The notes beneath the pieces are model-generated. The model made no database searches, was not told where the DNA came from, and saw nothing but the letters and a program-made list of their open reading frames with translations. From contig JACRAL010000004.1 of the NCBI GenBank assembly GCA_016213435.1, forward strand, positions 1-64,000: DNA of 64,000 nt, written 5' to 3'. This DNA comes from Bacteroidota bacterium (GTDB taxonomy: Bacteria; Bacteroidota; Bacteroidia; Palsa-948). Below, piece after piece: positions 1-64,000 of the stretch; position 1 is the stretch's first letter; each line of letters begins with the position of its first letter. The position numbers were made by a program, and so were the translations under genes.

Positions 1-60
1 AACATCTATGCCACAGCCCCGCTCTACGTGCTGCTCAAATTCTATTGTTTCTTTATTCAT
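1..60 (-). mobile_element. 5' end of IS110-family transposase CDS, truncated by window edge
   Basis: Reverse complement of 1-60 reads ATG...=MNKETIEFEQHVERGCGIDV, resembling the IS110-family N-terminus with its GIDV(H) catalytic-Asp motif; frame is open to the window edge. Confidence 0.7.
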
Positions 61-132
61 ATGGTGTAAGTTTAAAGTTTGCACTAAAGTTACATTTTCA
101 TGCCCCTTTGTGGTTATTCAACCATGTGGGTT

Positions 133-975
133 TCATCTGTAAAAATGTATCATAAAATCCTGATACTCTCCGAGTTTGTTAATGGGCGTTAAGGACTTGA
201 TATTATATTCATATCCACACTCTTCAAACTTTCTTAGAAATTCTGCAAGGGCAGATTTGTCCCCGTTAGGTTTATGATGATACTCAATGATGTATTGATT
301 GGGCAGGGATAAAACAGACGCATCAAATAAATCGGATATTATGTTGTGCTCCGATCCTTCCACATCTAACTTTACCAATTCTATTTTTCCATGAAGAGAG
401 CTCATGAATTCTGATAGGAGGATGGATTGGATTTTTAGTTCTGTTGCACCGCCCATTTCTTTTCTGACTGAACCGTGAATCGTACCCGGATCATTGTCGA
501 TGAAAAAGGATGTTTCTTCCTTCTTGTCAGATAGCACGACATTGTGCATGGAAACATCTGAAAGATTATTTTGGCTGATATTTTTTTGCAGAAGGTTAAA
601 TGCGTATGGGTTTGCTTCAAATGCATGAATACGCGAAGCGGGATAAAGTTTTTTAAAATAAAGAACGGAGAAGCCAATGTTTGAACCTCCATCGATTATG
701 ACCGGATTTTCAGAAGGAGAATTAAAAAAATACGGAGCGGATAGAAAAATTTCAGTAAACAGATCCTGCATGGTGGAATAATCATATCCGCTGATTTTAT
801 AATCAAGAATTTTTGTCGTACATGCAGATTTTTCAGAGTTACTGTAAAAGTTTTTTTTGAACTTCAATAATAACAATGTCCAGACCATGGATATTTTTTC
901 CGGCAAGTTATTCCCGTTTTTAACAGCAGCGATCATCATTTTTAAAAAGCCAAAAGGAAAAGTTGATACCGTCAT
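133..975 (-). CDS. FkbM family methyltransferase
   Basis: VIIDGGSNIGFSVLYFKKLYPASRIHAFEANP...LVKLDVEGSEHNII motifs. ATG at 975 (MTVSTF) preferred over the TTG at 1017 in the ORF track. Confidence 0.85.
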   Translation of the reverse strand: MTVSTFPFGFLKMMIAAVKNGNNLPEKISMVWTLLLLKFKKNFYSNSEKSACTTKILDYKISGYDYSTMQDLFTEIFLSAPYFFNSPSENPVIIDGGSNIGFSVLYFKKLYPASRIHAFEANPYAFNLLQKNISQNNLSDVSMHNVVLSDKKEETSFFIDNDPGTIHGSVRKEMGGATELKIQSILLSEFMSSLHGKIELVKLDVEGSEHNIISDLFDASVLSLPNQYIIEYHHKPNGDKSALAEFLRKFEECGYEYNIKSLTPINKLGEYQDFMIHFYR

Positions 976-1023
976 GAAGATATTGCAAATATTTTTTTGC
1001 TCAAAGCAAATTGACAAAGACCT

Positions 1024-1869
1024 TTAATAGAAATGCTGCTTGTTCCTGTTCCAGATTTTTATAAGTATAAAACCAAAGAGCATTCCGCCCAAATGTGCGT
1101 AGTGTGCAATGTTATCCGTTTGAGAGTTGTTGACAGCTCCAAAAAGCTCAATGGCTCCGTAAAGTATTACAAAATATTTTGCTTTTATCGGGAAGAAAAA
1201 ATACATGTAAATCATGGAATTAGGAAACATCATTCCGAAAGCTAAAAGCAATCCATATACAGATCCGGATGCTCCGACCACCACAGGAGCATTCAAGAAT
1301 TCCTTTTTGTATTCAAGAACAAAATCAATGGAGGTTTGCAATGCTTTATCTGTATTGCCGGAAAGCACCTGTGACTTGAAATCTGAAAATATCGGCTGCA
1401 AAGTCTGCAGCATATCAGGAGTTAATTGAATGGTTTTAGATTCGAACAGAGAATTAAATTTTTCTGTGGATGGATTTGCAATGTAATCATTCAGTGCATG
1501 AATTACCGGTTGAATTTCAAAATAGTGAACCGTGTAATGCAACAGCACAGCACCAATTCCACAAACTAAATAATAGATCAGAAATCTTTTTGCACCCCAA
1601 ACATTTTCCAGCACATTGCCAAACATCCACAGCGCGAACATATTGAAAAAAATATGTGCGAAACTTCCGTGCATGAACATATAAGTAATGAGTTGGTATG
1701 GCCTGAAATCTTCTGAGAAAAAATAATGTAATCCTAAATAATCGGTGAGATCAATATTCATCTTCATTTCAAACACAACGGTTGCGAGATAAAAAATCCC
1801 ATTAATGATGAGCAGATTTTTTATTACCGGAGGCAATACATTAAAGCCGGATGGTCTGTATTCTTGCAT
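1024..1869 (-). CDS. Rhomboid family intramembrane serine protease
   Basis: MFMHGSFAHIFFNMFALWMFG, GASGSVYGLLLAFG and HLGGMLFGF rhomboid motifs. Confidence 0.93.
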   Translation of the reverse strand: MQEYRPSGFNVLPPVIKNLLIINGIFYLATVVFEMKMNIDLTDYLGLHYFFSEDFRPYQLITYMFMHGSFAHIFFNMFALWMFGNVLENVWGAKRFLIYYLVCGIGAVLLHYTVHYFEIQPVIHALNDYIANPSTEKFNSLFESKTIQLTPDMLQTLQPIFSDFKSQVLSGNTDKALQTSIDFVLEYKKEFLNAPVVVGASGSVYGLLLAFGMMFPNSMIYMYFFFPIKAKYFVILYGAIELFGAVNNSQTDNIAHYAHLGGMLFGFILIKIWNRNKQHFY

Positions 1870-3777
1870 TTATTTTTTTAATTTTTTATCCAACTCATCC
1901 AATGAGATGGTGATCAATGTGGGTTTTCCTGAGGGAGAAGCATAGGGCATTTTGCAGGCGAACAATTCATCCACCATGTGGCTCATTTCTTCGTGGTTGA
2001 GCGGATCACCCGATTTGATGGAAAGATTTTTCGCCATGGCTTTTGCCACTATTTCCTTTTTTGCATTCCCTAATTCTGATTTTGAACCTTGAGAAGATTT
2101 GTAATCCTCAATCAGCTTTTCCAAAAGTTCAAAAATATTCTGATCGGAAATATCGGCAGGAATTCCGTGAACAATAAATGTGTTTTTCCCAAATCCATTG
2201 ATATCGAATCCAAGCGCATGCAATTCTTCGTTAAGTTCTTTGAGGATCACAGAATCACCTGCAGAAAATTCAAGTGTTTGCGGAAACAACTGCTGCTGCG
2301 AAACACCTTTGTGTTTTTCCACCATCTCAAAATAATTTTCAAAAAGTATTCGCTCGTGTGCCGCCTGCTGATCGATCACGATCATTCCTGTTTTAATATG
2401 TGCAAGAATATATTTGTTATGCAACTGGTAAGCCGATGTCTTTGTGGTTTGCTCTCCTTCGATTTTGAATTTCTGCTGGTTTTCTTCTGGTTGTTTTATT
2501 TCTACTTCCGGTTGCTTGGTTGTTTGGCGATAGAATTCCAAAGTTTTCTCTACTCTCCGTTTTCCTGATTCTCCGTTTCTTATTTCTGAATCGGGAAAGG
2601 GGGAAACCGGAGAAGCGGAGGTATTTCTCTTTTCGGATTTTCTTTCTTCTTTTTTCTCCTCTTCAAAAAACGGATTATAATTCTTATCCACTTTTATTTT
2701 CGGTGGATTAAGCAGTATTTCCTCGCGGGATTTATTTTGCGGAATAGCAATGCTTGTCTCCTGCTCAAAGTCGAGCGAAGGTGCGATGTTATATTTTCCG
2801 AGCGACTGCTTCACCGCAGACCGCATGATGGTATAGACCGAGCGTTCGTCTTCAAATTTAATTTCTGTTTTTGTCGGATGAATATTCACATCAATCGTCT
2901 TCGGGTCGATCTCCATGTTGATGAAGTAGGATGGGAAAGCATCTTTCGGCAAAAGCTGTTCGTATGCATTTTGAAGCGCGTGATGCAGATAAGGACTTTT
3001 GATGAAACGGTTGTTGACGAAAAAGAACTGTTCGCCTCTTGTCTTCCGTGCGAATTCAGGTTTCCCTATGAATCCTGTAACATTTACGATGGTGGTATCT
3101 TCGTGAACAGGAACTAAACGCTGATTGTAACTATCGCCAAATATCCCTACCAAGCGCTGGCGAAGCGTGCCTTTTCCCAGATGAAAAAGTTCGGAATTAT
3201 TATGGTGAAGCGATAAATCAATTTCAGGATGAGCGATTGCCACGCGCTGAAATTCTTCTATGATATGCCTGAGTTCAACAGCATCCGATTTGAGAAAATT
3301 TCTTCGTGCCGGCACATTAAAAAAAAGATTTTTTATGCTGATGCTGGTTCCTTTCTGGCACTGGCAGGAGCTATGGTTTTTCAGTTCGCTTCCTTCAATT
3401 TCTATCTGTGTACCGAGTTCATCTTCCGCGCGTTTTGTTTTCATTTCTACCTGTGCAACTCCCGCGATGGAAGCCATGGCTTCTCCGCGAAATCCCATGG
3501 TGGTGATTTTGAAAAGGTCATCCGCTTTTTTAATTTTGGAAGTGGCGTGGCGCTCAAAGCACATGCGCGCATCCGTTTCACTCATCCCGATTCCGTTGTC
3601 AATTATCTGAATGAGTGTTCTGCCGGCATCTTTAAGAATAAGTTTTATATCTGTCCCCTGTGCATCAATGGAATTTTCCAGAAGTTCTTTCACTGCCGAA
3701 GCCGGACGTTGAATAACCTCTCCTGCCGCAATTTGATTTGCAACTGAATCGGGAAGAAGATTAATGATGTCGGGCAT
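1870..3777 (-). CDS. mutL: DNA mismatch repair endonuclease MutL
   Basis: IAAGEVIQRPASAVKELLENSIDA, GFRGEAMASI, MutL C-terminal domain. Confidence 0.97.
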   Translation of the reverse strand: MPDIINLLPDSVANQIAAGEVIQRPASAVKELLENSIDAQGTDIKLILKDAGRTLIQIIDNGIGMSETDARMCFERHATSKIKKADDLFKITTMGFRGEAMASIAGVAQVEMKTKRAEDELGTQIEIEGSELKNHSSCQCQKGTSISIKNLFFNVPARRNFLKSDAVELRHIIEEFQRVAIAHPEIDLSLHHNNSELFHLGKGTLRQRLVGIFGDSYNQRLVPVHEDTTIVNVTGFIGKPEFARKTRGEQFFFVNNRFIKSPYLHHALQNAYEQLLPKDAFPSYFINMEIDPKTIDVNIHPTKTEIKFEDERSVYTIMRSAVKQSLGKYNIAPSLDFEQETSIAIPQNKSREEILLNPPKIKVDKNYNPFFEEEKKEERKSEKRNTSASPVSPFPDSEIRNGESGKRRVEKTLEFYRQTTKQPEVEIKQPEENQQKFKIEGEQTTKTSAYQLHNKYILAHIKTGMIVIDQQAAHERILFENYFEMVEKHKGVSQQQLFPQTLEFSAGDSVILKELNEELHALGFDINGFGKNTFIVHGIPADISDQNIFELLEKLIEDYKSSQGSKSELGNAKKEIVAKAMAKNLSIKSGDPLNHEEMSHMVDELFACKMPYASPSGKPTLITISLDELDKKLKK

Positions 3778-3843
3778 GCAGCAAATTACAAGTGTTTAAG
3801 TCAAAATCATACAAAAATATAATTATTATCCCTGTATAAAATA

Positions 3844-3886
3844 AAAATCCCCCAATCCGTCAACTGTCGGACCGAGGGATTTTTTC
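3844..3886 (-). terminator. Rho-independent terminator downstream of the 3904-4806 gene
   Basis: Minus strand: gaaaaaatccctcggtccgacagttgacggattgggggattttt, a hairpin with AATCCC/GGGATT and flanking T/A tracts. Confidence 0.65.
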
Positions 3887-3903
3887 TTCCGAGGTGAGAC
3901 AAA

Positions 3904-4806
3904 TTACTTCATGTGCACGGTATAAACATTGCTGTTGATGGTAACTGTGGCCTCATCATCACACGCTCCGTTATTGGGAGAAGAAAAATCAACGTGGCGT
4001 GTTGGTTTGGTTCCGGGAGTAAAATCAAATGTTCCGGAAGTAAACCAATGACAGCGCGAAGAGGGCATTCCCGAAGTACCTAAAATTCCATCTACAAGAG
4101 GACTTGTGATATTCATATTAAATGGAGTTCCATTTGCGGATGTACCGCTGGCGGAACCGCTGATGGAAAAAACTCTAGGCATAGATAGCAACCCGGTAAG
4201 CATTTCGCGTGTGCGATTTGCAGTCCATTTTATTGTTTTGCCGTCTGTTTTGATAATTCTTCCATCCACATTGATGCTCCAGTTCATGTGTCCGGCAGCG
4301 TTGAGCCCATTGTTCGTGACTGAACGAGTGCCGATAATTTGATTCATCGAATTTTGGTCCGGACCTACAAAATAGGTATTGTCAGGCATAGTTGTAATGT
4401 CAATAGTTGAACCCACATCCCAATAACCAAGACTATGATTACCGGTTGTATAGGAAATAAATATTTTCCCTTTGCGGTAACGCCCATCGCGACACAAACA
4501 ACTTGTGCTGCCAAAATCAACGGTAATTACCCCTGATGAATCTGCCTGTTTAACAATAGTAATTGTAGCGCAAGAAGCCGTGAGAAGACCGTCAGGTTCA
4601 GCCATTTTATAATTGGTTGTATTTCCTTTAGATGCTTCATCAGAAATCTGGTGCATATCATTAAAAGATTGCTCTGCAAGCGAATTATCTGAAACACCGC
4701 TGGTATCGGTGTCATTTGGTGCTTTCGGTTTACGACATCCTATGAATGACAGAACTGCTGCCATTAACAGTATAGTAGCATTTAAAATCAATAGCTTGGT
4801 TTTCAT
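3904..4806 (-). CDS. Hypothetical lipoprotein
   Basis: MKTKLLILNATILLMAAVLSFIGCRK lipobox-type signal; start moved to the internal ATG at 4806. Confidence 0.7.
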   Translation of the reverse strand: MKTKLLILNATILLMAAVLSFIGCRKPKAPNDTDTSGVSDNSLAEQSFNDMHQISDEASKGNTTNYKMAEPDGLLTASCATITIVKQADSSGVITVDFGSTSCLCRDGRYRKGKIFISYTTGNHSLGYWDVGSTIDITTMPDNTYFVGPDQNSMNQIIGTRSVTNNGLNAAGHMNWSINVDGRIIKTDGKTIKWTANRTREMLTGLLSMPRVFSISGSASGTSANGTPFNMNITSPLVDGILGTSGMPSSRCHWFTSGTFDFTPGTKPTRHVDFSSPNNGACDDEATVTINSNVYTVHMK

Positions 4807-4937
4807 TGTGTTAAGTTTGATTGCTTGTGTGTTGTTATTAATTTTCAAGCGTAAGACGATTGTAAAAGTAAGAAAGTTACAGGGATTTCGGAGGTTTTTG
4901 ATCGGGGGCTATTTAATACTATTCGTATTTTTAGAAA

Positions 4938-6014
4938 ATGAATTTTCTGAGGTTTTTATTATTCCCAGCTGCGCTGTTATACGGCATAGGAATCTTTTTT
5001 CGAAACCTGCTGTATCAAATCGGTATTTTACCTGCTAAAGGATTTGACACAGGAATAATTGTAATCGGAAATCTATCAGTTGGAGGCACAGGAAAATCTC
5101 CAATGACAGAATATCTTATCCGTTTGTTAAAAGAAAAATTTCCTCTCGCTACGTTGAGCCGCGGATACAAGCGTCATACAACAGGATTTCTTTTAGCAGA
5201 AAAAGATTCCACATCGTTCCAGATCGGGGATGAACCTCTTCAGTTCAAGAAAAAATTCCCGGATATAATTGTTTCAGTGGATGAAAATCGAAAGCAGGGA
5301 ATAAAAAAACTTCTTTTGCAATTTCCTCAACTTAAAATAATTTTGCTGGACGATGCATTCCAGCACCGCAGAGTAAAACCCGGACTTTCCATTTTGCTTA
5401 CCGATTACAGTAAAATATTTTACGATGATTTTCTTCTGCCGGTTGGCTCATTGAGAGAATGGAGCGCGGGGAAAGGAAGAGCAGACATCATCATTGTTAC
5501 AAAATGCCCTGTCAATTTATCTCCGGTAGAAAAAAGGATCATCCTGAAAAATATTTCTCCGGAACCACATCAACATGTTTTTTTCTCGCATATAAAATAC
5601 GGAGAACCGATTACTTTATTCCCCTCTCCCTCGGGAGAGGGGTTAGGGATGAGGTCGACTGTTGTGCTGCTCACCGGAATCTCCAATCCAAAGCCATTAG
5701 AGGATTATCTCAAAGACAAAGTCAGCAATATCATTCCAATGCATTATCCCGATCACCACGAATACACAATTGTTGAAGCAAACAAAGCAGTTGAAACATT
5801 TAACAATATTGCTTCTTCAAATAAAGTAATCATCACTACGGAAAAAGACGCCATGCGTTTAGATAAACCGGGGCTTGTAGAAGTGCTTCATACCCTTCCT
5901 ATATATTACATTCCGATCGAAGTTTCTTTTGATGAAAAAGAAAAAACAGAATTTAATCAACTTATAACCGATTATGCCTTTAGAACAAATCAAAAGCACA
6001 GCGGAGTTCATTAA
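4938..6014 (+). CDS. lpxK: Tetraacyldisaccharide 4'-kinase
   Basis: GNLSVGGTGKSPMTEYL P-loop, LSRGYKR, DDAFQHR. Contains an in-frame repeat-derived peptide at 5621-5654. Confidence 0.95.
   Translation: MNFLRFLLFPAALLYGIGIFFRNLLYQIGILPAKGFDTGIIVIGNLSVGGTGKSPMTEYLIRLLKEKFPLATLSRGYKRHTTGFLLAEKDSTSFQIGDEPLQFKKKFPDIIVSVDENRKQGIKKLLLQFPQLKIILLDDAFQHRRVKPGLSILLTDYSKIFYDDFLLPVGSLREWSAGKGRADIIIVTKCPVNLSPVEKRIILKNISPEPHQHVFFSHIKYGEPITLFPSPSGEGLGMRSTVVLLTGISNPKPLEDYLKDKVSNIIPMHYPDHHEYTIVEANKAVETFNNIASSNKVIITTEKDAMRLDKPGLVEVLHTLPIYYIPIEVSFDEKEKTEFNQLITDYAFRTNQKHSGVH
5621..5654 (+). repeat. Palindromic repeat (CCCCTCTCCC-tc-GGGAGAGGGG + ttagggatgagg) in frame within lpxK
   Basis: Perfect 10-bp stem; encodes FPSPSGEGLGMR. 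Same family as 14554-14590, 17298-17334 and 46809-46844. Confidence 0.88.
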
Positions 6015-6786
6015 GAAACAAGTTTCTATTTCACCCGAAATCGGAATTATTCTTGGAACAGGACTTGGAGGTTTGGTGAAAGAAATAGAGGTGCTTCATA
6101 CAATTCCATATGAAAAAATTCCGAACATGCCTCTTTCCACAGTAGAAGGACATTCCGGAAAACTGATCTTTGGAATTCTTGGCGGAAAAAAAGTAGTGGC
6201 AATGCAGGGGCGCTTTCATTATTACGAAGGGTATGAAATGCAGCAAGTTATTTTTCCGGTGCGTGTGATGAAATACCTCGGCATCAAAAAACTTTTTCTC
6301 TCTAATGCGAGCGGTGGCGTAAATCCGGATTTTGAAGTCGGAGACTTAATGATCATCACCGATCACATCAACTTAATGCCCAATCCCCTCATCGGAAAAA
6401 ATGAACAGGAACTGGGAGAGCGCTTCCCCGACATGAGCGAAGCATACGACAAGGCAATTATAGAAAAAGCAAAACAAATTGCGAAACAGCACAACATTAA
6501 AATACAGCAGGGAGTGTATGTTGCCTTAACCGGACCTACTCTCGAAACCCCTGCCGAATACAAATACATGCGGATCATTGGAGGGGACACCGTTGGCATG
6601 AGCACTGCGCCTGAAGTAATTGCCGGTCATCATATGGGCATTCCATGCTTTGCCATGAGCATAATCACCGATGTAGGCGTAGAAGGACGGATTATAAAAG
6701 TTTCCCTCGCAGATATTCTGCGTGCTGCTGAAAAAGCCGAGCCGAAGATGACTTTGATAATGAAGGAACTGATAAAGAGTTTGTGA
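5974..6786 (+). CDS. Purine-nucleoside phosphorylase
   Basis: IGIILGTGLGGL, MQGRFHYYEGY, LSNASGGVNPDF, VALTGPTLETPAEY motifs. Confidence 0.95.
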   Translation: MPLEQIKSTAEFIKKQVSISPEIGIILGTGLGGLVKEIEVLHTIPYEKIPNMPLSTVEGHSGKLIFGILGGKKVVAMQGRFHYYEGYEMQQVIFPVRVMKYLGIKKLFLSNASGGVNPDFEVGDLMIITDHINLMPNPLIGKNEQELGERFPDMSEAYDKAIIEKAKQIAKQHNIKIQQGVYVALTGPTLETPAEYKYMRIIGGDTVGMSTAPEVIAGHHMGIPCFAMSIITDVGVEGRIIKVSLADILRAAEKAEPKMTLIMKELIKSL

Positions 6787-6885
6787 TTTACTTTAAAAAA
6801 AATCAGAAAGTTTTTTTCGTTCGAAATGTTGAAAATGGTTACTTTTCGAAAGAGAGAAAGAAGATTTCATCACCGATTATTTTTG

Positions 6886-6893
6886 TAGGTTTG
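6886..6893 (+). promoter_or_regulatory. Candidate Bacteroidota -7 box (TAnnTTTG)
   Basis: TAGGTTTG 27 bp upstream of the ATG at 6920. Confidence 0.45.
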
Positions 6894-6919
6894 CTTCACA
6901 TTTCTTATGTATAAAAAAT

Positions 6920-7594
6920 ATGAAAAAGATAACTCTTTCAGTAGTTTTATCGTTTATTGTTTTTGGGTTTAGCAGTGCTCAACAAAGAGGATTTCATATA
7001 GGTGGTATTGGCGGGTATAATGCAATAGGTATCCTTAATCGTCTTTTACCGGAACAAGCATATCATATCACTTGCAGCCCACAATATGGGTTTGCATCTG
7101 GCTATAATTTTAATCATTATCTTGGACTACAAGTTGAGCTTGTAAACTCTCATCAAGGACAAAAAGCGGAAAATTCGAGTAACCAGATAGTTGAAGAAGT
7201 AAATTTACATTATCTACAGTTGCCGATACTATTTCAATTCGCAGATGGTGACGAGTTTAGTCAATTTTATTTGACGTTTGGTCCTCAGTTTGGATTTTTA
7301 AAAGATGCCCAGATCACAACGCCTGCTGCAGGAATGATTCAGGCGAAAGATAGATTTGAAAAACATGAAACGGGTATTTTGTTGGAATTAGGCACTTATT
7401 CCGGATTATCGCATGATTATGCGGAAAGCCGATCGCATCATTTGTTATGTTGGAGTGTAGGACTAAGGTTCTATTATGGATTAACGGATATAAATACTCC
7501 TCAATATAGGATACCTATTCCGGGCAAAAATTATCAAAAAGCTACAAATGTTGCAGCAGGTATAAACATTGGAATACATTGGATAATTAGGTAA
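6920..7594 (+). CDS. Outer-membrane beta-barrel (PorT-like) protein
   Basis: Signal peptide MKKITLSVVLSFIVFGFSSAQ; beta-barrel pattern with YLQLPILFQF and YLTFGPQFGFL. Confidence 0.75.
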   Translation: MKKITLSVVLSFIVFGFSSAQQRGFHIGGIGGYNAIGILNRLLPEQAYHITCSPQYGFASGYNFNHYLGLQVELVNSHQGQKAENSSNQIVEEVNLHYLQLPILFQFADGDEFSQFYLTFGPQFGFLKDAQITTPAAGMIQAKDRFEKHETGILLELGTYSGLSHDYAESRSHHLLCWSVGLRFYYGLTDINTPQYRIPIPGKNYQKATNVAAGINIGIHWIIR

Positions 7595-7652
7595 ATTCAT
7601 GAATTATTTTTATTACTTATTTTTTGTGAACACAAAGATAGAACACCGCACT

Positions 7653-7683
7653 AAACCACTCTGCACTGAAAGTGCAGAGGTTT
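7653..7683. other. Hairpin (AAACC-ac-TCTGCACT gaa AGTGCAGAGGTTT)
   Basis: Near-perfect 13-bp stem with a 2-nt bulge in the 7594-7812 intergenic region. Confidence 0.5.
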
Positions 7684-7811
7684 GATAAATCGGGAATAAA
7701 ATTCTCTCTACATAACTAAAAAAGCAATGTATAGTATTATAAATCAAAAATGTGTATCAACTGAAAGTCTTGCAATGAAACTGCATAGTTTCAACTAACG
7801 TGTTTATGACA

Positions 7812-10800
7812 ATGAAAAGATTTTTACTTTTTTATTTATTGCCCTTTGTTTACGATCTATTGCCTGTATCTTCTTTTTCACAACGCAATAATTTCCAAAC
7901 TTATTCCATAGAACAGGGCCTTCCGCAGACAACTATCTATTGTATTATTCAGGATAACCGCGGGTATCTCTGGCTCGGAACAGATGGCGGAGGGCTTTGC
8001 CGTTTTGACGGAATCCATTTCAAAACATTTAGTAAAAAAGAAGGTTTTAAGGGAGATAATATTCGCTCCCTGTTACAAGATAGTAAAGGGAGGATTTGGG
8101 CTGGAACCAAAGGCGAAGGCATCATAATTTATGACGGGTTGAAATTTACAACGATCGCAAAAAATAATGGTCTTGCTGGAACTGCCGTGCTTTGCATGAC
8201 AGAAGATAAAAATGGAAACATTTGGGCAGGAACAGATGACGGAGGACTAAACAAAATAACTCCTTTGTCCTACTCTGGAGGGGATGCAGGGAGAGGGCTT
8301 GATTCATTCAAGATTCAAGTAGTGGACGAGCACAAAGGCCTCAGCAGCAATTCTATTTTCGATATTCATATAGATAAAGAGAACCGCATTTGGCTCGCCA
8401 CGTTTGGCGGAGTAAATGTTATCACTCCCCTATCTTCAGAGAATAAAACAGATTCCTTACAAATTGATCTGTTAAGAAACGGCCGAGAAATTCCCAGCGA
8501 CCAGATAATTTCCCTTGCAGAAAAAAGCGATGGAACATTATGGTTTGGCACATATGATCAGGGTGTGTTTTCCATTGCTCCAAAAAACAAAGATGCAAGT
8601 CCAAACTTTAAGCTGGATATTCTTTCACGAAAAGTTTCCGTCTTCAACTCTTCCAATGGATTCAATGCAAAAGCCATCTGGAAAATTTTCAGTACCAGCA
8701 GAAACGAATTGTGGTTTGCTTCGGTGGAAGATGGGATCATTCGTTCGTTGCCGGGATTGACGCAAAACAAATTCGAGAAGTATACCGACAAAGAGGGATT
8801 ACCATGCACCCAAATGCTCTGCGTGTTTGAAGACAAGGACAAAAATATCTGGATCGGAACAAACGGAGGCGGACTCTGCAAATTCATGGGAGATATTTTT
8901 TCTCACTACTCGGAAAAAGACGGATTGCCAAGTAATAATGTGCAGAGAATAGACATGGACTCCCTCGGAAGATTGTGGTTCGGCACAAGCGGAGGAGGAT
9001 TGGTGCAAATGGATACGAAAACAGGCATCCCCGTTTGTAAAAATTATACCACCAAAGACGGGCTTCCCGGCAATAATATTCTTTCTGTTTCAACCGGGAG
9101 AGGTTCGCGTAATCCAAACATTTGGGCAGCAGTTTCAGGAGCCGGACTTGCAAAATACGATGGAAGAAAGTTTTTCTCCTATTCCGAAACTGAGGGCTTG
9201 CTTGATAATAATGTATACAGTATTTATGTAGATAAAAACGGAATAGTATGGGTCGGGAGCAAACAAGGGATCAGCCGCTATGACGGAAAAAAATTCGTAA
9301 CGCTTACGATGGAAGATATGAAGATCAGCGATAAAGACGTAAATGCTATTATACAGGATAAGCGCGGAAGTCTGTGGTTCGGAACAAGAGGTGGATTAGC
9401 GAGATACGCAGGAGATGGTTCCATCACCACTTTTGACGAAGTGGAAGGACTGGATCGTAAAGAGATCATTTGCCTCGCAGAAGACCCTTTCGGAAATATC
9501 TGGATAGGAACAACGAATGGAGGAGTTTACCGCTTTGATGTTTTCACGGATAATAAAAAGAAGATCAGTTTGATTGCGAACGATAGTTTGCTGAGTTCGA
9601 ATTCTGTGCGCGCTATTATTTTTCTGGATGAAAAAACAACAGGCAATACGGGAAAACAAATGGTAGTGGGCACCGACAAAGGAATTGATAAAATAACTTT
9701 TGATGATAAAGGAAAAATCCTCAAGATCAGGAATTACAATGCCACAGACGGATTCATCGGAGTGGAATGTAACGATAATGCGATGTATAGAGATATTAAT
9801 GGAAATATTTGGATAGGAACGGTGAAAGGACTCACACGCTTTAATCCTGCAATGGAAATAAACAATCTGAATTCTCCCGAGGTTCACATCACCAACATAA
9901 AACTTTTTTTTAAGGACGTGGACTGGAAAACAAAGGGAGTGGATTCTATTCAGCCCTGGTTCAATCTTCCCTATTCCTTGCAGCTTTCTTATCTTGACAA
10001 TCGTATCACGTTTGATTATGCTGCTATCTCGCTCTGCAATCCTCAAAAAATAAAATATCGCTACATGTTGGAAGGAGTGGAAGAAGAGTGGTCGCCTCCT
10101 ACTTCGCAAACAGAACGGGATTATCCAGGACTTTCTCCCGGCACCTATACTTTTAAAGTAATCAGCGCTGGAGCAAACGAAGTTTGGAATACCGAGCCGG
10201 CTGTTTTTAAATTCACCATCAATCCTCCATGGTATAGAACCACTTATGCCTATGTCACTTATCTGATCTTGCTTGTAGGCGGAACTTATTCGTTTGTGAA
10301 ATACCGAGAACGTGCTCTTCTTCTGGAGAAAAAAATCCTTGAGGATAAAGTGGAAGAACGCACTGCTGAAGTAGTAAAACAAAAAGAAGAACTGGTGCAT
10401 CAGAACGAGATCATCGAAGAAAAAAATAAAGACATCACGGACAGTATTAATTACGCGGAAAAAATCCAGCGTGCTATTCTTCCCGATCCCGAAAAAATAA
10501 AAAAGGCCTTGCCCCAATCGTTCATTCTTTTCCAACCGAGAGATATTGTGAGTGGAGATTTTTTCTGGTACAACGAAGTTAAACTCCCCTCTCCCGTGAC
10601 AACCGAGCGAGATGTGAAGGTTGGCAGCGCAGCTCGGGGGGCAGGAGGTGAGGTCATTCTGCTTGCTGCAGCCGACTGCACAGGTCACGGTGTTCCCGGA
10701 GCATTTATGAGCATGATCAGTACCTCCCTGCTGAACGAAGCCGTGAATGAAAAGAAAATTCTTCAACCCAATGAAATCCTGAATGAAGTAAGACGCGGTA

Positions 10801-11300
10801 TTATCCACTCGTTAAAGCAAACGGGAGAATCGGGAGGACAAAAGGACGGAATGGATGTTGGAATAATCAGTTTACAGTTTCCTCTTTCGGGTTTACAGTC
10901 GGATAACAACCGTAAACAGGAAACCTTAAATTGCAAACTTGAATATGCAGGCGCGAATAATTCCATGTACATTATCCGAAAATCCAACAATCCTGTTCTG
11001 GAAGAAATTGATCCGGATCCTATGCCTGTTGCGATAAGCGATCGCACATTTGATTTTAAAAATAATGTTATCGAACTTCAAAAAGGAGATTCCATTTATA
11101 TTTTTACCGATGGTTATGCCGACCAGTTTGGCGGACCGAAAGGAAAAAAATTTGAGTACGCGCAGTTCAAGAAATTGCTTCTTTCCATTCAAAATAAAAC
11201 CATGGACGAACAAAAAGAAATTCTGGACAATACCATGGCAGAGTGGAAAGGCAGCCTTGAACAGATTGATGATATCTTGGTGATTGGGGTGAGGATATAG
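7812..11300 (+). CDS. Two-component-regulator-type propeller / Y_Y_Y domain protein with C-terminal SpoIIE-like PP2C phosphatase
   Basis: Repeated GNIWxGTxGGGL blades, Y_Y_Y region (PGTYTFKVISAGANEVWN), TM, coiled coil, then DFFWYNE...AAADCTGHGVPGAFMSM and DDILVIGVRI. Confidence 0.93.
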   Translation: MKRFLLFYLLPFVYDLLPVSSFSQRNNFQTYSIEQGLPQTTIYCIIQDNRGYLWLGTDGGGLCRFDGIHFKTFSKKEGFKGDNIRSLLQDSKGRIWAGTKGEGIIIYDGLKFTTIAKNNGLAGTAVLCMTEDKNGNIWAGTDDGGLNKITPLSYSGGDAGRGLDSFKIQVVDEHKGLSSNSIFDIHIDKENRIWLATFGGVNVITPLSSENKTDSLQIDLLRNGREIPSDQIISLAEKSDGTLWFGTYDQGVFSIAPKNKDASPNFKLDILSRKVSVFNSSNGFNAKAIWKIFSTSRNELWFASVEDGIIRSLPGLTQNKFEKYTDKEGLPCTQMLCVFEDKDKNIWIGTNGGGLCKFMGDIFSHYSEKDGLPSNNVQRIDMDSLGRLWFGTSGGGLVQMDTKTGIPVCKNYTTKDGLPGNNILSVSTGRGSRNPNIWAAVSGAGLAKYDGRKFFSYSETEGLLDNNVYSIYVDKNGIVWVGSKQGISRYDGKKFVTLTMEDMKISDKDVNAIIQDKRGSLWFGTRGGLARYAGDGSITTFDEVEGLDRKEIICLAEDPFGNIWIGTTNGGVYRFDVFTDNKKKISLIANDSLLSSNSVRAIIFLDEKTTGNTGKQMVVGTDKGIDKITFDDKGKILKIRNYNATDGFIGVECNDNAMYRDINGNIWIGTVKGLTRFNPAMEINNLNSPEVHITNIKLFFKDVDWKTKGVDSIQPWFNLPYSLQLSYLDNRITFDYAAISLCNPQKIKYRYMLEGVEEEWSPPTSQTERDYPGLSPGTYTFKVISAGANEVWNTEPAVFKFTINPPWYRTTYAYVTYLILLVGGTYSFVKYRERALLLEKKILEDKVEERTAEVVKQKEELVHQNEIIEEKNKDITDSINYAEKIQRAILPDPEKIKKALPQSFILFQPRDIVSGDFFWYNEVKLPSPVTTERDVKVGSAARGAGGEVILLAAADCTGHGVPGAFMSMISTSLLNEAVNEKKILQPNEILNEVRRGIIHSLKQTGESGGQKDGMDVGIISLQFPLSGLQSDNNRKQETLNCKLEYAGANNSMYIIRKSNNPVLEEIDPDPMPVAISDRTFDFKNNVIELQKGDSIYIFTDGYADQFGGPKGKKFEYAQFKKLLLSIQNKTMDEQKEILDNTMAEWKGSLEQIDDILVIGVRI
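10584..10653. repeat. Repeat-derived in-frame insertion within the SpoIIE domain
   Basis: Encodes LPSPVTTERDVKVGSAARGAGGE between DFFWYNE and VILLAAADCTGHG. Reverse complement of 10616-10635 matches 17592-17611 at 18/20. Confidence 0.65.
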
Positions 11301-11353
11301 GACAATGCGTTTGGACTCTACAAGCTCTGTTCAACTGAGTTAATTAACCTGCT

Positions 11354-11968
11354 ATGAAAAAACTATATCAATTATTTTCTTTTTTTTTTATTGTTTCCGT
11401 TTATTACAGTTGTAAAAGTAATTGTGGTTTTGTACGTACTCCTGATGAATATAATAAAAAACGTAGTGAATGGTTAAGATGTATTGATACATTATATGGA
11501 CATACTAAAAACACAGAAGTATATAGGGCAGTAAAGACTCAAGTGACAGATTCTTTAAATAAATGGATTTTATTAGGACTTCCCTATACACAAGGATTTA
11601 AAAACAATCTGTACTATATTGACGAAATCATTTTTTTCAATAAAAAGATGAATCAGTGTATAGTAATGACAGTTATTTTGCCAAGCAATAAATCAACTAA
11701 TATAATTTGTCCATTAATAGGAGGAGAAAAAATAGGAAAAAATTGGCATTTCTATCTTGCAGGAGAACCTATCCTCTCATGTTTAAAAAACGATACAATG
11801 AATAATGTTAGTAATGAAGAAATTATTAAGTATACAAGAAACTGTTTAATAGATTTATATCTGAAACCTTGTTGTTGTGAACCTAATCAAAAAGAGTTTG
11901 ATGAATTTATTATTTATGATGGAGTAAGGGAAAGACATAAGTTGTTTTTGCATAATAAAAGTTGGTAA
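11354..11968 (+). CDS. Hypothetical lipoprotein
   Basis: MKKLYQLFSFFFIVSVYYSCKSN lipobox; AT-rich; no family recognised. Confidence 0.55.
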   Translation: MKKLYQLFSFFFIVSVYYSCKSNCGFVRTPDEYNKKRSEWLRCIDTLYGHTKNTEVYRAVKTQVTDSLNKWILLGLPYTQGFKNNLYYIDEIIFFNKKMNQCIVMTVILPSNKSTNIICPLIGGEKIGKNWHFYLAGEPILSCLKNDTMNNVSNEEIIKYTRNCLIDLYLKPCCCEPNQKEFDEFIIYDGVRERHKLFLHNKSW

Positions 11969-12035
11969 TCATCTATTCTCTTTACCCGCGCAGTTGCACT
12001 ACGTTGACAAGTGAAATATTTTCACTAGCTAAATT

Positions 12036-13256
12036 TCACTTCCCCAGCTTCCCCGCAATAAATCCCGTAGTCCAAGCCGCCTGGAAATTAAATCCTCCGG
12101 TTACTGCATCTATATCCAGCACTTCACCGGCAAAATAAATTCCGGGGCATACTTTGCTTTCCATGGTTTCAAAAGAAACTTCATCTAAGGAAACTCCACC
12201 GCAGGTAACAAACTCTTCCTTGAAAGTTGTTTTTCCTTCGGCTTTGTAAGAATCATTCACCAGCGTATTCAATAATTTGTTCAGGCTTTTTTTCTTCAAC
12301 TGGTTCCAGGTGGTTTCAGCGTCAATTCCATTTTTTTCAAGAAAGTAGAGCCATAAGCGGTTCGTAAGCTGGAATGGATTTTTGTTTCCGACCTGCCGCT
12401 TGCCGATAATTTTCAATTCTGTATCCAGCCAATCGCGAACCTGTTGTTCGTTTTTATCTCCCAGCCAGTTGATCCCCACTTCAAATTTGTAATTCATCGC
12501 GTTCAATTTCCGCGCTCCCCAGGATGAAAGTTTTAACACTGCCGGACCGCTCATTCCCCAATGCGTGATGAGCAATGCGCCTTCACTTGAAAGTTTTGTT
12601 CCTTTTATTTTTATCGAAACCGGATTTGCCACAACGCCCATCAATTTTCTTATCGGTTCGCCCGACATATTGAATGTGAATAGCGATGGAACAGGAGAAA
12701 CAATGGTATGCCCAAGCTGCTTTAGCCAGTTGAACCCTTCCATTTTCTGACTGCCTCCTGATGCGATGATTATTTCATCGGCAATAATTTCTTTTCCGTC
12801 AGCAGTAGAGACGCAATATTTTGCGTCTCCGTTTTTCATTTTTGAAATGCTGGAAATTGATACTCCTTTTTGAATTACAACTCCAAGTTTATCCGCTTCT
12901 TTCATTAGGCAATCAATAATGGTTTGAGAATTATCCGAAACAGGGAACATGCGGTTGTCTGCTTCGGATTTTAATTTCACGCCTCGGCTTTCAAACCACT
13001 CAACCGTATCCTTTGTATTGAACTGGAAGAATGCTTTTTTTAATTGCTTGCCGCCACGAGGATAAAATTTTGCAAGCTGCGTATTTTCAAAACAGGCATG
13101 AGTTACGTTGCATCTGCCTCCTCCAGACACTTTTACTTTCGCAAGAAGTTTGTCGGATCTTTCAAGAATGGTTACAGAATATTCCGGATGATACTGTTTG
13201 CAGGACAAGGCGGAAAAAAATCCTGCCGCGCCTCCTCCGATCACAATGACGTTCAT
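12036..13256 (-). CDS. NAD(P)/FAD-dependent oxidoreductase (HI0933/YhiN-like family)
   Basis: VIGGGAAGFFSALS, KVKVSGGGRCNVTHA, GEVLDIDAVTGGFNFQAAWTTGFIAG. Confidence 0.92.
   Translation of the reverse strand: MNVIVIGGGAAGFFSALSCKQYHPEYSVTILERSDKLLAKVKVSGGGRCNVTHACFENTQLAKFYPRGGKQLKKAFFQFNTKDTVEWFESRGVKLKSEADNRMFPVSDNSQTIIDCLMKEADKLGVVIQKGVSISSISKMKNGDAKYCVSTADGKEIIADEIIIASGGSQKMEGFNWLKQLGHTIVSPVPSLFTFNMSGEPIRKLMGVVANPVSIKIKGTKLSSEGALLITHWGMSGPAVLKLSSWGARKLNAMNYKFEVGINWLGDKNEQQVRDWLDTELKIIGKRQVGNKNPFQLTNRLWLYFLEKNGIDAETTWNQLKKKSLNKLLNTLVNDSYKAEGKTTFKEEFVTCGGVSLDEVSFETMESKVCPGIYFAGEVLDIDAVTGGFNFQAAWTTGFIAGKLGK
12808..12829. repeat. Palindrome GAGACGCAA-tatt-TTGCGTCTC within CDS
   Basis: Perfect 9-bp stem; encodes part of NGDAKYCVS. 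Confidence 0.55.
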
Positions 13257-13264
13257 GTTTGTTT

Positions 13265-15304
13265 CTAAAATAATCCCTCAAGCAAAGATTCATCCACCAA
13301 ATTCGGCAAAGTTACTTTCAGATTTTTGCTTCGCTTCATTTCGCGTTCAATGGCGAAAATTGCTTCTTTGTTTCGCGCCCAGCTTCTGCGTGCGATGCCG
13401 TTATTCACATCCCAGAAAAGCATGGACTTTAATCTTCTATCACAATCTTTTGAACCGTCCAGCACCATTCCGAATCCTCCGTTGATCACTTCGCCCCAGC
13501 CGACACCTCCACCGTTGTGAAGCGAGATCCAGGTTGCTCCGCGAAATCCATCACCGACAAAATTCTGCACTGCCATGTCAGCCGTGAATTGTGAGCCGTC
13601 ATAAATATTCGAGGTTTCTCGGAAAGGAGAATCTGTTCCTGAAACATCGTGATGATCTCTTCCTAATACAACAGGAGCAGAAATTTTTTTCTCCTTGATG
13701 GCTTTGTTGAACGCTTCTGCAATTTTTGTTCTTCCTTCCGCATCAGCATATAAAATCCTCGCCTGGGAACCAACCACCAATTTATTTTTCTGCGCTTCTT
13801 TTATCCAGTGAATATTATCGGCAAGCTGTTGTTTTATTTCTTTCGGAGCTTTTTTGTAAATCTTCTCTAAAACTTTTGCAGCAATTTTATCTGTGGTTTC
13901 CAAGTCTTTGGGATTTGCAGAAGCGCATACCCATCGGAACGGACCGAAACCAAAATCAAAACACATGGGTCCCATGATGTCCTGGACATAGCTCGGATAG
14001 CGAAACTGTGTTAGTCGGGATTTAAAATCCCGACCAGCGAAAATATCAGCCCCAGCTCTCCCAGCCTCAAGAAGAAAAGCATTTCCATAATCGAAGAAAT
14101 ACATTCCTCTTTCAGTAAGTTTATTGATCGCATTTACCTGACGCACTAAACTTTTCTGTACTTCGATTTTAAATTGAACGGGATCTTCCGTCATCATCTT
14201 TTTCGCACTCTCAAAAGAAATTCCTGCGGGATAATATCCTCCGGAATAAGGATTATGAAGTGAAGTTTGGTCGGAACCTAATTCCACTTTTATATTTTTC
14301 TCCGCAAATTTTTCCCAGAGATCAACAATATTTCCCTGGTAGGCAATTGATACTGCTTCTTTTTTATTTCGTGCAATCTCAATTCTCTCTATGAGTTTAT
14401 CAAGATCAGAAAAAACTTCATCTACCCATCCCTGCGAGTGGCGTGTGTGAGTTGCTTTTGGATTTACTTCGGCAATAACAGCAATTGCTCCTGCTATAAC
14501 AGCAGCTTTTGGCTGCGCTCCACTCATTCCGCCAAGACCGGAGGAAATAAAAACCTCACCCCCGACCCCTCTCCCCAAGGAGAGGGGAGATTTTTTTCTG
14601 TGCATTCGGAGTGCATTCAATACTGTGATGGTTGTACCATGCACAATTCCCTGCGGACCGATGTACATGAAAGAACCGGCAGTCATTTGTCCATATTGAG
14701 TAACTCCCAGTGCGTTAAATTTTTCCCAGTCATCCGGCTTTGAATAATTCGGAATCATCATTCCGTTGGTAACAACAACGCGAGGCGCATCTTTGTGCGA
14801 TGGAAACAATCCCATCGGATGGCCGGAATACATAGCGAGCGTTTGCTCATCGCTCATCGTGGCAAGGTATTTCATCGTGAGCAGATACTGCGCCCAGTTC
14901 TGAAATACTGCACCATTTCCTCCATACGTAATGAGTTCATGTGGATGCTGCGCCACTGCATAATCCAGGTTATTGGACAGCATGTGCATGATGGCTCCCG
15001 CTTGTTTTGATCTGAACGGATACTCGTTGATCGGACGTGCATAAATTTTATAATCCGGACGAAAACGGTACATGTAAATTCTTCCGTACGTTTTTAATTC
15101 ATCAGCAAATTCCTTTGCGAGAATCGAATGGAATTTTTTCGGAAAATATCTGAGCGCATTTTTTATCGCTAGTTTTTTTTCTTCGGCAGATAAAATATCC
15201 TTTCGCTTTGGCGCATGATTCAGCGAAGCGTCAAATGGCTTTGGTGCCGGAAGTTTATCCGGGATTCCCTGCAGGATCAGTTTTTGAAATTCTTTAGTGG
15301 TCAT
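13265..15304 (-). CDS. hutU: Urocanate hydratase
   Basis: MMIPNYSKPDDWEKFNALGVTQYGQMTAGSFMYIGPQGIVHGTTITVLNA, ISSGLGGMSGAQPKA, FGFGPFRWVCAS. Confidence 0.94.
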   Translation of the reverse strand: MTTKEFQKLILQGIPDKLPAPKPFDASLNHAPKRKDILSAEEKKLAIKNALRYFPKKFHSILAKEFADELKTYGRIYMYRFRPDYKIYARPINEYPFRSKQAGAIMHMLSNNLDYAVAQHPHELITYGGNGAVFQNWAQYLLTMKYLATMSDEQTLAMYSGHPMGLFPSHKDAPRVVVTNGMMIPNYSKPDDWEKFNALGVTQYGQMTAGSFMYIGPQGIVHGTTITVLNALRMHRKKSPLSLGRGVGGEVFISSGLGGMSGAQPKAAVIAGAIAVIAEVNPKATHTRHSQGWVDEVFSDLDKLIERIEIARNKKEAVSIAYQGNIVDLWEKFAEKNIKVELGSDQTSLHNPYSGGYYPAGISFESAKKMMTEDPVQFKIEVQKSLVRQVNAINKLTERGMYFFDYGNAFLLEAGRAGADIFAGRDFKSRLTQFRYPSYVQDIMGPMCFDFGFGPFRWVCASANPKDLETTDKIAAKVLEKIYKKAPKEIKQQLADNIHWIKEAQKNKLVVGSQARILYADAEGRTKIAEAFNKAIKEKKISAPVVLGRDHHDVSGTDSPFRETSNIYDGSQFTADMAVQNFVGDGFRGATWISLHNGGGVGWGEVINGGFGMVLDGSKDCDRRLKSMLFWDVNNGIARRSWARNKEAIFAIEREMKRSKNLKVTLPNLVDESLLEGLF
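14014..14034. repeat. Palindrome GTCGGGATTTaAAATCCCGAC in frame in hutU
   Basis: Perfect 10-bp stem with 1-nt centre; minus-strand reading gives (A)GRDFKSRL. Confidence 0.75.
14554..14590 (-). repeat. Palindromic repeat TCTCCCCTCTCCttGGGGAGAGGGGtcgggggtgagg in frame in hutU
   Basis: Encodes SPLSLGRGVGGE; same family as the lpxK copy but in a different frame. Confidence 0.87.
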
Positions 15305-15335
15305 CGTTTGAAATAGATTTTCAAAGTTAATAGGA

Positions 15336-16784
15336 TTATTTCTTTTTAAGAGTATAAATTTTCACGGTGCCTTTTTGTATTATCAAACTATCCAGAAAAG
15401 ATTTTATTTCTTTTTTCTCATCCACTTCTCTTGAATCGCAGTATAGATATTCAGCTCCTTTATCAATCATCGTTTTTATTTTTATGGAATCAAGGTCGTT
15501 ATTTTCAAACGCCCATCCCCTTTTATTGACGTAGTAAAGAAAGATATTTTTTGATTCATCATTTCCTACAATGCATAAGGCCGTATCAGGAACAGCATTT
15601 CGCAGTTCATTTTTATAAACAAGCAAATCTGAATTAAAACCCGGATCCTGAATATCCCATCTGGTATCTGCGCGTACATAGGCAGTCACAGGTAAAATGA
15701 GCAAAAGGAAAAAACCAAAACGAACCAGCAATTTTTTTTGACTGTTCAGCAAATGAAAACATCCATAAGAAACAGTTATAAAGATCAGAGGAAGAAAAGG
15801 AAATAAATAATAATCGTGGATCTTGGCGATGATGTGCATTTCATATAGAAAATACAGAAGCAGGACGACAGCAAATGCTAAAAATATTTTGAACCGGATA
15901 TTTTTATAAACTTCTTTTTTATAGATGTAGTAAAATCCGTATAAAAAGAAAAATACCGAACCATAGTTAATCAGCAACTCGGGCAGAGTTGAAATTAAAT
16001 TAAATTGAAGTATATCTAAAATTCTTATCATGGATAAATTATGCTCATCAAATATTCCGTACACTACCGGACTCCAGTGAGGAGCGATGGCTTTCGCATA
16101 CCAAATAAAGGGAGGAATCAGCAGTAAGAATAGGAACAGAAAGCGTAAATAATATTTGCGATTGCTTTTTGTTTCAAGGAAAAAATATATAACAGGGACA
16201 GAGAGGAATAAAATGAACGGCAATTTTGCTAAAATACCCAACGACAACAAACAGCCCGAAATAAATAATTGTAAAAATATTTTTTGTGAGATCCATTGAA
16301 AGAAAAATGCCAATCCCCAGATGGAACAACATAGCGCAAAGTTATCCGGCAAGGGATTCATCGTGTAATAATAAAAAACGGGAGAAAAAGTAAATGTCCA
16401 TGCGCCAATAAGTCCAATAACACTGTTGTGAAAAATATTTTTTAGAAGAAAATATATCCCAATCATGGAAAAAATTCCAATGATGAAAGAAAGGATACGG
16501 CTGATGATCAAATGATCGCCAAATAATTTGTAGAAACAGGCAAACAACCATTGCATGACCGGAAATTCTAATCGTTGAATCCCACTCCCATTGCCTCTGT
16601 CATTCGTTTTTGGATGAAGAATATTGAAATCTTCTTTGTAAAAACTTTCAATGTTATTCTGTGTTTGAGTTTGCCTCCATACATGATAGCCAACCAGATC
16701 AACCGTAAAGACATGAAAGTGCATTAAAAAACTTAGCAGGATTGTTCCTGTCAAGATAAAAAATTGCGCTCTTTTATTTATCAC
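15336..16784 (-). CDS. Glycosyltransferase family 39/ArnT-like multi-pass membrane protein
   Basis: GYHVWRQTQTQNNIESFYKE...RLEFPVMQWLFA N-terminal motif, many TM helices. Confidence 0.75.
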   Translation of the reverse strand: MINKRAQFFILTGTILLSFLMHFHVFTVDLVGYHVWRQTQTQNNIESFYKEDFNILHPKTNDRGNGSGIQRLEFPVMQWLFACFYKLFGDHLIISRILSFIIGIFSMIGIYFLLKNIFHNSVIGLIGAWTFTFSPVFYYYTMNPLPDNFALCCSIWGLAFFFQWISQKIFLQLFISGCLLSLGILAKLPFILFLSVPVIYFFLETKSNRKYYLRFLFLFLLLIPPFIWYAKAIAPHWSPVVYGIFDEHNLSMIRILDILQFNLISTLPELLINYGSVFFFLYGFYYIYKKEVYKNIRFKIFLAFAVVLLLYFLYEMHIIAKIHDYYLFPFLPLIFITVSYGCFHLLNSQKKLLVRFGFFLLLILPVTAYVRADTRWDIQDPGFNSDLLVYKNELRNAVPDTALCIVGNDESKNIFLYYVNKRGWAFENNDLDSIKIKTMIDKGAEYLYCDSREVDEKKEIKSFLDSLIIQKGTVKIYTLKKK

Positions 16785-16790
16785 AAAAAT

Positions 16791-16994
<204 letters not shown>

Positions 16995-17006
16995 CTAATT
17001 TTAAGA

Positions 17007-18074
17007 ATGAAAATTCCGCTACAGAAAATTTCAGATCCTGCAATTTCATCCTCAGGAGTAAATTTATTTGTTCTCAGATTGGATTTGACTCACCCACACA
17101 TCAGCGGAAATAAATGGTACAAACTGAAATATAATCTTGAAGAAATAAAAAAGCAAAAGATAAAAACCGTTCTCACGTTTGGCGGTGCCTATTCCAATCA
17201 CATTGCAGCAACGGCTGCGGCAGGAAAAAAATTCAAGTTTAAAACGATAGGAATAATTAGAGGGAATGAGTTAACCTCAGCACTGATCCCTCTCCGACCT
17301 CGCCCCCAGCCCCTCTCCCAAAGGAGAGGGGAGAAACAGCCGGTAAACCACACTTTGCAATTTGCAAAAGAATGCGGAATGAAATTGCATTTTGTTTCGC
17401 GTGCAGAATACAGAAAGAAACATACTCCTGAATTCCTCAGCACATTAACTCAGCAGTTTGGCAAAGTCTTTATTATTCCCGAAGGCGGCTCGAACGAGTT
17501 TGGCGTGAAAGGATGCACAGAAATTGTGAATGAAATAAATTCAAGCCCCTCTCTTATCTCCCCAAAGGGGAGAAGATTGAGCATGCAACCTGAGCTGCGC
17601 TCGCAACCTTCGGCTGTCCTTCGGGAAGGAAGGGATGGGCTCCCCTTTGATTTTATCTGCAGTGCCTGCGGAACCGGTGCAACGCTTGCAGGAATCATTC
17701 TTTCGCTCAAAAAAAATCAGCAGGCAATCGGATTTTCGGTTCTTCATGCTTCAGGTTATATAGAATCAGAGGTGAAGAAGTGGCTTGCTCGCTTTAAGAG
17801 TAATTCGTTTTCAAACTTTCACATTAATGAAGATTATGATTTCGGAAAATATGCAAAGCATACGCCTGAACTTTTAGAATTTATAAATTGTTTTGAAAAG
17901 CAAAACAACATTCCACTCGATCAGGTTTACACAGGCAAAATGATGTTCGGAATTTATGATCTCATAAAGAAAAATTATTTCCCAAAGGGAAGCACCGTCA
18001 TAGCGGTTCATACTGGCGGTTTGCAAGGGAAACTAAACCCCTCTCCGGCTCTCCCATCCAGGGAGAGAGATTAA
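17007..18074 (+). CDS. 1-aminocyclopropane-1-carboxylate deaminase/D-cysteine desulfhydrase-like PLP enzyme
   Basis: SGNKWYKLKYNL, TFGGAYSNHIAATAAAGK, CSACGTGATLAGI, HTGGLQG. Confidence 0.9.
   Translation: MKIPLQKISDPAISSSGVNLFVLRLDLTHPHISGNKWYKLKYNLEEIKKQKIKTVLTFGGAYSNHIAATAAAGKKFKFKTIGIIRGNELTSALIPLRPRPQPLSQRRGEKQPVNHTLQFAKECGMKLHFVSRAEYRKKHTPEFLSTLTQQFGKVFIIPEGGSNEFGVKGCTEIVNEINSSPSLISPKGRRLSMQPELRSQPSAVLREGRDGLPFDFICSACGTGATLAGIILSLKKNQQAIGFSVLHASGYIESEVKKWLARFKSNSFSNFHINEDYDFGKYAKHTPELLEFINCFEKQNNIPLDQVYTGKMMFGIYDLIKKNYFPKGSTVIAVHTGGLQGKLNPSPALPSRERD
17298..17334 (+). repeat. Palindromic repeat (cctcgcccccagCCCCTCTCCcaaaGGAGAGGGGaga) in frame in the ACC-deaminase-like gene
   Basis: Same family as 14554-14590; encodes PRPQPLSQRRGE. 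Confidence 0.85.
17544..17648. repeat. Composite repeat insertion in frame in the ACC-deaminase-like gene
   Basis: Encodes SSPSLISPKGRRLSMQPELRSQPSAVLREGRDGLP between NEIN and FDFICSACGTG. Shares GAGCTGCGCT..CAACCTTC with 10616-10635 (reverse complement). Confidence 0.7.
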
Positions 18075-18158
18075 CAGCCTCTTGTTTATAATGAAATTTT
18101 TCTTTGTTGTTTTTCTTCCCTGCTTAGAGTTATTTTTATACTTCGGAAATATTTTCAA

Positions 18159-19091
18159 ATGAAGAAATCATTTTTTCTCCCTTATGCCTTTTACCTTATG
18201 CCTTATGCCTTGTTGTCTCAGCCTTCCGAATACAAAATGACCCGCCAGGAATATGTAGAAAAGTACAAGGACATCGCCATCAAAGAAATGCTGGAGAACG
18301 GAATTCCGGCCAGCATCACGCTCGCACAGGGATTGCTTGAATCCGATAACGGCAACAGCGGACTTGCCATGTATGCCAACAATCATTTCGGAATAAAATG
18401 TCACGAAGACTGGAAAGGCGAAACCTACATTCAGGACGATGATAAAAGAGACGAGTGTTTCCGGAAATACAGAGCCGCAGAAGAATCTTTTGACGACCAT
18501 TCCAATTTTCTGAAATCAAAAGGGCGTTATGCTTTTTTATTTGAACTCCGGAAAACCGATTACAAAGGATGGGCGGAAGGATTGCAGGAAGCCGGATATG
18601 CAACGAACCGTAGCTATTCGGAACGGCTTATTAAATTAATTGATGACAACAAACTGTACCAGTACGACCGCATGCAGGTGATGGCAGTAGACAAACACGA
18701 AACAAAAAAATCAGCACCGCAGATCATTAAGCCAACGCTTTTAACTTATGCCGCGAAAAAAATATTTCTGAATAATGAAATTAAATATATGGTGGTGCAG
18801 GATGGAGATACCTATTATAAAATTGCCCAGCAGCTCGACATGCGCCTGTGGCAGTTGCACAATTACAACGAAACCGGAAGGCAAACCTGCCTGCAGGTGG
18901 GTGATATTGTTTATCTGCAACCCAAGCGCAGGCATTCGCAGAAAGAAGAATTTCACACCGTGCGTTGGGGCGAGACCATGTATTACATCTCGCAGTTATA
19001 CGGAATTAAAATGCGCCACCTCTACAGACTGAACCACATGGCAGACGGACAAGAGCCGAATGCAGGACAGAAGATTGTGTTGAGGAAGTAA
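18159..19091 (+). CDS. Glucosaminidase (mannosyl-glycoprotein endo-beta-N-acetylglucosaminidase) domain protein with LysM repeats
   Basis: ASITLAQGLLESDNGNSGLAMYANNHFGIKCH; two LysM-like modules. Confidence 0.9.
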   Translation: MKKSFFLPYAFYLMPYALLSQPSEYKMTRQEYVEKYKDIAIKEMLENGIPASITLAQGLLESDNGNSGLAMYANNHFGIKCHEDWKGETYIQDDDKRDECFRKYRAAEESFDDHSNFLKSKGRYAFLFELRKTDYKGWAEGLQEAGYATNRSYSERLIKLIDDNKLYQYDRMQVMAVDKHETKKSAPQIIKPTLLTYAAKKIFLNNEIKYMVVQDGDTYYKIAQQLDMRLWQLHNYNETGRQTCLQVGDIVYLQPKRRHSQKEEFHTVRWGETMYYISQLYGIKMRHLYRLNHMADGQEPNAGQKIVLRK

Positions 19092-19108
19092 AAAAAATCC
19101 TAACGCCA

Positions 19109-19588
19109 CTATTTTTTCAGAAATACCAATTGTCCCAAATGATTGGATAAATGACTTGTGCGGCTTAGTATTGTATTCAGTTTATTCCGGTGCGGTTCTT
19201 TTGCAAAATCTTCGGCAGAAACCGAAGTGTGTTTTTGAAACCATGCATCCGATTGCATCTTGCTGAAATGATCCGCCAAGGTTGAATTTATGTTTTTCCA
19301 AAACTGCCTCAACTCTTTTACCGATGGCATTGCTGCTTTGGCATTATCCGGATTTTTTAGAAAAGGTTCATTTAGCTGAGGATATAACTGTTCGCCTAAG
19401 CCAAGCAATGGCAACATACGGTCGTGAACGGCTACGAGATGCCCTACTAAATAAATTCCCCTGTTCCTGCCGGGAGCCACTTCAGTCATTAATTGTTCAT
19501 CGCTGAGTTTCTCTAAAAGATCATCTCCATTTTTTATTTGTGAATTCCAGGCGTCCAGCGCCATCTTTACCATTATCTGATTTGTCAT
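19109..19588 (-). CDS. DinB family protein
   Basis: Size and GIYLVGHLVAVHDRMLPLLGLG ... RTSHLSNHLGQLVFLKK pattern of DinB/DUF664-type proteins. Confidence 0.65.
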   Translation of the reverse strand: MTNQIMVKMALDAWNSQIKNGDDLLEKLSDEQLMTEVAPGRNRGIYLVGHLVAVHDRMLPLLGLGEQLYPQLNEPFLKNPDNAKAAMPSVKELRQFWKNINSTLADHFSKMQSDAWFQKHTSVSAEDFAKEPHRNKLNTILSRTSHLSNHLGQLVFLKK

Positions 19589-19674
19589 TTGGGGGTTTGT
19601 TTAGAAGTTAAAATATTTTTTACGAAGCTACTAAATTCAAGAACTCTTTTAGTTTTGATTGTGTTGAAGAATTA

Positions 19675-19815
19675 AAATTCCCCTTTTGAAGGGGGACGTA
19701 CACGAAGTGGCGGGGGGATGTTTTTGGGCGTACTCTTCACTTCGTTTCGGTCGGGCTGTTACGGGGTACGCTTCGCTCCCGTGCTGCGCACCAAGCCCTT
19801 CACATCCCTCACGCA
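19675..19815. repeat. GC-rich palindromic intergenic repeat
   Basis: CCCCTT-ttg-AAGGGG hairpin, ACGAAGTG/CACTTCGT inverted pair, ACGGG..CCCGT hairpin, in an otherwise AT-rich spacer. Confidence 0.6.
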
Positions 19816-19852
19816 AATACAAATTCGCACCTGCTGGGTTGTTAATAGCATT

Positions 19853-20134
19853 TTACAACAAGTAGTCATTTTGCATTTTGTCGTCTATTTTTTGTTTTCT
19901 ATTATATACTTTTAAGAATGCCATAACCGTTACAAAGGGTATTAACCAAATCATTTTACATCCGAATCTGTCTGCAACCATAGAGAATGTTCCACAGTCC
20001 CAAGCGGCAAATATAATTGTAACTAAGAATAAAATAGTAATAAGTTTTATCTGTCCTTTAAATCTGTTTTTGAAAAAAATCATCATCAATGAAAGCAAAC
20101 TCAAAACGATTACGACAGAGAAAATGGGATTCAA
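19853..20134 (-). CDS. Hypothetical small membrane protein
   Basis: ORF of 93 aa with three hydrophobic segments; no family recognised. Confidence 0.45.
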   Translation of the reverse strand: MNPIFSVVIVLSLLSLMMIFFKNRFKGQIKLITILFLVTIIFAAWDCGTFSMVADRFGCKMIWLIPFVTVMAFLKVYNRKQKIDDKMQNDYLL

Positions 20135-20223
20135 AATGCCTTATTGATTTAATGCGTAAAACCTGACGGGCTCCTCATCCTATCGGATAGATTTTCTACC
20201 TTTATCACTTCTTTATTAAAACC

Positions 20224-22566
20224 ATGAACGCACATAACCAAGAAGATAAAAAAGAAAATGGATTTTTATCGCGAGAAAGTCGGGAACAGAAACTTCCAGC
20301 AAAGAAAGTAAAGAAATATTTACTCATTTTTTGGACGTTGGTGTTTGCTCCGTTCCTGCTGATTTTTCTTGTCGTGTACATGGTTTCGATGGGATGGTTC
20401 GGAGAACTTCCCAATGTGGCCGAATTGCAAAATCCTAAACTTAACCTTGCTACAGAAATTATTTCCTCTGATGGAAAAATTCTTGGAAAATATTATACGG
20501 AGAACCGTGTGAACGTAAAATACAAGGAACTTAGCCCTTTTCTTGTAAACGGATTGATTGCTACAGAAGATGCACGCTTTTACGATCACTCAGGGGTTGA
20601 TCTCAGAGGATTGTTCCGTGTTCTTTTCAGGACGGTGATTGGCGGAGACCAAAGTGGTGGCGGTGGAAGTACACTTTCCCAGCAATTGGCAAAAATGCTT
20701 TTCCCTCGTGAAAAAAATCAATCCAAGATCCGTTTAGCGATGCGCAAAATAAAAGAGTGGATCATTGCCGCGCGGCTGGAGCAACAATATACCAAAGACG
20801 AGATTCTTACCATGTATTTAAACAAGTTTGATTTTGTCAATCTTGCCGTGGGAATAAAATCTGCTTCCAAAATTTATTTCAACACCACTCCCGATTCTCT
20901 CAAGACAGAACAAGCCGCCATGCTGGTGGGTATGTGCAAAAATCCTTCGCTGTTTAATCCGCATCTTCAGAGAAGAATTGATACAACGCTGCATCGCAGA
21001 AATGTGGTGATGAACCAGATGATGAAGTATGGATTTTTATCGCAAAAAAATTATGATTCGCTGAAGACACTTCCGCTCGGAATAAATTTTCAGCAGGAAG
21101 ACCACAATCTCGGGCTGGCTCCCTACCTGCGCGAATACCTGCGCGATGATTTTATGAAAAAGTGGTGCGATGAAAATCCTAAACCCGATGGAACAAAATA
21201 TAATATATACCGTGATGGATTAAAAATTTATACCACCATTGATTCCCGCTTGCAGCGCTATGCCGAGCAGGCAATGGAGCGGCACATGAAAGAAATTCAG
21301 AAAGATTTTTCAAAAGAATGCAAGCAGAAGAAAAATGCTCCGTTCGACTGGAATGTAACCAAGGAAGAAATTAATTCCATCATGACCTCTTCCATACACC
21401 GCTCTGACAGATACCGTATGTTGAAAATGCAGGGAATGAGCGAAGCGGATATCAAAAAGAATTTCAGCACGCCTGTACCGATGACCGTATTTTCCTGGAA
21501 CGGAGAATTTGATACCATTATGTCCCCGATGGATTCTATCCGTTATTACAAGCAATACCTGCAGACAGGATTTATGAGCATGGATCCGCACACCGGTTTT
21601 ATAAAATCCTGGGTAGGAGGCATCAATTACAAGCATTTCAAGTATGATCATGTAAATAGAAGAGCAACGCGGCAGGTAGGTTCAACCTTTAAGCCGTTTG
21701 TGTATGCACTTGCAATTATGGAAGGATGGTCGCCCTGCCAGAAAATTCCGAATGTTCCCGTTACTTTTGAACTTCCCAATCAACCCCCTTGGACTCCGCA
21801 GAATTCTTCGGAAGAAGAGTACAACGGAAAAATGGTAACGATGAAATTTGCACTCGCGCTTTCCATCAACTGGGTGACAGCATATATCATGAAGCAGTTT
21901 GGACCTGAACCTGTTGTACAACTGGCAAGACGTTTGGGAATTACCGCACCGCTTGAGCCCGTACCATCGCTTTGTCTCGGCTCTGCAGATATTTCCGTAT
22001 TTGAAATGACAGGGGCTATGAGTACCTTCGCTAATAAAGGGACACGCATTGAACCTATATTCGTTACACGCATCGAAGATAAAAATGGACGTGTACTTGC
22101 GGAGTTCTCTCCAAAGTCAGAAGAAGTGATGGACGAAGAAAAAGCATATGTGTCACTCTCGCTGATGCAAGGAGTGGTGCAGAACGGAACAGGACAGCGT
22201 CTTCATTCTAGGTATAAATTAATGCAGCCCATGGCGGGAAAAACCGGTACGACACAAAATCACTCTGACGGCTGGTACATGGGCATCACACCCGATCTGG
22301 TATCCGGAATTTGGGTAGGAGGAGAAGACCGCAGCATTCACTTTTCAGGATTGAAAGAAGGACAGGGTGCGGTAATGGCACTTCCGATATTCGCTTACTA
22401 TATGCAGAAAGTGTATGCAGATAAAAAATTAAATTTTTATCAGGGAGATTTTGAAAAACCAACAAAGAAAATTTCTGTGGAGATGGACTGCGATAAATAC
22501 AACAAAGAAATGGAATCAGGGAAAGGCGGAGAAAGTGACAAAGGATATGATGACGAAAAGTTCTAA
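20224..22566 (+). CDS. Class A penicillin-binding protein (transglycosylase/transpeptidase, PBP1A-like)
   Basis: IATEDARFYDHSGVD, GGGGSTLSQQLAKML, RQVGSTFKPFVYA, GKTGTTQNHSDGWYMG. Confidence 0.95.
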   Translation: MNAHNQEDKKENGFLSRESREQKLPAKKVKKYLLIFWTLVFAPFLLIFLVVYMVSMGWFGELPNVAELQNPKLNLATEIISSDGKILGKYYTENRVNVKYKELSPFLVNGLIATEDARFYDHSGVDLRGLFRVLFRTVIGGDQSGGGGSTLSQQLAKMLFPREKNQSKIRLAMRKIKEWIIAARLEQQYTKDEILTMYLNKFDFVNLAVGIKSASKIYFNTTPDSLKTEQAAMLVGMCKNPSLFNPHLQRRIDTTLHRRNVVMNQMMKYGFLSQKNYDSLKTLPLGINFQQEDHNLGLAPYLREYLRDDFMKKWCDENPKPDGTKYNIYRDGLKIYTTIDSRLQRYAEQAMERHMKEIQKDFSKECKQKKNAPFDWNVTKEEINSIMTSSIHRSDRYRMLKMQGMSEADIKKNFSTPVPMTVFSWNGEFDTIMSPMDSIRYYKQYLQTGFMSMDPHTGFIKSWVGGINYKHFKYDHVNRRATRQVGSTFKPFVYALAIMEGWSPCQKIPNVPVTFELPNQPPWTPQNSSEEEYNGKMVTMKFALALSINWVTAYIMKQFGPEPVVQLARRLGITAPLEPVPSLCLGSADISVFEMTGAMSTFANKGTRIEPIFVTRIEDKNGRVLAEFSPKSEEVMDEEKAYVSLSLMQGVVQNGTGQRLHSRYKLMQPMAGKTGTTQNHSDGWYMGITPDLVSGIWVGGEDRSIHFSGLKEGQGAVMALPIFAYYMQKVYADKKLNFYQGDFEKPTKKISVEMDCDKYNKEMESGKGGESDKGYDDEKF

Positions 22567-22672
22567 AGAAGAATTATTTAATTTGAGAATTTGAAGATTT
22601 GAAAAGGGGAAATAAAATATGTAATTTCATTTGAAAATTTTCAAATTACCACATCTTCAAATTTGATTTTAT

Positions 22673-23380
22673 ATGAATAAAACAGTTAAAAACGCTGAAG
22701 AAGCTGTTCGGGATGTAAAAGATGGAATGACCATCGCACTCGGAGGGTTTGGCTTATGCGGAATTCCTGAGAACTGTATTAACGCGCTTGTAAAAAAAAA
22801 TGTGCGAGAACTTACTTGCATTTCAAATAATGCGGGTGTTGACGATTTCGGATTGGGATTGCTTTTGCAGGGAAAGCAGATCAAAAAAATGATTTCTTCT
22901 TATGTGGGAGAAAATGCAGAGTTCGAGCGGCAAATGCTTAGCGGAGAATTAGAAGTGGATCTGATTCCGCAGGGAACGCTCGCCACTCGTTTAATGGCTA
23001 CAGGATATGGAATGCCTGTCATTTATACTCCTGCAGGCGTAGGAACGGAAGTGGCTGAAGGAAAAGAAGTGAGAAGATTTAAATTTAACGGAGTGGAGAA
23101 AGACTATTTGATGGAATACGCCTTTGAACCTGATTTCGCTATTGTGAAAGCATGGAAGGGAGATACGCAGGGCAATCTTGTTTTTCGATTAACAACAAGG
23201 AATTTTAGTCCGCTGGTTGCCATGTCCGGAAAAATTACAGTGGCGGAAGTGGAGCATCTGGTTCAACCGGGAGAATTGGACCCGGATCATATCCATGTTC
23301 CCGGGATTTATGTTCATCGCATCTTTCAGGGAGAAAAATATATTAAGAGAATTGAGCAGCGTACGGTGAGAGAAAAATAG
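22673..23380 (+). CDS. scoA: 3-oxoacid (succinyl-CoA) CoA-transferase subunit A
   Basis: [19 protein letters not shown]; adjacent subunit B. Confidence 0.93.
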
Positions 23381-23441
23381 TGATGGAAGTTGCGTTTAAA
23401 AAGAAGTGAGCACTCAGAATAGAGATAAAACAATAATCATC

Positions 23442-23516
23442 CGTCATTGCAAGGGAGAAACGACCGAAGCAATCTGCCTTTAAAAATGAGATTGCTTCGC
23501 TACGCTCGCAATGACG
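23442..23516. repeat. CGTCATTGC..AGCAATCT / GAGATTGCTTCG..GCAATGACG hairpin repeat (copy 1)
   Basis: Imperfect inverted repeat, 75 bp, between scoA and scoB. Confidence 0.88.
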
Positions 23517-23529
23517 AAACATAAAAATT

Positions 23530-24189
23530 ATGTTAGATAAAGAAGGAATTGCAAAACGCATTGCGAAAGAAATTAAGGATGGCTACTACGTAAATCTTGG
23601 AATCGGGATTCCCACTCTGTGCGCCAATTATGTTCCGAAAGGAATGGATATTGTGCTTCAATCGGAAAACGGAATTCTGGGAATGGGTCCTTTTCCCTAT
23701 GAAGGAGAGGAAGATTCTGATCTTATCAATGCGGGAAAGCAAACTGTAACACTTTTAAATGGTGCATCTATTTTTGATTCCGCCATGAGTTTTGGGATGA
23801 TCCGCGCACAAAAAGTAGATCTTACAATTCTCGGAGCGATGGAAGTAAGCGAGAACGGTGATATTGCCAACTGGAAAATTCCCGGCAAGATGGTAAAAGG
23901 AATGGGAGGTGCGATGGATCTGGTTGCTTCTGCAAAAAATATTATTGTGGCGATGCAGCAAGTGAATAAGGCGGGAGAATCCAAACTGCTTCCTAAGTGC
24001 ACACTTCCGATTACCGGAGTGCGCTGCATCAAAAAAATAGTAACCGAACTTGGAGTGTACGATGTTCTTCCGGAGGGAGGATTCAAATTATTGGAACGAG
24101 CTCCCGGAATTTCTGTTGAGCATATCCGAAAATCTACTGCCGGAAAATTAATTGTGGAAGGAGATGTGCCGGAGATGATTCTTGATTAA
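23530..24189 (+). CDS. scoB: 3-oxoacid CoA-transferase subunit B
   Basis: GYYVNLGIGIPTLCANYVP, QSENGILGMGPFP. Confidence 0.94.
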   Translation: MLDKEGIAKRIAKEIKDGYYVNLGIGIPTLCANYVPKGMDIVLQSENGILGMGPFPYEGEEDSDLINAGKQTVTLLNGASIFDSAMSFGMIRAQKVDLTILGAMEVSENGDIANWKIPGKMVKGMGGAMDLVASAKNIIVAMQQVNKAGESKLLPKCTLPITGVRCIKKIVTELGVYDVLPEGGFKLLERAPGISVEHIRKSTAGKLIVEGDVPEMILD

Positions 24190-24227
24190 ACTGTCATTAG
24201 AATGATGAGCAGTAGTAAATAATAATT

Positions 24228-24313
24228 CGTCATTGCGAGGGAGTTAATGACCGAAGCAATCCTATAATTCGGAGTCATAATTGAGAGATTGCTTCGCTTT
24301 GCTCGCAATGACG
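24228..24313. repeat. CGTCATTGCGAG hairpin repeat (copy 2)
   Basis: cgtcattgcgagggagttaatgaccgaagcaatcc...gagattgcttcgctttgctcgcaatgacg. Confidence 0.9.
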
Positions 24314-24334
24314 AAGAGATAATATAACCGGAAT

Positions 24335-24370
24335 CGTCATTGCGAGGGAGTCAGCGACCAAAGCAATCTT
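24335..24370 (+). repeat. CGTCATTGCGAG hairpin repeat, left arm only (copy 3)
   Basis: cgtcattgcgagggagtcagcgaccaaagcaatctt; no adjacent right arm; the GIY-YIG ORF starts 5 bp later. Confidence 0.9.
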
Positions 24371-24374
24371 ATAA

Positions 24375-24674
24375 ATGAAACGGGTAGGATTCGCATATAT
24401 AATGACAAATAAAAATAATACTACGCTTTATACGGGAGTAACATCGGATTTAAGAATTCGCACATATAAGCATAAGAATAATTTTTTCCCGGATTCATTC
24501 TCTGCAAGATATAATTTGCATAAACTTGTATACTACGAAGGATTTCATCATATTGAAGAGGCAATAGCAAGGGAAAAACAAATAAAAGCAGGGTCACGAA
24601 AGAAAAAGGAAGCATTGATAAATTCGATTAATCCTGAATGGAAGGATTTATATGATGAAGTTTTAGAATGGTGA
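24375..24674 (+). CDS. GIY-YIG nuclease family protein
   Basis: AYIMTNKNNTTLYTGVTSDLRIRTYKHK...KLVYYEGFHHIEEAIAREKQIKAGSRKKKEALI, single-domain GIY-YIG. Confidence 0.93.
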   Translation: MKRVGFAYIMTNKNNTTLYTGVTSDLRIRTYKHKNNFFPDSFSARYNLHKLVYYEGFHHIEEAIAREKQIKAGSRKKKEALINSINPEWKDLYDEVLEW

Positions 24675-24689
24675 AGTTATTGTCGGAGA

Positions 24690-24774
24690 CGTGATTGCGA
24701 GGGAGTCTTCGACAGAAGTAATCTTTTTATGAGATTGCTTCGTCCCGATCCGAGCATCGGTTCTCGCAATGACG
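24690..24774. repeat. CGTCATTGCGAG hairpin repeat (copy 4), directly downstream of the GIY-YIG ORF
   Basis: cgtgattgcgagggagtcttcgacagaagtaatct...gagattgcttcgtcccgatccgagcatcggttctcgcaatgacg. Confidence 0.88.
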
Positions 24775-24781
24775 AATAACT

Positions 24782-25489
24782 ATGAAAACACTATCAATAA
24801 TAATCCCCGCATACAACGAAGAGAAAACAATACATCTCATTCTTGACAAAGTGCTTGCTGTAAAACTGATGGGAGAGATGCAGAAAGAAATTGTCATTGT
24901 GAATGATTGCTCAAAGGATGCTACAAAAGAAGCCATTGAAAAATATATTGATTCTCATCCCGAACAGAAGTTTATCTTTTTCTCTCAACCGGTTAATAAA
25001 GGAAAGGGCGCAGCCATTCACAAAGGAATTGAAATTGCTTCCGGAGATTTTATTGTCATACAGGATGCTGATCTGGAATACAATCCGGAAGAGTATAACA
25101 TTCTTCTTAAACCAATCCTTGATGGCTTTGCCGATGTGGTGTATGGTTCCCGTTTCATGGGAGGAAATCCGCACCGCATTTTATTTTACTGGCACTCATT
25201 GGGAAATAAATTTCTTACGGCACTGTCCAATATGTTCACCAACCTGAACCTCACGGATATGGAAACCTGCTACAAACTTTTCCGCGCGGACATTATCAAA
25301 AATATTTCTTTGAAAGAAAAACGTTTTGGTTTTGAGCCGGAAGTAACGGCAAAAATTGCACGTATTCCGAACACACGGATTTACGAAGTGGGAATTTCCT
25401 ATTACGGAAGAACTTACGCTGAAGGGAAAAAAATAAACTGGCAGGATGGGGTAAGAGGACTATGGTGCATATTGAAATATAATTTTTAG
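24782..25489 (+). CDS. Glycosyltransferase family 2 (polyprenyl-phosphate hexose synthase-like)
   Basis: [43 protein letters not shown]. Confidence 0.92.
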
Positions 25490-25492
25490 TTT

Positions 25493-26917
25493 ATGAACAA
25501 AAAGGTAATAATTATAGGAGCAGGACCTGCAGGGCTCAGTTGTGCCTATAAACTTGCTGAAGCAGGATGTCAGGTTGAAGTTTTTGAAGCCAGTCCGCAT
25601 GTTGGCGGTCTTGCGAGAAGTTTTGATCTATGGGGACAGCGTGTCGATTGCGGACCTCACCGTTTTTTTTCACAAGATAAAATTGTTAATGACTTTTTTA
25701 AAGAAGTGGTTGGCAATGATTACACGATGATCGACCGACTCACCCGAATTTATTACAACAACAAATATTTCTTTTATCCGCTTAAACCTTTAAATGCATT
25801 TGCTAATCTCGGACCATTCACCGTGCTGCAGGTGCTTGTGAGTTATTTTTTTCAGCGACTTACTCCAATAAAAGACCCAAAAACCTTTGAGGAGTGGATA
25901 GTTAATCGTTTTGGAAAAAAACTTTTTGGAATATTTTTTAAGAACTATACGGAAAAACTCTGGGGAATTCCTTGTTCAAAGATCGATGCTGACTGGGCGG
26001 CACAACGGATTAAAAAACTTTCGTTATGGGAAGCCGTAAAAAATGCCTTTTTCGGAGATAAGGGGAAGAAACATAAAACTCTGGTTGACCAGTTCGCTTA
26101 TCCTAAAGGAGGAACGGGCATGATCTATGAGAAGATGAAAAATTTTGTGAAATCAAAAGGAGGAAAAGTTCACCAGAATGCTGCCGTGAAAAAAATTCTT
26201 AAAAATGAAAACGGTAATGTAAACGGAATTGAATTATCAAACGGAGAAAAGGTCTTTTCAGAATTTGTTGTTTCAACCATGCCGCTGACATTGATGGTGA
26301 AAGGACTTGATAATGTGCCGAAAGAAGTGATTGCAGCTTGTGATAAGTTATATTATCGTAATACCATCCTTGTTTATCTTGAAATTGACAGTACAACTCT
26401 TTTTCCTGATAACTGGATATATGTTCATGATCCAAAAGTGCAGCACGGGCGTATCACTAATTTCCGCAATTGGGGCATTTCGCTTTATGGTGATAAAAAA
26501 ACAACCATTCTTTGTTTGGAATATTGGTGCTTTGAAAAGGATGAAGTCTGGACAATTGACGATAAGCATCTTTCGGAACTTGCAAAAACAGAAGTGAAGA
26601 AAATAAAACTTGTTCCGCAGGATGCAGTTATTCTTAATTCATTTGTCATGCGTCTTTCGAGATGTTATCCGGTATATGAAATCGGTTATGAAAAACATCT
26701 TGAAATAATACAGGAATATGTGAACAGCATTCCGAATATATTAGCCATTGGAAGATACGGTGCATTCAAGTATAACAATCAGGATCACTCCATTTTAATG
26801 GGACTTCTTGCTGCACGCGAAATCATTACGGGTAAAAAGCAAAATCTCTGGGATATAAATACCGATACCGAGTACCAGGAAACTCAGGAAGTTTTGGAAA
26901 CGGGATTGGATAGATAA
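25493..26917 (+). CDS. NAD(P)/FAD-dependent oxidoreductase (UDP-galactopyranose mutase/protoporphyrinogen oxidase-like fold)
   Basis: VIIIGAGPAGLSCAYKLAEAG, GGLARSFDLWGQRVDCGPHRFF, FAYPKGGTGMIYE. Confidence 0.88.
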   Translation: MNKKVIIIGAGPAGLSCAYKLAEAGCQVEVFEASPHVGGLARSFDLWGQRVDCGPHRFFSQDKIVNDFFKEVVGNDYTMIDRLTRIYYNNKYFFYPLKPLNAFANLGPFTVLQVLVSYFFQRLTPIKDPKTFEEWIVNRFGKKLFGIFFKNYTEKLWGIPCSKIDADWAAQRIKKLSLWEAVKNAFFGDKGKKHKTLVDQFAYPKGGTGMIYEKMKNFVKSKGGKVHQNAAVKKILKNENGNVNGIELSNGEKVFSEFVVSTMPLTLMVKGLDNVPKEVIAACDKLYYRNTILVYLEIDSTTLFPDNWIYVHDPKVQHGRITNFRNWGISLYGDKKTTILCLEYWCFEKDEVWTIDDKHLSELAKTEVKKIKLVPQDAVILNSFVMRLSRCYPVYEIGYEKHLEIIQEYVNSIPNILAIGRYGAFKYNNQDHSILMGLLAAREIITGKKQNLWDINTDTEYQETQEVLETGLDR

Positions 26918-26955
26918 TTATAAAAAGTACAAACTCGGATTAATACGTTTATTCA

Positions 26956-28545
26956 ATGAAACAAAGATTCTTTAAGAATATAAGTAAATACGACATCATT
27001 TTTATTGTATTGTTTATTCTGATTTGTTTTTTTTACCAATTTCATAATATTATTGGCCTCAGGCCTGAAAGCATTCATCAGTGGAGACAGACAATATGCA
27101 CCTCTATAGAATTGAATTATTATCTGCACGGGATGAATTTTTTTCGTCCGGAAGTTCACCACTTGTTCAGTGATGGCGGAACATCAGGCCAGTCCTTGGC
27201 AGAATTTCCTATTCTTTATTACATAAATGCAGTGTTGTGGAAAATATTTGGCGTGAGTGAAGCCATCCCAAGAATTGTAAATATTATAATTTATTTTTTC
27301 GGTTTATTTTTTTTATTTAGATTTCTTTCAAGGGTCTTGTCGCCTGTATGGTCTCTGCTTATATGTATACTATGCTTCACCTCTCCAGTTTTTGTTTTTT
27401 ATGGATTTGGGTATTTGGTTGACATTCCGGCTTTCTCCATCTGTCTTATCAGTATTTATTTTTTCTTCAATTATTATGAATTAGGAAAACGAAAAGACCT
27501 TTATTTATTTTTATTTTTTTCCCTTTTAGCTATTTTGCTGAAAATAACGGTCAGTATTTTTTTTCTTTCTATACTGGGGATTTTTATTTTTCAAAAGTTT
27601 AAAATTATTGAATTGAGAGAGAAGGGTTTAAAAAATCCGTTGCGTGATATTTTCCTTTTTTTATCCGTATTGCTCATTGTAGCAGGATGGTATGCTTATG
27701 CGAGGTATTTCGATACCATTCATGGAGGATGGTATACCATTAATGATATTTTTCCTATATGGGATTTAGATAGGGCAGGTATCAGAGAGGTATTAAAAAA
27801 GTTTTTCGAAATACAATTTTATCAATTTTTTATCCCGTTAACAACTTTTCTATTGATTTTTTTATTCATTGGAATTATCTTGTTGTACAAAAAAACCGAT
27901 AAAATATATTTTATTTTTTCAATGATGCTTGCGTTCGGATCTTTAGTGTATGCAGTAATGTGGTTTAAGGTATGGAATGTGCATGATTATTATCTCTTTT
28001 TATTTTTATTGCCGGCCTTGTTTGTCATCATCACTTTTCTGGATTACCTAAAGAAACACCAATCCGAAATATTCTATTCAAAAAAGATTCAAATAATAGC
28101 TGCTTTGTTTGTCTTATTGAATGTATGGTATTGCAGAAATAACATTCGCATGAGGTATGGTATAAAAACAACGGAAATTCCTTTCATGGCAACAAAAGCA
28201 GAAATAGAATTATGGAGCTGGTTCAGTTGGGATTACAGCAATACGCTTAAACCTCTCGAAACAATTGAAACCTATAATCGTTCACTGGGAATTTCCCCAG
28301 ATGATCCTGTAATTTCCATCCCTGATAAAAGCATATGTATTACATTATATTTAATGAATCAAAAAGGATGGACTGAGTTTGGCAATCATTTTTATGAGAA
28401 AGATGATATTTCAGAAAAAATAAAAATAGGAGCGAAATACCTCATTCTTAACGATTCCACTCATGTTCACAATCCTTTCATAAATCCTTATACAAAACAT
28501 AAAATAGGACAGTATAAAAACATTTTTATTTATAGTTTAAGGTAA
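26956..28545 (+). CDS. GT39/ArnT-like multi-pass membrane glycosyltransferase
   Basis: IHQWRQTICTSIELNYYLHGMNFFRPEV...LAEFPILYYINA, similar in layout to 15336-16784. Confidence 0.7.
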   Translation: MKQRFFKNISKYDIIFIVLFILICFFYQFHNIIGLRPESIHQWRQTICTSIELNYYLHGMNFFRPEVHHLFSDGGTSGQSLAEFPILYYINAVLWKIFGVSEAIPRIVNIIIYFFGLFFLFRFLSRVLSPVWSLLICILCFTSPVFVFYGFGYLVDIPAFSICLISIYFFFNYYELGKRKDLYLFLFFSLLAILLKITVSIFFLSILGIFIFQKFKIIELREKGLKNPLRDIFLFLSVLLIVAGWYAYARYFDTIHGGWYTINDIFPIWDLDRAGIREVLKKFFEIQFYQFFIPLTTFLLIFLFIGIILLYKKTDKIYFIFSMMLAFGSLVYAVMWFKVWNVHDYYLFLFLLPALFVIITFLDYLKKHQSEIFYSKKIQIIAALFVLLNVWYCRNNIRMRYGIKTTEIPFMATKAEIELWSWFSWDYSNTLKPLETIETYNRSLGISPDDPVISIPDKSICITLYLMNQKGWTEFGNHFYEKDDISEKIKIGAKYLILNDSTHVHNPFINPYTKHKIGQYKNIFIYSLR

Positions 28546-28546
28546 C

Positions 28547-30400
28547 ATGAAAAATAAAAATTCATTTTTTATTTTTTTTCTTATCTCGCTTTCCATTGTA
28601 TTTTTAAATTTCAGAGAGCCGTCCAATAACCTGATAGTCTGGGATCAGTTTGGCTATTATTTATACTTGCCGCTAACTTTTATCTATCATGATTTGGGAA
28701 TAAAAGATTTCTCAGTGGTTGATATGCTGATGCATAAATACCAGCCCATTACTGTTTTTTACCAAGGAATTCAATTAGACAATGGCGGCTGGGTGTTGCG
28801 TTACACCATGGGATTAGCTATTCTTGATAGTCCTGCTTTTTTTACGGGACATTTATTTGCCTATTTGCTGAACTACCCCATGGACGGATTTTCTCTTCCT
28901 TATCAATATGCCTTACTCTGTTGGAGCATTGTTATTTTGCTGACAGGACTGTATTATCTTCGTCTTATACTTCTGCATTTTTTCTCTGACAAACTTGCTG
29001 CATTTATTTTATTGATATTATGTTTTGGCACAAATTTTCTGATTATGTCAACACATGAAGGGATTCTCCTTGTAAATTCTTACTTATTTACTTTGTTTGC
29101 AATTATGCTTTGGCACACCATTAAGTGGCATGAGAAACATTACTTGTCCTCAGCCATCATTCTTGGAATTACGCTTGGATTAGCTGCGTTGACCAGACCA
29201 ACAGAAATTATGTATGCAATCATTCCTTTTTGCTGGGGTATAAAAGCACCCAAAGAGATAAGTCAGAAAATAAAAATCTTTCTCAATGAATACCGTTTTC
29301 ATGCAATCATCATGTTCGGACTTATGATCTGCATCGGTTCATTTCAACTTTTTTATTGGAAAAAAGTAACCGGAAATTTCTTTTATGATAGTTATGGAGC
29401 TAATGCCGGGGAGGGTTTTGATTTCCAAACGCCCTATACACTGCAATTTCTTTTCAGTTATCGCAAAGGGTGGTTGGTATATACTCCACTCATGTTGTTT
29501 TCAATTATAGGGTTTATTTTTTTGTACAGAAACAAACGCGAAATCTTTTGGGCAAGTCTGATCTTTTTTAGTGTGTTTTTGTATGTGGTTTCGTCCTGGA
29601 CGTATTGGTGGTATGCCTCTTGTTTCAGCCAGCGGACAATGATGCAGGTCTATCCTTTGCTTGCTGTTTCGCTGGGTTTTTTTATCCAATGGATTTGGAG
29701 AAATAAATTTATAGTTAAAGCTGTAACAGTTACGCTGATATTTTTATTTATTGCACTTAATATATTGCAGAGCTGGCAATATAAAAAAGGAATTATTTCC
29801 GGAGAGAGAATGACCAAAAAATACTATTGGTCTGTTTTCTTGAAAACAACTTTGCCGAAAGGGGCTGATGAATTATTGCTTGTAGAGCGCAATCCGGATT
29901 CAATTCCGATTTTGAAAGAAGACAATATACATAGGAAACAAAATGTTTTTAGCAAGAACTTTACAAATGAAGAGAAAGCGGTTAAGCAGATTGCGCTTCA
30001 CGATACAACAATAAATTTTCCCGACAAGGTTTATATAATAGATTCAACGGCTGAATTTTTTAATGTCTATGATATTCCTTATTTCGAATTGACAGATAAA
30101 TATTATGCATGGCTGCAGGTAAAGACAAAAGTAATGGCATTATCGCCCGAAAAAAAAATGGATGCTTTTATTGTAATTACATTTTTACATAAAGATAAAT
30201 CATACCGATATATGGCCTATCCCATTAAAAATGATTCCTCGCTCGCTTATAAATGGAGCGAAGTAAACGTGAGTTATTTAACTCCTGAGATAAGATCAAA
30301 AACCGACAGGGTGCAAATATATATTTGGAACAGAGGGAAGAGCAGTTTTGCAATAGATACGATCAATATTGAGAAGTTTGAACCCATTGAGAACCCATGA
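28547..30400 (+). CDS. Large multi-pass membrane protein (GT-C-like paralog A)
   Basis: NLIVWDQFGYYLYLPLTFIYHDLGIKDFSVVD; paralogous to 30421-32283 and 35806-37665; C-terminal YIWN..KSSFAIDTINIEKFEP. Confidence 0.75.
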   Translation: MKNKNSFFIFFLISLSIVFLNFREPSNNLIVWDQFGYYLYLPLTFIYHDLGIKDFSVVDMLMHKYQPITVFYQGIQLDNGGWVLRYTMGLAILDSPAFFTGHLFAYLLNYPMDGFSLPYQYALLCWSIVILLTGLYYLRLILLHFFSDKLAAFILLILCFGTNFLIMSTHEGILLVNSYLFTLFAIMLWHTIKWHEKHYLSSAIILGITLGLAALTRPTEIMYAIIPFCWGIKAPKEISQKIKIFLNEYRFHAIIMFGLMICIGSFQLFYWKKVTGNFFYDSYGANAGEGFDFQTPYTLQFLFSYRKGWLVYTPLMLFSIIGFIFLYRNKREIFWASLIFFSVFLYVVSSWTYWWYASCFSQRTMMQVYPLLAVSLGFFIQWIWRNKFIVKAVTVTLIFLFIALNILQSWQYKKGIISGERMTKKYYWSVFLKTTLPKGADELLLVERNPDSIPILKEDNIHRKQNVFSKNFTNEEKAVKQIALHDTTINFPDKVYIIDSTAEFFNVYDIPYFELTDKYYAWLQVKTKVMALSPEKKMDAFIVITFLHKDKSYRYMAYPIKNDSSLAYKWSEVNVSYLTPEIRSKTDRVQIYIWNRGKSSFAIDTINIEKFEPIENP

Positions 30401-30420
30401 TCAGTAGAATGACATAGAGA

Positions 30421-32283
30421 TCATTCCTTTCCCCGAATAATTTCGAATCTCAGATTATCTATAAAAATTTCTTTTTGAGTATTGTTATTCCAAACGTATG
30501 TCTCAAAAATATCTCTCCAGTCCCGTATCGTATCTAAAGGAAGAGTAACTGCGATGGTGCTCCACTTTCTGGGATCGGGATACACAGAGTTCATATTGAT
30601 TGCACGGAAAAAATAAACCCCGGTATCGCTTTTCAGTAAGATTACAAGCATGTGGGTTTCATTGGCAGAAATGTTTTCGGGTAAGAAAAACTGTACAGAC
30701 GCAATCGCCTCTCTGGCATTGCCGCGTAAGATATCCGAAGCCTGCATGGAAATGGCAGGTGAAAATGCTTTCTGATCCTTTAATACATAAGAGTGTTTGC
30801 TGCCTCTTGCTGCTATTGTAGAATAATAAATGCTGTCATTGTTATAGGGAACATTTTCGAAATCGTATTCTTGCGTGATATCATAAATATTTTTTTTGTC
30901 TTCATAAAATTCACTCAGGCCATTTTTAGCTCTTTCAGTATTGGGGATTTGCAAACTATTCCACCATTCACCGGGTACTTCGGTTTTTAAAAAACTAATC
31001 CAATACGACTTTTTAGTCATGCTGTCAAAATGCAGTCCTACGTGTTCAAATTGAAATTCCTGAAAAATATTTAGTGCAATAAGAAGAAAAGAAATTATGA
31101 TAATGGGTATTTTAAAAAGAAGTTTTTTTCTCAGAAAAAAATCATAGAAAGCAGCCATTGGAATTGCCAGCGCGCCATATAATTCAACATAAGCCCTCAA
31201 TCCAAATCCCCCAAACCACCAGCACCACCAGCTATGGATTATATAAACCATGAAAGCAAAGAACAGCAGAATAGATAATTTCATGTCCTTTACTTTTTCT
31301 TTCATAAAGAAAAATCCGGCCAGTGCAAAAATCATAATCGGAGTATAAAGCAGCCAACCGTTACGGTAACCAAACCATCCTTGTATAATATGAGGGTTTT
31401 CGAAGAAAAAACTTTCTCCGGTATATGAAAAGTAGAACCAGTTTCCGGTGATGTATTTCCAGTAAATCAATTGCGGAATTCCGGGAAGCAAGAAAAAAAT
31501 AATTACAATTAAAAGTTGCCATTTATTAATTAAAAGGAATTGAAGTTTTTCTCTGTATAATTTCAAGTTCCTTATTCCATATAATAATGGAATCAAAATA
31601 CAGATAATCATTGTCGGTTTCATCAAGGTAAGCAACCCACCGGTGAGACCTAAAAGAATAGACATTTTAAAATCTGGTTTTTGATGCCATGTGTCAATTG
31701 CGAATAGATAAACACACAACACAGCAAAAAGATACGCATGCGCCATCAGCGCTCCTCCAGTTGAATAATATAAAAGATTAGTGCCGAAAAAAACTGAAAG
31801 AATGGTTAAAGCAATAACTGCATCTGAAAAATAGAGGAGTAAAAGTTTACGCAAAAAAATAAATCCAAGGATCACGTAAAATAAAGTTCCGATTTGCAGA
31901 AATAACTGATAGGGGAAAGAATATCCATCCTGAGGTTCGCCCGAAATGCCTGCGTAAATATGCCCAAGAAAAAAGAAGGGAGCATACAAATAACTTACGC
32001 CCATGGTGGTTTTAATCACTCTGCCTCCGTTGGGAGCATGTTCGGGCCAATATTTAAAAGCAAAAAATCCGGGATCCTTATCTGGAAAATGTAAAGTAAT
32101 ATCATGATAAATGAATACTGCAGGCAAATAGCCATAAAAAGAAACAACATCCCATACAATAGGATTTTTTTTAGCCCTGTCATAATTGTAAAAAGAAAAA
32201 ACCCAATAAAAAACAATAAGTAAAAGACAAATTTTACTTAGAATATTCTTTTGAAATGTTTTTAAAAACAAGAAACGTTGCAT
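30421..32283 (-). CDS. Large multi-pass membrane protein (GT-C-like paralog B)
   Basis: PIVWDVVSFYGYLPAVFIYHDITL...C-terminal YVWNNNTQKEIFIDNLRFEI. Confidence 0.75.
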   Translation of the reverse strand: MQRFLFLKTFQKNILSKICLLLIVFYWVFSFYNYDRAKKNPIVWDVVSFYGYLPAVFIYHDITLHFPDKDPGFFAFKYWPEHAPNGGRVIKTTMGVSYLYAPFFFLGHIYAGISGEPQDGYSFPYQLFLQIGTLFYVILGFIFLRKLLLLYFSDAVIALTILSVFFGTNLLYYSTGGALMAHAYLFAVLCVYLFAIDTWHQKPDFKMSILLGLTGGLLTLMKPTMIICILIPLLYGIRNLKLYREKLQFLLINKWQLLIVIIFFLLPGIPQLIYWKYITGNWFYFSYTGESFFFENPHIIQGWFGYRNGWLLYTPIMIFALAGFFFMKEKVKDMKLSILLFFAFMVYIIHSWWCWWFGGFGLRAYVELYGALAIPMAAFYDFFLRKKLLFKIPIIIISFLLIALNIFQEFQFEHVGLHFDSMTKKSYWISFLKTEVPGEWWNSLQIPNTERAKNGLSEFYEDKKNIYDITQEYDFENVPYNNDSIYYSTIAARGSKHSYVLKDQKAFSPAISMQASDILRGNAREAIASVQFFLPENISANETHMLVILLKSDTGVYFFRAINMNSVYPDPRKWSTIAVTLPLDTIRDWRDIFETYVWNNNTQKEIFIDNLRFEIIRGKE

Positions 32284-32329
32284 ATGGATCTTGAAAAGGT
32301 TTATTTGGTTTAAGTTTTTCTTTTAGAAT

Positions 32330-34297
32330 TTATTTCAATCCTAAATATTTCAATTGTAAATCGTCTACATAAAAATTTCTTCTGCCTTTATTCCAAAAGT
32401 AAAAATTAAGTATAAAGTCTTCGTTTAATTCGTTAGGAAATAAAATGCGTTTTATTTCACAGGCATTCCATGTATTGTCATTCATTTTCCCATTGATCTT
32501 TTCTCCATGCCAGAAAATGGTTTTGTTGCCGTTCTTTATTTCAATTACAGGGATTATCTCTTTTGTGGAATCACTAGAAAAGAATTTAAAATTAATTTGA
32601 ATCATCCTCAAAGATGAAAAGTTTTTGATTTCATTTATTTTTTTTGAAAACATAGGCCCGAATTCTTTTTCTGTTGTATATTTTAAGGACATTTCACCTG
32701 AAACACATTTTTCATTTGTTAACAAAGATGTGTCAACCGGCTTATTAGAATCAAAATTAAAAGTTTCCGAATCTATTTCTCGGAGATTATCAATCGGACC
32801 AAAATCTGTTATCAATTCAGGAGCGATTGAATCATGCGTGGAAGTATCGTGATTTTTATTTTTCATAAAAATCCAGGATTCAAATGCGGGAAAATCAAGA
32901 TAATATTTATAATATTTCAACGGAATAAAGTTTGTATCCTTTTTCAATAAATCGAGCGGTAAATTTCCTTCTTGTGGTGCGTAATGTGAATCCCACACTA
33001 TCAGCGTGCTGTCAGGCAGCAAGTTAAGAGAGTCTTTATCTAATGACCAAAGCAGTGTCGATTTTTTATTGTCGAATGGATCAATATCTGAAACAACAGC
33101 AAGAAATGGATGCAAGTAACAGACTCTGTTAACCTTTGAAAATGTTTTGTTGATCCATCCACCGGCTTCTTTTATCACAACTTGTTCTGAATTCAAATGA
33201 AAAGGATAATATGATTGTTGAAAAGGAGTTTGAATTATAAACCACAATATTATTGCAACAGACATTATCTTCAGATAGCGATAGTGTTTAAATAGGAAAA
33301 AGAAAATTAAGTTAATGCCCATTAAGGAAATTAATGAAGCGGAGGGAATAAGTGTTGTCATATATCGCAACATTCCGAGATTCGTAAAAATATCAGGCAT
33401 CCAGTAAAGCAATGAATGCAGCAAAAGGCAATCGAAAAAACTGCCAAAAATTAAAAATAATATTTCGGGAAGAAAATCAGTTTTTGATTTCTTAGATAGA
33501 AAAGAAAATATGAAATAAATGCTGGTACAAATTCCAAGTATTAACAAAGCGGAATAAACAGTTCCCCAGATTTCATCATAATGTTTTACAAAATGCAAAA
33601 ACTCTCCTTTTTGGCCTTCATACCCTACTTCGGTGATAGAATAATTTTGAGTGATCACCCAAAATAAATCATGGTAATAAAAATATCCGATTACAGAATA
33701 AGAAATGAAAGCAAAAAATAAAAAAGGGATAGAAAAAAATTGTTTTCTTATAAGTAAAACAAGTGCAATTAAAGGGAGAACTACGTATGCTTCGGGTCTG
33801 ACAAATGGAATGAAGGAAGCAGCAATTGCTCCCCAAAGGAATTTATTTTGAAAAATAAGCCATACTGAAAACATGAAAAGGAAACCGAAAAATATTTCCG
33901 TAAGGCCGGAATTGATTAATGCAAAATAAATAGGAGAGAAAAATATATATGCCGGAATTGACCAAGCAAAATCAAGATTTATTTTCTGAGCAATCTTATA
34001 GCAAAAAAAAGATGTGCCGGCTGCACACAGCGCTTGAAATACAATTGCTCCGTTCATTCCGAATTGCATAAAAGGCGAACTCACCAATGTAAAGAATGGC
34101 TTTCCCCACATATCTAAAAAAAGCCGCGGATGTTTCCATGAATAATGCGCAATAAGATAATGCTGAATGCCATCGCCTGTATCAAAAGTGGCGTTAGCGG
34201 AAATGTTTATGCAAACAACAGTAATAAAAGAAATGAAAAGAAGCGAATAGAAAAATATTCTTTCAGTTTTATAATTCAATGAAGGAACTGTATTCAC
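32330..34297 (-). CDS. Large multi-pass membrane protein (GT-C-like) with a similar C-terminal domain
   Basis: GDGIQHYLIAHYSWKHPRLFLDMWGKPFFTL...C-terminal FYFWNKGRRNFYVDDLQLKYL. Confidence 0.7.
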   Translation of the reverse strand: MNTVPSLNYKTERIFFYSLLFISFITVVCINISANATFDTGDGIQHYLIAHYSWKHPRLFLDMWGKPFFTLVSSPFMQFGMNGAIVFQALCAAGTSFFCYKIAQKINLDFAWSIPAYIFFSPIYFALINSGLTEIFFGFLFMFSVWLIFQNKFLWGAIAASFIPFVRPEAYVVLPLIALVLLIRKQFFSIPFLFFAFISYSVIGYFYYHDLFWVITQNYSITEVGYEGQKGEFLHFVKHYDEIWGTVYSALLILGICTSIYFIFSFLSKKSKTDFLPEILFLIFGSFFDCLLLHSLLYWMPDIFTNLGMLRYMTTLIPSASLISLMGINLIFFFLFKHYRYLKIMSVAIILWFIIQTPFQQSYYPFHLNSEQVVIKEAGGWINKTFSKVNRVCYLHPFLAVVSDIDPFDNKKSTLLWSLDKDSLNLLPDSTLIVWDSHYAPQEGNLPLDLLKKDTNFIPLKYYKYYLDFPAFESWIFMKNKNHDTSTHDSIAPELITDFGPIDNLREIDSETFNFDSNKPVDTSLLTNEKCVSGEMSLKYTTEKEFGPMFSKKINEIKNFSSLRMIQINFKFFSSDSTKEIIPVIEIKNGNKTIFWHGEKINGKMNDNTWNACEIKRILFPNELNEDFILNFYFWNKGRRNFYVDDLQLKYLGLK

Positions 34298-34387
34298 TTG
34301 ATCGTATAAGTATTAATTTTTTAAATGCTATTTATGAAACTATAATGCAAGCCGAATCCAAACAATTCTTTTGTCTTGACATCACTA

Positions 34388-34459
34388 TTAAAATCTAAGA
34401 AGTCCGTATTTAAGGATGGTTTTAAGAATTCTTAATCCATCTGAATTTCTTAATTTTAG
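34388..34459 (-). pseudogene. 3' remnant of a GT2 glycosyltransferase gene
   Basis: Minus strand reads KLRNSDGLRILKTILKYGLLRF*, matching the C-terminus of the 34816-35529 product. 34403-34456 vs 34834-34887 is 53/54 identical. Confidence 0.8.
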
Positions 34460-34537
34460 TAAATCTATATCCTAAATTATGAAACTTTCGTTATGAGCAA
34501 ATAAAAATATATTAGACTTCTTCGGGAAATAGGGGTT

Positions 34538-34756
34538 TTGAAAAATCAAACAGATGGTTATCAGCAAGATAGTTTGAATTTCCGAAAATGTCTATTCTTC
34601 TTTCTCAGCGGATGGATTTCAGCCCTCTCTACTACAGAGGCGACTACCACTATTTCTGGATTGGAAAGCGGAAAGCGTTACTGGTTTCGCCACCGTTCCA
34701 TTCTGCCTGGAAGCCCTGCTCCTTATGATGGTCCAATAGACCTCATTGTGCAGTAG
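34538..34756 (+). pseudogene. Probable C-terminal remnant of a fibronectin-III-like domain protein
   Basis: TEATTTISGLESGKRYWFRHRSILPGSPAPYDGPIDLIVQ* reads as an FN3 C-terminal strand set with no recognisable upstream part; followed by a terminator. Confidence 0.55.
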
Positions 34757-34782
34757 TGTGTTGTTTGCCAGAAGGTAAACAG

Positions 34783-34812
34783 AAAGGCGGGAGTGGTTTA
34801 CCCGCCTTTTAT
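34783..34812 (+). terminator. Rho-independent terminator
   Basis: AAAGGCGGG agtggttta CCCGCCTTTT then ATTTTTT. Confidence 0.85.
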
Positions 34813-34815
34813 TTT

Positions 34816-35529
34816 TTAGTTCATCTTCAATAATCCGTATTTCAGGATGGTTTTAAGAATTCTTAATCCATCTGAATTTCTTAATTTCTTGCCTTCGCCT
34901 TCGTTTCTTGGGAAATATCTTACCGGTACTTCGGCTATCCAGGTTTTTCGCAGGCGTCCGCATTTGATAATCAGTTCTGCTTCAAACCCGAAACGGGATT
35001 CTTTCAGGTTTAATTTTTCAAACAGATCTTTTCGGAATAATTTATATCCGCAAGCCATGTCTGTAAGATGCACATTAATGAAAAGAGATGTTAGCAGCGT
35101 AAATAATTTATTTGCAAAATATCTTCTGAAAGCCGTCTGTGGCCGTAACACGCCCGGTAAATACCGGGACCCATTTATAAAAGGAACTTTCAATTCGTAC
35201 ATAGCGTTCAGCATCGAGGGAATATCTGCAGGCGAGAGTTCCATATCTGCATCCTGTATGAGAATAATATCACCCGCAGCTTGTTTAATGCCGGTCTTTA
35301 CTGCAAATCCCTTTCCATTGTTTGAGGACTGGCGCAACAATTGTATGTTGGATTTCTCTTTACAATATTCCTGTACCAAGGAATACGACCGATCGGTTGA
35401 TTGATCGTCAACAATAATGATTTCTGTTTTTTCTATAAATGCAGGAAATTTTACCAACAGTAATTCATCAAGCAACGCGCAAATAAAAGTTTCTTCGTTA
35501 TACAGAGGGATGATGATGCTTAGATACAT
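34816..35529 (-). CDS. Glycosyltransferase family 2 (paralog of 24782-25489)
   Basis: SIIIPLYNEETFI, LIQDADMELSPADI, DMACGYKLFRKDL. Confidence 0.92.
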   Translation of the reverse strand: MYLSIIIPLYNEETFICALLDELLLVKFPAFIEKTEIIIVDDQSTDRSYSLVQEYCKEKSNIQLLRQSSNNGKGFAVKTGIKQAAGDIILIQDADMELSPADIPSMLNAMYELKVPFINGSRYLPGVLRPQTAFRRYFANKLFTLLTSLFINVHLTDMACGYKLFRKDLFEKLNLKESRFGFEAELIIKCGRLRKTWIAEVPVRYFPRNEGEGKKLRNSDGLRILKTILKYGLLKMN

Positions 35530-35610
35530 AGCAAAAATATTCGGCAGATTATTGGGAACAGCATACGAAGGTAAAAAATTAGTCGCTGTTTAGTTTTCCT
35601 AAATTCTTCT

Positions 35611-35777
35611 GAGTGTACGACACTCTTTTTCGAGTGCAGATGCTTGTATTAACTCTCCCCCTTGAAAAGGGGGAGTCCGGCAGGAGAGGGGGATTGAGTT
35701 TAACCACCCCTAACCCCTCCTTTGAAAGGAGGGGAGCTAACAGCCAAATATCCAAGCCAATTAAAATGTCGTGCACT
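35611..35777. mobile_element. Candidate MITE-like element with 9-bp direct flanks
   Basis: TIR AGTGTACGACAC (35612-35623) / ATGTCGTGCACT (35766-35777), 10/12; flanked by AATTCTTCT at 35602-35610 and 35778-35786; internal G/C palindromes. Confidence 0.55.
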
Positions 35778-35805
35778 AATTCTTCTCTAAAGAGGTTTGT
35801 CAACA

Positions 35806-37665
35806 TTAAAAAATGGATGGATCAAATTTTGGCTCAAATACTTCCACTTGTAAGTCATCAACGAAAATTTTTCCTTTGCCGTTATTCCAAATATACACAC
35901 TCAAAGGATCATTTTTACTTCGGACTGCCATAGGCGTGAGGTAGTCAAAAGTTATCCGGTTCCATTTGTTTATTTCAAGATTTAATTGATCGGTTCCGGT
36001 TCCTTTGTACTTATATGATTTTCCCTGATGGGTGAAAGTGGTTACAATACAAGCAGGATATTTTTTTGTATCCGAAACAGGATAGACCCAAACGCTCACT
36101 CTTATCCATGCATGGTATTTATCTGTTATTTCAGAATATTTTTTCTCAATAGCAGGACCAAATTCTGTAATGCTGTCGAAAACGTAAGAACTTTTGCCGG
36201 AATGAAAAATTTCTGTGTTTAATTTTTCTTTAGGCATTCCTTCGCTTTCTTCAAATCCGAGTTCCCATGTATGTGTTTTTGTGTAATCAGATTCATTCGT
36301 AAAATTTTCAATGCCGTTTGTTGGCCAATCCATATAAAGCAATTTTTCGTTATTGGGCGAGGCAGTGGTTTTCCCGAAAGTTGCCAGCCAGTATTTCCCG
36401 CTTGCCCTTGATGAAACTAAAATACCGTTTGCTGTTTGCCAGGATTGAAATAAATTCAGTGCAACAAGAAATAAAACAATACCAAACATGGAATATTTTA
36501 AAATGTTTCTTTTTGTGTTTATCTCCACAAAGAGATAGCCCATTGGAACAGAGAGTAAAATATAGGATGCAATGATCCCACGTTGACTGAAACAGTTTCC
36601 GTACCACCATACCGTCCAACTGGATACGATCCATAGGTTTATGAAAGTATATGCTATGACAGGCATAAAAATCTTTTTATTTCTTTTATATAAAAAGAAT
36701 AGTCCGGCAAAAGCAAAAAGGATAACAGGAGTGTAGATGAACCATCCGTTGCGGAAACTGAAAAGAAAATTAAATGTGTGCGGAGGAAACAAGTCCATTC
36801 CTTCGCCAGGGTTATAATAACTGTCGTACCAGAAACTTCCCGAATAGATTTTCCAGTAGCTTAGTTGAATAAAGCAGATCGCAATAAATATGCATGCAAA
36901 AAAAGTAACATGCATTCCTTTTTCTTTTAGCAACTGTAATTTTTCTTTTAATGTTTGTTTGTCATAAACGCCCCACAAAGCTGGAATGAGAAGGGAAATT
37001 ATTTCCGGTGGGCGGACGATTGTTGCTAATCCGCATGAGATCGCAAGCATGATAGCATGTTTCATTTTATGTGTTTCATGCCATTTTATGGTGAACCATA
37101 AAATAAATGTATAAAGCGTGAACAGAAAATTATGCGTCATGGCGCCTTGCCCATGAATAGAAGAATGAAGCGTATAATTTGTTCCGAGAACAATGATTAC
37201 AAGCAGCAGGGATGTGATTTTATCTTCGAAGAAATTTAATAAGACTTTTCGCAGCATGATTATCCCGATGAAAGAATAGATCATACATCCGCTCCATATG
37301 GCGTATTGATAAGGTTCCGAAAACCCATCTGCAGGAAATCCTGTTATTAAGGCAATCAGATATCCGATAAAAAAGAAAGGAGCATAAAGTATGGATAGTC
37401 CTATTCCGTAACGCATGATGAAATTACCTGTTGGCGCCATGTTTGCCTGGTAAAAGGTGCCCGTGTTGTGGTATTTGGCAATGATACTGTCCACTACTGA
37501 AAAATCTTTTAGCCCCAGATCATGATAGATGAATGTCATCGGCAGGTACAAATAATATCCGAACACATCCCAGCTTAGAATGTTGATTGGAAAATGAGTC
37601 AGCCCGATGAATAAGAGAGCTGCACAGAGCAGGAAGATGATTATTCTGGATGAAAAAGGAAGCAT
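35806..37665 (-). CDS. Large multi-pass membrane protein (GT-C-like paralog C)
   Basis: NILSWDVFGYYLYLPMTFIYHDLGLKDFSVVD; C-terminal VYIWNNGKGKIFVDDLQVEVFEP. Confidence 0.75.
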   Translation of the reverse strand: MLPFSSRIIIFLLCAALLFIGLTHFPINILSWDVFGYYLYLPMTFIYHDLGLKDFSVVDSIIAKYHNTGTFYQANMAPTGNFIMRYGIGLSILYAPFFFIGYLIALITGFPADGFSEPYQYAIWSGCMIYSFIGIIMLRKVLLNFFEDKITSLLLVIIVLGTNYTLHSSIHGQGAMTHNFLFTLYTFILWFTIKWHETHKMKHAIMLAISCGLATIVRPPEIISLLIPALWGVYDKQTLKEKLQLLKEKGMHVTFFACIFIAICFIQLSYWKIYSGSFWYDSYYNPGEGMDLFPPHTFNFLFSFRNGWFIYTPVILFAFAGLFFLYKRNKKIFMPVIAYTFINLWIVSSWTVWWYGNCFSQRGIIASYILLSVPMGYLFVEINTKRNILKYSMFGIVLFLVALNLFQSWQTANGILVSSRASGKYWLATFGKTTASPNNEKLLYMDWPTNGIENFTNESDYTKTHTWELGFEESEGMPKEKLNTEIFHSGKSSYVFDSITEFGPAIEKKYSEITDKYHAWIRVSVWVYPVSDTKKYPACIVTTFTHQGKSYKYKGTGTDQLNLEINKWNRITFDYLTPMAVRSKNDPLSVYIWNNGKGKIFVDDLQVEVFEPKFDPSIF

Positions 37666-37703
37666 TTTTTTATGGCATTAACTTGAATAGGTATTTTTTC
37701 TGT

Positions 37704-39227
37704 TTATAGTGGAATATTCCCATGCTTCTTCTTCGGCAGTTTATCCACCTTGTTTTCCAGCATTTTGAAAGCAGAAATTAATTTCGCACGCGTGTCCGAA
37801 GGTTGTATCACTTCATCTACATATCCTCTCTCAGCAGCTCGGTAGGGATTTGCAAAATGCTCAATGTATTCCTCTTCTTTCTTCTTGAGGTCTTTTTCGC
37901 CTTTAAAAATAATTTCTACTGCACCTTTGGCTCCCATCACCGCAATTTCAGCGCTGGGCCAGGCATAATTCATATCTGCACCAATATGCTTGGAATTCAT
38001 CACATCATAAGCACCGCCATACGCTTTGCGTGTGATCACTGTAACTCTCGGCACAGTTGCTTCGCAGAAAGCATATAAAAGTTTTGCTCCGTTGGAAATG
38101 ATGGCATTCCATTCCTGATCGGTGCCGGGTAAAAATCCCGGAACATCTTCAAAAACCAAAAGTGGAATGTTGAACGAATCACAGAAACGTACAAAACGTG
38201 CTGCTTTTTGGGAAGAGTGGATATCTAAAACTCCTGCAAGGAAAGCCGGCTGGTTTGCCACAATGCCGATGCTTTTTTCTGCCAAACGTGCGAAGCCAAC
38301 CACGATATTTTCCGCAAAGTTTTTGTGCACTTCAAAAAAAGAACTTGCATCCACTGTTCCATTGATCACATCGCGCATGTCGTAGGGCTGGTTGGGATTT
38401 TCGGGAATAATGGAATTGAGTTCTAGACGTACTTCATCCCCAGCCCGGGGAGCATAAGGAATTGCCGGAACTTCGTCTTCGCAATTCTGGGGTATATAAC
38501 TCAATAATTTTTTGATGTAATTGATACATTCGATTTCATTCGCACAGGAAAAATGTGTTACTCCCGATTTTGTGGAATGCGTGGATGCACCTCCTAATTC
38601 TTCAGAAGTAACTTCTTCGTGTGTAACTGTTTTTACTACGTTTGGCCCGGTGACAAACATATAAGAAGTGTTTTCCACCATCAAAATAAAATCGGTAATT
38701 GCAGGAGAATAAACCGCTCCGCCTGCGCAAGGTCCCATCACGGCAGATATCTGCGGAATAACTCCGGAGGCACGTGTATTACGATAAAAAATATCGGCAT
38801 ATCCTCCGAGCGAAACAACTCCTTCCTGAATACGTGCACCGCCACTGTCATTCAATCCAATTATAGGCGCACCATTATTCATTGCCAGGTCCATCACTCT
38901 GCATATTTTTTCTGCATGTACCTCGGAAAGCGAACCCCCAAACACTGTAAAATCTTGTGCGAAAACATACACCAATCTTCCGTGTACCGTTCCGTATCCT
39001 GTGACTACGCCATCACCAAGGTATTTTTCTTTCTCCAAACCAAATTCTACCGAACGGTGCGTAACAAACATTCCTATCTCTTCAAAACTTCCTTCGTCCA
39101 GCAGAAAATGAATGCGTTCGCGCGCAGTAAGTTTTCCTTTCTTGTGCTGGCTTTCAATTCTTTTTTCGCCACCGCCAAGATGGGCTTCTTTAATTTTTTC
39201 TTCGAGTTCTTTGAGTTTCTTTTTCAC
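37704..39227 (-). CDS. Acyl-CoA (propionyl/methylmalonyl-type) carboxylase beta subunit
   Basis: [48 protein letters not shown]-like end KHGNIPL. Confidence 0.95.
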
Positions 39228-39338
39228 AGGAGAAGTATTAAACAGGAAACAAACCTACAAAAATAATCGGTGGATAACTCAACCTTCTCAGATCAGTCGC
39301 CACTCCCGAGATATTCTGTTATCTTCGCGCTCCTTTTT

Positions 39339-41282
39339 ATGGTATCAATAAACGAAATATCAGTTCACTTTGGCGGTCGCACACTGTTTGAGGAAATATC
39401 TTTCCTGATAAACAAGCAGGATCGCATTGGTCTTGCCGGAAGAAATGGTGCAGGAAAATCTACCTTACTGAAAATTATAGCAGGAGAGCAAACTCCTGAT
39501 AGCGGTGAAGTAACTAAGCCAAACACCTGCACCATCGGCTATCTGCCTCAGGATATGACGCATCAACCGGGCAAAACGGTTTTTGATGAAACGGCTTCAG
39601 CATTTACAGAAGTGCAGGCACTGGAGAAAAAGATCGCACAGGTGAACGAGCAGATCGCCACTCGCACTGACTATGAGTCGGATGAGTACATGCAGCTGAT
39701 TCACGACATGCACGATTATGGCGAGCGCATGAATCACCTCGGAGGTTATTCTCTCCACGCAGATATTGAATCTACTTTATTAGGACTTGGTTTTGAACGC
39801 AGCGATTTCACCCGTAACACCGAAGATTTCAGCGGTGGATGGCGCATGCGCATTGAACTTGCAAAACTTCTTTTACGAAAACCTGATCTGCTTTTACTCG
39901 ATGAGCCAACGAATCACCTCGATATTGAATCCATTCAGTGGCTGGAAGATTTTTTGAAAAATTATTTTGGAGCGGTGTTAATGGTTTCACACGATAAAGC
40001 GTTTCTGGATAATATCACTACGCGCACCATTGAAATTACAATGGGAAGAATTTACGATTACAAATCAAATTATTCCAAATATCTGCTGCTGAGAAAAGAA
40101 AGAAAAGAATCTCAGATAGCAGCCGCAAAAAATCAGCAAAAGTATATTGACAAAACAAAAGTGCTCATCAATAAGTTTCGCGCGAAGAAGGACAAAGCGG
40201 CCTTTGCTCAGTCACTGATAAAAAAATTAGATAAACTGGAAGTGGTGGAAGTAGATGAAGAAGATACCAGCAGTTTGAAATTTAAATTTCCTCCGGCTCC
40301 GCGCTCCAGCCGGTTGGTGGTGATAGCAGAAGATGCAAAAAAACAATATGGAGATAATCTGATCTTCTCTCATGTGAATTTCAGAATTGACCGGGGCGAT
40401 CGTGTTGCGTTTGTAGGAAGGAACGGAGAGGGAAAATCCACGATGAGTAGAATAATTGTCGGAGAAGAAAAATGTGAAGGTGTGCTCAGAGTGGGCGAAT
40501 CAGTGGATGTTGGCTACTACGCACAGAACCAGGCAGAGATATTAAATGGGAAACTAACTGTTCTTGAAACGATTGACGAAGTGGCAAAAGGCGACAGCCG
40601 GAAAAATGTGCGCGCCATCCTCGGTTCTTTTCTTTTCAGCGGAGATGATGTTTTTAAACAAGTACAAGTATTGAGCGGTGGAGAAAAAGGACGATTGGCA
40701 ATGTGTAAGTTGTTGCTTCAGCCACACAGCTTGCTCGTCCTCGATGAACCTACGAACCACCTTGACATGCGCTCGAAAGACGTGTTGAAAACTGCGTTGC
40801 AGCAATATGACGGAACACTTATTCTTGTTTCGCATGATAGGGATTTCCTGCAAGGGTTGACCAACCGCGTTTTTGAATTCAGACATGGAAATGTGAAACA
40901 ACATGCGGGAGATATAAATGAATATCTAAGGGACCGCAAAGTAGGATCGTTCAGGCAAATTGAAACGGAAGTACCAAGCCTCAAGTCACAAGTCACAAGC
41001 GAGCAGCCAGCAACCAGTAGCCAGGAGCAAGTGGCCAGAGAAGAAAATAAACAGAAAGAAAAAGACCTCAAGCACTTCCAACACCAAATTGCGAGAACTG
41101 AAAAACAGATTGAGAAATTCGAGTCAGAGATAAAAGCAATTGACGAAAAACTATCCAACCCCGAACTATACCAACAAACGGTCAGCGACAAAGATTTTTT
41201 CTCCAACTATGAAAAGCTAAAAAAGCAACTGGAAGAAGAAATGAAAAAGTGGGAAGAACTTCAGAGTAAATTGCCTGTTTAA
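39339..41282 (+). CDS. ABC-F family ATP-binding cassette protein
   Basis: Two Walker A/ABC signatures (GRNGAGKSTLL, GRNGEGKSTM, LSGGEKGRL, LDEPTNHLD). Start moved to ATG at 39339; TATCTTCG promoter-like box at 39320-39327 lies inside the over-extended ORF. Confidence 0.94.
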   Translation: MVSINEISVHFGGRTLFEEISFLINKQDRIGLAGRNGAGKSTLLKIIAGEQTPDSGEVTKPNTCTIGYLPQDMTHQPGKTVFDETASAFTEVQALEKKIAQVNEQIATRTDYESDEYMQLIHDMHDYGERMNHLGGYSLHADIESTLLGLGFERSDFTRNTEDFSGGWRMRIELAKLLLRKPDLLLLDEPTNHLDIESIQWLEDFLKNYFGAVLMVSHDKAFLDNITTRTIEITMGRIYDYKSNYSKYLLLRKERKESQIAAAKNQQKYIDKTKVLINKFRAKKDKAAFAQSLIKKLDKLEVVEVDEEDTSSLKFKFPPAPRSSRLVVIAEDAKKQYGDNLIFSHVNFRIDRGDRVAFVGRNGEGKSTMSRIIVGEEKCEGVLRVGESVDVGYYAQNQAEILNGKLTVLETIDEVAKGDSRKNVRAILGSFLFSGDDVFKQVQVLSGGEKGRLAMCKLLLQPHSLLVLDEPTNHLDMRSKDVLKTALQQYDGTLILVSHDRDFLQGLTNRVFEFRHGNVKQHAGDINEYLRDRKVGSFRQIETEVPSLKSQVTSEQPATSSQEQVAREENKQKEKDLKHFQHQIARTEKQIEKFESEIKAIDEKLSNPELYQQTVSDKDFFSNYEKLKKQLEEEMKKWEELQSKLPV

Positions 41283-42448
41283 ACTAATTTCTGGTACGAC
41301 TGCCACCAACGGTCCGGAATCTCTTCGCGTGTTGCCGCTTCGTAATCTTTGTATGAGCAGGGGACAAGGCAGTGCCGTTCGAACTTTAATTTTTTCTGTG
41401 CAGGATAGGGAACCTCCATCCACCAGCGGTCGGAGCGTTTCGATTTATAAAACACAATTTCATTTTTGTGATCTTTGATGGAAACGCGGTATTTCAAATA
41501 GTCCGATTTTTTTCTAAATGGAAAATCCTGAAAGCGCTTGTAATAGCCTTCTATGAAATACCAAATCATTTGCGCCACAAGATGCGCAGTTTGTCCGCGC
41601 TTGTCTTTTTTTGGATTTATCTCAAAAAATCCGATGGCAGCAAGCTTGTCGCTGAGACCGGCATAGCGTGTGATCTGGCAAGCTTCTTCCCCATAAAATC
41701 CATTTGGTGAAGCATTTCCGTTTCCGGGTGCATCGCTCATGCGTATGGAGGAAATATCAAAGGAGAGAAGGTCGGCACTGCGCACAATGGGTTCCACTTC
41801 TTCCATTTCGCTGCGCACGTTTCCTAAACGGTACGCATCAAAATAAAGTTTATGAAAAAGGTCAATTTCTTTTTGAGGGACAAAATAGGTCTGATAACCG
41901 ATATTGCTGTAATTGAAAAGTATGTTCGGCTGGTGAAGAATTATTTTCCCGAGATAGGCGGAAGAATTAAATTCAGAATCCGGACCGCCAATATCAAATT
42001 TTGCGTCCACATCCACCAGATTGATGGTTGGTTCAATTTTATCAAATGCTTTGTACATCGGAAAAGTGAGGTCCTGTCCTCCTCCAATCACGATGGGAAT
42101 AATTTTATTTTTTATCAGCTCGTGACAAACGGAGGTGAGCGCAAAACAAGAATCCTTTACTGTATGTCCTTGCCTGATATTGCCTAGGTCAGCAATTTTT
42201 GGTTTATAACTTCCTTTGAAAAGATTGTACAAATACGGACGAACTGCATCTGCTGCTCCACCGCATCCTTCATTGTTTACTGCGCGCCTTTCTTCTTCCA
42301 CTCCGATTATAGCAAGATGAACTCCTTTCAATTCCGGAAATGGTTTTCCAAGAACAAACTTCCGGATAGAGGTGCCCAGTGTGTTTTCAGGATACTCGTT
42401 GGTTCCATCTATATCAATAGGAACAAAAAATTGTGCGATGTCTTCCAC
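41279..42448 (-). CDS. Arginase/formimidoylglutamase family protein
   Basis: IIPIVIGGGQDLTFPMYKAF, VDVDAKFD, SFDISSIRMSDAPG. Confidence 0.85.
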   Translation of the reverse strand: MEDIAQFFVPIDIDGTNEYPENTLGTSIRKFVLGKPFPELKGVHLAIIGVEEERRAVNNEGCGGAADAVRPYLYNLFKGSYKPKIADLGNIRQGHTVKDSCFALTSVCHELIKNKIIPIVIGGGQDLTFPMYKAFDKIEPTINLVDVDAKFDIGGPDSEFNSSAYLGKIILHQPNILFNYSNIGYQTYFVPQKEIDLFHKLYFDAYRLGNVRSEMEEVEPIVRSADLLSFDISSIRMSDAPGNGNASPNGFYGEEACQITRYAGLSDKLAAIGFFEINPKKDKRGQTAHLVAQMIWYFIEGYYKRFQDFPFRKKSDYLKYRVSIKDHKNEIVFYKSKRSDRWWMEVPYPAQKKLKFERHCLVPCSYKDYEAATREEIPDRWWQSYQKLV

Positions 42449-42655
42449 AGGAAAAGTTTAAAGTTTGAAATCTAAAATTGAATACAAAAATAAGTTGCTC
42501 TTAGTTTCAAAAGAAGCGAAGCAATCACAGTTATCAACAGAGTTTTGAAAAGTCGATCCCCTCAGAAAAAACCCATTTCAGAAAATCAATTGTAAATCAC
42601 TATTTTATTGTTAAATATATTCTATTATTGCCATAATGTAATTTATTCGTCAGAC

Positions 42656-42934
42656 ATGGGGAAAAAGTTAAACTGCTGGGAGTTCAAAAAATGGGGTCGC
42701 ATGCTCAGTGGAAATAAAGTTCGTGAATTGGGATTGTGCCCTGTAATAACGGCTGTAGAATTCAATGGAAAAAACGGTGGCAAGAACGGAGGAAGAATTT
42801 GCTGGCAGGTTGCAGGAACCTTTTGCGGAGGAATAGTACAAGGAACTTACGCAGAAAAACAAAGCTCCTGTCTGAAGTGTGATTTTGCCATGAAAGTATT
42901 TGATGAAGAAGGGAGAAAACTGAAATTTTTGTAA
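42656..42934 (+). CDS. Small Cys-rich protein (two-CW-domain-like)
   Basis: MGKKLNCWEFKKWGRM...GRICWQVAGTFC...SSCLKCDF; start at 42656. Confidence 0.6.
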   Translation: MGKKLNCWEFKKWGRMLSGNKVRELGLCPVITAVEFNGKNGGKNGGRICWQVAGTFCGGIVQGTYAEKQSSCLKCDFAMKVFDEEGRKLKFL

Positions 42935-42941
42935 CAAACAA

Positions 42942-45554
42942 TTATTTTTTCTTGCCTGCAAATTTTCTCTTCGCTTTTACAATTTTCAATTTTGAAGTTT
43001 TGAAACTATCTACCGGCTTCTTGTTGCTCAGTGATCGCTTCGGACTTGTGACTTCTGGCTTCTTACTTTTAACTTTTGACTTGCCTTCTTTCTTTGCCTT
43101 TTTAAATCCTGCAATTACTAAGCATTCCTCCAATTCAAGTTCTACCGGCTCTTTTCCTGCAGGAATTCTAAAAAACTTTTTACCTGCTTGAATGGAAGGT
43201 TTTTTCCATCTGTCGTACACCACTTTTACGCGTCTGTCTTCCTGCCAAGATTTAATATGTTTGGCAGCATCTTTTTCCATCTTCACTTTTATAAGTGGAA
43301 TTGCTTCGTTTATAGTAATGAGAAACGGATCGTATTGCTTTGGAAGAGGCGCATTGGTATTTTCGTATTTCAAATAATTGCCAAACATTCCTTTTGCAGC
43401 AACAATATCTTTTCCTTCATATTGGCCGATTACCCTTGGCAAGCGAGGTCCTTTCATGAATTCTATTATCCGCTCCAAACTTACAGTGTATGGGTCTTCG
43501 GTTTTCGGAAGTGAAGTATAAGCGTTCTTATGTTTTATGTAAGGGCCAAATCTTCCGATGCTGATAATGAGATCATCGCCCTCGTATTGTCCAAGATTGC
43601 GCGGAAGTTTGAAAAGATCAAGCGCTTCTTCCAGTGTGATGGTATCGATGCGTTGTCCGGGACGGAGCGAAGCATATTTTTGTTTTTCTTTATCGTCCTG
43701 AAGACCAATCTGCGCCATCGGACCAAATCGCCCTACGCGTACCAGCACATCTCTTCCCGTCTTGGAATCCTTTCCTAGAATACGTTCGCCCGATGCTCTT
43801 TCGGAATCTTCAGTGGTGGATTCTACAGTTTTATGAAAAGGAACGTAAAATTCCTTCAGCATGTCTTTCCACGACATTTTTCCTTCGGCAATTTCATCAA
43901 ACTCTTTTTCTACATGTGCGGTAAAATTATAATCCATGATCTGGGGAAAATATTTTTCCAGAAAATCATTTACCACAATGCCGATGTCTGTAGGATATAA
44001 CTTCCCTTTTTCTGCTCCGGTAATTTCAGTTTTAACCTCAGATTTTATTTCAGAACCTTTAAGCAGAAGCACGTTGTATTTTCTTTCTTTTCCTTCTCGA
44101 ATTTCCTTGTCAACATATAATCGCTTGATGATGGTGGAAATGGTTGGCGCATACGTAGAAGGTCTTCCAATCCCAAGCGACTCCAGTTTTTTTACTAAGC
44201 TTGCTTCGGTGAAACGGGCTGGAGGAAGTGTAAAACGTTGTGTCGCAGAAATTTCCTGCATGTCTATTTCTTGTCCAATTGTTACAGCAGGAAGAATTCC
44301 TTCTGTATCCTCTTCTTCCTCATCGGTTCCTTCCATATATACTTTCAGAAATCCGTCAAATAAAATAATTTCTCCAAGTGCAAGAAAGGCATCGTTAGTT
44401 TTGTTCTGAGAAATAGTAATAACAGTTTTTTCAAGTTCTGCATCTGCCATTTGCGATGCAACGGTTCTTTTCCAGATGAGTTCGTATAATTTTCGTTCGC
44501 GGTCATCTTCTGCTTCGATCGTTCGGTTATTTAAAAAGGTAGGACGAATTGCTTCGTGTGCTTCCTGTGCGTTGGCAGATTTTGTAGTGTACTGTCTTTT
44601 CTTCCAGTATCCGTCACCGAACATTCTTTGAATTTCATTTTTTGCAGCATTAAGTGCAAATCCTGAAAGATTTACCGAATCGGTACGCATGTAAGTTATC
44701 TTTCCCGCTTCGTATAAACTTTGAGCAACACGCATGGTGTTGGTAACGGAAAAACCAAGTTTGCGGCTTGCTTCCTGCTGCAAGGTTGAAGTTGTGAACG
44801 GAGCTGCAGGAGTTCTTCTGGATGGTTTTTTCTCTATATTTTTTATAGAAAAATTTGCGCCATTCAATTTATTCAACAGATCATTTGCTTCTTGTTCCGA
44901 TTTTAATTTTGAGGAAAGATCTGCCTTCAGAGTAGTTAACTTTCCCTGAGTATCTTTTACAGTAAAGATTCCGGATACCTTATAATAGGATGTGATTTCA
45001 AAAGCATTTATCTCTCTTTCTCGCTCCACCAACAATCGGACAGAAACAGACTGAACTCTTCCTGCAGATAAAGAAGGCTTTACTTTTTTCCAGAGAATAG
45101 GAGAAAGTTCATATCCTACAAGGCGATCCAACACCCTGCGTGCCTGTTGGGCATCTACTAAATGCCTGTCAATGCTGCGCGGATTGGCAAACGCTTCCTG
45201 TATAGCCGTTTTTGTAATCTCGTGATAAACAATGCGTCTGATTTTTTTCTCATTCAGATCAAGCGCCTCCAGCAAATGCCAGGCAATGGCTTCTCCTTCA
45301 CGGTCCTCGTCCGTTGCGAGCCATACTATTTCAGAATCTTTTGCAAGTTTCTTCAACTCGCTTACAACTTGTTTTTTTTCCGGAGATATAATGTAAACCG
45401 GCTCGAAACCTTTTTTAACGTCCACGCCCATTTCTTTCTTGGGAAGATCGCGGATATGACCTATGCTCGATTTTACGATATATTCATCGCCCAGGAACTT
45501 CCCAATGGTTTTTGCTTTGGCCGGAGACTCAACGATTACGAGATTTTTTGCCAT
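42942..45554 (-). CDS. topA: DNA topoisomerase I
   Basis: LVIVESPAKAKTIGKFLG, ITYMRTDSVNLS, Lys-rich C-terminus. Confidence 0.97.
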   Translation of the reverse strand: MAKNLVIVESPAKAKTIGKFLGDEYIVKSSIGHIRDLPKKEMGVDVKKGFEPVYIISPEKKQVVSELKKLAKDSEIVWLATDEDREGEAIAWHLLEALDLNEKKIRRIVYHEITKTAIQEAFANPRSIDRHLVDAQQARRVLDRLVGYELSPILWKKVKPSLSAGRVQSVSVRLLVEREREINAFEITSYYKVSGIFTVKDTQGKLTTLKADLSSKLKSEQEANDLLNKLNGANFSIKNIEKKPSRRTPAAPFTTSTLQQEASRKLGFSVTNTMRVAQSLYEAGKITYMRTDSVNLSGFALNAAKNEIQRMFGDGYWKKRQYTTKSANAQEAHEAIRPTFLNNRTIEAEDDRERKLYELIWKRTVASQMADAELEKTVITISQNKTNDAFLALGEIILFDGFLKVYMEGTDEEEEDTEGILPAVTIGQEIDMQEISATQRFTLPPARFTEASLVKKLESLGIGRPSTYAPTISTIIKRLYVDKEIREGKERKYNVLLLKGSEIKSEVKTEITGAEKGKLYPTDIGIVVNDFLEKYFPQIMDYNFTAHVEKEFDEIAEGKMSWKDMLKEFYVPFHKTVESTTEDSERASGERILGKDSKTGRDVLVRVGRFGPMAQIGLQDDKEKQKYASLRPGQRIDTITLEEALDLFKLPRNLGQYEGDDLIISIGRFGPYIKHKNAYTSLPKTEDPYTVSLERIIEFMKGPRLPRVIGQYEGKDIVAAKGMFGNYLKYENTNAPLPKQYDPFLITINEAIPLIKVKMEKDAAKHIKSWQEDRRVKVVYDRWKKPSIQAGKKFFRIPAGKEPVELELEECLVIAGFKKAKKEGKSKVKSKKPEVTSPKRSLSNKKPVDSFKTSKLKIVKAKRKFAGKKK

Positions 45555-45733
45555 AAATTTTCAAAAATCAAATTACAATAAACAATTCCCATTTCAAATT
45601 ATGAGATGCACAAAAACAAAATTTGGTTGCAAAGGAAAACATTTTTTTTGTACGAAAAATATTTTTAATTTTTTCAGAACCAATTTCTGCTATGAAAAAC
45701 GGTAGAAAAAATAATTTTTAAAAGTGTCAGAAA

Positions 45734-47200
45734 TTATTTTCTGATCAGTTTTGCAACACTTTCTACATGCGCTGTATGCGGAAACATATCTACGGGTTGC
45801 ACTTTTTCCACAAAGTACTGCTCGCTCATCAAAGCGATGTCCCGCGCCTGCGTGGCAGGATTGCAACTCACATAAATTATTTTTTCAGGAGATATCTCGA
45901 GTATTTTTTTCACCACATCTTCGTGCATGCCTGCGCGCGGAGGATCTGTGATAATTACATCCGGCTTGCCGTGTGCAGAAATAAACTCGTTATTCAGAAC
46001 ATCCTTAATATCTCCGGCAAAAAATTCTGTGTTGGAAATATTATTTATCTCTGAATTTATTTTTGCATCCTCAATAGCTGCGTTGATGTATTCAATACCG
46101 ATCACTTTTTTAGCTTTCCCTGCTACGAAATTTGCAATAGTGCCCGTTCCCGTGTACAGATCATAAACAACTTCATTTCCCTTCAATCCCGCAAAATCAC
46201 GGGTTACCTTATATAACTCAAGCGCCTGAGCTGAATTGGTCTGAAAAAAAGATTTTGGACTGATGCGAAATTTTAGTTCTTCCATTTCTTCATGTATGCA
46301 GTCTTCTCCGCTAAACGGTTTTACTTCCTGATCAAAGATGCTGTCGTTCTTTTTCGAATTAATAAGGTATTGCAAAGAAGTTATCTGTGTAAATTTTCCT
46401 GAAAGATGTTTTAGTAATTTTTCTCTTTCAGATTTATCTTCGTAAAAAAACACCATCACCACCATCCATTCACCGGTGGAGGTACTACGAATAATCAGGT
46501 TGCGGAGAAATCCATTTTGTTTCCGGATGTCAAAAAAAGTCAGATTGTTTTCGATGGCATATTTTCTTACTTCAAGACGAATGCTGTTGGAAGGCTCTTC
46601 CTGCAAATGACATTCTGCAATATCAAGCACCTTGTCAAAAAGCTTTGGAATGTGAAATCCGAGAGCATAAGCAGCGCTGCCCAGATTTTCCCCGATGTTG
46701 AGCGTTTGAAAATCTTCTTTCGTCAGCCACTTTTTATTTGAAAATGTAAATTCCAGTTTATTGCGGTAGTGAAAAATAGTTTTTGATGGAATGATAGGGA
46801 GGAACTGGCTCCCCTCTCCTGTGGGAGAGGGGTTGGGGGTGAGGCGACCAATTCTTGTTAATGCATCCACCACATATTTCTGCTTGAAAAATAATTGTGC
46901 ATCGTATTTCATGTTCTGCCATTTGCATCCTCCGCAAATTCCAAAATGCCGGCAGACCGGTTCGGTTCTTTTTTCAGAAAGCTTTTGGTATTGAATTACT
47001 TTCCCTTCCCGATAATTTCTTTTCTTTTGTGTGATCTGAATAGTCACCACATCGCCCGGAATTGCAAGATCGATAAAACATACAATACTATTTTTCCCAG
47101 AAGATGCATCCGCACCCTGGTGAGGAATACGACCAATGCCTTTTCCTTCCGTGCTTATGTCGGTGATCTCAATGTTTTCAAATGTCTGAATCGCTTTCAT
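45734..47200 (-). CDS. rlmD: 23S rRNA (uracil-C5)-methyltransferase (RlmD/RumA family)
   Basis: CGGCKWQNMKYDAQL, FFQTNSAQALELY, YDLYTGTGTIA, DPPRAGMH, YVSCNPATQARD. Confidence 0.94.
   Translation of the reverse strand: MKAIQTFENIEITDISTEGKGIGRIPHQGADASSGKNSIVCFIDLAIPGDVVTIQITQKKRNYREGKVIQYQKLSEKRTEPVCRHFGICGGCKWQNMKYDAQLFFKQKYVVDALTRIGRLTPNPSPTGEGSQFLPIIPSKTIFHYRNKLEFTFSNKKWLTKEDFQTLNIGENLGSAAYALGFHIPKLFDKVLDIAECHLQEEPSNSIRLEVRKYAIENNLTFFDIRKQNGFLRNLIIRSTSTGEWMVVMVFFYEDKSEREKLLKHLSGKFTQITSLQYLINSKKNDSIFDQEVKPFSGEDCIHEEMEELKFRISPKSFFQTNSAQALELYKVTRDFAGLKGNEVVYDLYTGTGTIANFVAGKAKKVIGIEYINAAIEDAKINSEINNISNTEFFAGDIKDVLNNEFISAHGKPDVIITDPPRAGMHEDVVKKILEISPEKIIYVSCNPATQARDIALMSEQYFVEKVQPVDMFPHTAHVESVAKLIRK
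46809..46844. repeat. Palindromic repeat CTCCCCTCTCCtgtgGGAGAGGGGttgggggtgagg in frame in rlmD
   Basis: Minus-strand reading gives RLTPNPSPTGEGS; same family as 5621-5654 in the opposite coding orientation. Confidence 0.88.
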
Positions 47201-47269
47201 CGCGGCAAAGTTAGCAGGATAAATTGCGTACCTTTATATTCTTAATTTCGGAGCCAAATAAAATATAAA

Positions 47270-47770
47270 ATGGAAATGTTAGGTTTATTAATATTTGGTC
47301 CTGTTTTTTTAGGAATTATTCTACTTATTGTTGGGTTTCTTTTTAAGAATAGATGGATAGTAATTCGTTATTTATTATGGATTCCAGCTCTCTTGTTATT
47401 TTGCTTTTCATTTTGGATAAACTATAATCACAATTCCAAATTAAAAAAATATGAAAAAGAACTGACGGGAGTCTTTAAAATAAATTTAGAACGCTCAAAT
47501 CTTAGAGGGTATTCTCCGGAAAAATATAATACCTTAACATTAGTTGTTCGAGATGATAATACCTTTGAGGTCTCTCCTGCTGTTCCATTTATTAAAGTAG
47601 ATAAGGGAAATTGGTCATTTAAGGATTTTGAATTATCCTCAGCTGTATTAGAAGGAGATAATGACGAAGAGTACGTTAATGCTACTGGAGATTATTGGCA
47701 ATTTAATTTACCTAGCCCTCGTGGAAATGAGAATCAAGTTGAACGGATTGTATTTAATAGAATGAAATAA
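47270..47770 (+). CDS. Hypothetical membrane protein
   Basis: Two N-terminal TM helices; TACCTTTA box at 47230-47237 upstream. Confidence 0.6.
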   Translation: MEMLGLLIFGPVFLGIILLIVGFLFKNRWIVIRYLLWIPALLLFCFSFWINYNHNSKLKKYEKELTGVFKINLERSNLRGYSPEKYNTLTLVVRDDNTFEVSPAVPFIKVDKGNWSFKDFELSSAVLEGDNDEEYVNATGDYWQFNLPSPRGNENQVERIVFNRMK

Positions 47771-47793
47771 ATTTTATTTAGTTGATAAAAATA

Positions 47794-49023
47794 ATGACCG
47801 ACAAATCAGTTTCTCAAAAGGCAATGGAGTTGGAAAACCGTTATGGCGCTCACAACTACCATCCCATTCCCGTTGTACTCGACAGAGGCGAAGGAGTTTT
47901 TGTCTGGGATGTGGAAGGGAAAAAATATTTTGATTTTCTTTCTGCTTATTCTGCGGTGAATCAGGGGCACTGCCATCCGAAAATAATTCAGGCGCTTACG
48001 GATCAGGCGAAAAAATTAACGCTTACCTCGCGTGCGTTTTACAATTCTTCGCTTGGCGAATACGAAAAATTTATCACGCAGTATTTTGGCTATGATAAAG
48101 TATTGCCGATGAACACCGGTGCGGAAGGAGTTGAAACCGCTTTGAAACTCTGCCGCAAATGGGCATATGAGAAAAAAGGCATTGCTGAAAACCAAGCAAA
48201 AATAATTGTCTGCGAAGGAAACTTTCACGGAAGAACCATCTCCATCATTTCCGCTTCCACCGATCCCGATTCAAAAAATAATTTTGGTCCTTATACTCCC
48301 GGATTCATTACCATTCCTTATAATGATACGGATGCGCTTGCAAATGCACTCAAGGATAGAAATGTTGCCGGATTTTTAGTGGAGCCGGTACAAGGCGAAC
48401 GCGGAGTGATGATCCCTGATGAAGGATACCTGGCAAAATGTTTTGACCTCTGCAAAAAAGCAAATGTGCTTTTTATTGCGGATGAAATTCAAACAGGGCT
48501 TGGAAGAACAGGAAAACGCCTTTGCTGCGATCATGAAAATGTACATCCTGATATTTTAATTTTAGGCAAAGCGCTTTCCGGAGGAACAATGCCTGTTGCT
48601 GCCATACTTGCCAATGACGAGATCATGCTTTGCATCAAGCCGGGTGAGCATGGGTCAACCTACGGAGGAAATTCTCTTGCCTGCAAAGTGGCAATGGCTT
48701 CGATACATGCTTTGGAAGAAGAAAAAATGTACGACAATTCTTTGCATCTTGGGAAGATTCTTTTGACTGAACTGAGAAAACTTCAATCTGAGAAACCGGA
48801 TGTTGTTGCAAACGTTAGAGGAAAAGGACTTTTTGTCGCCATCATCATCAAGGAAAGAAAAAATAAAACTGCCTGGGAACTTTGCCTTGCATTGAAAGAA
48901 AATGGATTGCTTGCAAAACCAACTCACGGGGATATCATCCGTCTCGCTCCTCCGCTTATCATGACGGAATCTCAACTAATGGAATGTGTTTCTATTCTGA
49001 GAAAAACTATTTTGGAGTTTTAA
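47794..49023 (+). CDS. rocD: Ornithine--oxo-acid transaminase
   Basis: [69 protein letters not shown]. Confidence 0.96.
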
Positions 49024-49699
49024 TTTTATCACATACAAACACCCAATTCTCCGTACTTCTGGCAAAAAGCCTTATCCATTCGGTATGTCCTATCAGATTA
49101 TTCATCTGCTTGTATAAGTGCGCACCCTTATCTCTGGTTTTTTCATCCCGGGCAATAAAATTGTAAAATAAAATTCCCTCAGGCGATAAAACTTTACTCA
49201 GAGCGGATAAAAAATTCTCATCCTGAAATTTTTCAGGAATGATGGGGTCAACAAAAATATCCACGACAACTAAATCAAAAGGAGTAAGAGATGAGTTCTG
49301 AACAAAATCATACGCATCGGTGGAATGAAGCGAAAGTTTTTTGTATTTATCAAGAGAAAAATATTTTTTTGCCAGCTCAATTACCATTTCATCTTTTTCT
49401 ACTCCGGTGATCTCGATATCTTTTCCGTATTCACCTTGCAATATGCTCGCCACACTTCCGCCTCCAAAACCGAGTATCAGCACATTTTTTATTTTTCTGT
49501 CTTTTATCCTGAATTGGCTGAACGCTTTTTGAAAAACCCTGTGCAGTCCGCCAAAAGAATAATTTACACGAGCAGTATCCAGCACATATTTCCCATTCGT
49601 ATAAAGAATCTCGAGTTTTCCGCTCACTTCACTTTTCCTTTCTTCAATCGGGTAGGTGACCAAAAAACTGCTGAGAAACCGTATAACTGATTTTATCAC
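49007..49699 (-). CDS. Spermidine synthase-like methyltransferase-fold protein
   Basis: [39 protein letters not shown]. Confidence 0.8.
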
Positions 49700-50634
49700 G
49701 CAGAAATCGGATTTTGTAAAGACTCTTTGTCTCTCTTTGCCTTGTGAATGCTTGCATTCAGATCAAAACCCAAAAGCACAACGAGCGAATTAAAATAGAT
49801 CCACAGCAAAACTACGATCAAGGTTCCGATGGATCCGTATAATTTATTGTAAGTGCCAAAATGATTTACATAGAAGGCAAATCCTACCGACATCATGAGG
49901 GATAAAACCGTGGCAAGCATGGAGCCGGCAGAAGCAAATTTCCATCCTGATTTGCGCGAGGGGCCAAGGTAAAATGTAAATGAAATAAGAAAATAAAAAA
50001 GTGCGAATACAATGATCCATCTTCCTCCCAATATCAGGTAATAGGCGATTTCATCCTGCTTAAAAATTTTCCGTAAGGCGATCTCGCTGATAATAATGAG
50101 CGCAATGGCAGTCATCATCAGCAATGTGGCAATGACAACAAGAAAAATAGAAACCAACCGCTGCTGAAACCCGGTACGAGTTTCAATGTCGTGGTAGGTG
50201 TTATTAAACGCAGTGATTAACGCGTTAAATCCGTTCGTGGAAAAATATAAAGCGGAAAAAAATCCTATGGACAATAATCCGCCACGCTGATTCGTCACAA
50301 TATCTAAGATGGTATCTTTTGTGGCCTCGTATGCATTGTGCGGCATGAAACTCTGAAGCAAGTTAAGAAGTTGATCCTGAAAATGCGCTATAGGAATGTA
50401 GGGGATGAGTGTGAAAACAAAAATGATGGAAGGGAAGATAGCAAGAAAAAAACTAAATGAAACGGCAGAGGCGCGCATGGCAAGTGTGCCTTGCATTATT
50501 CCTTTCCAGAAAAAACCGGCTACATTATAGAGCGGAAGTTTTTCAAAACCGGGCAAGATGATTTTTTTTGAATACTTAATAATAAAAGAAATAATGGTTG
50601 ATCCGAGTATGAATTGAATCATTCTAAGCCACAT
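49696..50634 (-). CDS. YihY/BrkB family membrane protein
   Basis: MRASAVSFSFFLAIFPSIIFVFTLIPYI and GSIGTLIVVLLWIYFNSLVVLLGFDLN. Confidence 0.9.
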   Translation of the reverse strand: MWLRMIQFILGSTIISFIIKYSKKIILPGFEKLPLYNVAGFFWKGIMQGTLAMRASAVSFSFFLAIFPSIIFVFTLIPYIPIAHFQDQLLNLLQSFMPHNAYEATKDTILDIVTNQRGGLLSIGFFSALYFSTNGFNALITAFNNTYHDIETRTGFQQRLVSIFLVVIATLLMMTAIALIIISEIALRKIFKQDEIAYYLILGGRWIIVFALFYFLISFTFYLGPSRKSGWKFASAGSMLATVLSLMMSVGFAFYVNHFGTYNKLYGSIGTLIVVLLWIYFNSLVVLLGFDLNASIHKAKRDKESLQNPISA

Positions 50635-50642
50635 GAAAAAAT

Positions 50643-51641
50643 TTATTTACGGGTTGCATCTTCTACCCATTGTTTTCCCCAATTCTCTATTTCCTCTTTA
50701 TTCCATAGTTCCGGGTAGAAAATTCTTTTTTGAAAACGCGGAGGCAGATATTTCTGCCAGTTGGTTCCGCCTGTTGCAGCAATTTGTTTTTCATTTTTCT
50801 GAAGGTAGCGTGCAGCGGAACGATAATGTACAAGCGGCCAGTTCACATTCACGTTGATGTCCAATTGGCGAAGTGCGTTTATCAATTCTAAATCCTGTTG
50901 TTCAGTTGCCGAGAGCGATTTGTATTTTGCCCAGATATTTTTTTCTTTGTACTCTTTTGCAAGCTGAATGAATTGTTTGGAATATTTTTTTTCAAATTGT
51001 TTGAGTGTAAGCGTCTTTTTTCCGGTGGCAAGTTCGGTTGCGCCCTGCTTCCAGTAAATGTGTTCGTACATTTCTTCAATGGATGCATTCTTGCCTTGAA
51101 ACTTTGCTCGTACATTTTTATCTACCAACTGGATGAAATCTGTTGAGCTGATCTCCACCATCCGGTATTGGGCGCTCTGGAAACCGCTTGCAGGGAGAAG
51201 CGCCATTCTGTATAGTAGAAATTGCTGCTGTTCCATTCCAACTCCCATGATATCGAAAGATTTTGTGAGTGCTTCGAAATAACGGTTGATTCGTCCAATA
51301 CGCTCCGTAAAAAATTTCACATCGATCTTTTCATTCCATCCTTGATCTTCTCCATTGGCCATCACCTTTTTTCCGTTATGAGCGATTTGTTCCAATTCGT
51401 GAAGAGAAAGTTTAAAATATAATTCTGTTATCTGGTGGTAGATAATAAAGATCAACTCATCGGGAAAATCTGTTTTAGGATTTTGCAAGGTGAGAAGTTT
51501 ATCAACGTGCGTGTAATCCCAATAGGTGAGATAATTGGAGAGGAGTAAACCATCTAAATAATTTTCAAGCGATTGTCCCATCGCCTGATACTTATTATCT
51601 AATTTTTTCAGGCGTTCTGTGATCTCTGAGGTGAATTCCAT
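50643..51641 (-). CDS. Tryptophan 2,3-dioxygenase family protein
   Basis: YLTYWDYTHVDKLLTLQ, DELIFIIYHQITELYFKL, SGFQSAQYRMVEI. Confidence 0.9.
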   Translation of the reverse strand: MEFTSEITERLKKLDNKYQAMGQSLENYLDGLLLSNYLTYWDYTHVDKLLTLQNPKTDFPDELIFIIYHQITELYFKLSLHELEQIAHNGKKVMANGEDQGWNEKIDVKFFTERIGRINRYFEALTKSFDIMGVGMEQQQFLLYRMALLPASGFQSAQYRMVEISSTDFIQLVDKNVRAKFQGKNASIEEMYEHIYWKQGATELATGKKTLTLKQFEKKYSKQFIQLAKEYKEKNIWAKYKSLSATEQQDLELINALRQLDINVNVNWPLVHYRSAARYLQKNEKQIAATGGTNWQKYLPPRFQKRIFYPELWNKEEIENWGKQWVEDATRK

Positions 51642-51695
51642 ATTAAAAACAATAATTATTTGAAAACGAAAATACGAATAACGATTAACTAATAA

Positions 51696-52538
51696 CTACT
51701 TTTTCTCTTCCAGTGCAAGAGGATGAATAAGCCCTGCATATTCGGTAAGATCCATTTTGATAGAACCGACAAGCACTTTTGCTTCGGCACGGATGGGAAT
51801 CCGGTTTCTGTCATCAGAGATCCATGCGTTCATGTCTTCTTCTTTTTTGAAAACTCTTCCCTTCTGAACCACCGGATGGAATCTTATGCAGCGAATTTTT
51901 CCTATGTCAGAATTGATCGTTTCTTTCCCCATAAATTTTATTTTCAGTGACCATGCCGTGTCGTCCACAAAACAAGGGAACTCAAAAATATCTCCTTCTT
52001 TTGCATTGGAGAAATCAATTGTGCGTGCATAGTAAAAAGCAGAAGTCATATCCTGAACATTATCGGGCACATCGAATTTTTTTCCATTCATATCCATCGT
52101 GTTCTTGTAGTGATTGAATATCTGGTTCTGTTCTATCTTATAACCTCCTTCGCTCACGCGCCTGATGAAAAGCCATGGGATTATTGCCTCTTCGTCAATG
52201 TAGGATTCATACCTGTCACGCACTTTGAAAAACCAGTCGAAGGAACTATTTGTATTTCCTATCCCAACAACGTGCAGGGTATTTCTTCCTCCGATCTGCC
52301 TGTTCTCATCTATCACACTCATGGTTACTTCACCTGCATTGATGAAACCGTAATGCATGCGGTAGGTAAGTTTTTCTCCGCGCCTGAAAGCTTCGTTTTT
52401 TTGTGTGCGCAAGGGACCATCTTGCCTCAGCCCCGACTCATTTCCAAAGGATGAGGGTGATTTACTTTCCTGAAAAACAAAAGCAGTAATAATGGTAAAA
52501 ATGACAGAAGAAAAAAATATGATTATAAAATTTTTCAT
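51696..52538 (-). CDS. DUF3108-like secreted protein
   Basis: AFRRGEKLTYRMHYGFINAGEVTM...RFHPVVQKGRVFKKEEDMNAWISDDRNRIPIRAEAKVLVGSIKMDL. Confidence 0.85.
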   Translation of the reverse strand: MKNFIIIFFSSVIFTIITAFVFQESKSPSSFGNESGLRQDGPLRTQKNEAFRRGEKLTYRMHYGFINAGEVTMSVIDENRQIGGRNTLHVVGIGNTNSSFDWFFKVRDRYESYIDEEAIIPWLFIRRVSEGGYKIEQNQIFNHYKNTMDMNGKKFDVPDNVQDMTSAFYYARTIDFSNAKEGDIFEFPCFVDDTAWSLKIKFMGKETINSDIGKIRCIRFHPVVQKGRVFKKEEDMNAWISDDRNRIPIRAEAKVLVGSIKMDLTEYAGLIHPLALEEKK

Positions 52539-52608
52539 ACCGATTATCTCTGAGCAAAGCACGTGCCAACTTTCCCTTTCCTTTTCCCGAAGAGAAAGGG
52601 GTATGTGG

Positions 52609-55587
52609 CTACATCACAATATTTACTATCCTTTTTGGTACAACGATCACTTTCTTGGGTTGTTTTCCTTCTAAGAATTTTTTTGATTGCTCATTGGCAA
52701 GCACTTCCTTTTCAATTTCTGCCGGAGTTAAACTGAGCGACAGTTCCAAATTGAAACGCATTTTTCCGTTGAAGGAAATAGGATAAGAATAAGAATCATC
52801 CGCCATCAGTGCTTCGTTGTATTGAGGGAAAGTTGCGAAGGTGATACTTTTCTCATTTCCTAATTTATACCATAATTCTTCTGCAATGTGTGGAGCGAAT
52901 GAAGAAAGTAAAATCACGAGCGGCTCAAGAATCGCACGCTTGTTGCATTTTAATTCTGTGAGCTCGTTTGTGCAGATCATGAAAGCGCTCACCGAAGTGT
53001 TGAAGGAATAATTATCAATATCCTGTTGGATCTTTTTGATGGTCTTGTGAAGGATTTTGAGTTCGGGTTTTGTAGGTTCGTCCTCAGAAACAAAAAAAGC
53101 CCCACCTAAATCCTCCCCGTTAGAGAGGACTTTCAGTTCGTTCTCCCTCCCTTTGGGAGGGTTGGGGTGGGCTAATCTCCAGAACTTATTCAGAAAACCA
53201 AAAACCCCGCTGATGCCGTTTGTATTCCATGGTTTGCTTTGCTCCAGCGGACCGAGGAACATTTCGTACAAACGCAAGGTGTCAGCGCCAAAATTTGTGC
53301 AGATGTCATCGGGAGTGACGACATTGTATTTTGACTTGGACATTTTTTCGACTTCTCTTTTTACGAGAAAAGGCGGTCTGGTTTTTTCTGGTGTTAATAC
53401 TCCATTGTCATTATAATAACCCCCTTTAAAATAATAACCTTCTTTAAGAATAAAAACCGAATCAGAATATTCGTTACCAAACTGTGATTCTATAAATAAA
53501 TCAATATTTAATTTTTCTTCATCAACAAATTCAATAGGGCTATTTCTTTCGAAAACAGAAAAGGGTTCTATTCCGGTTGGAACTTTATAAGGATATACGT
53601 CTGCACTACTTATAAATCTTTGAACGTCATTAAATGTTATTTGTCTTGGGTAATCACTGTTATTTAAACTTGGTCCCATCCAATTATTTGACATAGAAAC
53701 ACCACTACTATTTATTCCTCCAATAAATATTTTTGCACTCATTCCTTGAATCATCCCCTGATTGATCAGCTTCTTTGCAGGTTCAATTACAGGGATCAAA
53801 CCGAGGTCAAATAAAAATTTTGTCCAGAAGCGCATGTAAAGCAAATGTCCGGTGGCGTGCTCGGCACCGCCAATGTAGAGGTCAACATCTTTCCAGTAAT
53901 TCAGCGCATCCTTTCCGGCAAATTCATTTTTGTTCTGCGGATCCATGTAGCGCAAATAATACCAGCTGCTTCCTGCCCAACCCGGCATCGTAGTTTTCTC
54001 GTACTCATATTTTCCCTGATGTTTCCAGTTCTTCGCGCGCGCCAAAGGCGGTTCACCGTCTTCGGTAGGTAAATATTTATCTACTTCAGGAAGCACCAGT
54101 GGAAGTTCGTTCTCTTCCATCACGTGGGGAATTCCATCCTTATAATAAACGGGAATTGGCTCGCCCCAGTAACGCTGTCTGCCGAAAATTGCATCGCGCA
54201 AACGGAATTGTGTTCTTCCAAAACCTAATCCTCTTTTTTCAATTTCCTGTATCGCACGTTTGATGGAATCTTTTACATCAAGCCCATTTAAAAAATCTGA
54301 ATTGATACATTTTCCTTCTTTCGCGTCCCACGCTTCTCTTTGAATATCCCATCCTTCGGGAGCGGAAACAACTTGTTTGATTTCCAGATCAAAATGTTTT
54401 GCAAAAGCATGGTCGCGTGAATCGTGAGCTGGCACAGCCATCACTGCGCCCGTTCCATAACCAGCTAGTACATAATCTCCAAGCCAAATTGGAATCCTAT
54501 TTTTTGTAAATGGATGAATACAAAACGCTCCAGTGTCAACTCCGGTAACATTTTTGACATCCGCCATGCGATCTCTTTCAGAACGGATTTTTACTTTTTC
54601 AATATAGGCATCAACTTCATTCTTCTTTTCCGAAGAACATATTTTTGTTGCTAATGGATGCTCAGGAGCAAGGACAAGAAAGGTTGCGCCAAAGATTGTA
54701 TCCGGACGTGTTGAGAAAACTGGAATATAAGATTGCTTTTCATTGTCAACATTGAAAGTAAGAGAAGCACCTTCTGATTTTCCAATCCAGTTGCGTTGCG
54801 CTTCTTTAATTGATTCGCTCCAGTCAATATTATCGAGATTGTTTAACAATCTGTTTGCATAAGCGGTAATGCGCAAACTCCATTGCGGCATGAGTTTTCT
54901 TTCTACCGGATACCCACCGCGCTCAGAAACACCGTCTTTCACTTCTTCATTCGCCAGAACGGTTCCAAGCTGCGGACACCAGTTTACCCAAGCTTCGCTT
55001 AAATAAGCTAAGCGATATTCCATCAGCACATCACTTTTCTCTTTCTCATTCAACTCATCCCATTTCTTTTCCAACTTTCCAACTTTGCCACTTTCTAACT
55101 TTTGAACTAAAGTATTTATTGATTCCGCTTTATCCGTTTCATGATTGTACCATGAATTAAAAAGTTTTATAAAAATCCACTGCGTCCATTTGTAATAGTT
55201 AGGATCGGAAGTGCGCACTTCCCGTTCCCAGTCGAATGAGAAACCAATTTTATCCATCTGCTCGCGGTAGCGGGCAATATTATCTTTAGTGGTTTTTTCA
55301 GGATGCTGTCCGGTTTGAATGGCGTATTGTTCTGCAGGAAGTCCAAAGGAATCATATCCCATCGGATGCAAAACGTTAAACCCTTTCAGCCTTTTGTAAC
55401 GTGAAACAATATCGGAAGCAATGTATCCCAGCGGATGCCCAACGTGCAAGCCGGCACCGGAAGGATATGGAAACATATCGAGCGCGTAATATTTCGGCTT
55501 GACAGATTTATTTTCAGCACGAAAAGTTTTGTTGTCTGCCCAGTGCTTTTGCCACTTTTTTTCTATTTCTCCGAATGGATATGCCAT
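52609..55587 (-). CDS. leuS: Leucyl-tRNA synthetase
   Basis: DMFPYPSGAGLHVGHPLGY, KMSKSKYNVV; contains a repeat-derived in-frame insertion at 53099-53172. Confidence 0.97.
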   Translation of the reverse strand: MAYPFGEIEKKWQKHWADNKTFRAENKSVKPKYYALDMFPYPSGAGLHVGHPLGYIASDIVSRYKRLKGFNVLHPMGYDSFGLPAEQYAIQTGQHPEKTTKDNIARYREQMDKIGFSFDWEREVRTSDPNYYKWTQWIFIKLFNSWYNHETDKAESINTLVQKLESGKVGKLEKKWDELNEKEKSDVLMEYRLAYLSEAWVNWCPQLGTVLANEEVKDGVSERGGYPVERKLMPQWSLRITAYANRLLNNLDNIDWSESIKEAQRNWIGKSEGASLTFNVDNEKQSYIPVFSTRPDTIFGATFLVLAPEHPLATKICSSEKKNEVDAYIEKVKIRSERDRMADVKNVTGVDTGAFCIHPFTKNRIPIWLGDYVLAGYGTGAVMAVPAHDSRDHAFAKHFDLEIKQVVSAPEGWDIQREAWDAKEGKCINSDFLNGLDVKDSIKRAIQEIEKRGLGFGRTQFRLRDAIFGRQRYWGEPIPVYYKDGIPHVMEENELPLVLPEVDKYLPTEDGEPPLARAKNWKHQGKYEYEKTTMPGWAGSSWYYLRYMDPQNKNEFAGKDALNYWKDVDLYIGGAEHATGHLLYMRFWTKFLFDLGLIPVIEPAKKLINQGMIQGMSAKIFIGGINSSGVSMSNNWMGPSLNNSDYPRQITFNDVQRFISSADVYPYKVPTGIEPFSVFERNSPIEFVDEEKLNIDLFIESQFGNEYSDSVFILKEGYYFKGGYYNDNGVLTPEKTRPPFLVKREVEKMSKSKYNVVTPDDICTNFGADTLRLYEMFLGPLEQSKPWNTNGISGVFGFLNKFWRLAHPNPPKGRENELKVLSNGEDLGGAFFVSEDEPTKPELKILHKTIKKIQQDIDNYSFNTSVSAFMICTNELTELKCNKRAILEPLVILLSSFAPHIAEELWYKLGNEKSITFATFPQYNEALMADDSYSYPISFNGKMRFNLELSLSLTPAEIEKEVLANEQSKKFLEGKQPKKVIVVPKRIVNIVM
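53099..53172. repeat. MITE-like palindromic repeat in frame in leuS
   Basis: gccccacctaaatcctccccgttagagagg...ccctccctttgggagggttggggtgggc with imperfect terminal inverted repeats; encodes AHPNPPKGRENELKVLSNGEDLGGA. Confidence 0.85.
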
Positions 55588-55670
55588 AGGGCACGAAGTT
55601 AAAGAAATACTTAATTGTTATTCGTTAAACCTAAAATGCAATTAACATCGCTGTTCTGATAACTCCAAGC

Positions 55671-55698
55671 TTTAAACTTTAAACTTTAAACTTTAAAC
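55671..55698 (+). repeat. Tandem heptamer (TTTAAAC)x4 upstream of ftsX
   Basis: Four exact copies; followed by TACATTTG at 55702-55709 and ATG at 55714. Confidence 0.9.
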
Positions 55699-55713
55699 TT
55701 TTACATTTGCTTT

Positions 55714-56580
55714 ATGCCTGAAGAAAAAAGAAGAAAGATTCAATCATCCTCCATCACAACTGTAATAAGCGTTTCGCTTGTGTTATTCCTTCTCGGTTTA
55801 CTTGGCGTTCTTTTCATCAGTGCGAAAAAGATTTCGAATCACCTGAAAGAGAATATTGGATTTCATATATATCTTAAAGACAATGCAAAGGAGGACGAGG
55901 TTGACCGACTACATAGTTTTTTAAATGCAAGCAGTTATGTAAAGTCCTGCGCTTATTTATCTAAAGATTCTGCCGCTGCGATTTACAAAAAGGATGTGGG
56001 AGAAGATTTCGTTCAGTTCATCGGGTATAATCCTCTTCCTTCTTCCATGGAAGTACAGTTGAAGGCCGACTATGCAAACTCCGACAGCATTGCATGGATA
56101 CAAAAACAAATCCTTGATTTCAGCAGTGTGAAAGAATTTGATTACCAGGAATCGCTCGTGAACATGGTGAATAAAAATATAAACCGTATTGCATTCGTGC
56201 TTTTGATTTTCATCGGGCTTCTGATGCTCATCGCTCTTGGACTCATCAACAACACCATACGGCTGGCGATCTACTCCAGGCGTTACATCATTAAAACCAT
56301 GCAATTGGTCGGAGCTACTGGAGGTTTTATCCGCAAACCGTTTTTGCTGAACGGCATTAAATACGGCATCATTGCCGGTATCATTGCGAACCTGATACTG
56401 GGCGGAATTCTTTATGCTGCCCTGAAAAAAATTCCTGACCTTGAACAGATTACAGACGTCAGCATGATGATATATCTTTTCGGAATTGTTTTTGTTTTCG
56501 GTATTTTGATATCGGGTGTTTCTACTTTTTTTGCTGTAAGAAGGTATTTACGATTGAGTTCAGAAGAATTATATTATTAG
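55714..56580 (+). CDS. ftsX: Cell division protein FtsX-like permease
   Basis: Four-TM topology, IGFHIYLKDNAKEDEVDRL, YIIKTMQLVGATGGFIRKPFLLNG. Confidence 0.92.
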   Translation: MPEEKRRKIQSSSITTVISVSLVLFLLGLLGVLFISAKKISNHLKENIGFHIYLKDNAKEDEVDRLHSFLNASSYVKSCAYLSKDSAAAIYKKDVGEDFVQFIGYNPLPSSMEVQLKADYANSDSIAWIQKQILDFSSVKEFDYQESLVNMVNKNINRIAFVLLIFIGLLMLIALGLINNTIRLAIYSRRYIIKTMQLVGATGGFIRKPFLLNGIKYGIIAGIIANLILGGILYAALKKIPDLEQITDVSMMIYLFGIVFVFGILISGVSTFFAVRRYLRLSSEELYY

Positions 56581-56672
56581 CCTCGTTTAGGCCTTCTTCT
56601 TGAGGAGAGAAAGGAAAAACATCTATTTAATTTTGATTCGTATATTCGTGCCTCATTCGTAATTTGCAGAAT

Positions 56673-56960
56673 ATGTCAAAAGAAAATTTAAAACCAACCG
56701 CATCTTCTTCAAAGATGTTCCCTGCTCATCAGGGAGAAAAAGCGACATTTGCTTTCGGAAAAGATAATTACAGAATGCTGCTCATCGGGATTGTAATTGT
56801 CGCAATCGGAATGATATGCATGATTAGCAGTGCCTCCGATGATCCGAAAAAAATGTCGGAAACTATTTTTGATTTTCAACGATTAACGCTCGCGCCCATT
56901 CTCATCATTGCAGGATATGTAGTCGTGCTGTTTGCCATTCTGAAAAATCCTAAAGAGTAA
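56673..56960 (+). CDS. DUF3098-like membrane protein
   Basis: FAFGKDNYRMLLIGIVIVAIGMICM...EETIFDFQRLTLAPILIIAGYVVV-type sequence between ftsX and uppP. Confidence 0.85.
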   Translation: MSKENLKPTASSSKMFPAHQGEKATFAFGKDNYRMLLIGIVIVAIGMICMISSASDDPKKMSETIFDFQRLTLAPILIIAGYVVVLFAILKNPKE

Positions 56961-57060
56961 TCAATTAGTTAATGAGTCTCCCGATAATTATCAGGATTGA
57001 AGATTTGAAAATAAATTTTCAGAATTGATTTTCAAAATCGACTAATTTTCAAATTAGAAA

Positions 57061-57867
57061 ATGACATACCTCCAGGCAATCATCCTCGCCATCATTGAAG
57101 GGATCACGGAATTTCTTCCTATATCAAGCACGGCTCATATGAAATTTGCCAATCCATTTCTCGGGCTTGGCGATTCTCCTTTCACAAATATGTTCGAAGT
57201 GGTAATACAACTTGCGGCCATTCTTTCCGTAGTGGTTATTTATTGGAAAAAGTTTTTGGATATTAAACATTACAGTTTTTATATCAAACTGATCATTGCA
57301 GTTATGCCTGCATTGGTAATCGGAGGTTTGTTCAAAAAATACATTGATATCGCTTTATCCAATCTGCTTTTCATTTCCTGTGTGATGATCGGTGGCGGTA
57401 TAATTTTATTGTTCATTGATAAATTTTTCAAGCATCCTTCCATTCATGAAGAAGAAAAAATATCAAATAAAAGTGCTTTCATCATAGGTTGCTTCCAGGT
57501 TTTATCCATAATTTTCCCCGGGTTAAGCCGCAGCGCTGCTACCATTCTTGGAGGAATGAGCCAAAAACTTACTCGAAGCATTGCTGCAGAATTTTCTTTT
57601 TTTCTTGCAGTACCCACCATGTTTGCCGCATCTGTGAAAAGTTTTTATGACGTATACAAGCACAATCCGGAAGTATTGGTAAAAGAAAACTTTTCACTTC
57701 TTGGTGTTGGAGCCGTTGTTTCATTTATTGTGGCGCTGCTCTCGGTCAAATTTTTCATTTATTACCTTCAACGAAATGATTTCAGGTTATTTGGTTATTA
57801 TAGAATTGCACTTGGCGTTTTGTTTCTTCTTGTAAGTTTGTCTCTTGGAATTAAAATCATACAATAA
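57061..57867 (+). CDS. uppP: Undecaprenyl-diphosphate phosphatase
   Basis: AIIEGITEFLPISSTAHM, FPGLSRSAATILGG. Confidence 0.97.
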   Translation: MTYLQAIILAIIEGITEFLPISSTAHMKFANPFLGLGDSPFTNMFEVVIQLAAILSVVVIYWKKFLDIKHYSFYIKLIIAVMPALVIGGLFKKYIDIALSNLLFISCVMIGGGIILLFIDKFFKHPSIHEEEKISNKSAFIIGCFQVLSIIFPGLSRSAATILGGMSQKLTRSIAAEFSFFLAVPTMFAASVKSFYDVYKHNPEVLVKENFSLLGVGAVVSFIVALLSVKFFIYYLQRNDFRLFGYYRIALGVLFLLVSLSLGIKIIQ

Positions 57868-58728
57868 ATGAAAATAACTCAAGACGATTTCTTCAACGGA
57901 CAGATCATCCTCGTCAACAAGCCAAAAACCTGGACTTCATTTGATGTGGTGAACAAAATGCGGAGTGATGTCCGCCATGCATACCAGATTCCATTCGTCA
58001 AGATCGGACATGCAGGAACGCTGGATCCGCTTGCAACAGGACTGCTTATTATTTGCATTGGTCGCCAAACAAAAAATATTGAACAATACCAGGGATTGGA
58101 AAAAGAATACACCGGCACCATAATGCTGGGCGCTACCACGCCTTCATACGACATGGAAACTCAGGTGAACGAACGCTATTCGATCGCACATATTACTCCC
58201 GAACTTATTACGGAAGCTGCAAAAAAATTTGTAGGCGCAATCTGGCAGTATCCTCCTGATTTTTCTGCAAAACGTGTTCAGGGCGATCGCGCATACAACA
58301 TTGCCCGTAACGGAGGACAGCCCGATATTAAACCCGTGCTGGTGCACATCAGCAAGTTCGAAATTGTTAGTGTCCTGCTGCCGATGATCGAATTCAGAGT
58401 AGTGTGTGCAAAAGGAACATACATTCGTTCTCTTGCGCATGATCTGGGAAGACAATTAGGATGCGGTGCCTTGCTTGCTTCTCTCAACCGCACGCGTATA
58501 GGACAGTACAAACTCAAAGATGCCAAAGAAATAAAAAACTGGATGGAAGCTGTTCAGCCCAGCGTTCCTAAAAAAAGAATTCCTCCTAAAACTGCAGCAA
58601 AGAAAGCGGATGCAAGACAAAAAGAGCGCAATAAGAGTTCCGTCCCTAATAAAGCTGCTCTAAAGAAGACAATTGCGAAGAAGAAATCACCTGTAAAGAA
58701 GAAAAATAAGGGAAAGAAGAAGAAGTGA
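57868..58728 (+). CDS. truB: tRNA pseudouridine(55) synthase
   Basis: KIGHAGTLDPLATGLL, KGTYIRSLAHDLG; Lys-rich C-terminal tail. Confidence 0.96.
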   Translation: MKITQDDFFNGQIILVNKPKTWTSFDVVNKMRSDVRHAYQIPFVKIGHAGTLDPLATGLLIICIGRQTKNIEQYQGLEKEYTGTIMLGATTPSYDMETQVNERYSIAHITPELITEAAKKFVGAIWQYPPDFSAKRVQGDRAYNIARNGGQPDIKPVLVHISKFEIVSVLLPMIEFRVVCAKGTYIRSLAHDLGRQLGCGALLASLNRTRIGQYKLKDAKEIKNWMEAVQPSVPKKRIPPKTAAKKADARQKERNKSSVPNKAALKKTIAKKKSPVKKKNKGKKKK

Positions 58729-58794
58729 AAAAAATTACTCTTTCCTGCTTGTGCAAAAATCTTCTTAAGTTTGTTGGATAATTCATTCCCCCAT

Positions 58795-59901
58795 ATGAAA
58801 TACAAAATATTATTATCTCTGTTCATTTTCTTTTCATTTGCCGTCAATTGTTTTTCCCAGACAAAAGATTCTATTGCATCTAACAAAGATTCAGCAAAGA
58901 TCGAGATCAGCGGATATGTGGATGCGTATTATGGATATTACACCGATTCAGCAGGTGCCGGCAATTATCAAAAGTTTCCCTCTATTTCTCCTCGCAGCAA
59001 CCAGTTTGGATTGAATGTTGCAATGATCACTGCAAAATATTCTGCCGATAAAGTACGAGGAATTGTTGCGGTTCATTACGGAGATATTCCGCACAGCACC
59101 TGGTCAGCTAATTATAATTTTATTCAAGAGGCAAATGTCGGCATTCGTCTTCAAAAAACCCTTTGGCTCGATGCGGGGTTTTTCAGAACCCACCTTGGAA
59201 CGGAAGCGCTTTTCCCGAAAGAGAATTATACCAGCTCTGTTTCAGTACCTACTTTTTTTGAGCCCTATTATGAGGCAGGTGCCAGGCTGAACTATATCCC
59301 TAATGAGAAACTTTCCTTTTTTATTTATGCGCTGAACGGCTATAACATATATGAAGATAATAACCGTACAAAATCTACGGGTCTTTTGGTTACTTATATT
59401 TTTAGTGAACGGTTAAATATCGGTTATAGCGGTTACTATGGAGATGATACCCCGGAGAATGATTCGCTGAAACATTTTCGGCAGATGCATAATGTGTTCC
59501 TGAATTTTAAAAGGAAGAAATTTAAGTTCACAATGGGCGGGGATTACTGCATGCAGCAAAATTCTGATACCAGCGGAAAGAAAAGCGTTTTCATGTTCAG
59601 TGGTTTAGCAATGTTGAAATATCAATTAATGAAAAAATTCGGGGTATATAATAGAGAAGAAATATTCAATGACCCTCAAGGCATCATGTCAGGAACTTTT
59701 GTTGATAAGACAGGCAAACGCAGCGGTTACAAAATATGGGGAGTTACATTGGGAATAGAATACAAACCAACCGACAATTCATACATCCGGCTGGAAGGGA
59801 GAGAATTAATCGCAGATAAGGATCAGGAGATATTTCACTGGAACAACTTCATTACAAATGCCCGGACGGAACTGATGATAAACATGGGCGTTTCATTTTA
59901 A
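58795..59901 (+). CDS. Outer-membrane beta-barrel porin-like protein
   Basis: Signal peptide MKYKILLSLFIFFSFAVNCFSQ; beta-barrel. TAAGTTTG box at 58766-58773 supports the ATG at 58795. Confidence 0.8.
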   Translation: MKYKILLSLFIFFSFAVNCFSQTKDSIASNKDSAKIEISGYVDAYYGYYTDSAGAGNYQKFPSISPRSNQFGLNVAMITAKYSADKVRGIVAVHYGDIPHSTWSANYNFIQEANVGIRLQKTLWLDAGFFRTHLGTEALFPKENYTSSVSVPTFFEPYYEAGARLNYIPNEKLSFFIYALNGYNIYEDNNRTKSTGLLVTYIFSERLNIGYSGYYGDDTPENDSLKHFRQMHNVFLNFKRKKFKFTMGGDYCMQQNSDTSGKKSVFMFSGLAMLKYQLMKKFGVYNREEIFNDPQGIMSGTFVDKTGKRSGYKIWGVTLGIEYKPTDNSYIRLEGRELIADKDQEIFHWNNFITNARTELMINMGVSF

Positions 59902-59931
59902 TTCAATACTACGAACCTAAAACCACAAACC

Positions 59932-61158
59932 ATGAGTTTTGACACAGGCACCACCGGTTTCATGCTTCTCGCAACATCGCTAGTGATGTTGATGACACCC
60001 GGACTTGCATTCTTCTACGGAGGACTTGCAGGAAAGAGAAATATTCTCGGGATCATGATACAAAGTTTTGTTTCGATGGGAATCACCACTGTGATGTGGT
60101 ATATATGCGGGTACTCGCTCTGCTTCAGCGGAGACGCGCTCGGAGGTCTGATCGGAAATTTTGACAAATCATTCATGCACGATGTGAATCTTAACTCGGC
60201 TTTTTCAGGAAATAAAAATATTCCTGAATTTGTTTTCATAGCTTACCAAATGATGTTCGCCATCATCACCCCTGCATTAATCACCGGAGCATTTGTAAAT
60301 CGTGTAACGTTCAAATCGTACCTGATATTTCTTGTGCTGTGGCAGCTGCTCGTGTACTATCCTTTCGCGCACATGGTGTGGGGAGGCGGGTTGCTTGCGC
60401 AATGGGGAGTTCTTGATTTCGCAGGCGGAATTGTGGTTCATGCCACAGCTGGGTTTGCTGCGCTTGCATCGGTTATTTATGTAGGGAAACGCAGGGACAA
60501 AGCCTCGCTTCCGAATAGTGTTCCGCTCATCGCGATCGGCACAGGTTTGCTTTGGTTCGGTTGGTATGGCTTCAATGCGGGAAGCGCGCTGGATGTAAAT
60601 GCAATTACCGGACAGGCATTTTTAAATACTGATGTTGCTGCTTCATTTGCTGCTATTACTTGGCTGGTCATTGAATGGTCGTTGGTAAAGAAGCCAAAGT
60701 TTGTGGGATTGCTCACGGGTGCTGTGGCTGGACTTGCCACCATCACTCCTGCCGCAGGTTTTGTTTCACTCAACGCAGCAGTAGTGATTGGCATTGCATC
60801 CGGAGGAGTTTGCTACCTCGCAGTTCATCTGAAAAATAAAATGGGATGGGATGATGCGCTGGATGTATGGGGAGTTCATGGCATTGGCGGATGCCTAGGA
60901 ACTATTTTGCTCGGAGTATTCGCAACAAAATTTGTGAATGCAGCAGGAACTGATGGTTTGCTGCACGGTGGAACCACTTTCTTCATCCACCAGACGATCG
61001 CTGTGGTTGGCGCATGTATTTATGCATTTGTTTTTACATATGCTATGCTGGCACTGATAAACATGATCACAAAAGTAAAAGTAAGCGAAACGGCCGAAGA
61101 CCAGGGCTTAGATGAATCCGAACATGGCGAGAAAGCTTACGATGAAGGAGTGCTCTGA
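59932..61158 (+). CDS. amt: Ammonium transporter
   Basis: LMTPGLAFFYGGLAGKRN, VVHATAGFAALAS, DVWGVHGIGGCLGTILLG. Confidence 0.97.
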   Translation: MSFDTGTTGFMLLATSLVMLMTPGLAFFYGGLAGKRNILGIMIQSFVSMGITTVMWYICGYSLCFSGDALGGLIGNFDKSFMHDVNLNSAFSGNKNIPEFVFIAYQMMFAIITPALITGAFVNRVTFKSYLIFLVLWQLLVYYPFAHMVWGGGLLAQWGVLDFAGGIVVHATAGFAALASVIYVGKRRDKASLPNSVPLIAIGTGLLWFGWYGFNAGSALDVNAITGQAFLNTDVAASFAAITWLVIEWSLVKKPKFVGLLTGAVAGLATITPAAGFVSLNAAVVIGIASGGVCYLAVHLKNKMGWDDALDVWGVHGIGGCLGTILLGVFATKFVNAAGTDGLLHGGTTFFIHQTIAVVGACIYAFVFTYAMLALINMITKVKVSETAEDQGLDESEHGEKAYDEGVL

Positions 61159-61185
61159 CAAAAATCAGGATAATAAATATTTATG

Positions 61186-61211
61186 GTCAGGAGAAATCCT
61201 GACTTTTTTTT
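61186..61211 (+). terminator. Rho-independent terminator
   Basis: GTCAGGA gaaa TCCTGAC followed by TTTTTTTT. Confidence 0.92.
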
Positions 61212-61236
61212 CAGTCGAAATTCAGATAAAAAATGA

Positions 61237-62829
61237 TCACAACAATTTCAGCGATTTCAGAATTACTTTATCATCTTCATTTAGGATGGGATAGAAGCCT
61301 TCGTTGCCCCATATCTGGCGGGCGATGCTTGCTTTGAGAAAAATTTTAATGACCTTTTTCGAAACCTCGGCTTCGCGTAAATTTGTTTTTACGCCAAGCT
61401 TTTCAGCATATGCCCTAAATTCATTAAATATTTTTTCATCAATCATGAAAGTGGATTGAAACTTCTTCATGTTCATTGCAGAAAGAGATTTTCTGTTCTT
61501 ATCTGCATAATCAAAACTGAATTGATTAAGAGCGCCTTTCACAAAAATATCCGATAAGTAGGGCGTTCTTCCTGCCGTATCCAGCGGAATGAAAACATCC
61601 GGAGTGATTCCGCCTCCGCCATAAACAATCTTTCCTTTTTGGGTAGTGTATTTCAACGAATCATTCTCATGAATACTGTCGGCATGCATTAGTTCTCCTT
61701 GCTTGTAACGGTTGTATTCTTCGTTGTAATAATCTTCAATGTCTTTCCCGTAGGGTTTCTGAATACATCTTCCTGTCGGGGTATAATAGCGTGCAACCGT
61801 CAGCCGGATGGCTGAACTATCAGAGAACATAGTTTCTCGTTGCACCAATCCTTTTCCAAACGAGCGTCTGCCCACAATAGTTCCCCGGTCGTTATCCTGA
61901 ATTGCACCAGAGACAATTTCACTTGCGGAAGCGGAGTTTTCATCGATCAGCACAATGAGTCTTGTATCGGTGAGAATTCCTTTGTCTGTTGCTTTAATGG
62001 TTTCTTTTGCATGAGATTTTCCTTTGGTGTAAACAATTATTTGTCCTTTTTCCAGAAACTCATCGCATATTTTTATTGCGGTGGAAAGCAGTCCGCCACC
62101 ATTTCCACGCAAATCTAGAATAAGATTTTTCATTCCTTCCGCACGAAGCTTAGATGCTTTTTCTAAAAATTCTTCATGCGTAGTTTCCGCAAATCGGCTT
62201 ACTTTAATGTATCCGGTATTTTTATTTAGCATATATCCGGCATCCACACTGTAAATAGGTATCATGCCGCGCGTGATGGTATAATCAATAAGTTTTTGTG
62301 AATGGCCTCGCATAATACTAACCTTAACTTTTGTTCCGCCTTTTCCACGGAGTTTTCCAAGAACATCTTTGTTTTTAATTTTTACTCCGGCTGCTTCCTT
62401 TCCTTCAATTTTCACAATTTTATCTCCTGCTTGGATGCCCAACTCCTCGGAAGGACCTCCCGCAATTGCCGAGATTACCCGGATCGTGTCTTCGATAATG
62501 TTAAACTCGATGCCAATGCCTTCAAAATTTCCTTCCATCGGTTCGCGCATTTCCTGCACATCTTTCGCTGTCATATAAACCGAATGCGGATCAAGGTTCT
62601 GAAGCAGATCGGAAATTGCTTTTTCCACCAACACATCTTTTTTCACCGTGTCCACATATTCTTCTTCAATGAAATTAAGAACGCTGTTCAGTTTGTCGGA
62701 AGGTTTCTTTTCCGGTTGCATAAATCGGATAACGGGCGAGGAGAAATTTAATTTGGAGCCAATGAAGATTCCTGTCGCAAGTAGCAATGCAAAGATCAAC
62801 GGGAGAATAATTTTGAAACGGGGACTCAT
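61237..62829 (-). CDS. S41 family C-terminal processing peptidase with PDZ domain
   Basis: GNFEGIGIEFNI, LILDLRGNGGGLLSTA, SASASEIVSGAIQDNDRGTIVGRRSFGKGLVQ. Confidence 0.96.
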   Translation of the reverse strand: MSPRFKIILPLIFALLLATGIFIGSKLNFSSPVIRFMQPEKKPSDKLNSVLNFIEEEYVDTVKKDVLVEKAISDLLQNLDPHSVYMTAKDVQEMREPMEGNFEGIGIEFNIIEDTIRVISAIAGGPSEELGIQAGDKIVKIEGKEAAGVKIKNKDVLGKLRGKGGTKVKVSIMRGHSQKLIDYTITRGMIPIYSVDAGYMLNKNTGYIKVSRFAETTHEEFLEKASKLRAEGMKNLILDLRGNGGGLLSTAIKICDEFLEKGQIIVYTKGKSHAKETIKATDKGILTDTRLIVLIDENSASASEIVSGAIQDNDRGTIVGRRSFGKGLVQRETMFSDSSAIRLTVARYYTPTGRCIQKPYGKDIEDYYNEEYNRYKQGELMHADSIHENDSLKYTTQKGKIVYGGGGITPDVFIPLDTAGRTPYLSDIFVKGALNQFSFDYADKNRKSLSAMNMKKFQSTFMIDEKIFNEFRAYAEKLGVKTNLREAEVSKKVIKIFLKASIARQIWGNEGFYPILNEDDKVILKSLKLL

Positions 62830-63281
62830 AATCTATTATACTTCACTACTTCTATTCCAAACTTTTTTAGAAAATCCACTCCTTCGTCAGTTGGCAATCC
62901 TTTATATTCTGCATAACTATTCAGGTAAATAACCTTTTTAATTCCTGATGCATAAATGATTCTCGCACATGGCAAACAGGGAGCGAGGGTAACATAGATG
63001 ATGCAATTTTCAAGCGGAACATTATTTTTTGATGCGTAGATGATTGCATTTTGTTCGGCATGAAGAGCCAAAGAACAGCTTCCTTTATTATCGCGCGAAC
63101 AGCCTGTCTGAGGCCATTCCTCATCACAATTATGTGTGCCTGCGGGCGGTCCGTTGTATCCGAGCGACACAATACGGGTATCTTTTGTAAGCACCGCACC
63201 CACTTTTATTTTAACGCAATGAGAGCGCTCGGCAAGATTCTTTGCCAAATCCATATAGATATCGTCAAAACTAGGACGCAT
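62826..63281 (-). CDS. dCMP deaminase/cytidine deaminase family protein
   Basis: CALHAEQNAIIYA (HAE) and TLAPCLPCARIIYASGI (PCxxC). Confidence 0.93.
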   Translation of the reverse strand: MRPSFDDIYMDLAKNLAERSHCVKIKVGAVLTKDTRIVSLGYNGPPAGTHNCDEEWPQTGCSRDNKGSCSLALHAEQNAIIYASKNNVPLENCIIYVTLAPCLPCARIIYASGIKKVIYLNSYAEYKGLPTDEGVDFLKKFGIEVVKYNRL

Positions 63282-63407
63282 ATTTCAAATTAAGGAATAA
63301 GATTTTTTATCTACTAAATTACCAATCTGTATTACTAATAGCAGCCATAGTGTATTTTGGGTTTCATTAGTACATGAGTATTCATTCGTAAATTATTAGT
63401 AGATGAG

Positions 63408-64000
63408 TTAGAATACTTTGCTGGCTATCTTTCTCACTGACTCCGAACTTCCCATAGTGTAAAAATGCAGTACCGGTACGCCAAACTTGATAAGTTCTTT
63501 TGCCTGCTTGATACACCATTCTATTCCCACTTCTTTTGCTTCGTTATCGTTCTTGCATTTATCCACTGCATCCATCAGATCCTGCGGGATGTCAAGGTAA
63601 AATGTTTTCGGCAATATGGCTGCCTGCGATTTTGTGGTGAGCACTTTCAATCCGGGAATGATCGGTATATTGATGTCTATCTCACGGCATTTCTTCACGA
63701 AGTCAAAATATTTTTGATTGTCATAGAACATCTGTGTCACCACGTACTGAGCTCCTGCATCCACTTTCATTTTCAGATAGCGGAGGTCAGAAGTCATATT
63801 GGGTGCTTCAAAATGTTTTTCAGGATAACCCGCCACGCCAATGCAAAAATCGGTAGGTGTTACTTCCACCATCTCGTCTTCATATAAGTACGTTCCTTTG
63901 TTCATGTTCACCACCTGTTTTACCAGATCCAATGCATAGGCGTTTCCTCCCGGTTCGGGAATAAAGGAGCGTTCATTCTTCACCGCGTCACCGCGCAGCA
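63408..64000 (-). CDS. metF: Methylenetetrahydrofolate reductase, N-terminus truncated by window edge
   Basis: Frame is open past the ORF-track GTG through LRGDAV; GVAGYPEKH, YVVTQMFYDNQ, PIIPGLK. Confidence 0.93.
   Translation of the reverse strand, partial: LRGDAVKNERSFIPEPGGNAYALDLVKQVVNMNKGTYLYEDEMVEVTPTDFCIGVAGYPEKHFEAPNMTSDLRYLKMKVDAGAQYVVTQMFYDNQKYFDFVKKCREIDINIPIIPGLKVLTTKSQAAILPKTFYLDIPQDLMDAVDKCKNDNEAKEVGIEWCIKQAKELIKFGVPVLHFYTMGSSESVRKIASKVF

Follow-up and report, generated by a model that had tools for sequence, protein, structure and literature searches.

The window, by which we mean the whole stretch of 64 kb that was analysed, is located on contig C3 of a groundwater Bacteroidetes genome (3.7 Mb, 97% complete). 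It contains an intact gene on the minus strand, coding for the 488-amino acid 23S rRNA (uracil-1939-C5)-methyltransferase RlmD, and a palindromic element of 37 nucleotides lies in frame in this gene. Three further copies of the element were found in the window, likewise in frame in genes. The features are the following:

45734..47200, minus strand: rlmD (TIGR00479 rumA/RlmD, 340 bits, cut-off 184; dN/dS 0.067 against the closest relative; AlphaFold mean pLDDT 89.4)
46809..46845, minus strand: 37-nt palindromic element in rlmD, in frame, encoding RLTPNPSPTGEGS, residues about 119-131
46811..46819, minus strand: hairpin arm of the rlmD copy, CCCCTCTCC on the plus strand
46824..46832, minus strand: hairpin arm of the rlmD copy, GGAGAGGGG on the plus strand
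46836..46844, minus strand: third block, GGGGTGAGG on the plus strand, mirror image of the purine arm
4938..6011, plus strand: lpxK, host of the second copy (TIGR00682, 145 bits, cut-off 92)
5621..5656, minus strand: element copy in lpxK, antisense to the gene, encoding FPSPSGEGLGMR
13268..15304, minus strand: hutU (urocanate hydratase), host of the third copy (TIGR01228, 408 bits, cut-off 375)
14551..14588, plus strand: element copy in hutU, antisense to the gene, encoding SPLSLGRGVGGEV
17007..18071, plus strand: D-cysteine desulfhydrase/ACC-deaminase-like gene, host of the fourth copy (TIGR01275, 135 bits, below the cut-off of 289)
17296..17332, plus strand: element copy in the D-cysteine desulfhydrase/ACC-deaminase-like gene, sense, encoding RPRPQPLSQRRGE

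It was clearly established that the palindrome is not a product of chance, since its stem had four matches in the window against none expected (100 shuffles), and 59 perfect-stem copies were counted in the genome against none for a reversed control pattern. The preliminary description had recognized a palindromic family and had placed the peptide LTPNPSPTGEG between DALTRIG and FLPIIPSKTIFHYRNKLEF of an rRNA methyltransferase, with a second copy, in lpxK, read in the opposite element orientation. The sequence and the minus-strand translation agree with this placement, the gene being that of RlmD, and the lpxK copy (5621-5642) is indeed read in the opposite element orientation; the family therefore stands, and it is larger than the two copies pointed to, as there are four in the window and the pattern is genome-wide and genus-specific. 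Related but different short G/C-rich palindromes were also seen at 53155-53171 and 35683-35690 of the window (CCCACCCCAACCCTCCCAAAGGGAGGGAG; CCCCCTTTTCAAGGGGGAGAG type). No match to Rfam was obtained for the window.

On the plus strand the rlmD copy reads CTCCCCTCTCC-TGTG-GGAGAGGGGTTGGGGGTGAGGC (46809-46845), and folding of the DNA strand resulted in a hairpin of 9 bp closed by a loop of 4 nt. Where the congener G001 has five codons (KINTK), 14 are found here: RLTPNPSPTGEGSQ replaces KINTK with a net gain of 9 residues, thus the insertion was accompanied by a net replacement of target codons. In the AlphaFold model, calculated with 25 sequences, the insert block has a pLDDT of 70, and it is predicted to be a loop, with helix 99-116 before it and strand 131-133 after it. 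The rlmD copy consists of the palindrome only, without the DUF559 nuclease discussed below. An intein could be ruled out, since an insert of about 13 residues is far too short for a self-splicing domain. RlmD looks functional with the palindrome in its loop, nevertheless enzyme activity and translation of the insert have not been shown.

In 100 of 110 orthologue sequences, taken from two sets that have a few genomes in common, the GGCxWQ and YRNK motifs of RlmD are 41 residues apart, compared with 49 in this genome. Among the congeners the same spacing is 40 in G001 and G006, which are empty at this site, 43 in G005, 49 in G004, 48 in G003 and 53 in G002. The occupied versions (n=4) are unlike one another: the orientation in G004 is the same as here, in G003 it is the opposite (CCCCTTTCTCTGGAGAAAGGGACTAAGGGTGAG), and the site of G002 holds a related but different palindrome. 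In the orthologue alignment the insert was absent from all orthologues outside the genus, and inside the genus its sequence varied by species. Conservation of the insert across phyla, which the preliminary description had named as the observation that would refute it, was accordingly not seen.

Alignment of 51 copies gave the consensus CACCTCACCCCCAACCCCTCTCCCAAAGGAGAGGGGAG, in which the loop and two tail positions vary. Its reverse complement is composed of a pyrimidine block, a loop, a purine block, a short loop and a mirror purine block; this third block gives the element its direction and could in principle form G.GC, T.AT and A.AT triads. The mean third-strand triad fit of 75 copies was 0.98, compared with 0.73 for shuffled tails, and 63 of these copies had 8/8 triads. 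Judged from its letters, the element is built like the G/C-rich intrastrand triplex motif (TM) repeat and is nearly the same in sequence, while triplex formation was not shown. A genome from another family of the class (G031) has 84 copies with the same stem sequence and mostly A/T-rich loops, which may be a different repeat or terminators.

The copies of this genome were examined within 347 kb taken around the matches, and an ORF was accepted as host when it had at least 150 codons, with at least 25 codons on each side of the copy. By this criterion 49 of the 52 perfect copies are situated in spanning ORFs, compared with 76% of random positions in the genome, therefore coding sequence is not avoided. 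The other genus members gave 19/27 (G003), 13/20 (G005) and 3/5 (G004), which amounts to 84/104 over four members including this genome. Outside the genus the same repeat was mostly not in ORFs (G019 3/19, G020 1/12; 4/31 over these two other Bacteroidia), so the coding habit of the genus needs a further cause. According to a codon model (55 copies) the copies make use of each of the five reading frames in which the standard element has no stop, and the sixth, which carries TGA, is used twice, both times by copies with stop-avoiding sequence. A test for coding based on hexamers, which scored 55-58 copies as in frame, proved too strict and missed copies in genes such as PrmC, RsmG, RdgB and RsgA.

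The hosts identified above curated cut-offs include LpxK, HutU, RlmD, ValRS, a MoeB-type adenylyltransferase, MnmG, RsmG, RdgB, RsgA, N-acetylornithine carbamoyltransferase, ArgB, HemH, HemB, HemC, IleRS, AcsA, MiaB, AlaRS, PrmC and FtsY; Ffh, AspRS and a SufS/IscS-type desulfurase are also hosts (named by eye from sequence context). The host genes are under strong purifying selection: the median dN/dS of 24 of them against G001 was 0.064 (RlmD 0.067), at a dS of about 1. An assembly or frameshift artefact is unlikely, because many unrelated hosts have kept an intact, in-frame coding sequence and evolve under purifying selection.

Of the four genomes compared, G001 and the present one are sisters (18 genes, 5556 residues; 160 informative sites versus 29 and 28); G001 has one perfect copy and is empty at nearly all aligned insertion sites. 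Since G001 also equals G006, the outgroup by the RlmD tree, in length at most aligned sites, the empty state is most likely ancestral. The insertion sites are shared with other congeners far more than at random: G003 carries an insertion at 20 of 35 sites of this genome (random mean 1.4, maximum 6 in 2000), and G002 does so at 12 of 30 (random mean 1.1, maximum 6). It should be added that the controls were random positions and not loops only, and a preference for loops would raise the random expectation. At the AspRS site there is DLTPNPSPKGEGS here, DLTPSPSPQGEGS in G002 and DLSSPLSSGRGDGG, in the opposite orientation, in G003, and MiaB has a TM-type element here versus an A/T-rich palindrome, in frame, in G006. 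In ValRS, LVNEDN is common to this genome and G003, and some shared sites like this one may have been inherited or recombined, not independently hit. Long gene-conversion tracts were rejected as the origin of the shared sites, as informative sites shared by this genome and G003 were only mildly in excess near the insertions (41/128 within 10 codons versus 456/1969 beyond 100 codons).

Among 60 relatives DUF559 was present in 21/21 genomes with the palindrome versus 17/39 without it (Fisher 4e-6; Spearman 0.72), and outside the genus in 14/14 palindrome genomes versus the same 17/39 (1e-4), both uncorrected for phylogeny. The association is also positional: the palindrome occurs within 250 nt of 25 of the 49 DUF559 loci, on both sides in 16 of them, compared with 33/1054 control windows (3%). 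The four DUF559 loci in this genome all lacked a close palindrome match within 250 nt, and G001 has two DUF559 genes and only one perfect palindrome. At the AcsA site of G002 a 166-residue in-frame insert is a DUF559 domain (108 bits, cut-off 20.6) between palindrome-derived peptides; the same site carries a solo palindrome in this genome and in G004 and is empty in G001, G003 and G006. Similar hairpins bracket DUF559 in three phyla, including cyanobacterial and alphaproteobacterial plasmids. An ORF of 1622 residues on a Pseudanabaena plasmid contains DUF559 at codons 380-476, with one palindrome pair before it (326/341) and another after it (486/510), and palindrome pairs bracket DUF559 on a Sphingomonas plasmid as well; three other plasmid DUF559 genes are without such a palindrome. 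DUF559 proteins have been described as VSR-like or EDxHD homing-type nucleases (PMC12907096, PMC9403480), and in our literature search, which mostly did not reach subscription papers, no paper linking DUF559 with these palindromes was found. The DUF559 nuclease is the best candidate for the driver of hairpin spread, nevertheless the association is correlational, and neither mobilisation nor an action of DUF559 on the palindromes was shown.

Altogether 23 of the 49 DUF559 loci are inside ORFs of at least 300 residues, where the host names were assigned by eye from the flanking sequence. DUF559 was observed in frame in a RecJ-like gene of this genome (L550, G000 C174:32400-37800), at the same place in G001 and G003, and in a MutS-like gene (L548, G000 C167:7000-12400), also in G003. 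TsaD-, TsaB- and Sua5/YrdC-like genes carry it in frame as well (L551, L555 and L556 in G002, L560 in G003), and three genes of the t6A tRNA pathway, to judge from their likeness to TsaD, TsaB and Sua5/YrdC, have it in the single genome G002. LeuRS-like genes of several Bacteroidia (L522, L524, L530, L535) contain DUF559 in frame at about the same site across several genera, and a MetH-like gene is a host in another relative.

We consider it likely that RlmD contains a short palindrome of the TM type, a solo insert that its loop tolerates, and that copies of this palindrome are mobile and linked to DUF559. The in-frame position, the empty sites in relatives, the multiplicity, the purifying selection on the hosts, the reuse of sites and the association with DUF559 were all observed, while mobility is inferred. 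The palindrome might instead be a REP element moved on single-stranded DNA by a RAYT (REP-associated tyrosine transposase): a RAYT-like gene is present here in two copies and scores 98 bits against an NCBIfam RAYT cut-off of 80, and in seven genus members the counts of Pfam Y1 transposases roughly track those of the palindrome, G001, with its one perfect copy, having none. However, both RAYT loci of this genome lack flanking copies of the element, the palindromes that flank the RAYT-like genes of G003 and G005 are different ones, rich in A/T, the element has no GTAG or CGTC tag such as REPs carry, and the right palindromes often flank DUF559 genes, not RAYT genes. A REP origin is hence unlikely in our judgement, and RAYT was discarded as the mover, the gene being present but unflanked by the element. 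As for these loci themselves, the two genes of this genome (L309 and L310, G000 C124 and C19) are of the NF047646 type, one with a changed C-terminus, and the window palindrome does not flank them; the A/T-rich flanks in G003 and G005 (L306, L307) are AGACCTGCAAGGTTT..AAACCTTGCAGGTCT and ATACTTCAAAAGTT..AACTTTTGAAGTAT, and the A/T-rich palindrome in MiaB of G006 is similar.

That the inserts are largely one ancestral set of the genus, lost, replaced or recombined in some species, and not recent mobile copies, could be supported by the similar peptides in the same orientation that HemB, AspRS and HemC have in this genome and in G002 or G003, and by the non-element flanking residues of ValRS common to this genome and G003. 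We hold this to be quite improbable: the sister G001 has outgroup-like residues where the insertion replaced codons, so loss would need to restore the replaced codons; the orientation of the element differs at RlmD, AspRS and other sites; near-perfect stems are kept although the hosts have diverged to a dS of about 1; and, as given above, the sharing with G003 near the sites is only mildly in excess. An adaptive role, i.e. selection for a regulatory or structural function as triplex DNA, mRNA hairpin or peptide in an element that is coding by chance, would be in line with the lack of avoidance of coding sequence (49/52 copies versus 76% of random positions) and with the reuse of the same sites across species. 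Nevertheless, at one and the same site the peptide sequence, the frame and the orientation vary between species, the hosts share no common function, and G001 lives without nearly all of the inserts, which leaves selection for the element with very little probability.

In the explanation that we favour, a mobile palindrome of the TM type, the element would have entered a surface loop of RlmD, replacing a few target codons on balance with the frame kept. Its Pro/Gly/Ser/Glu-rich peptide would occupy the turn and the enzyme would fold around it, and for this reason the insert would be tolerated. Copies would have spread genome-wide, the survivors being those that keep the frame in permissive loops, and the same loops would have been hit repeatedly across species. 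The palindrome is thus inferred to be mobile and non-autonomous, and no transposition was observed. We propose only tentatively that it is the non-autonomous end-piece of an element built as palindrome - DUF559 nuclease - palindrome, in which the VSR-like nuclease would give mobility. A conjecture of similar standing is that of a class extending across phyla, in which DUF559 with bracketing TM palindromes would home in frame into the loops of conserved proteins, without being spliced out as an intein or intron, and leave solos such as that of RlmD; the widespread orphan TM repeats would then be its non-autonomous remains. The near-exclusive location in proteins within one genus, with different palindromes in the same loops, amounts to a natural experiment on insertion-tolerant protein loops, and the link to DUF559 suggests how this orphan repeat might be moved, in a form that can be tested, and what a large protein family of unknown function may do.

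Compared with the known systems, the element is nearest to the TM repeat (TMECO), with which it has in common the three-block architecture, the many copies per genome and a near-identical consensus (CCCTCTCCCTGTGGGAGAGGGCCGGGGTGAGGGC in TMECO, CCCCTCTCCTGTGGGAGAGGGGTTGGGGGTGAGG here; the 51-copy consensus was compared with the TMECO table by eye). All 23 copies in E. coli MG1655 are intergenic (Holder et al. 2015, PMC4666352), whereas 49/52 are in ORFs and in frame here; it should be noted that the intergenic position is a described property of the repeat and not its definition. Holder et al. 2015 reported no link to mobile elements (PMC4666352), in contrast to the statistical and positional link to DUF559 found here. 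Homing endonucleases of the EDxHD/VSR-like kind can also be in frame in host genes, as DUF559 is (PMC9403480, PMC12907096), but here DUF559, where bracketed (16 of 49 loci), has palindromes around it and is not carried by inteins as far as we have looked, and solo palindromes without the nuclease dominate.

According to a review (PMC10969869) of the work of Ogata et al. (2000, 2002), the Rickettsia palindromic elements (RPE) are likewise palindromic, apparently selfish DNA in frame in many unrelated core proteins, but they are about 150 bp long and belong to obligate intracellular Rickettsia, while the present element has 37 nt and occurs in a genus of environmental Bacteroidetes MAGs; reuse of the same sites across species, as seen here, is a further difference. 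Short palindromes within genes are also known from the intragenic GTAG/CGTC REPs of several bacteria, including recB of two Xanthomonas species with different REPs at about the same site (PMC3733652). However, REP families are mostly intergenic and GTAG- or CGTC-tagged, whereas the element described here is untagged, with a consensus that starts with CACCTCACC and ends with GGGGAG, and it reuses sites across many genes. Palindromes in proteins are therefore already known in general, from the RPE and the intragenic REPs (PMC3733652); new are the scale, the almost complete confinement to coding sequence of a repeat that had been known from intergenic DNA, the reuse of sites in many genes, and the association, so far correlational, with DUF559.
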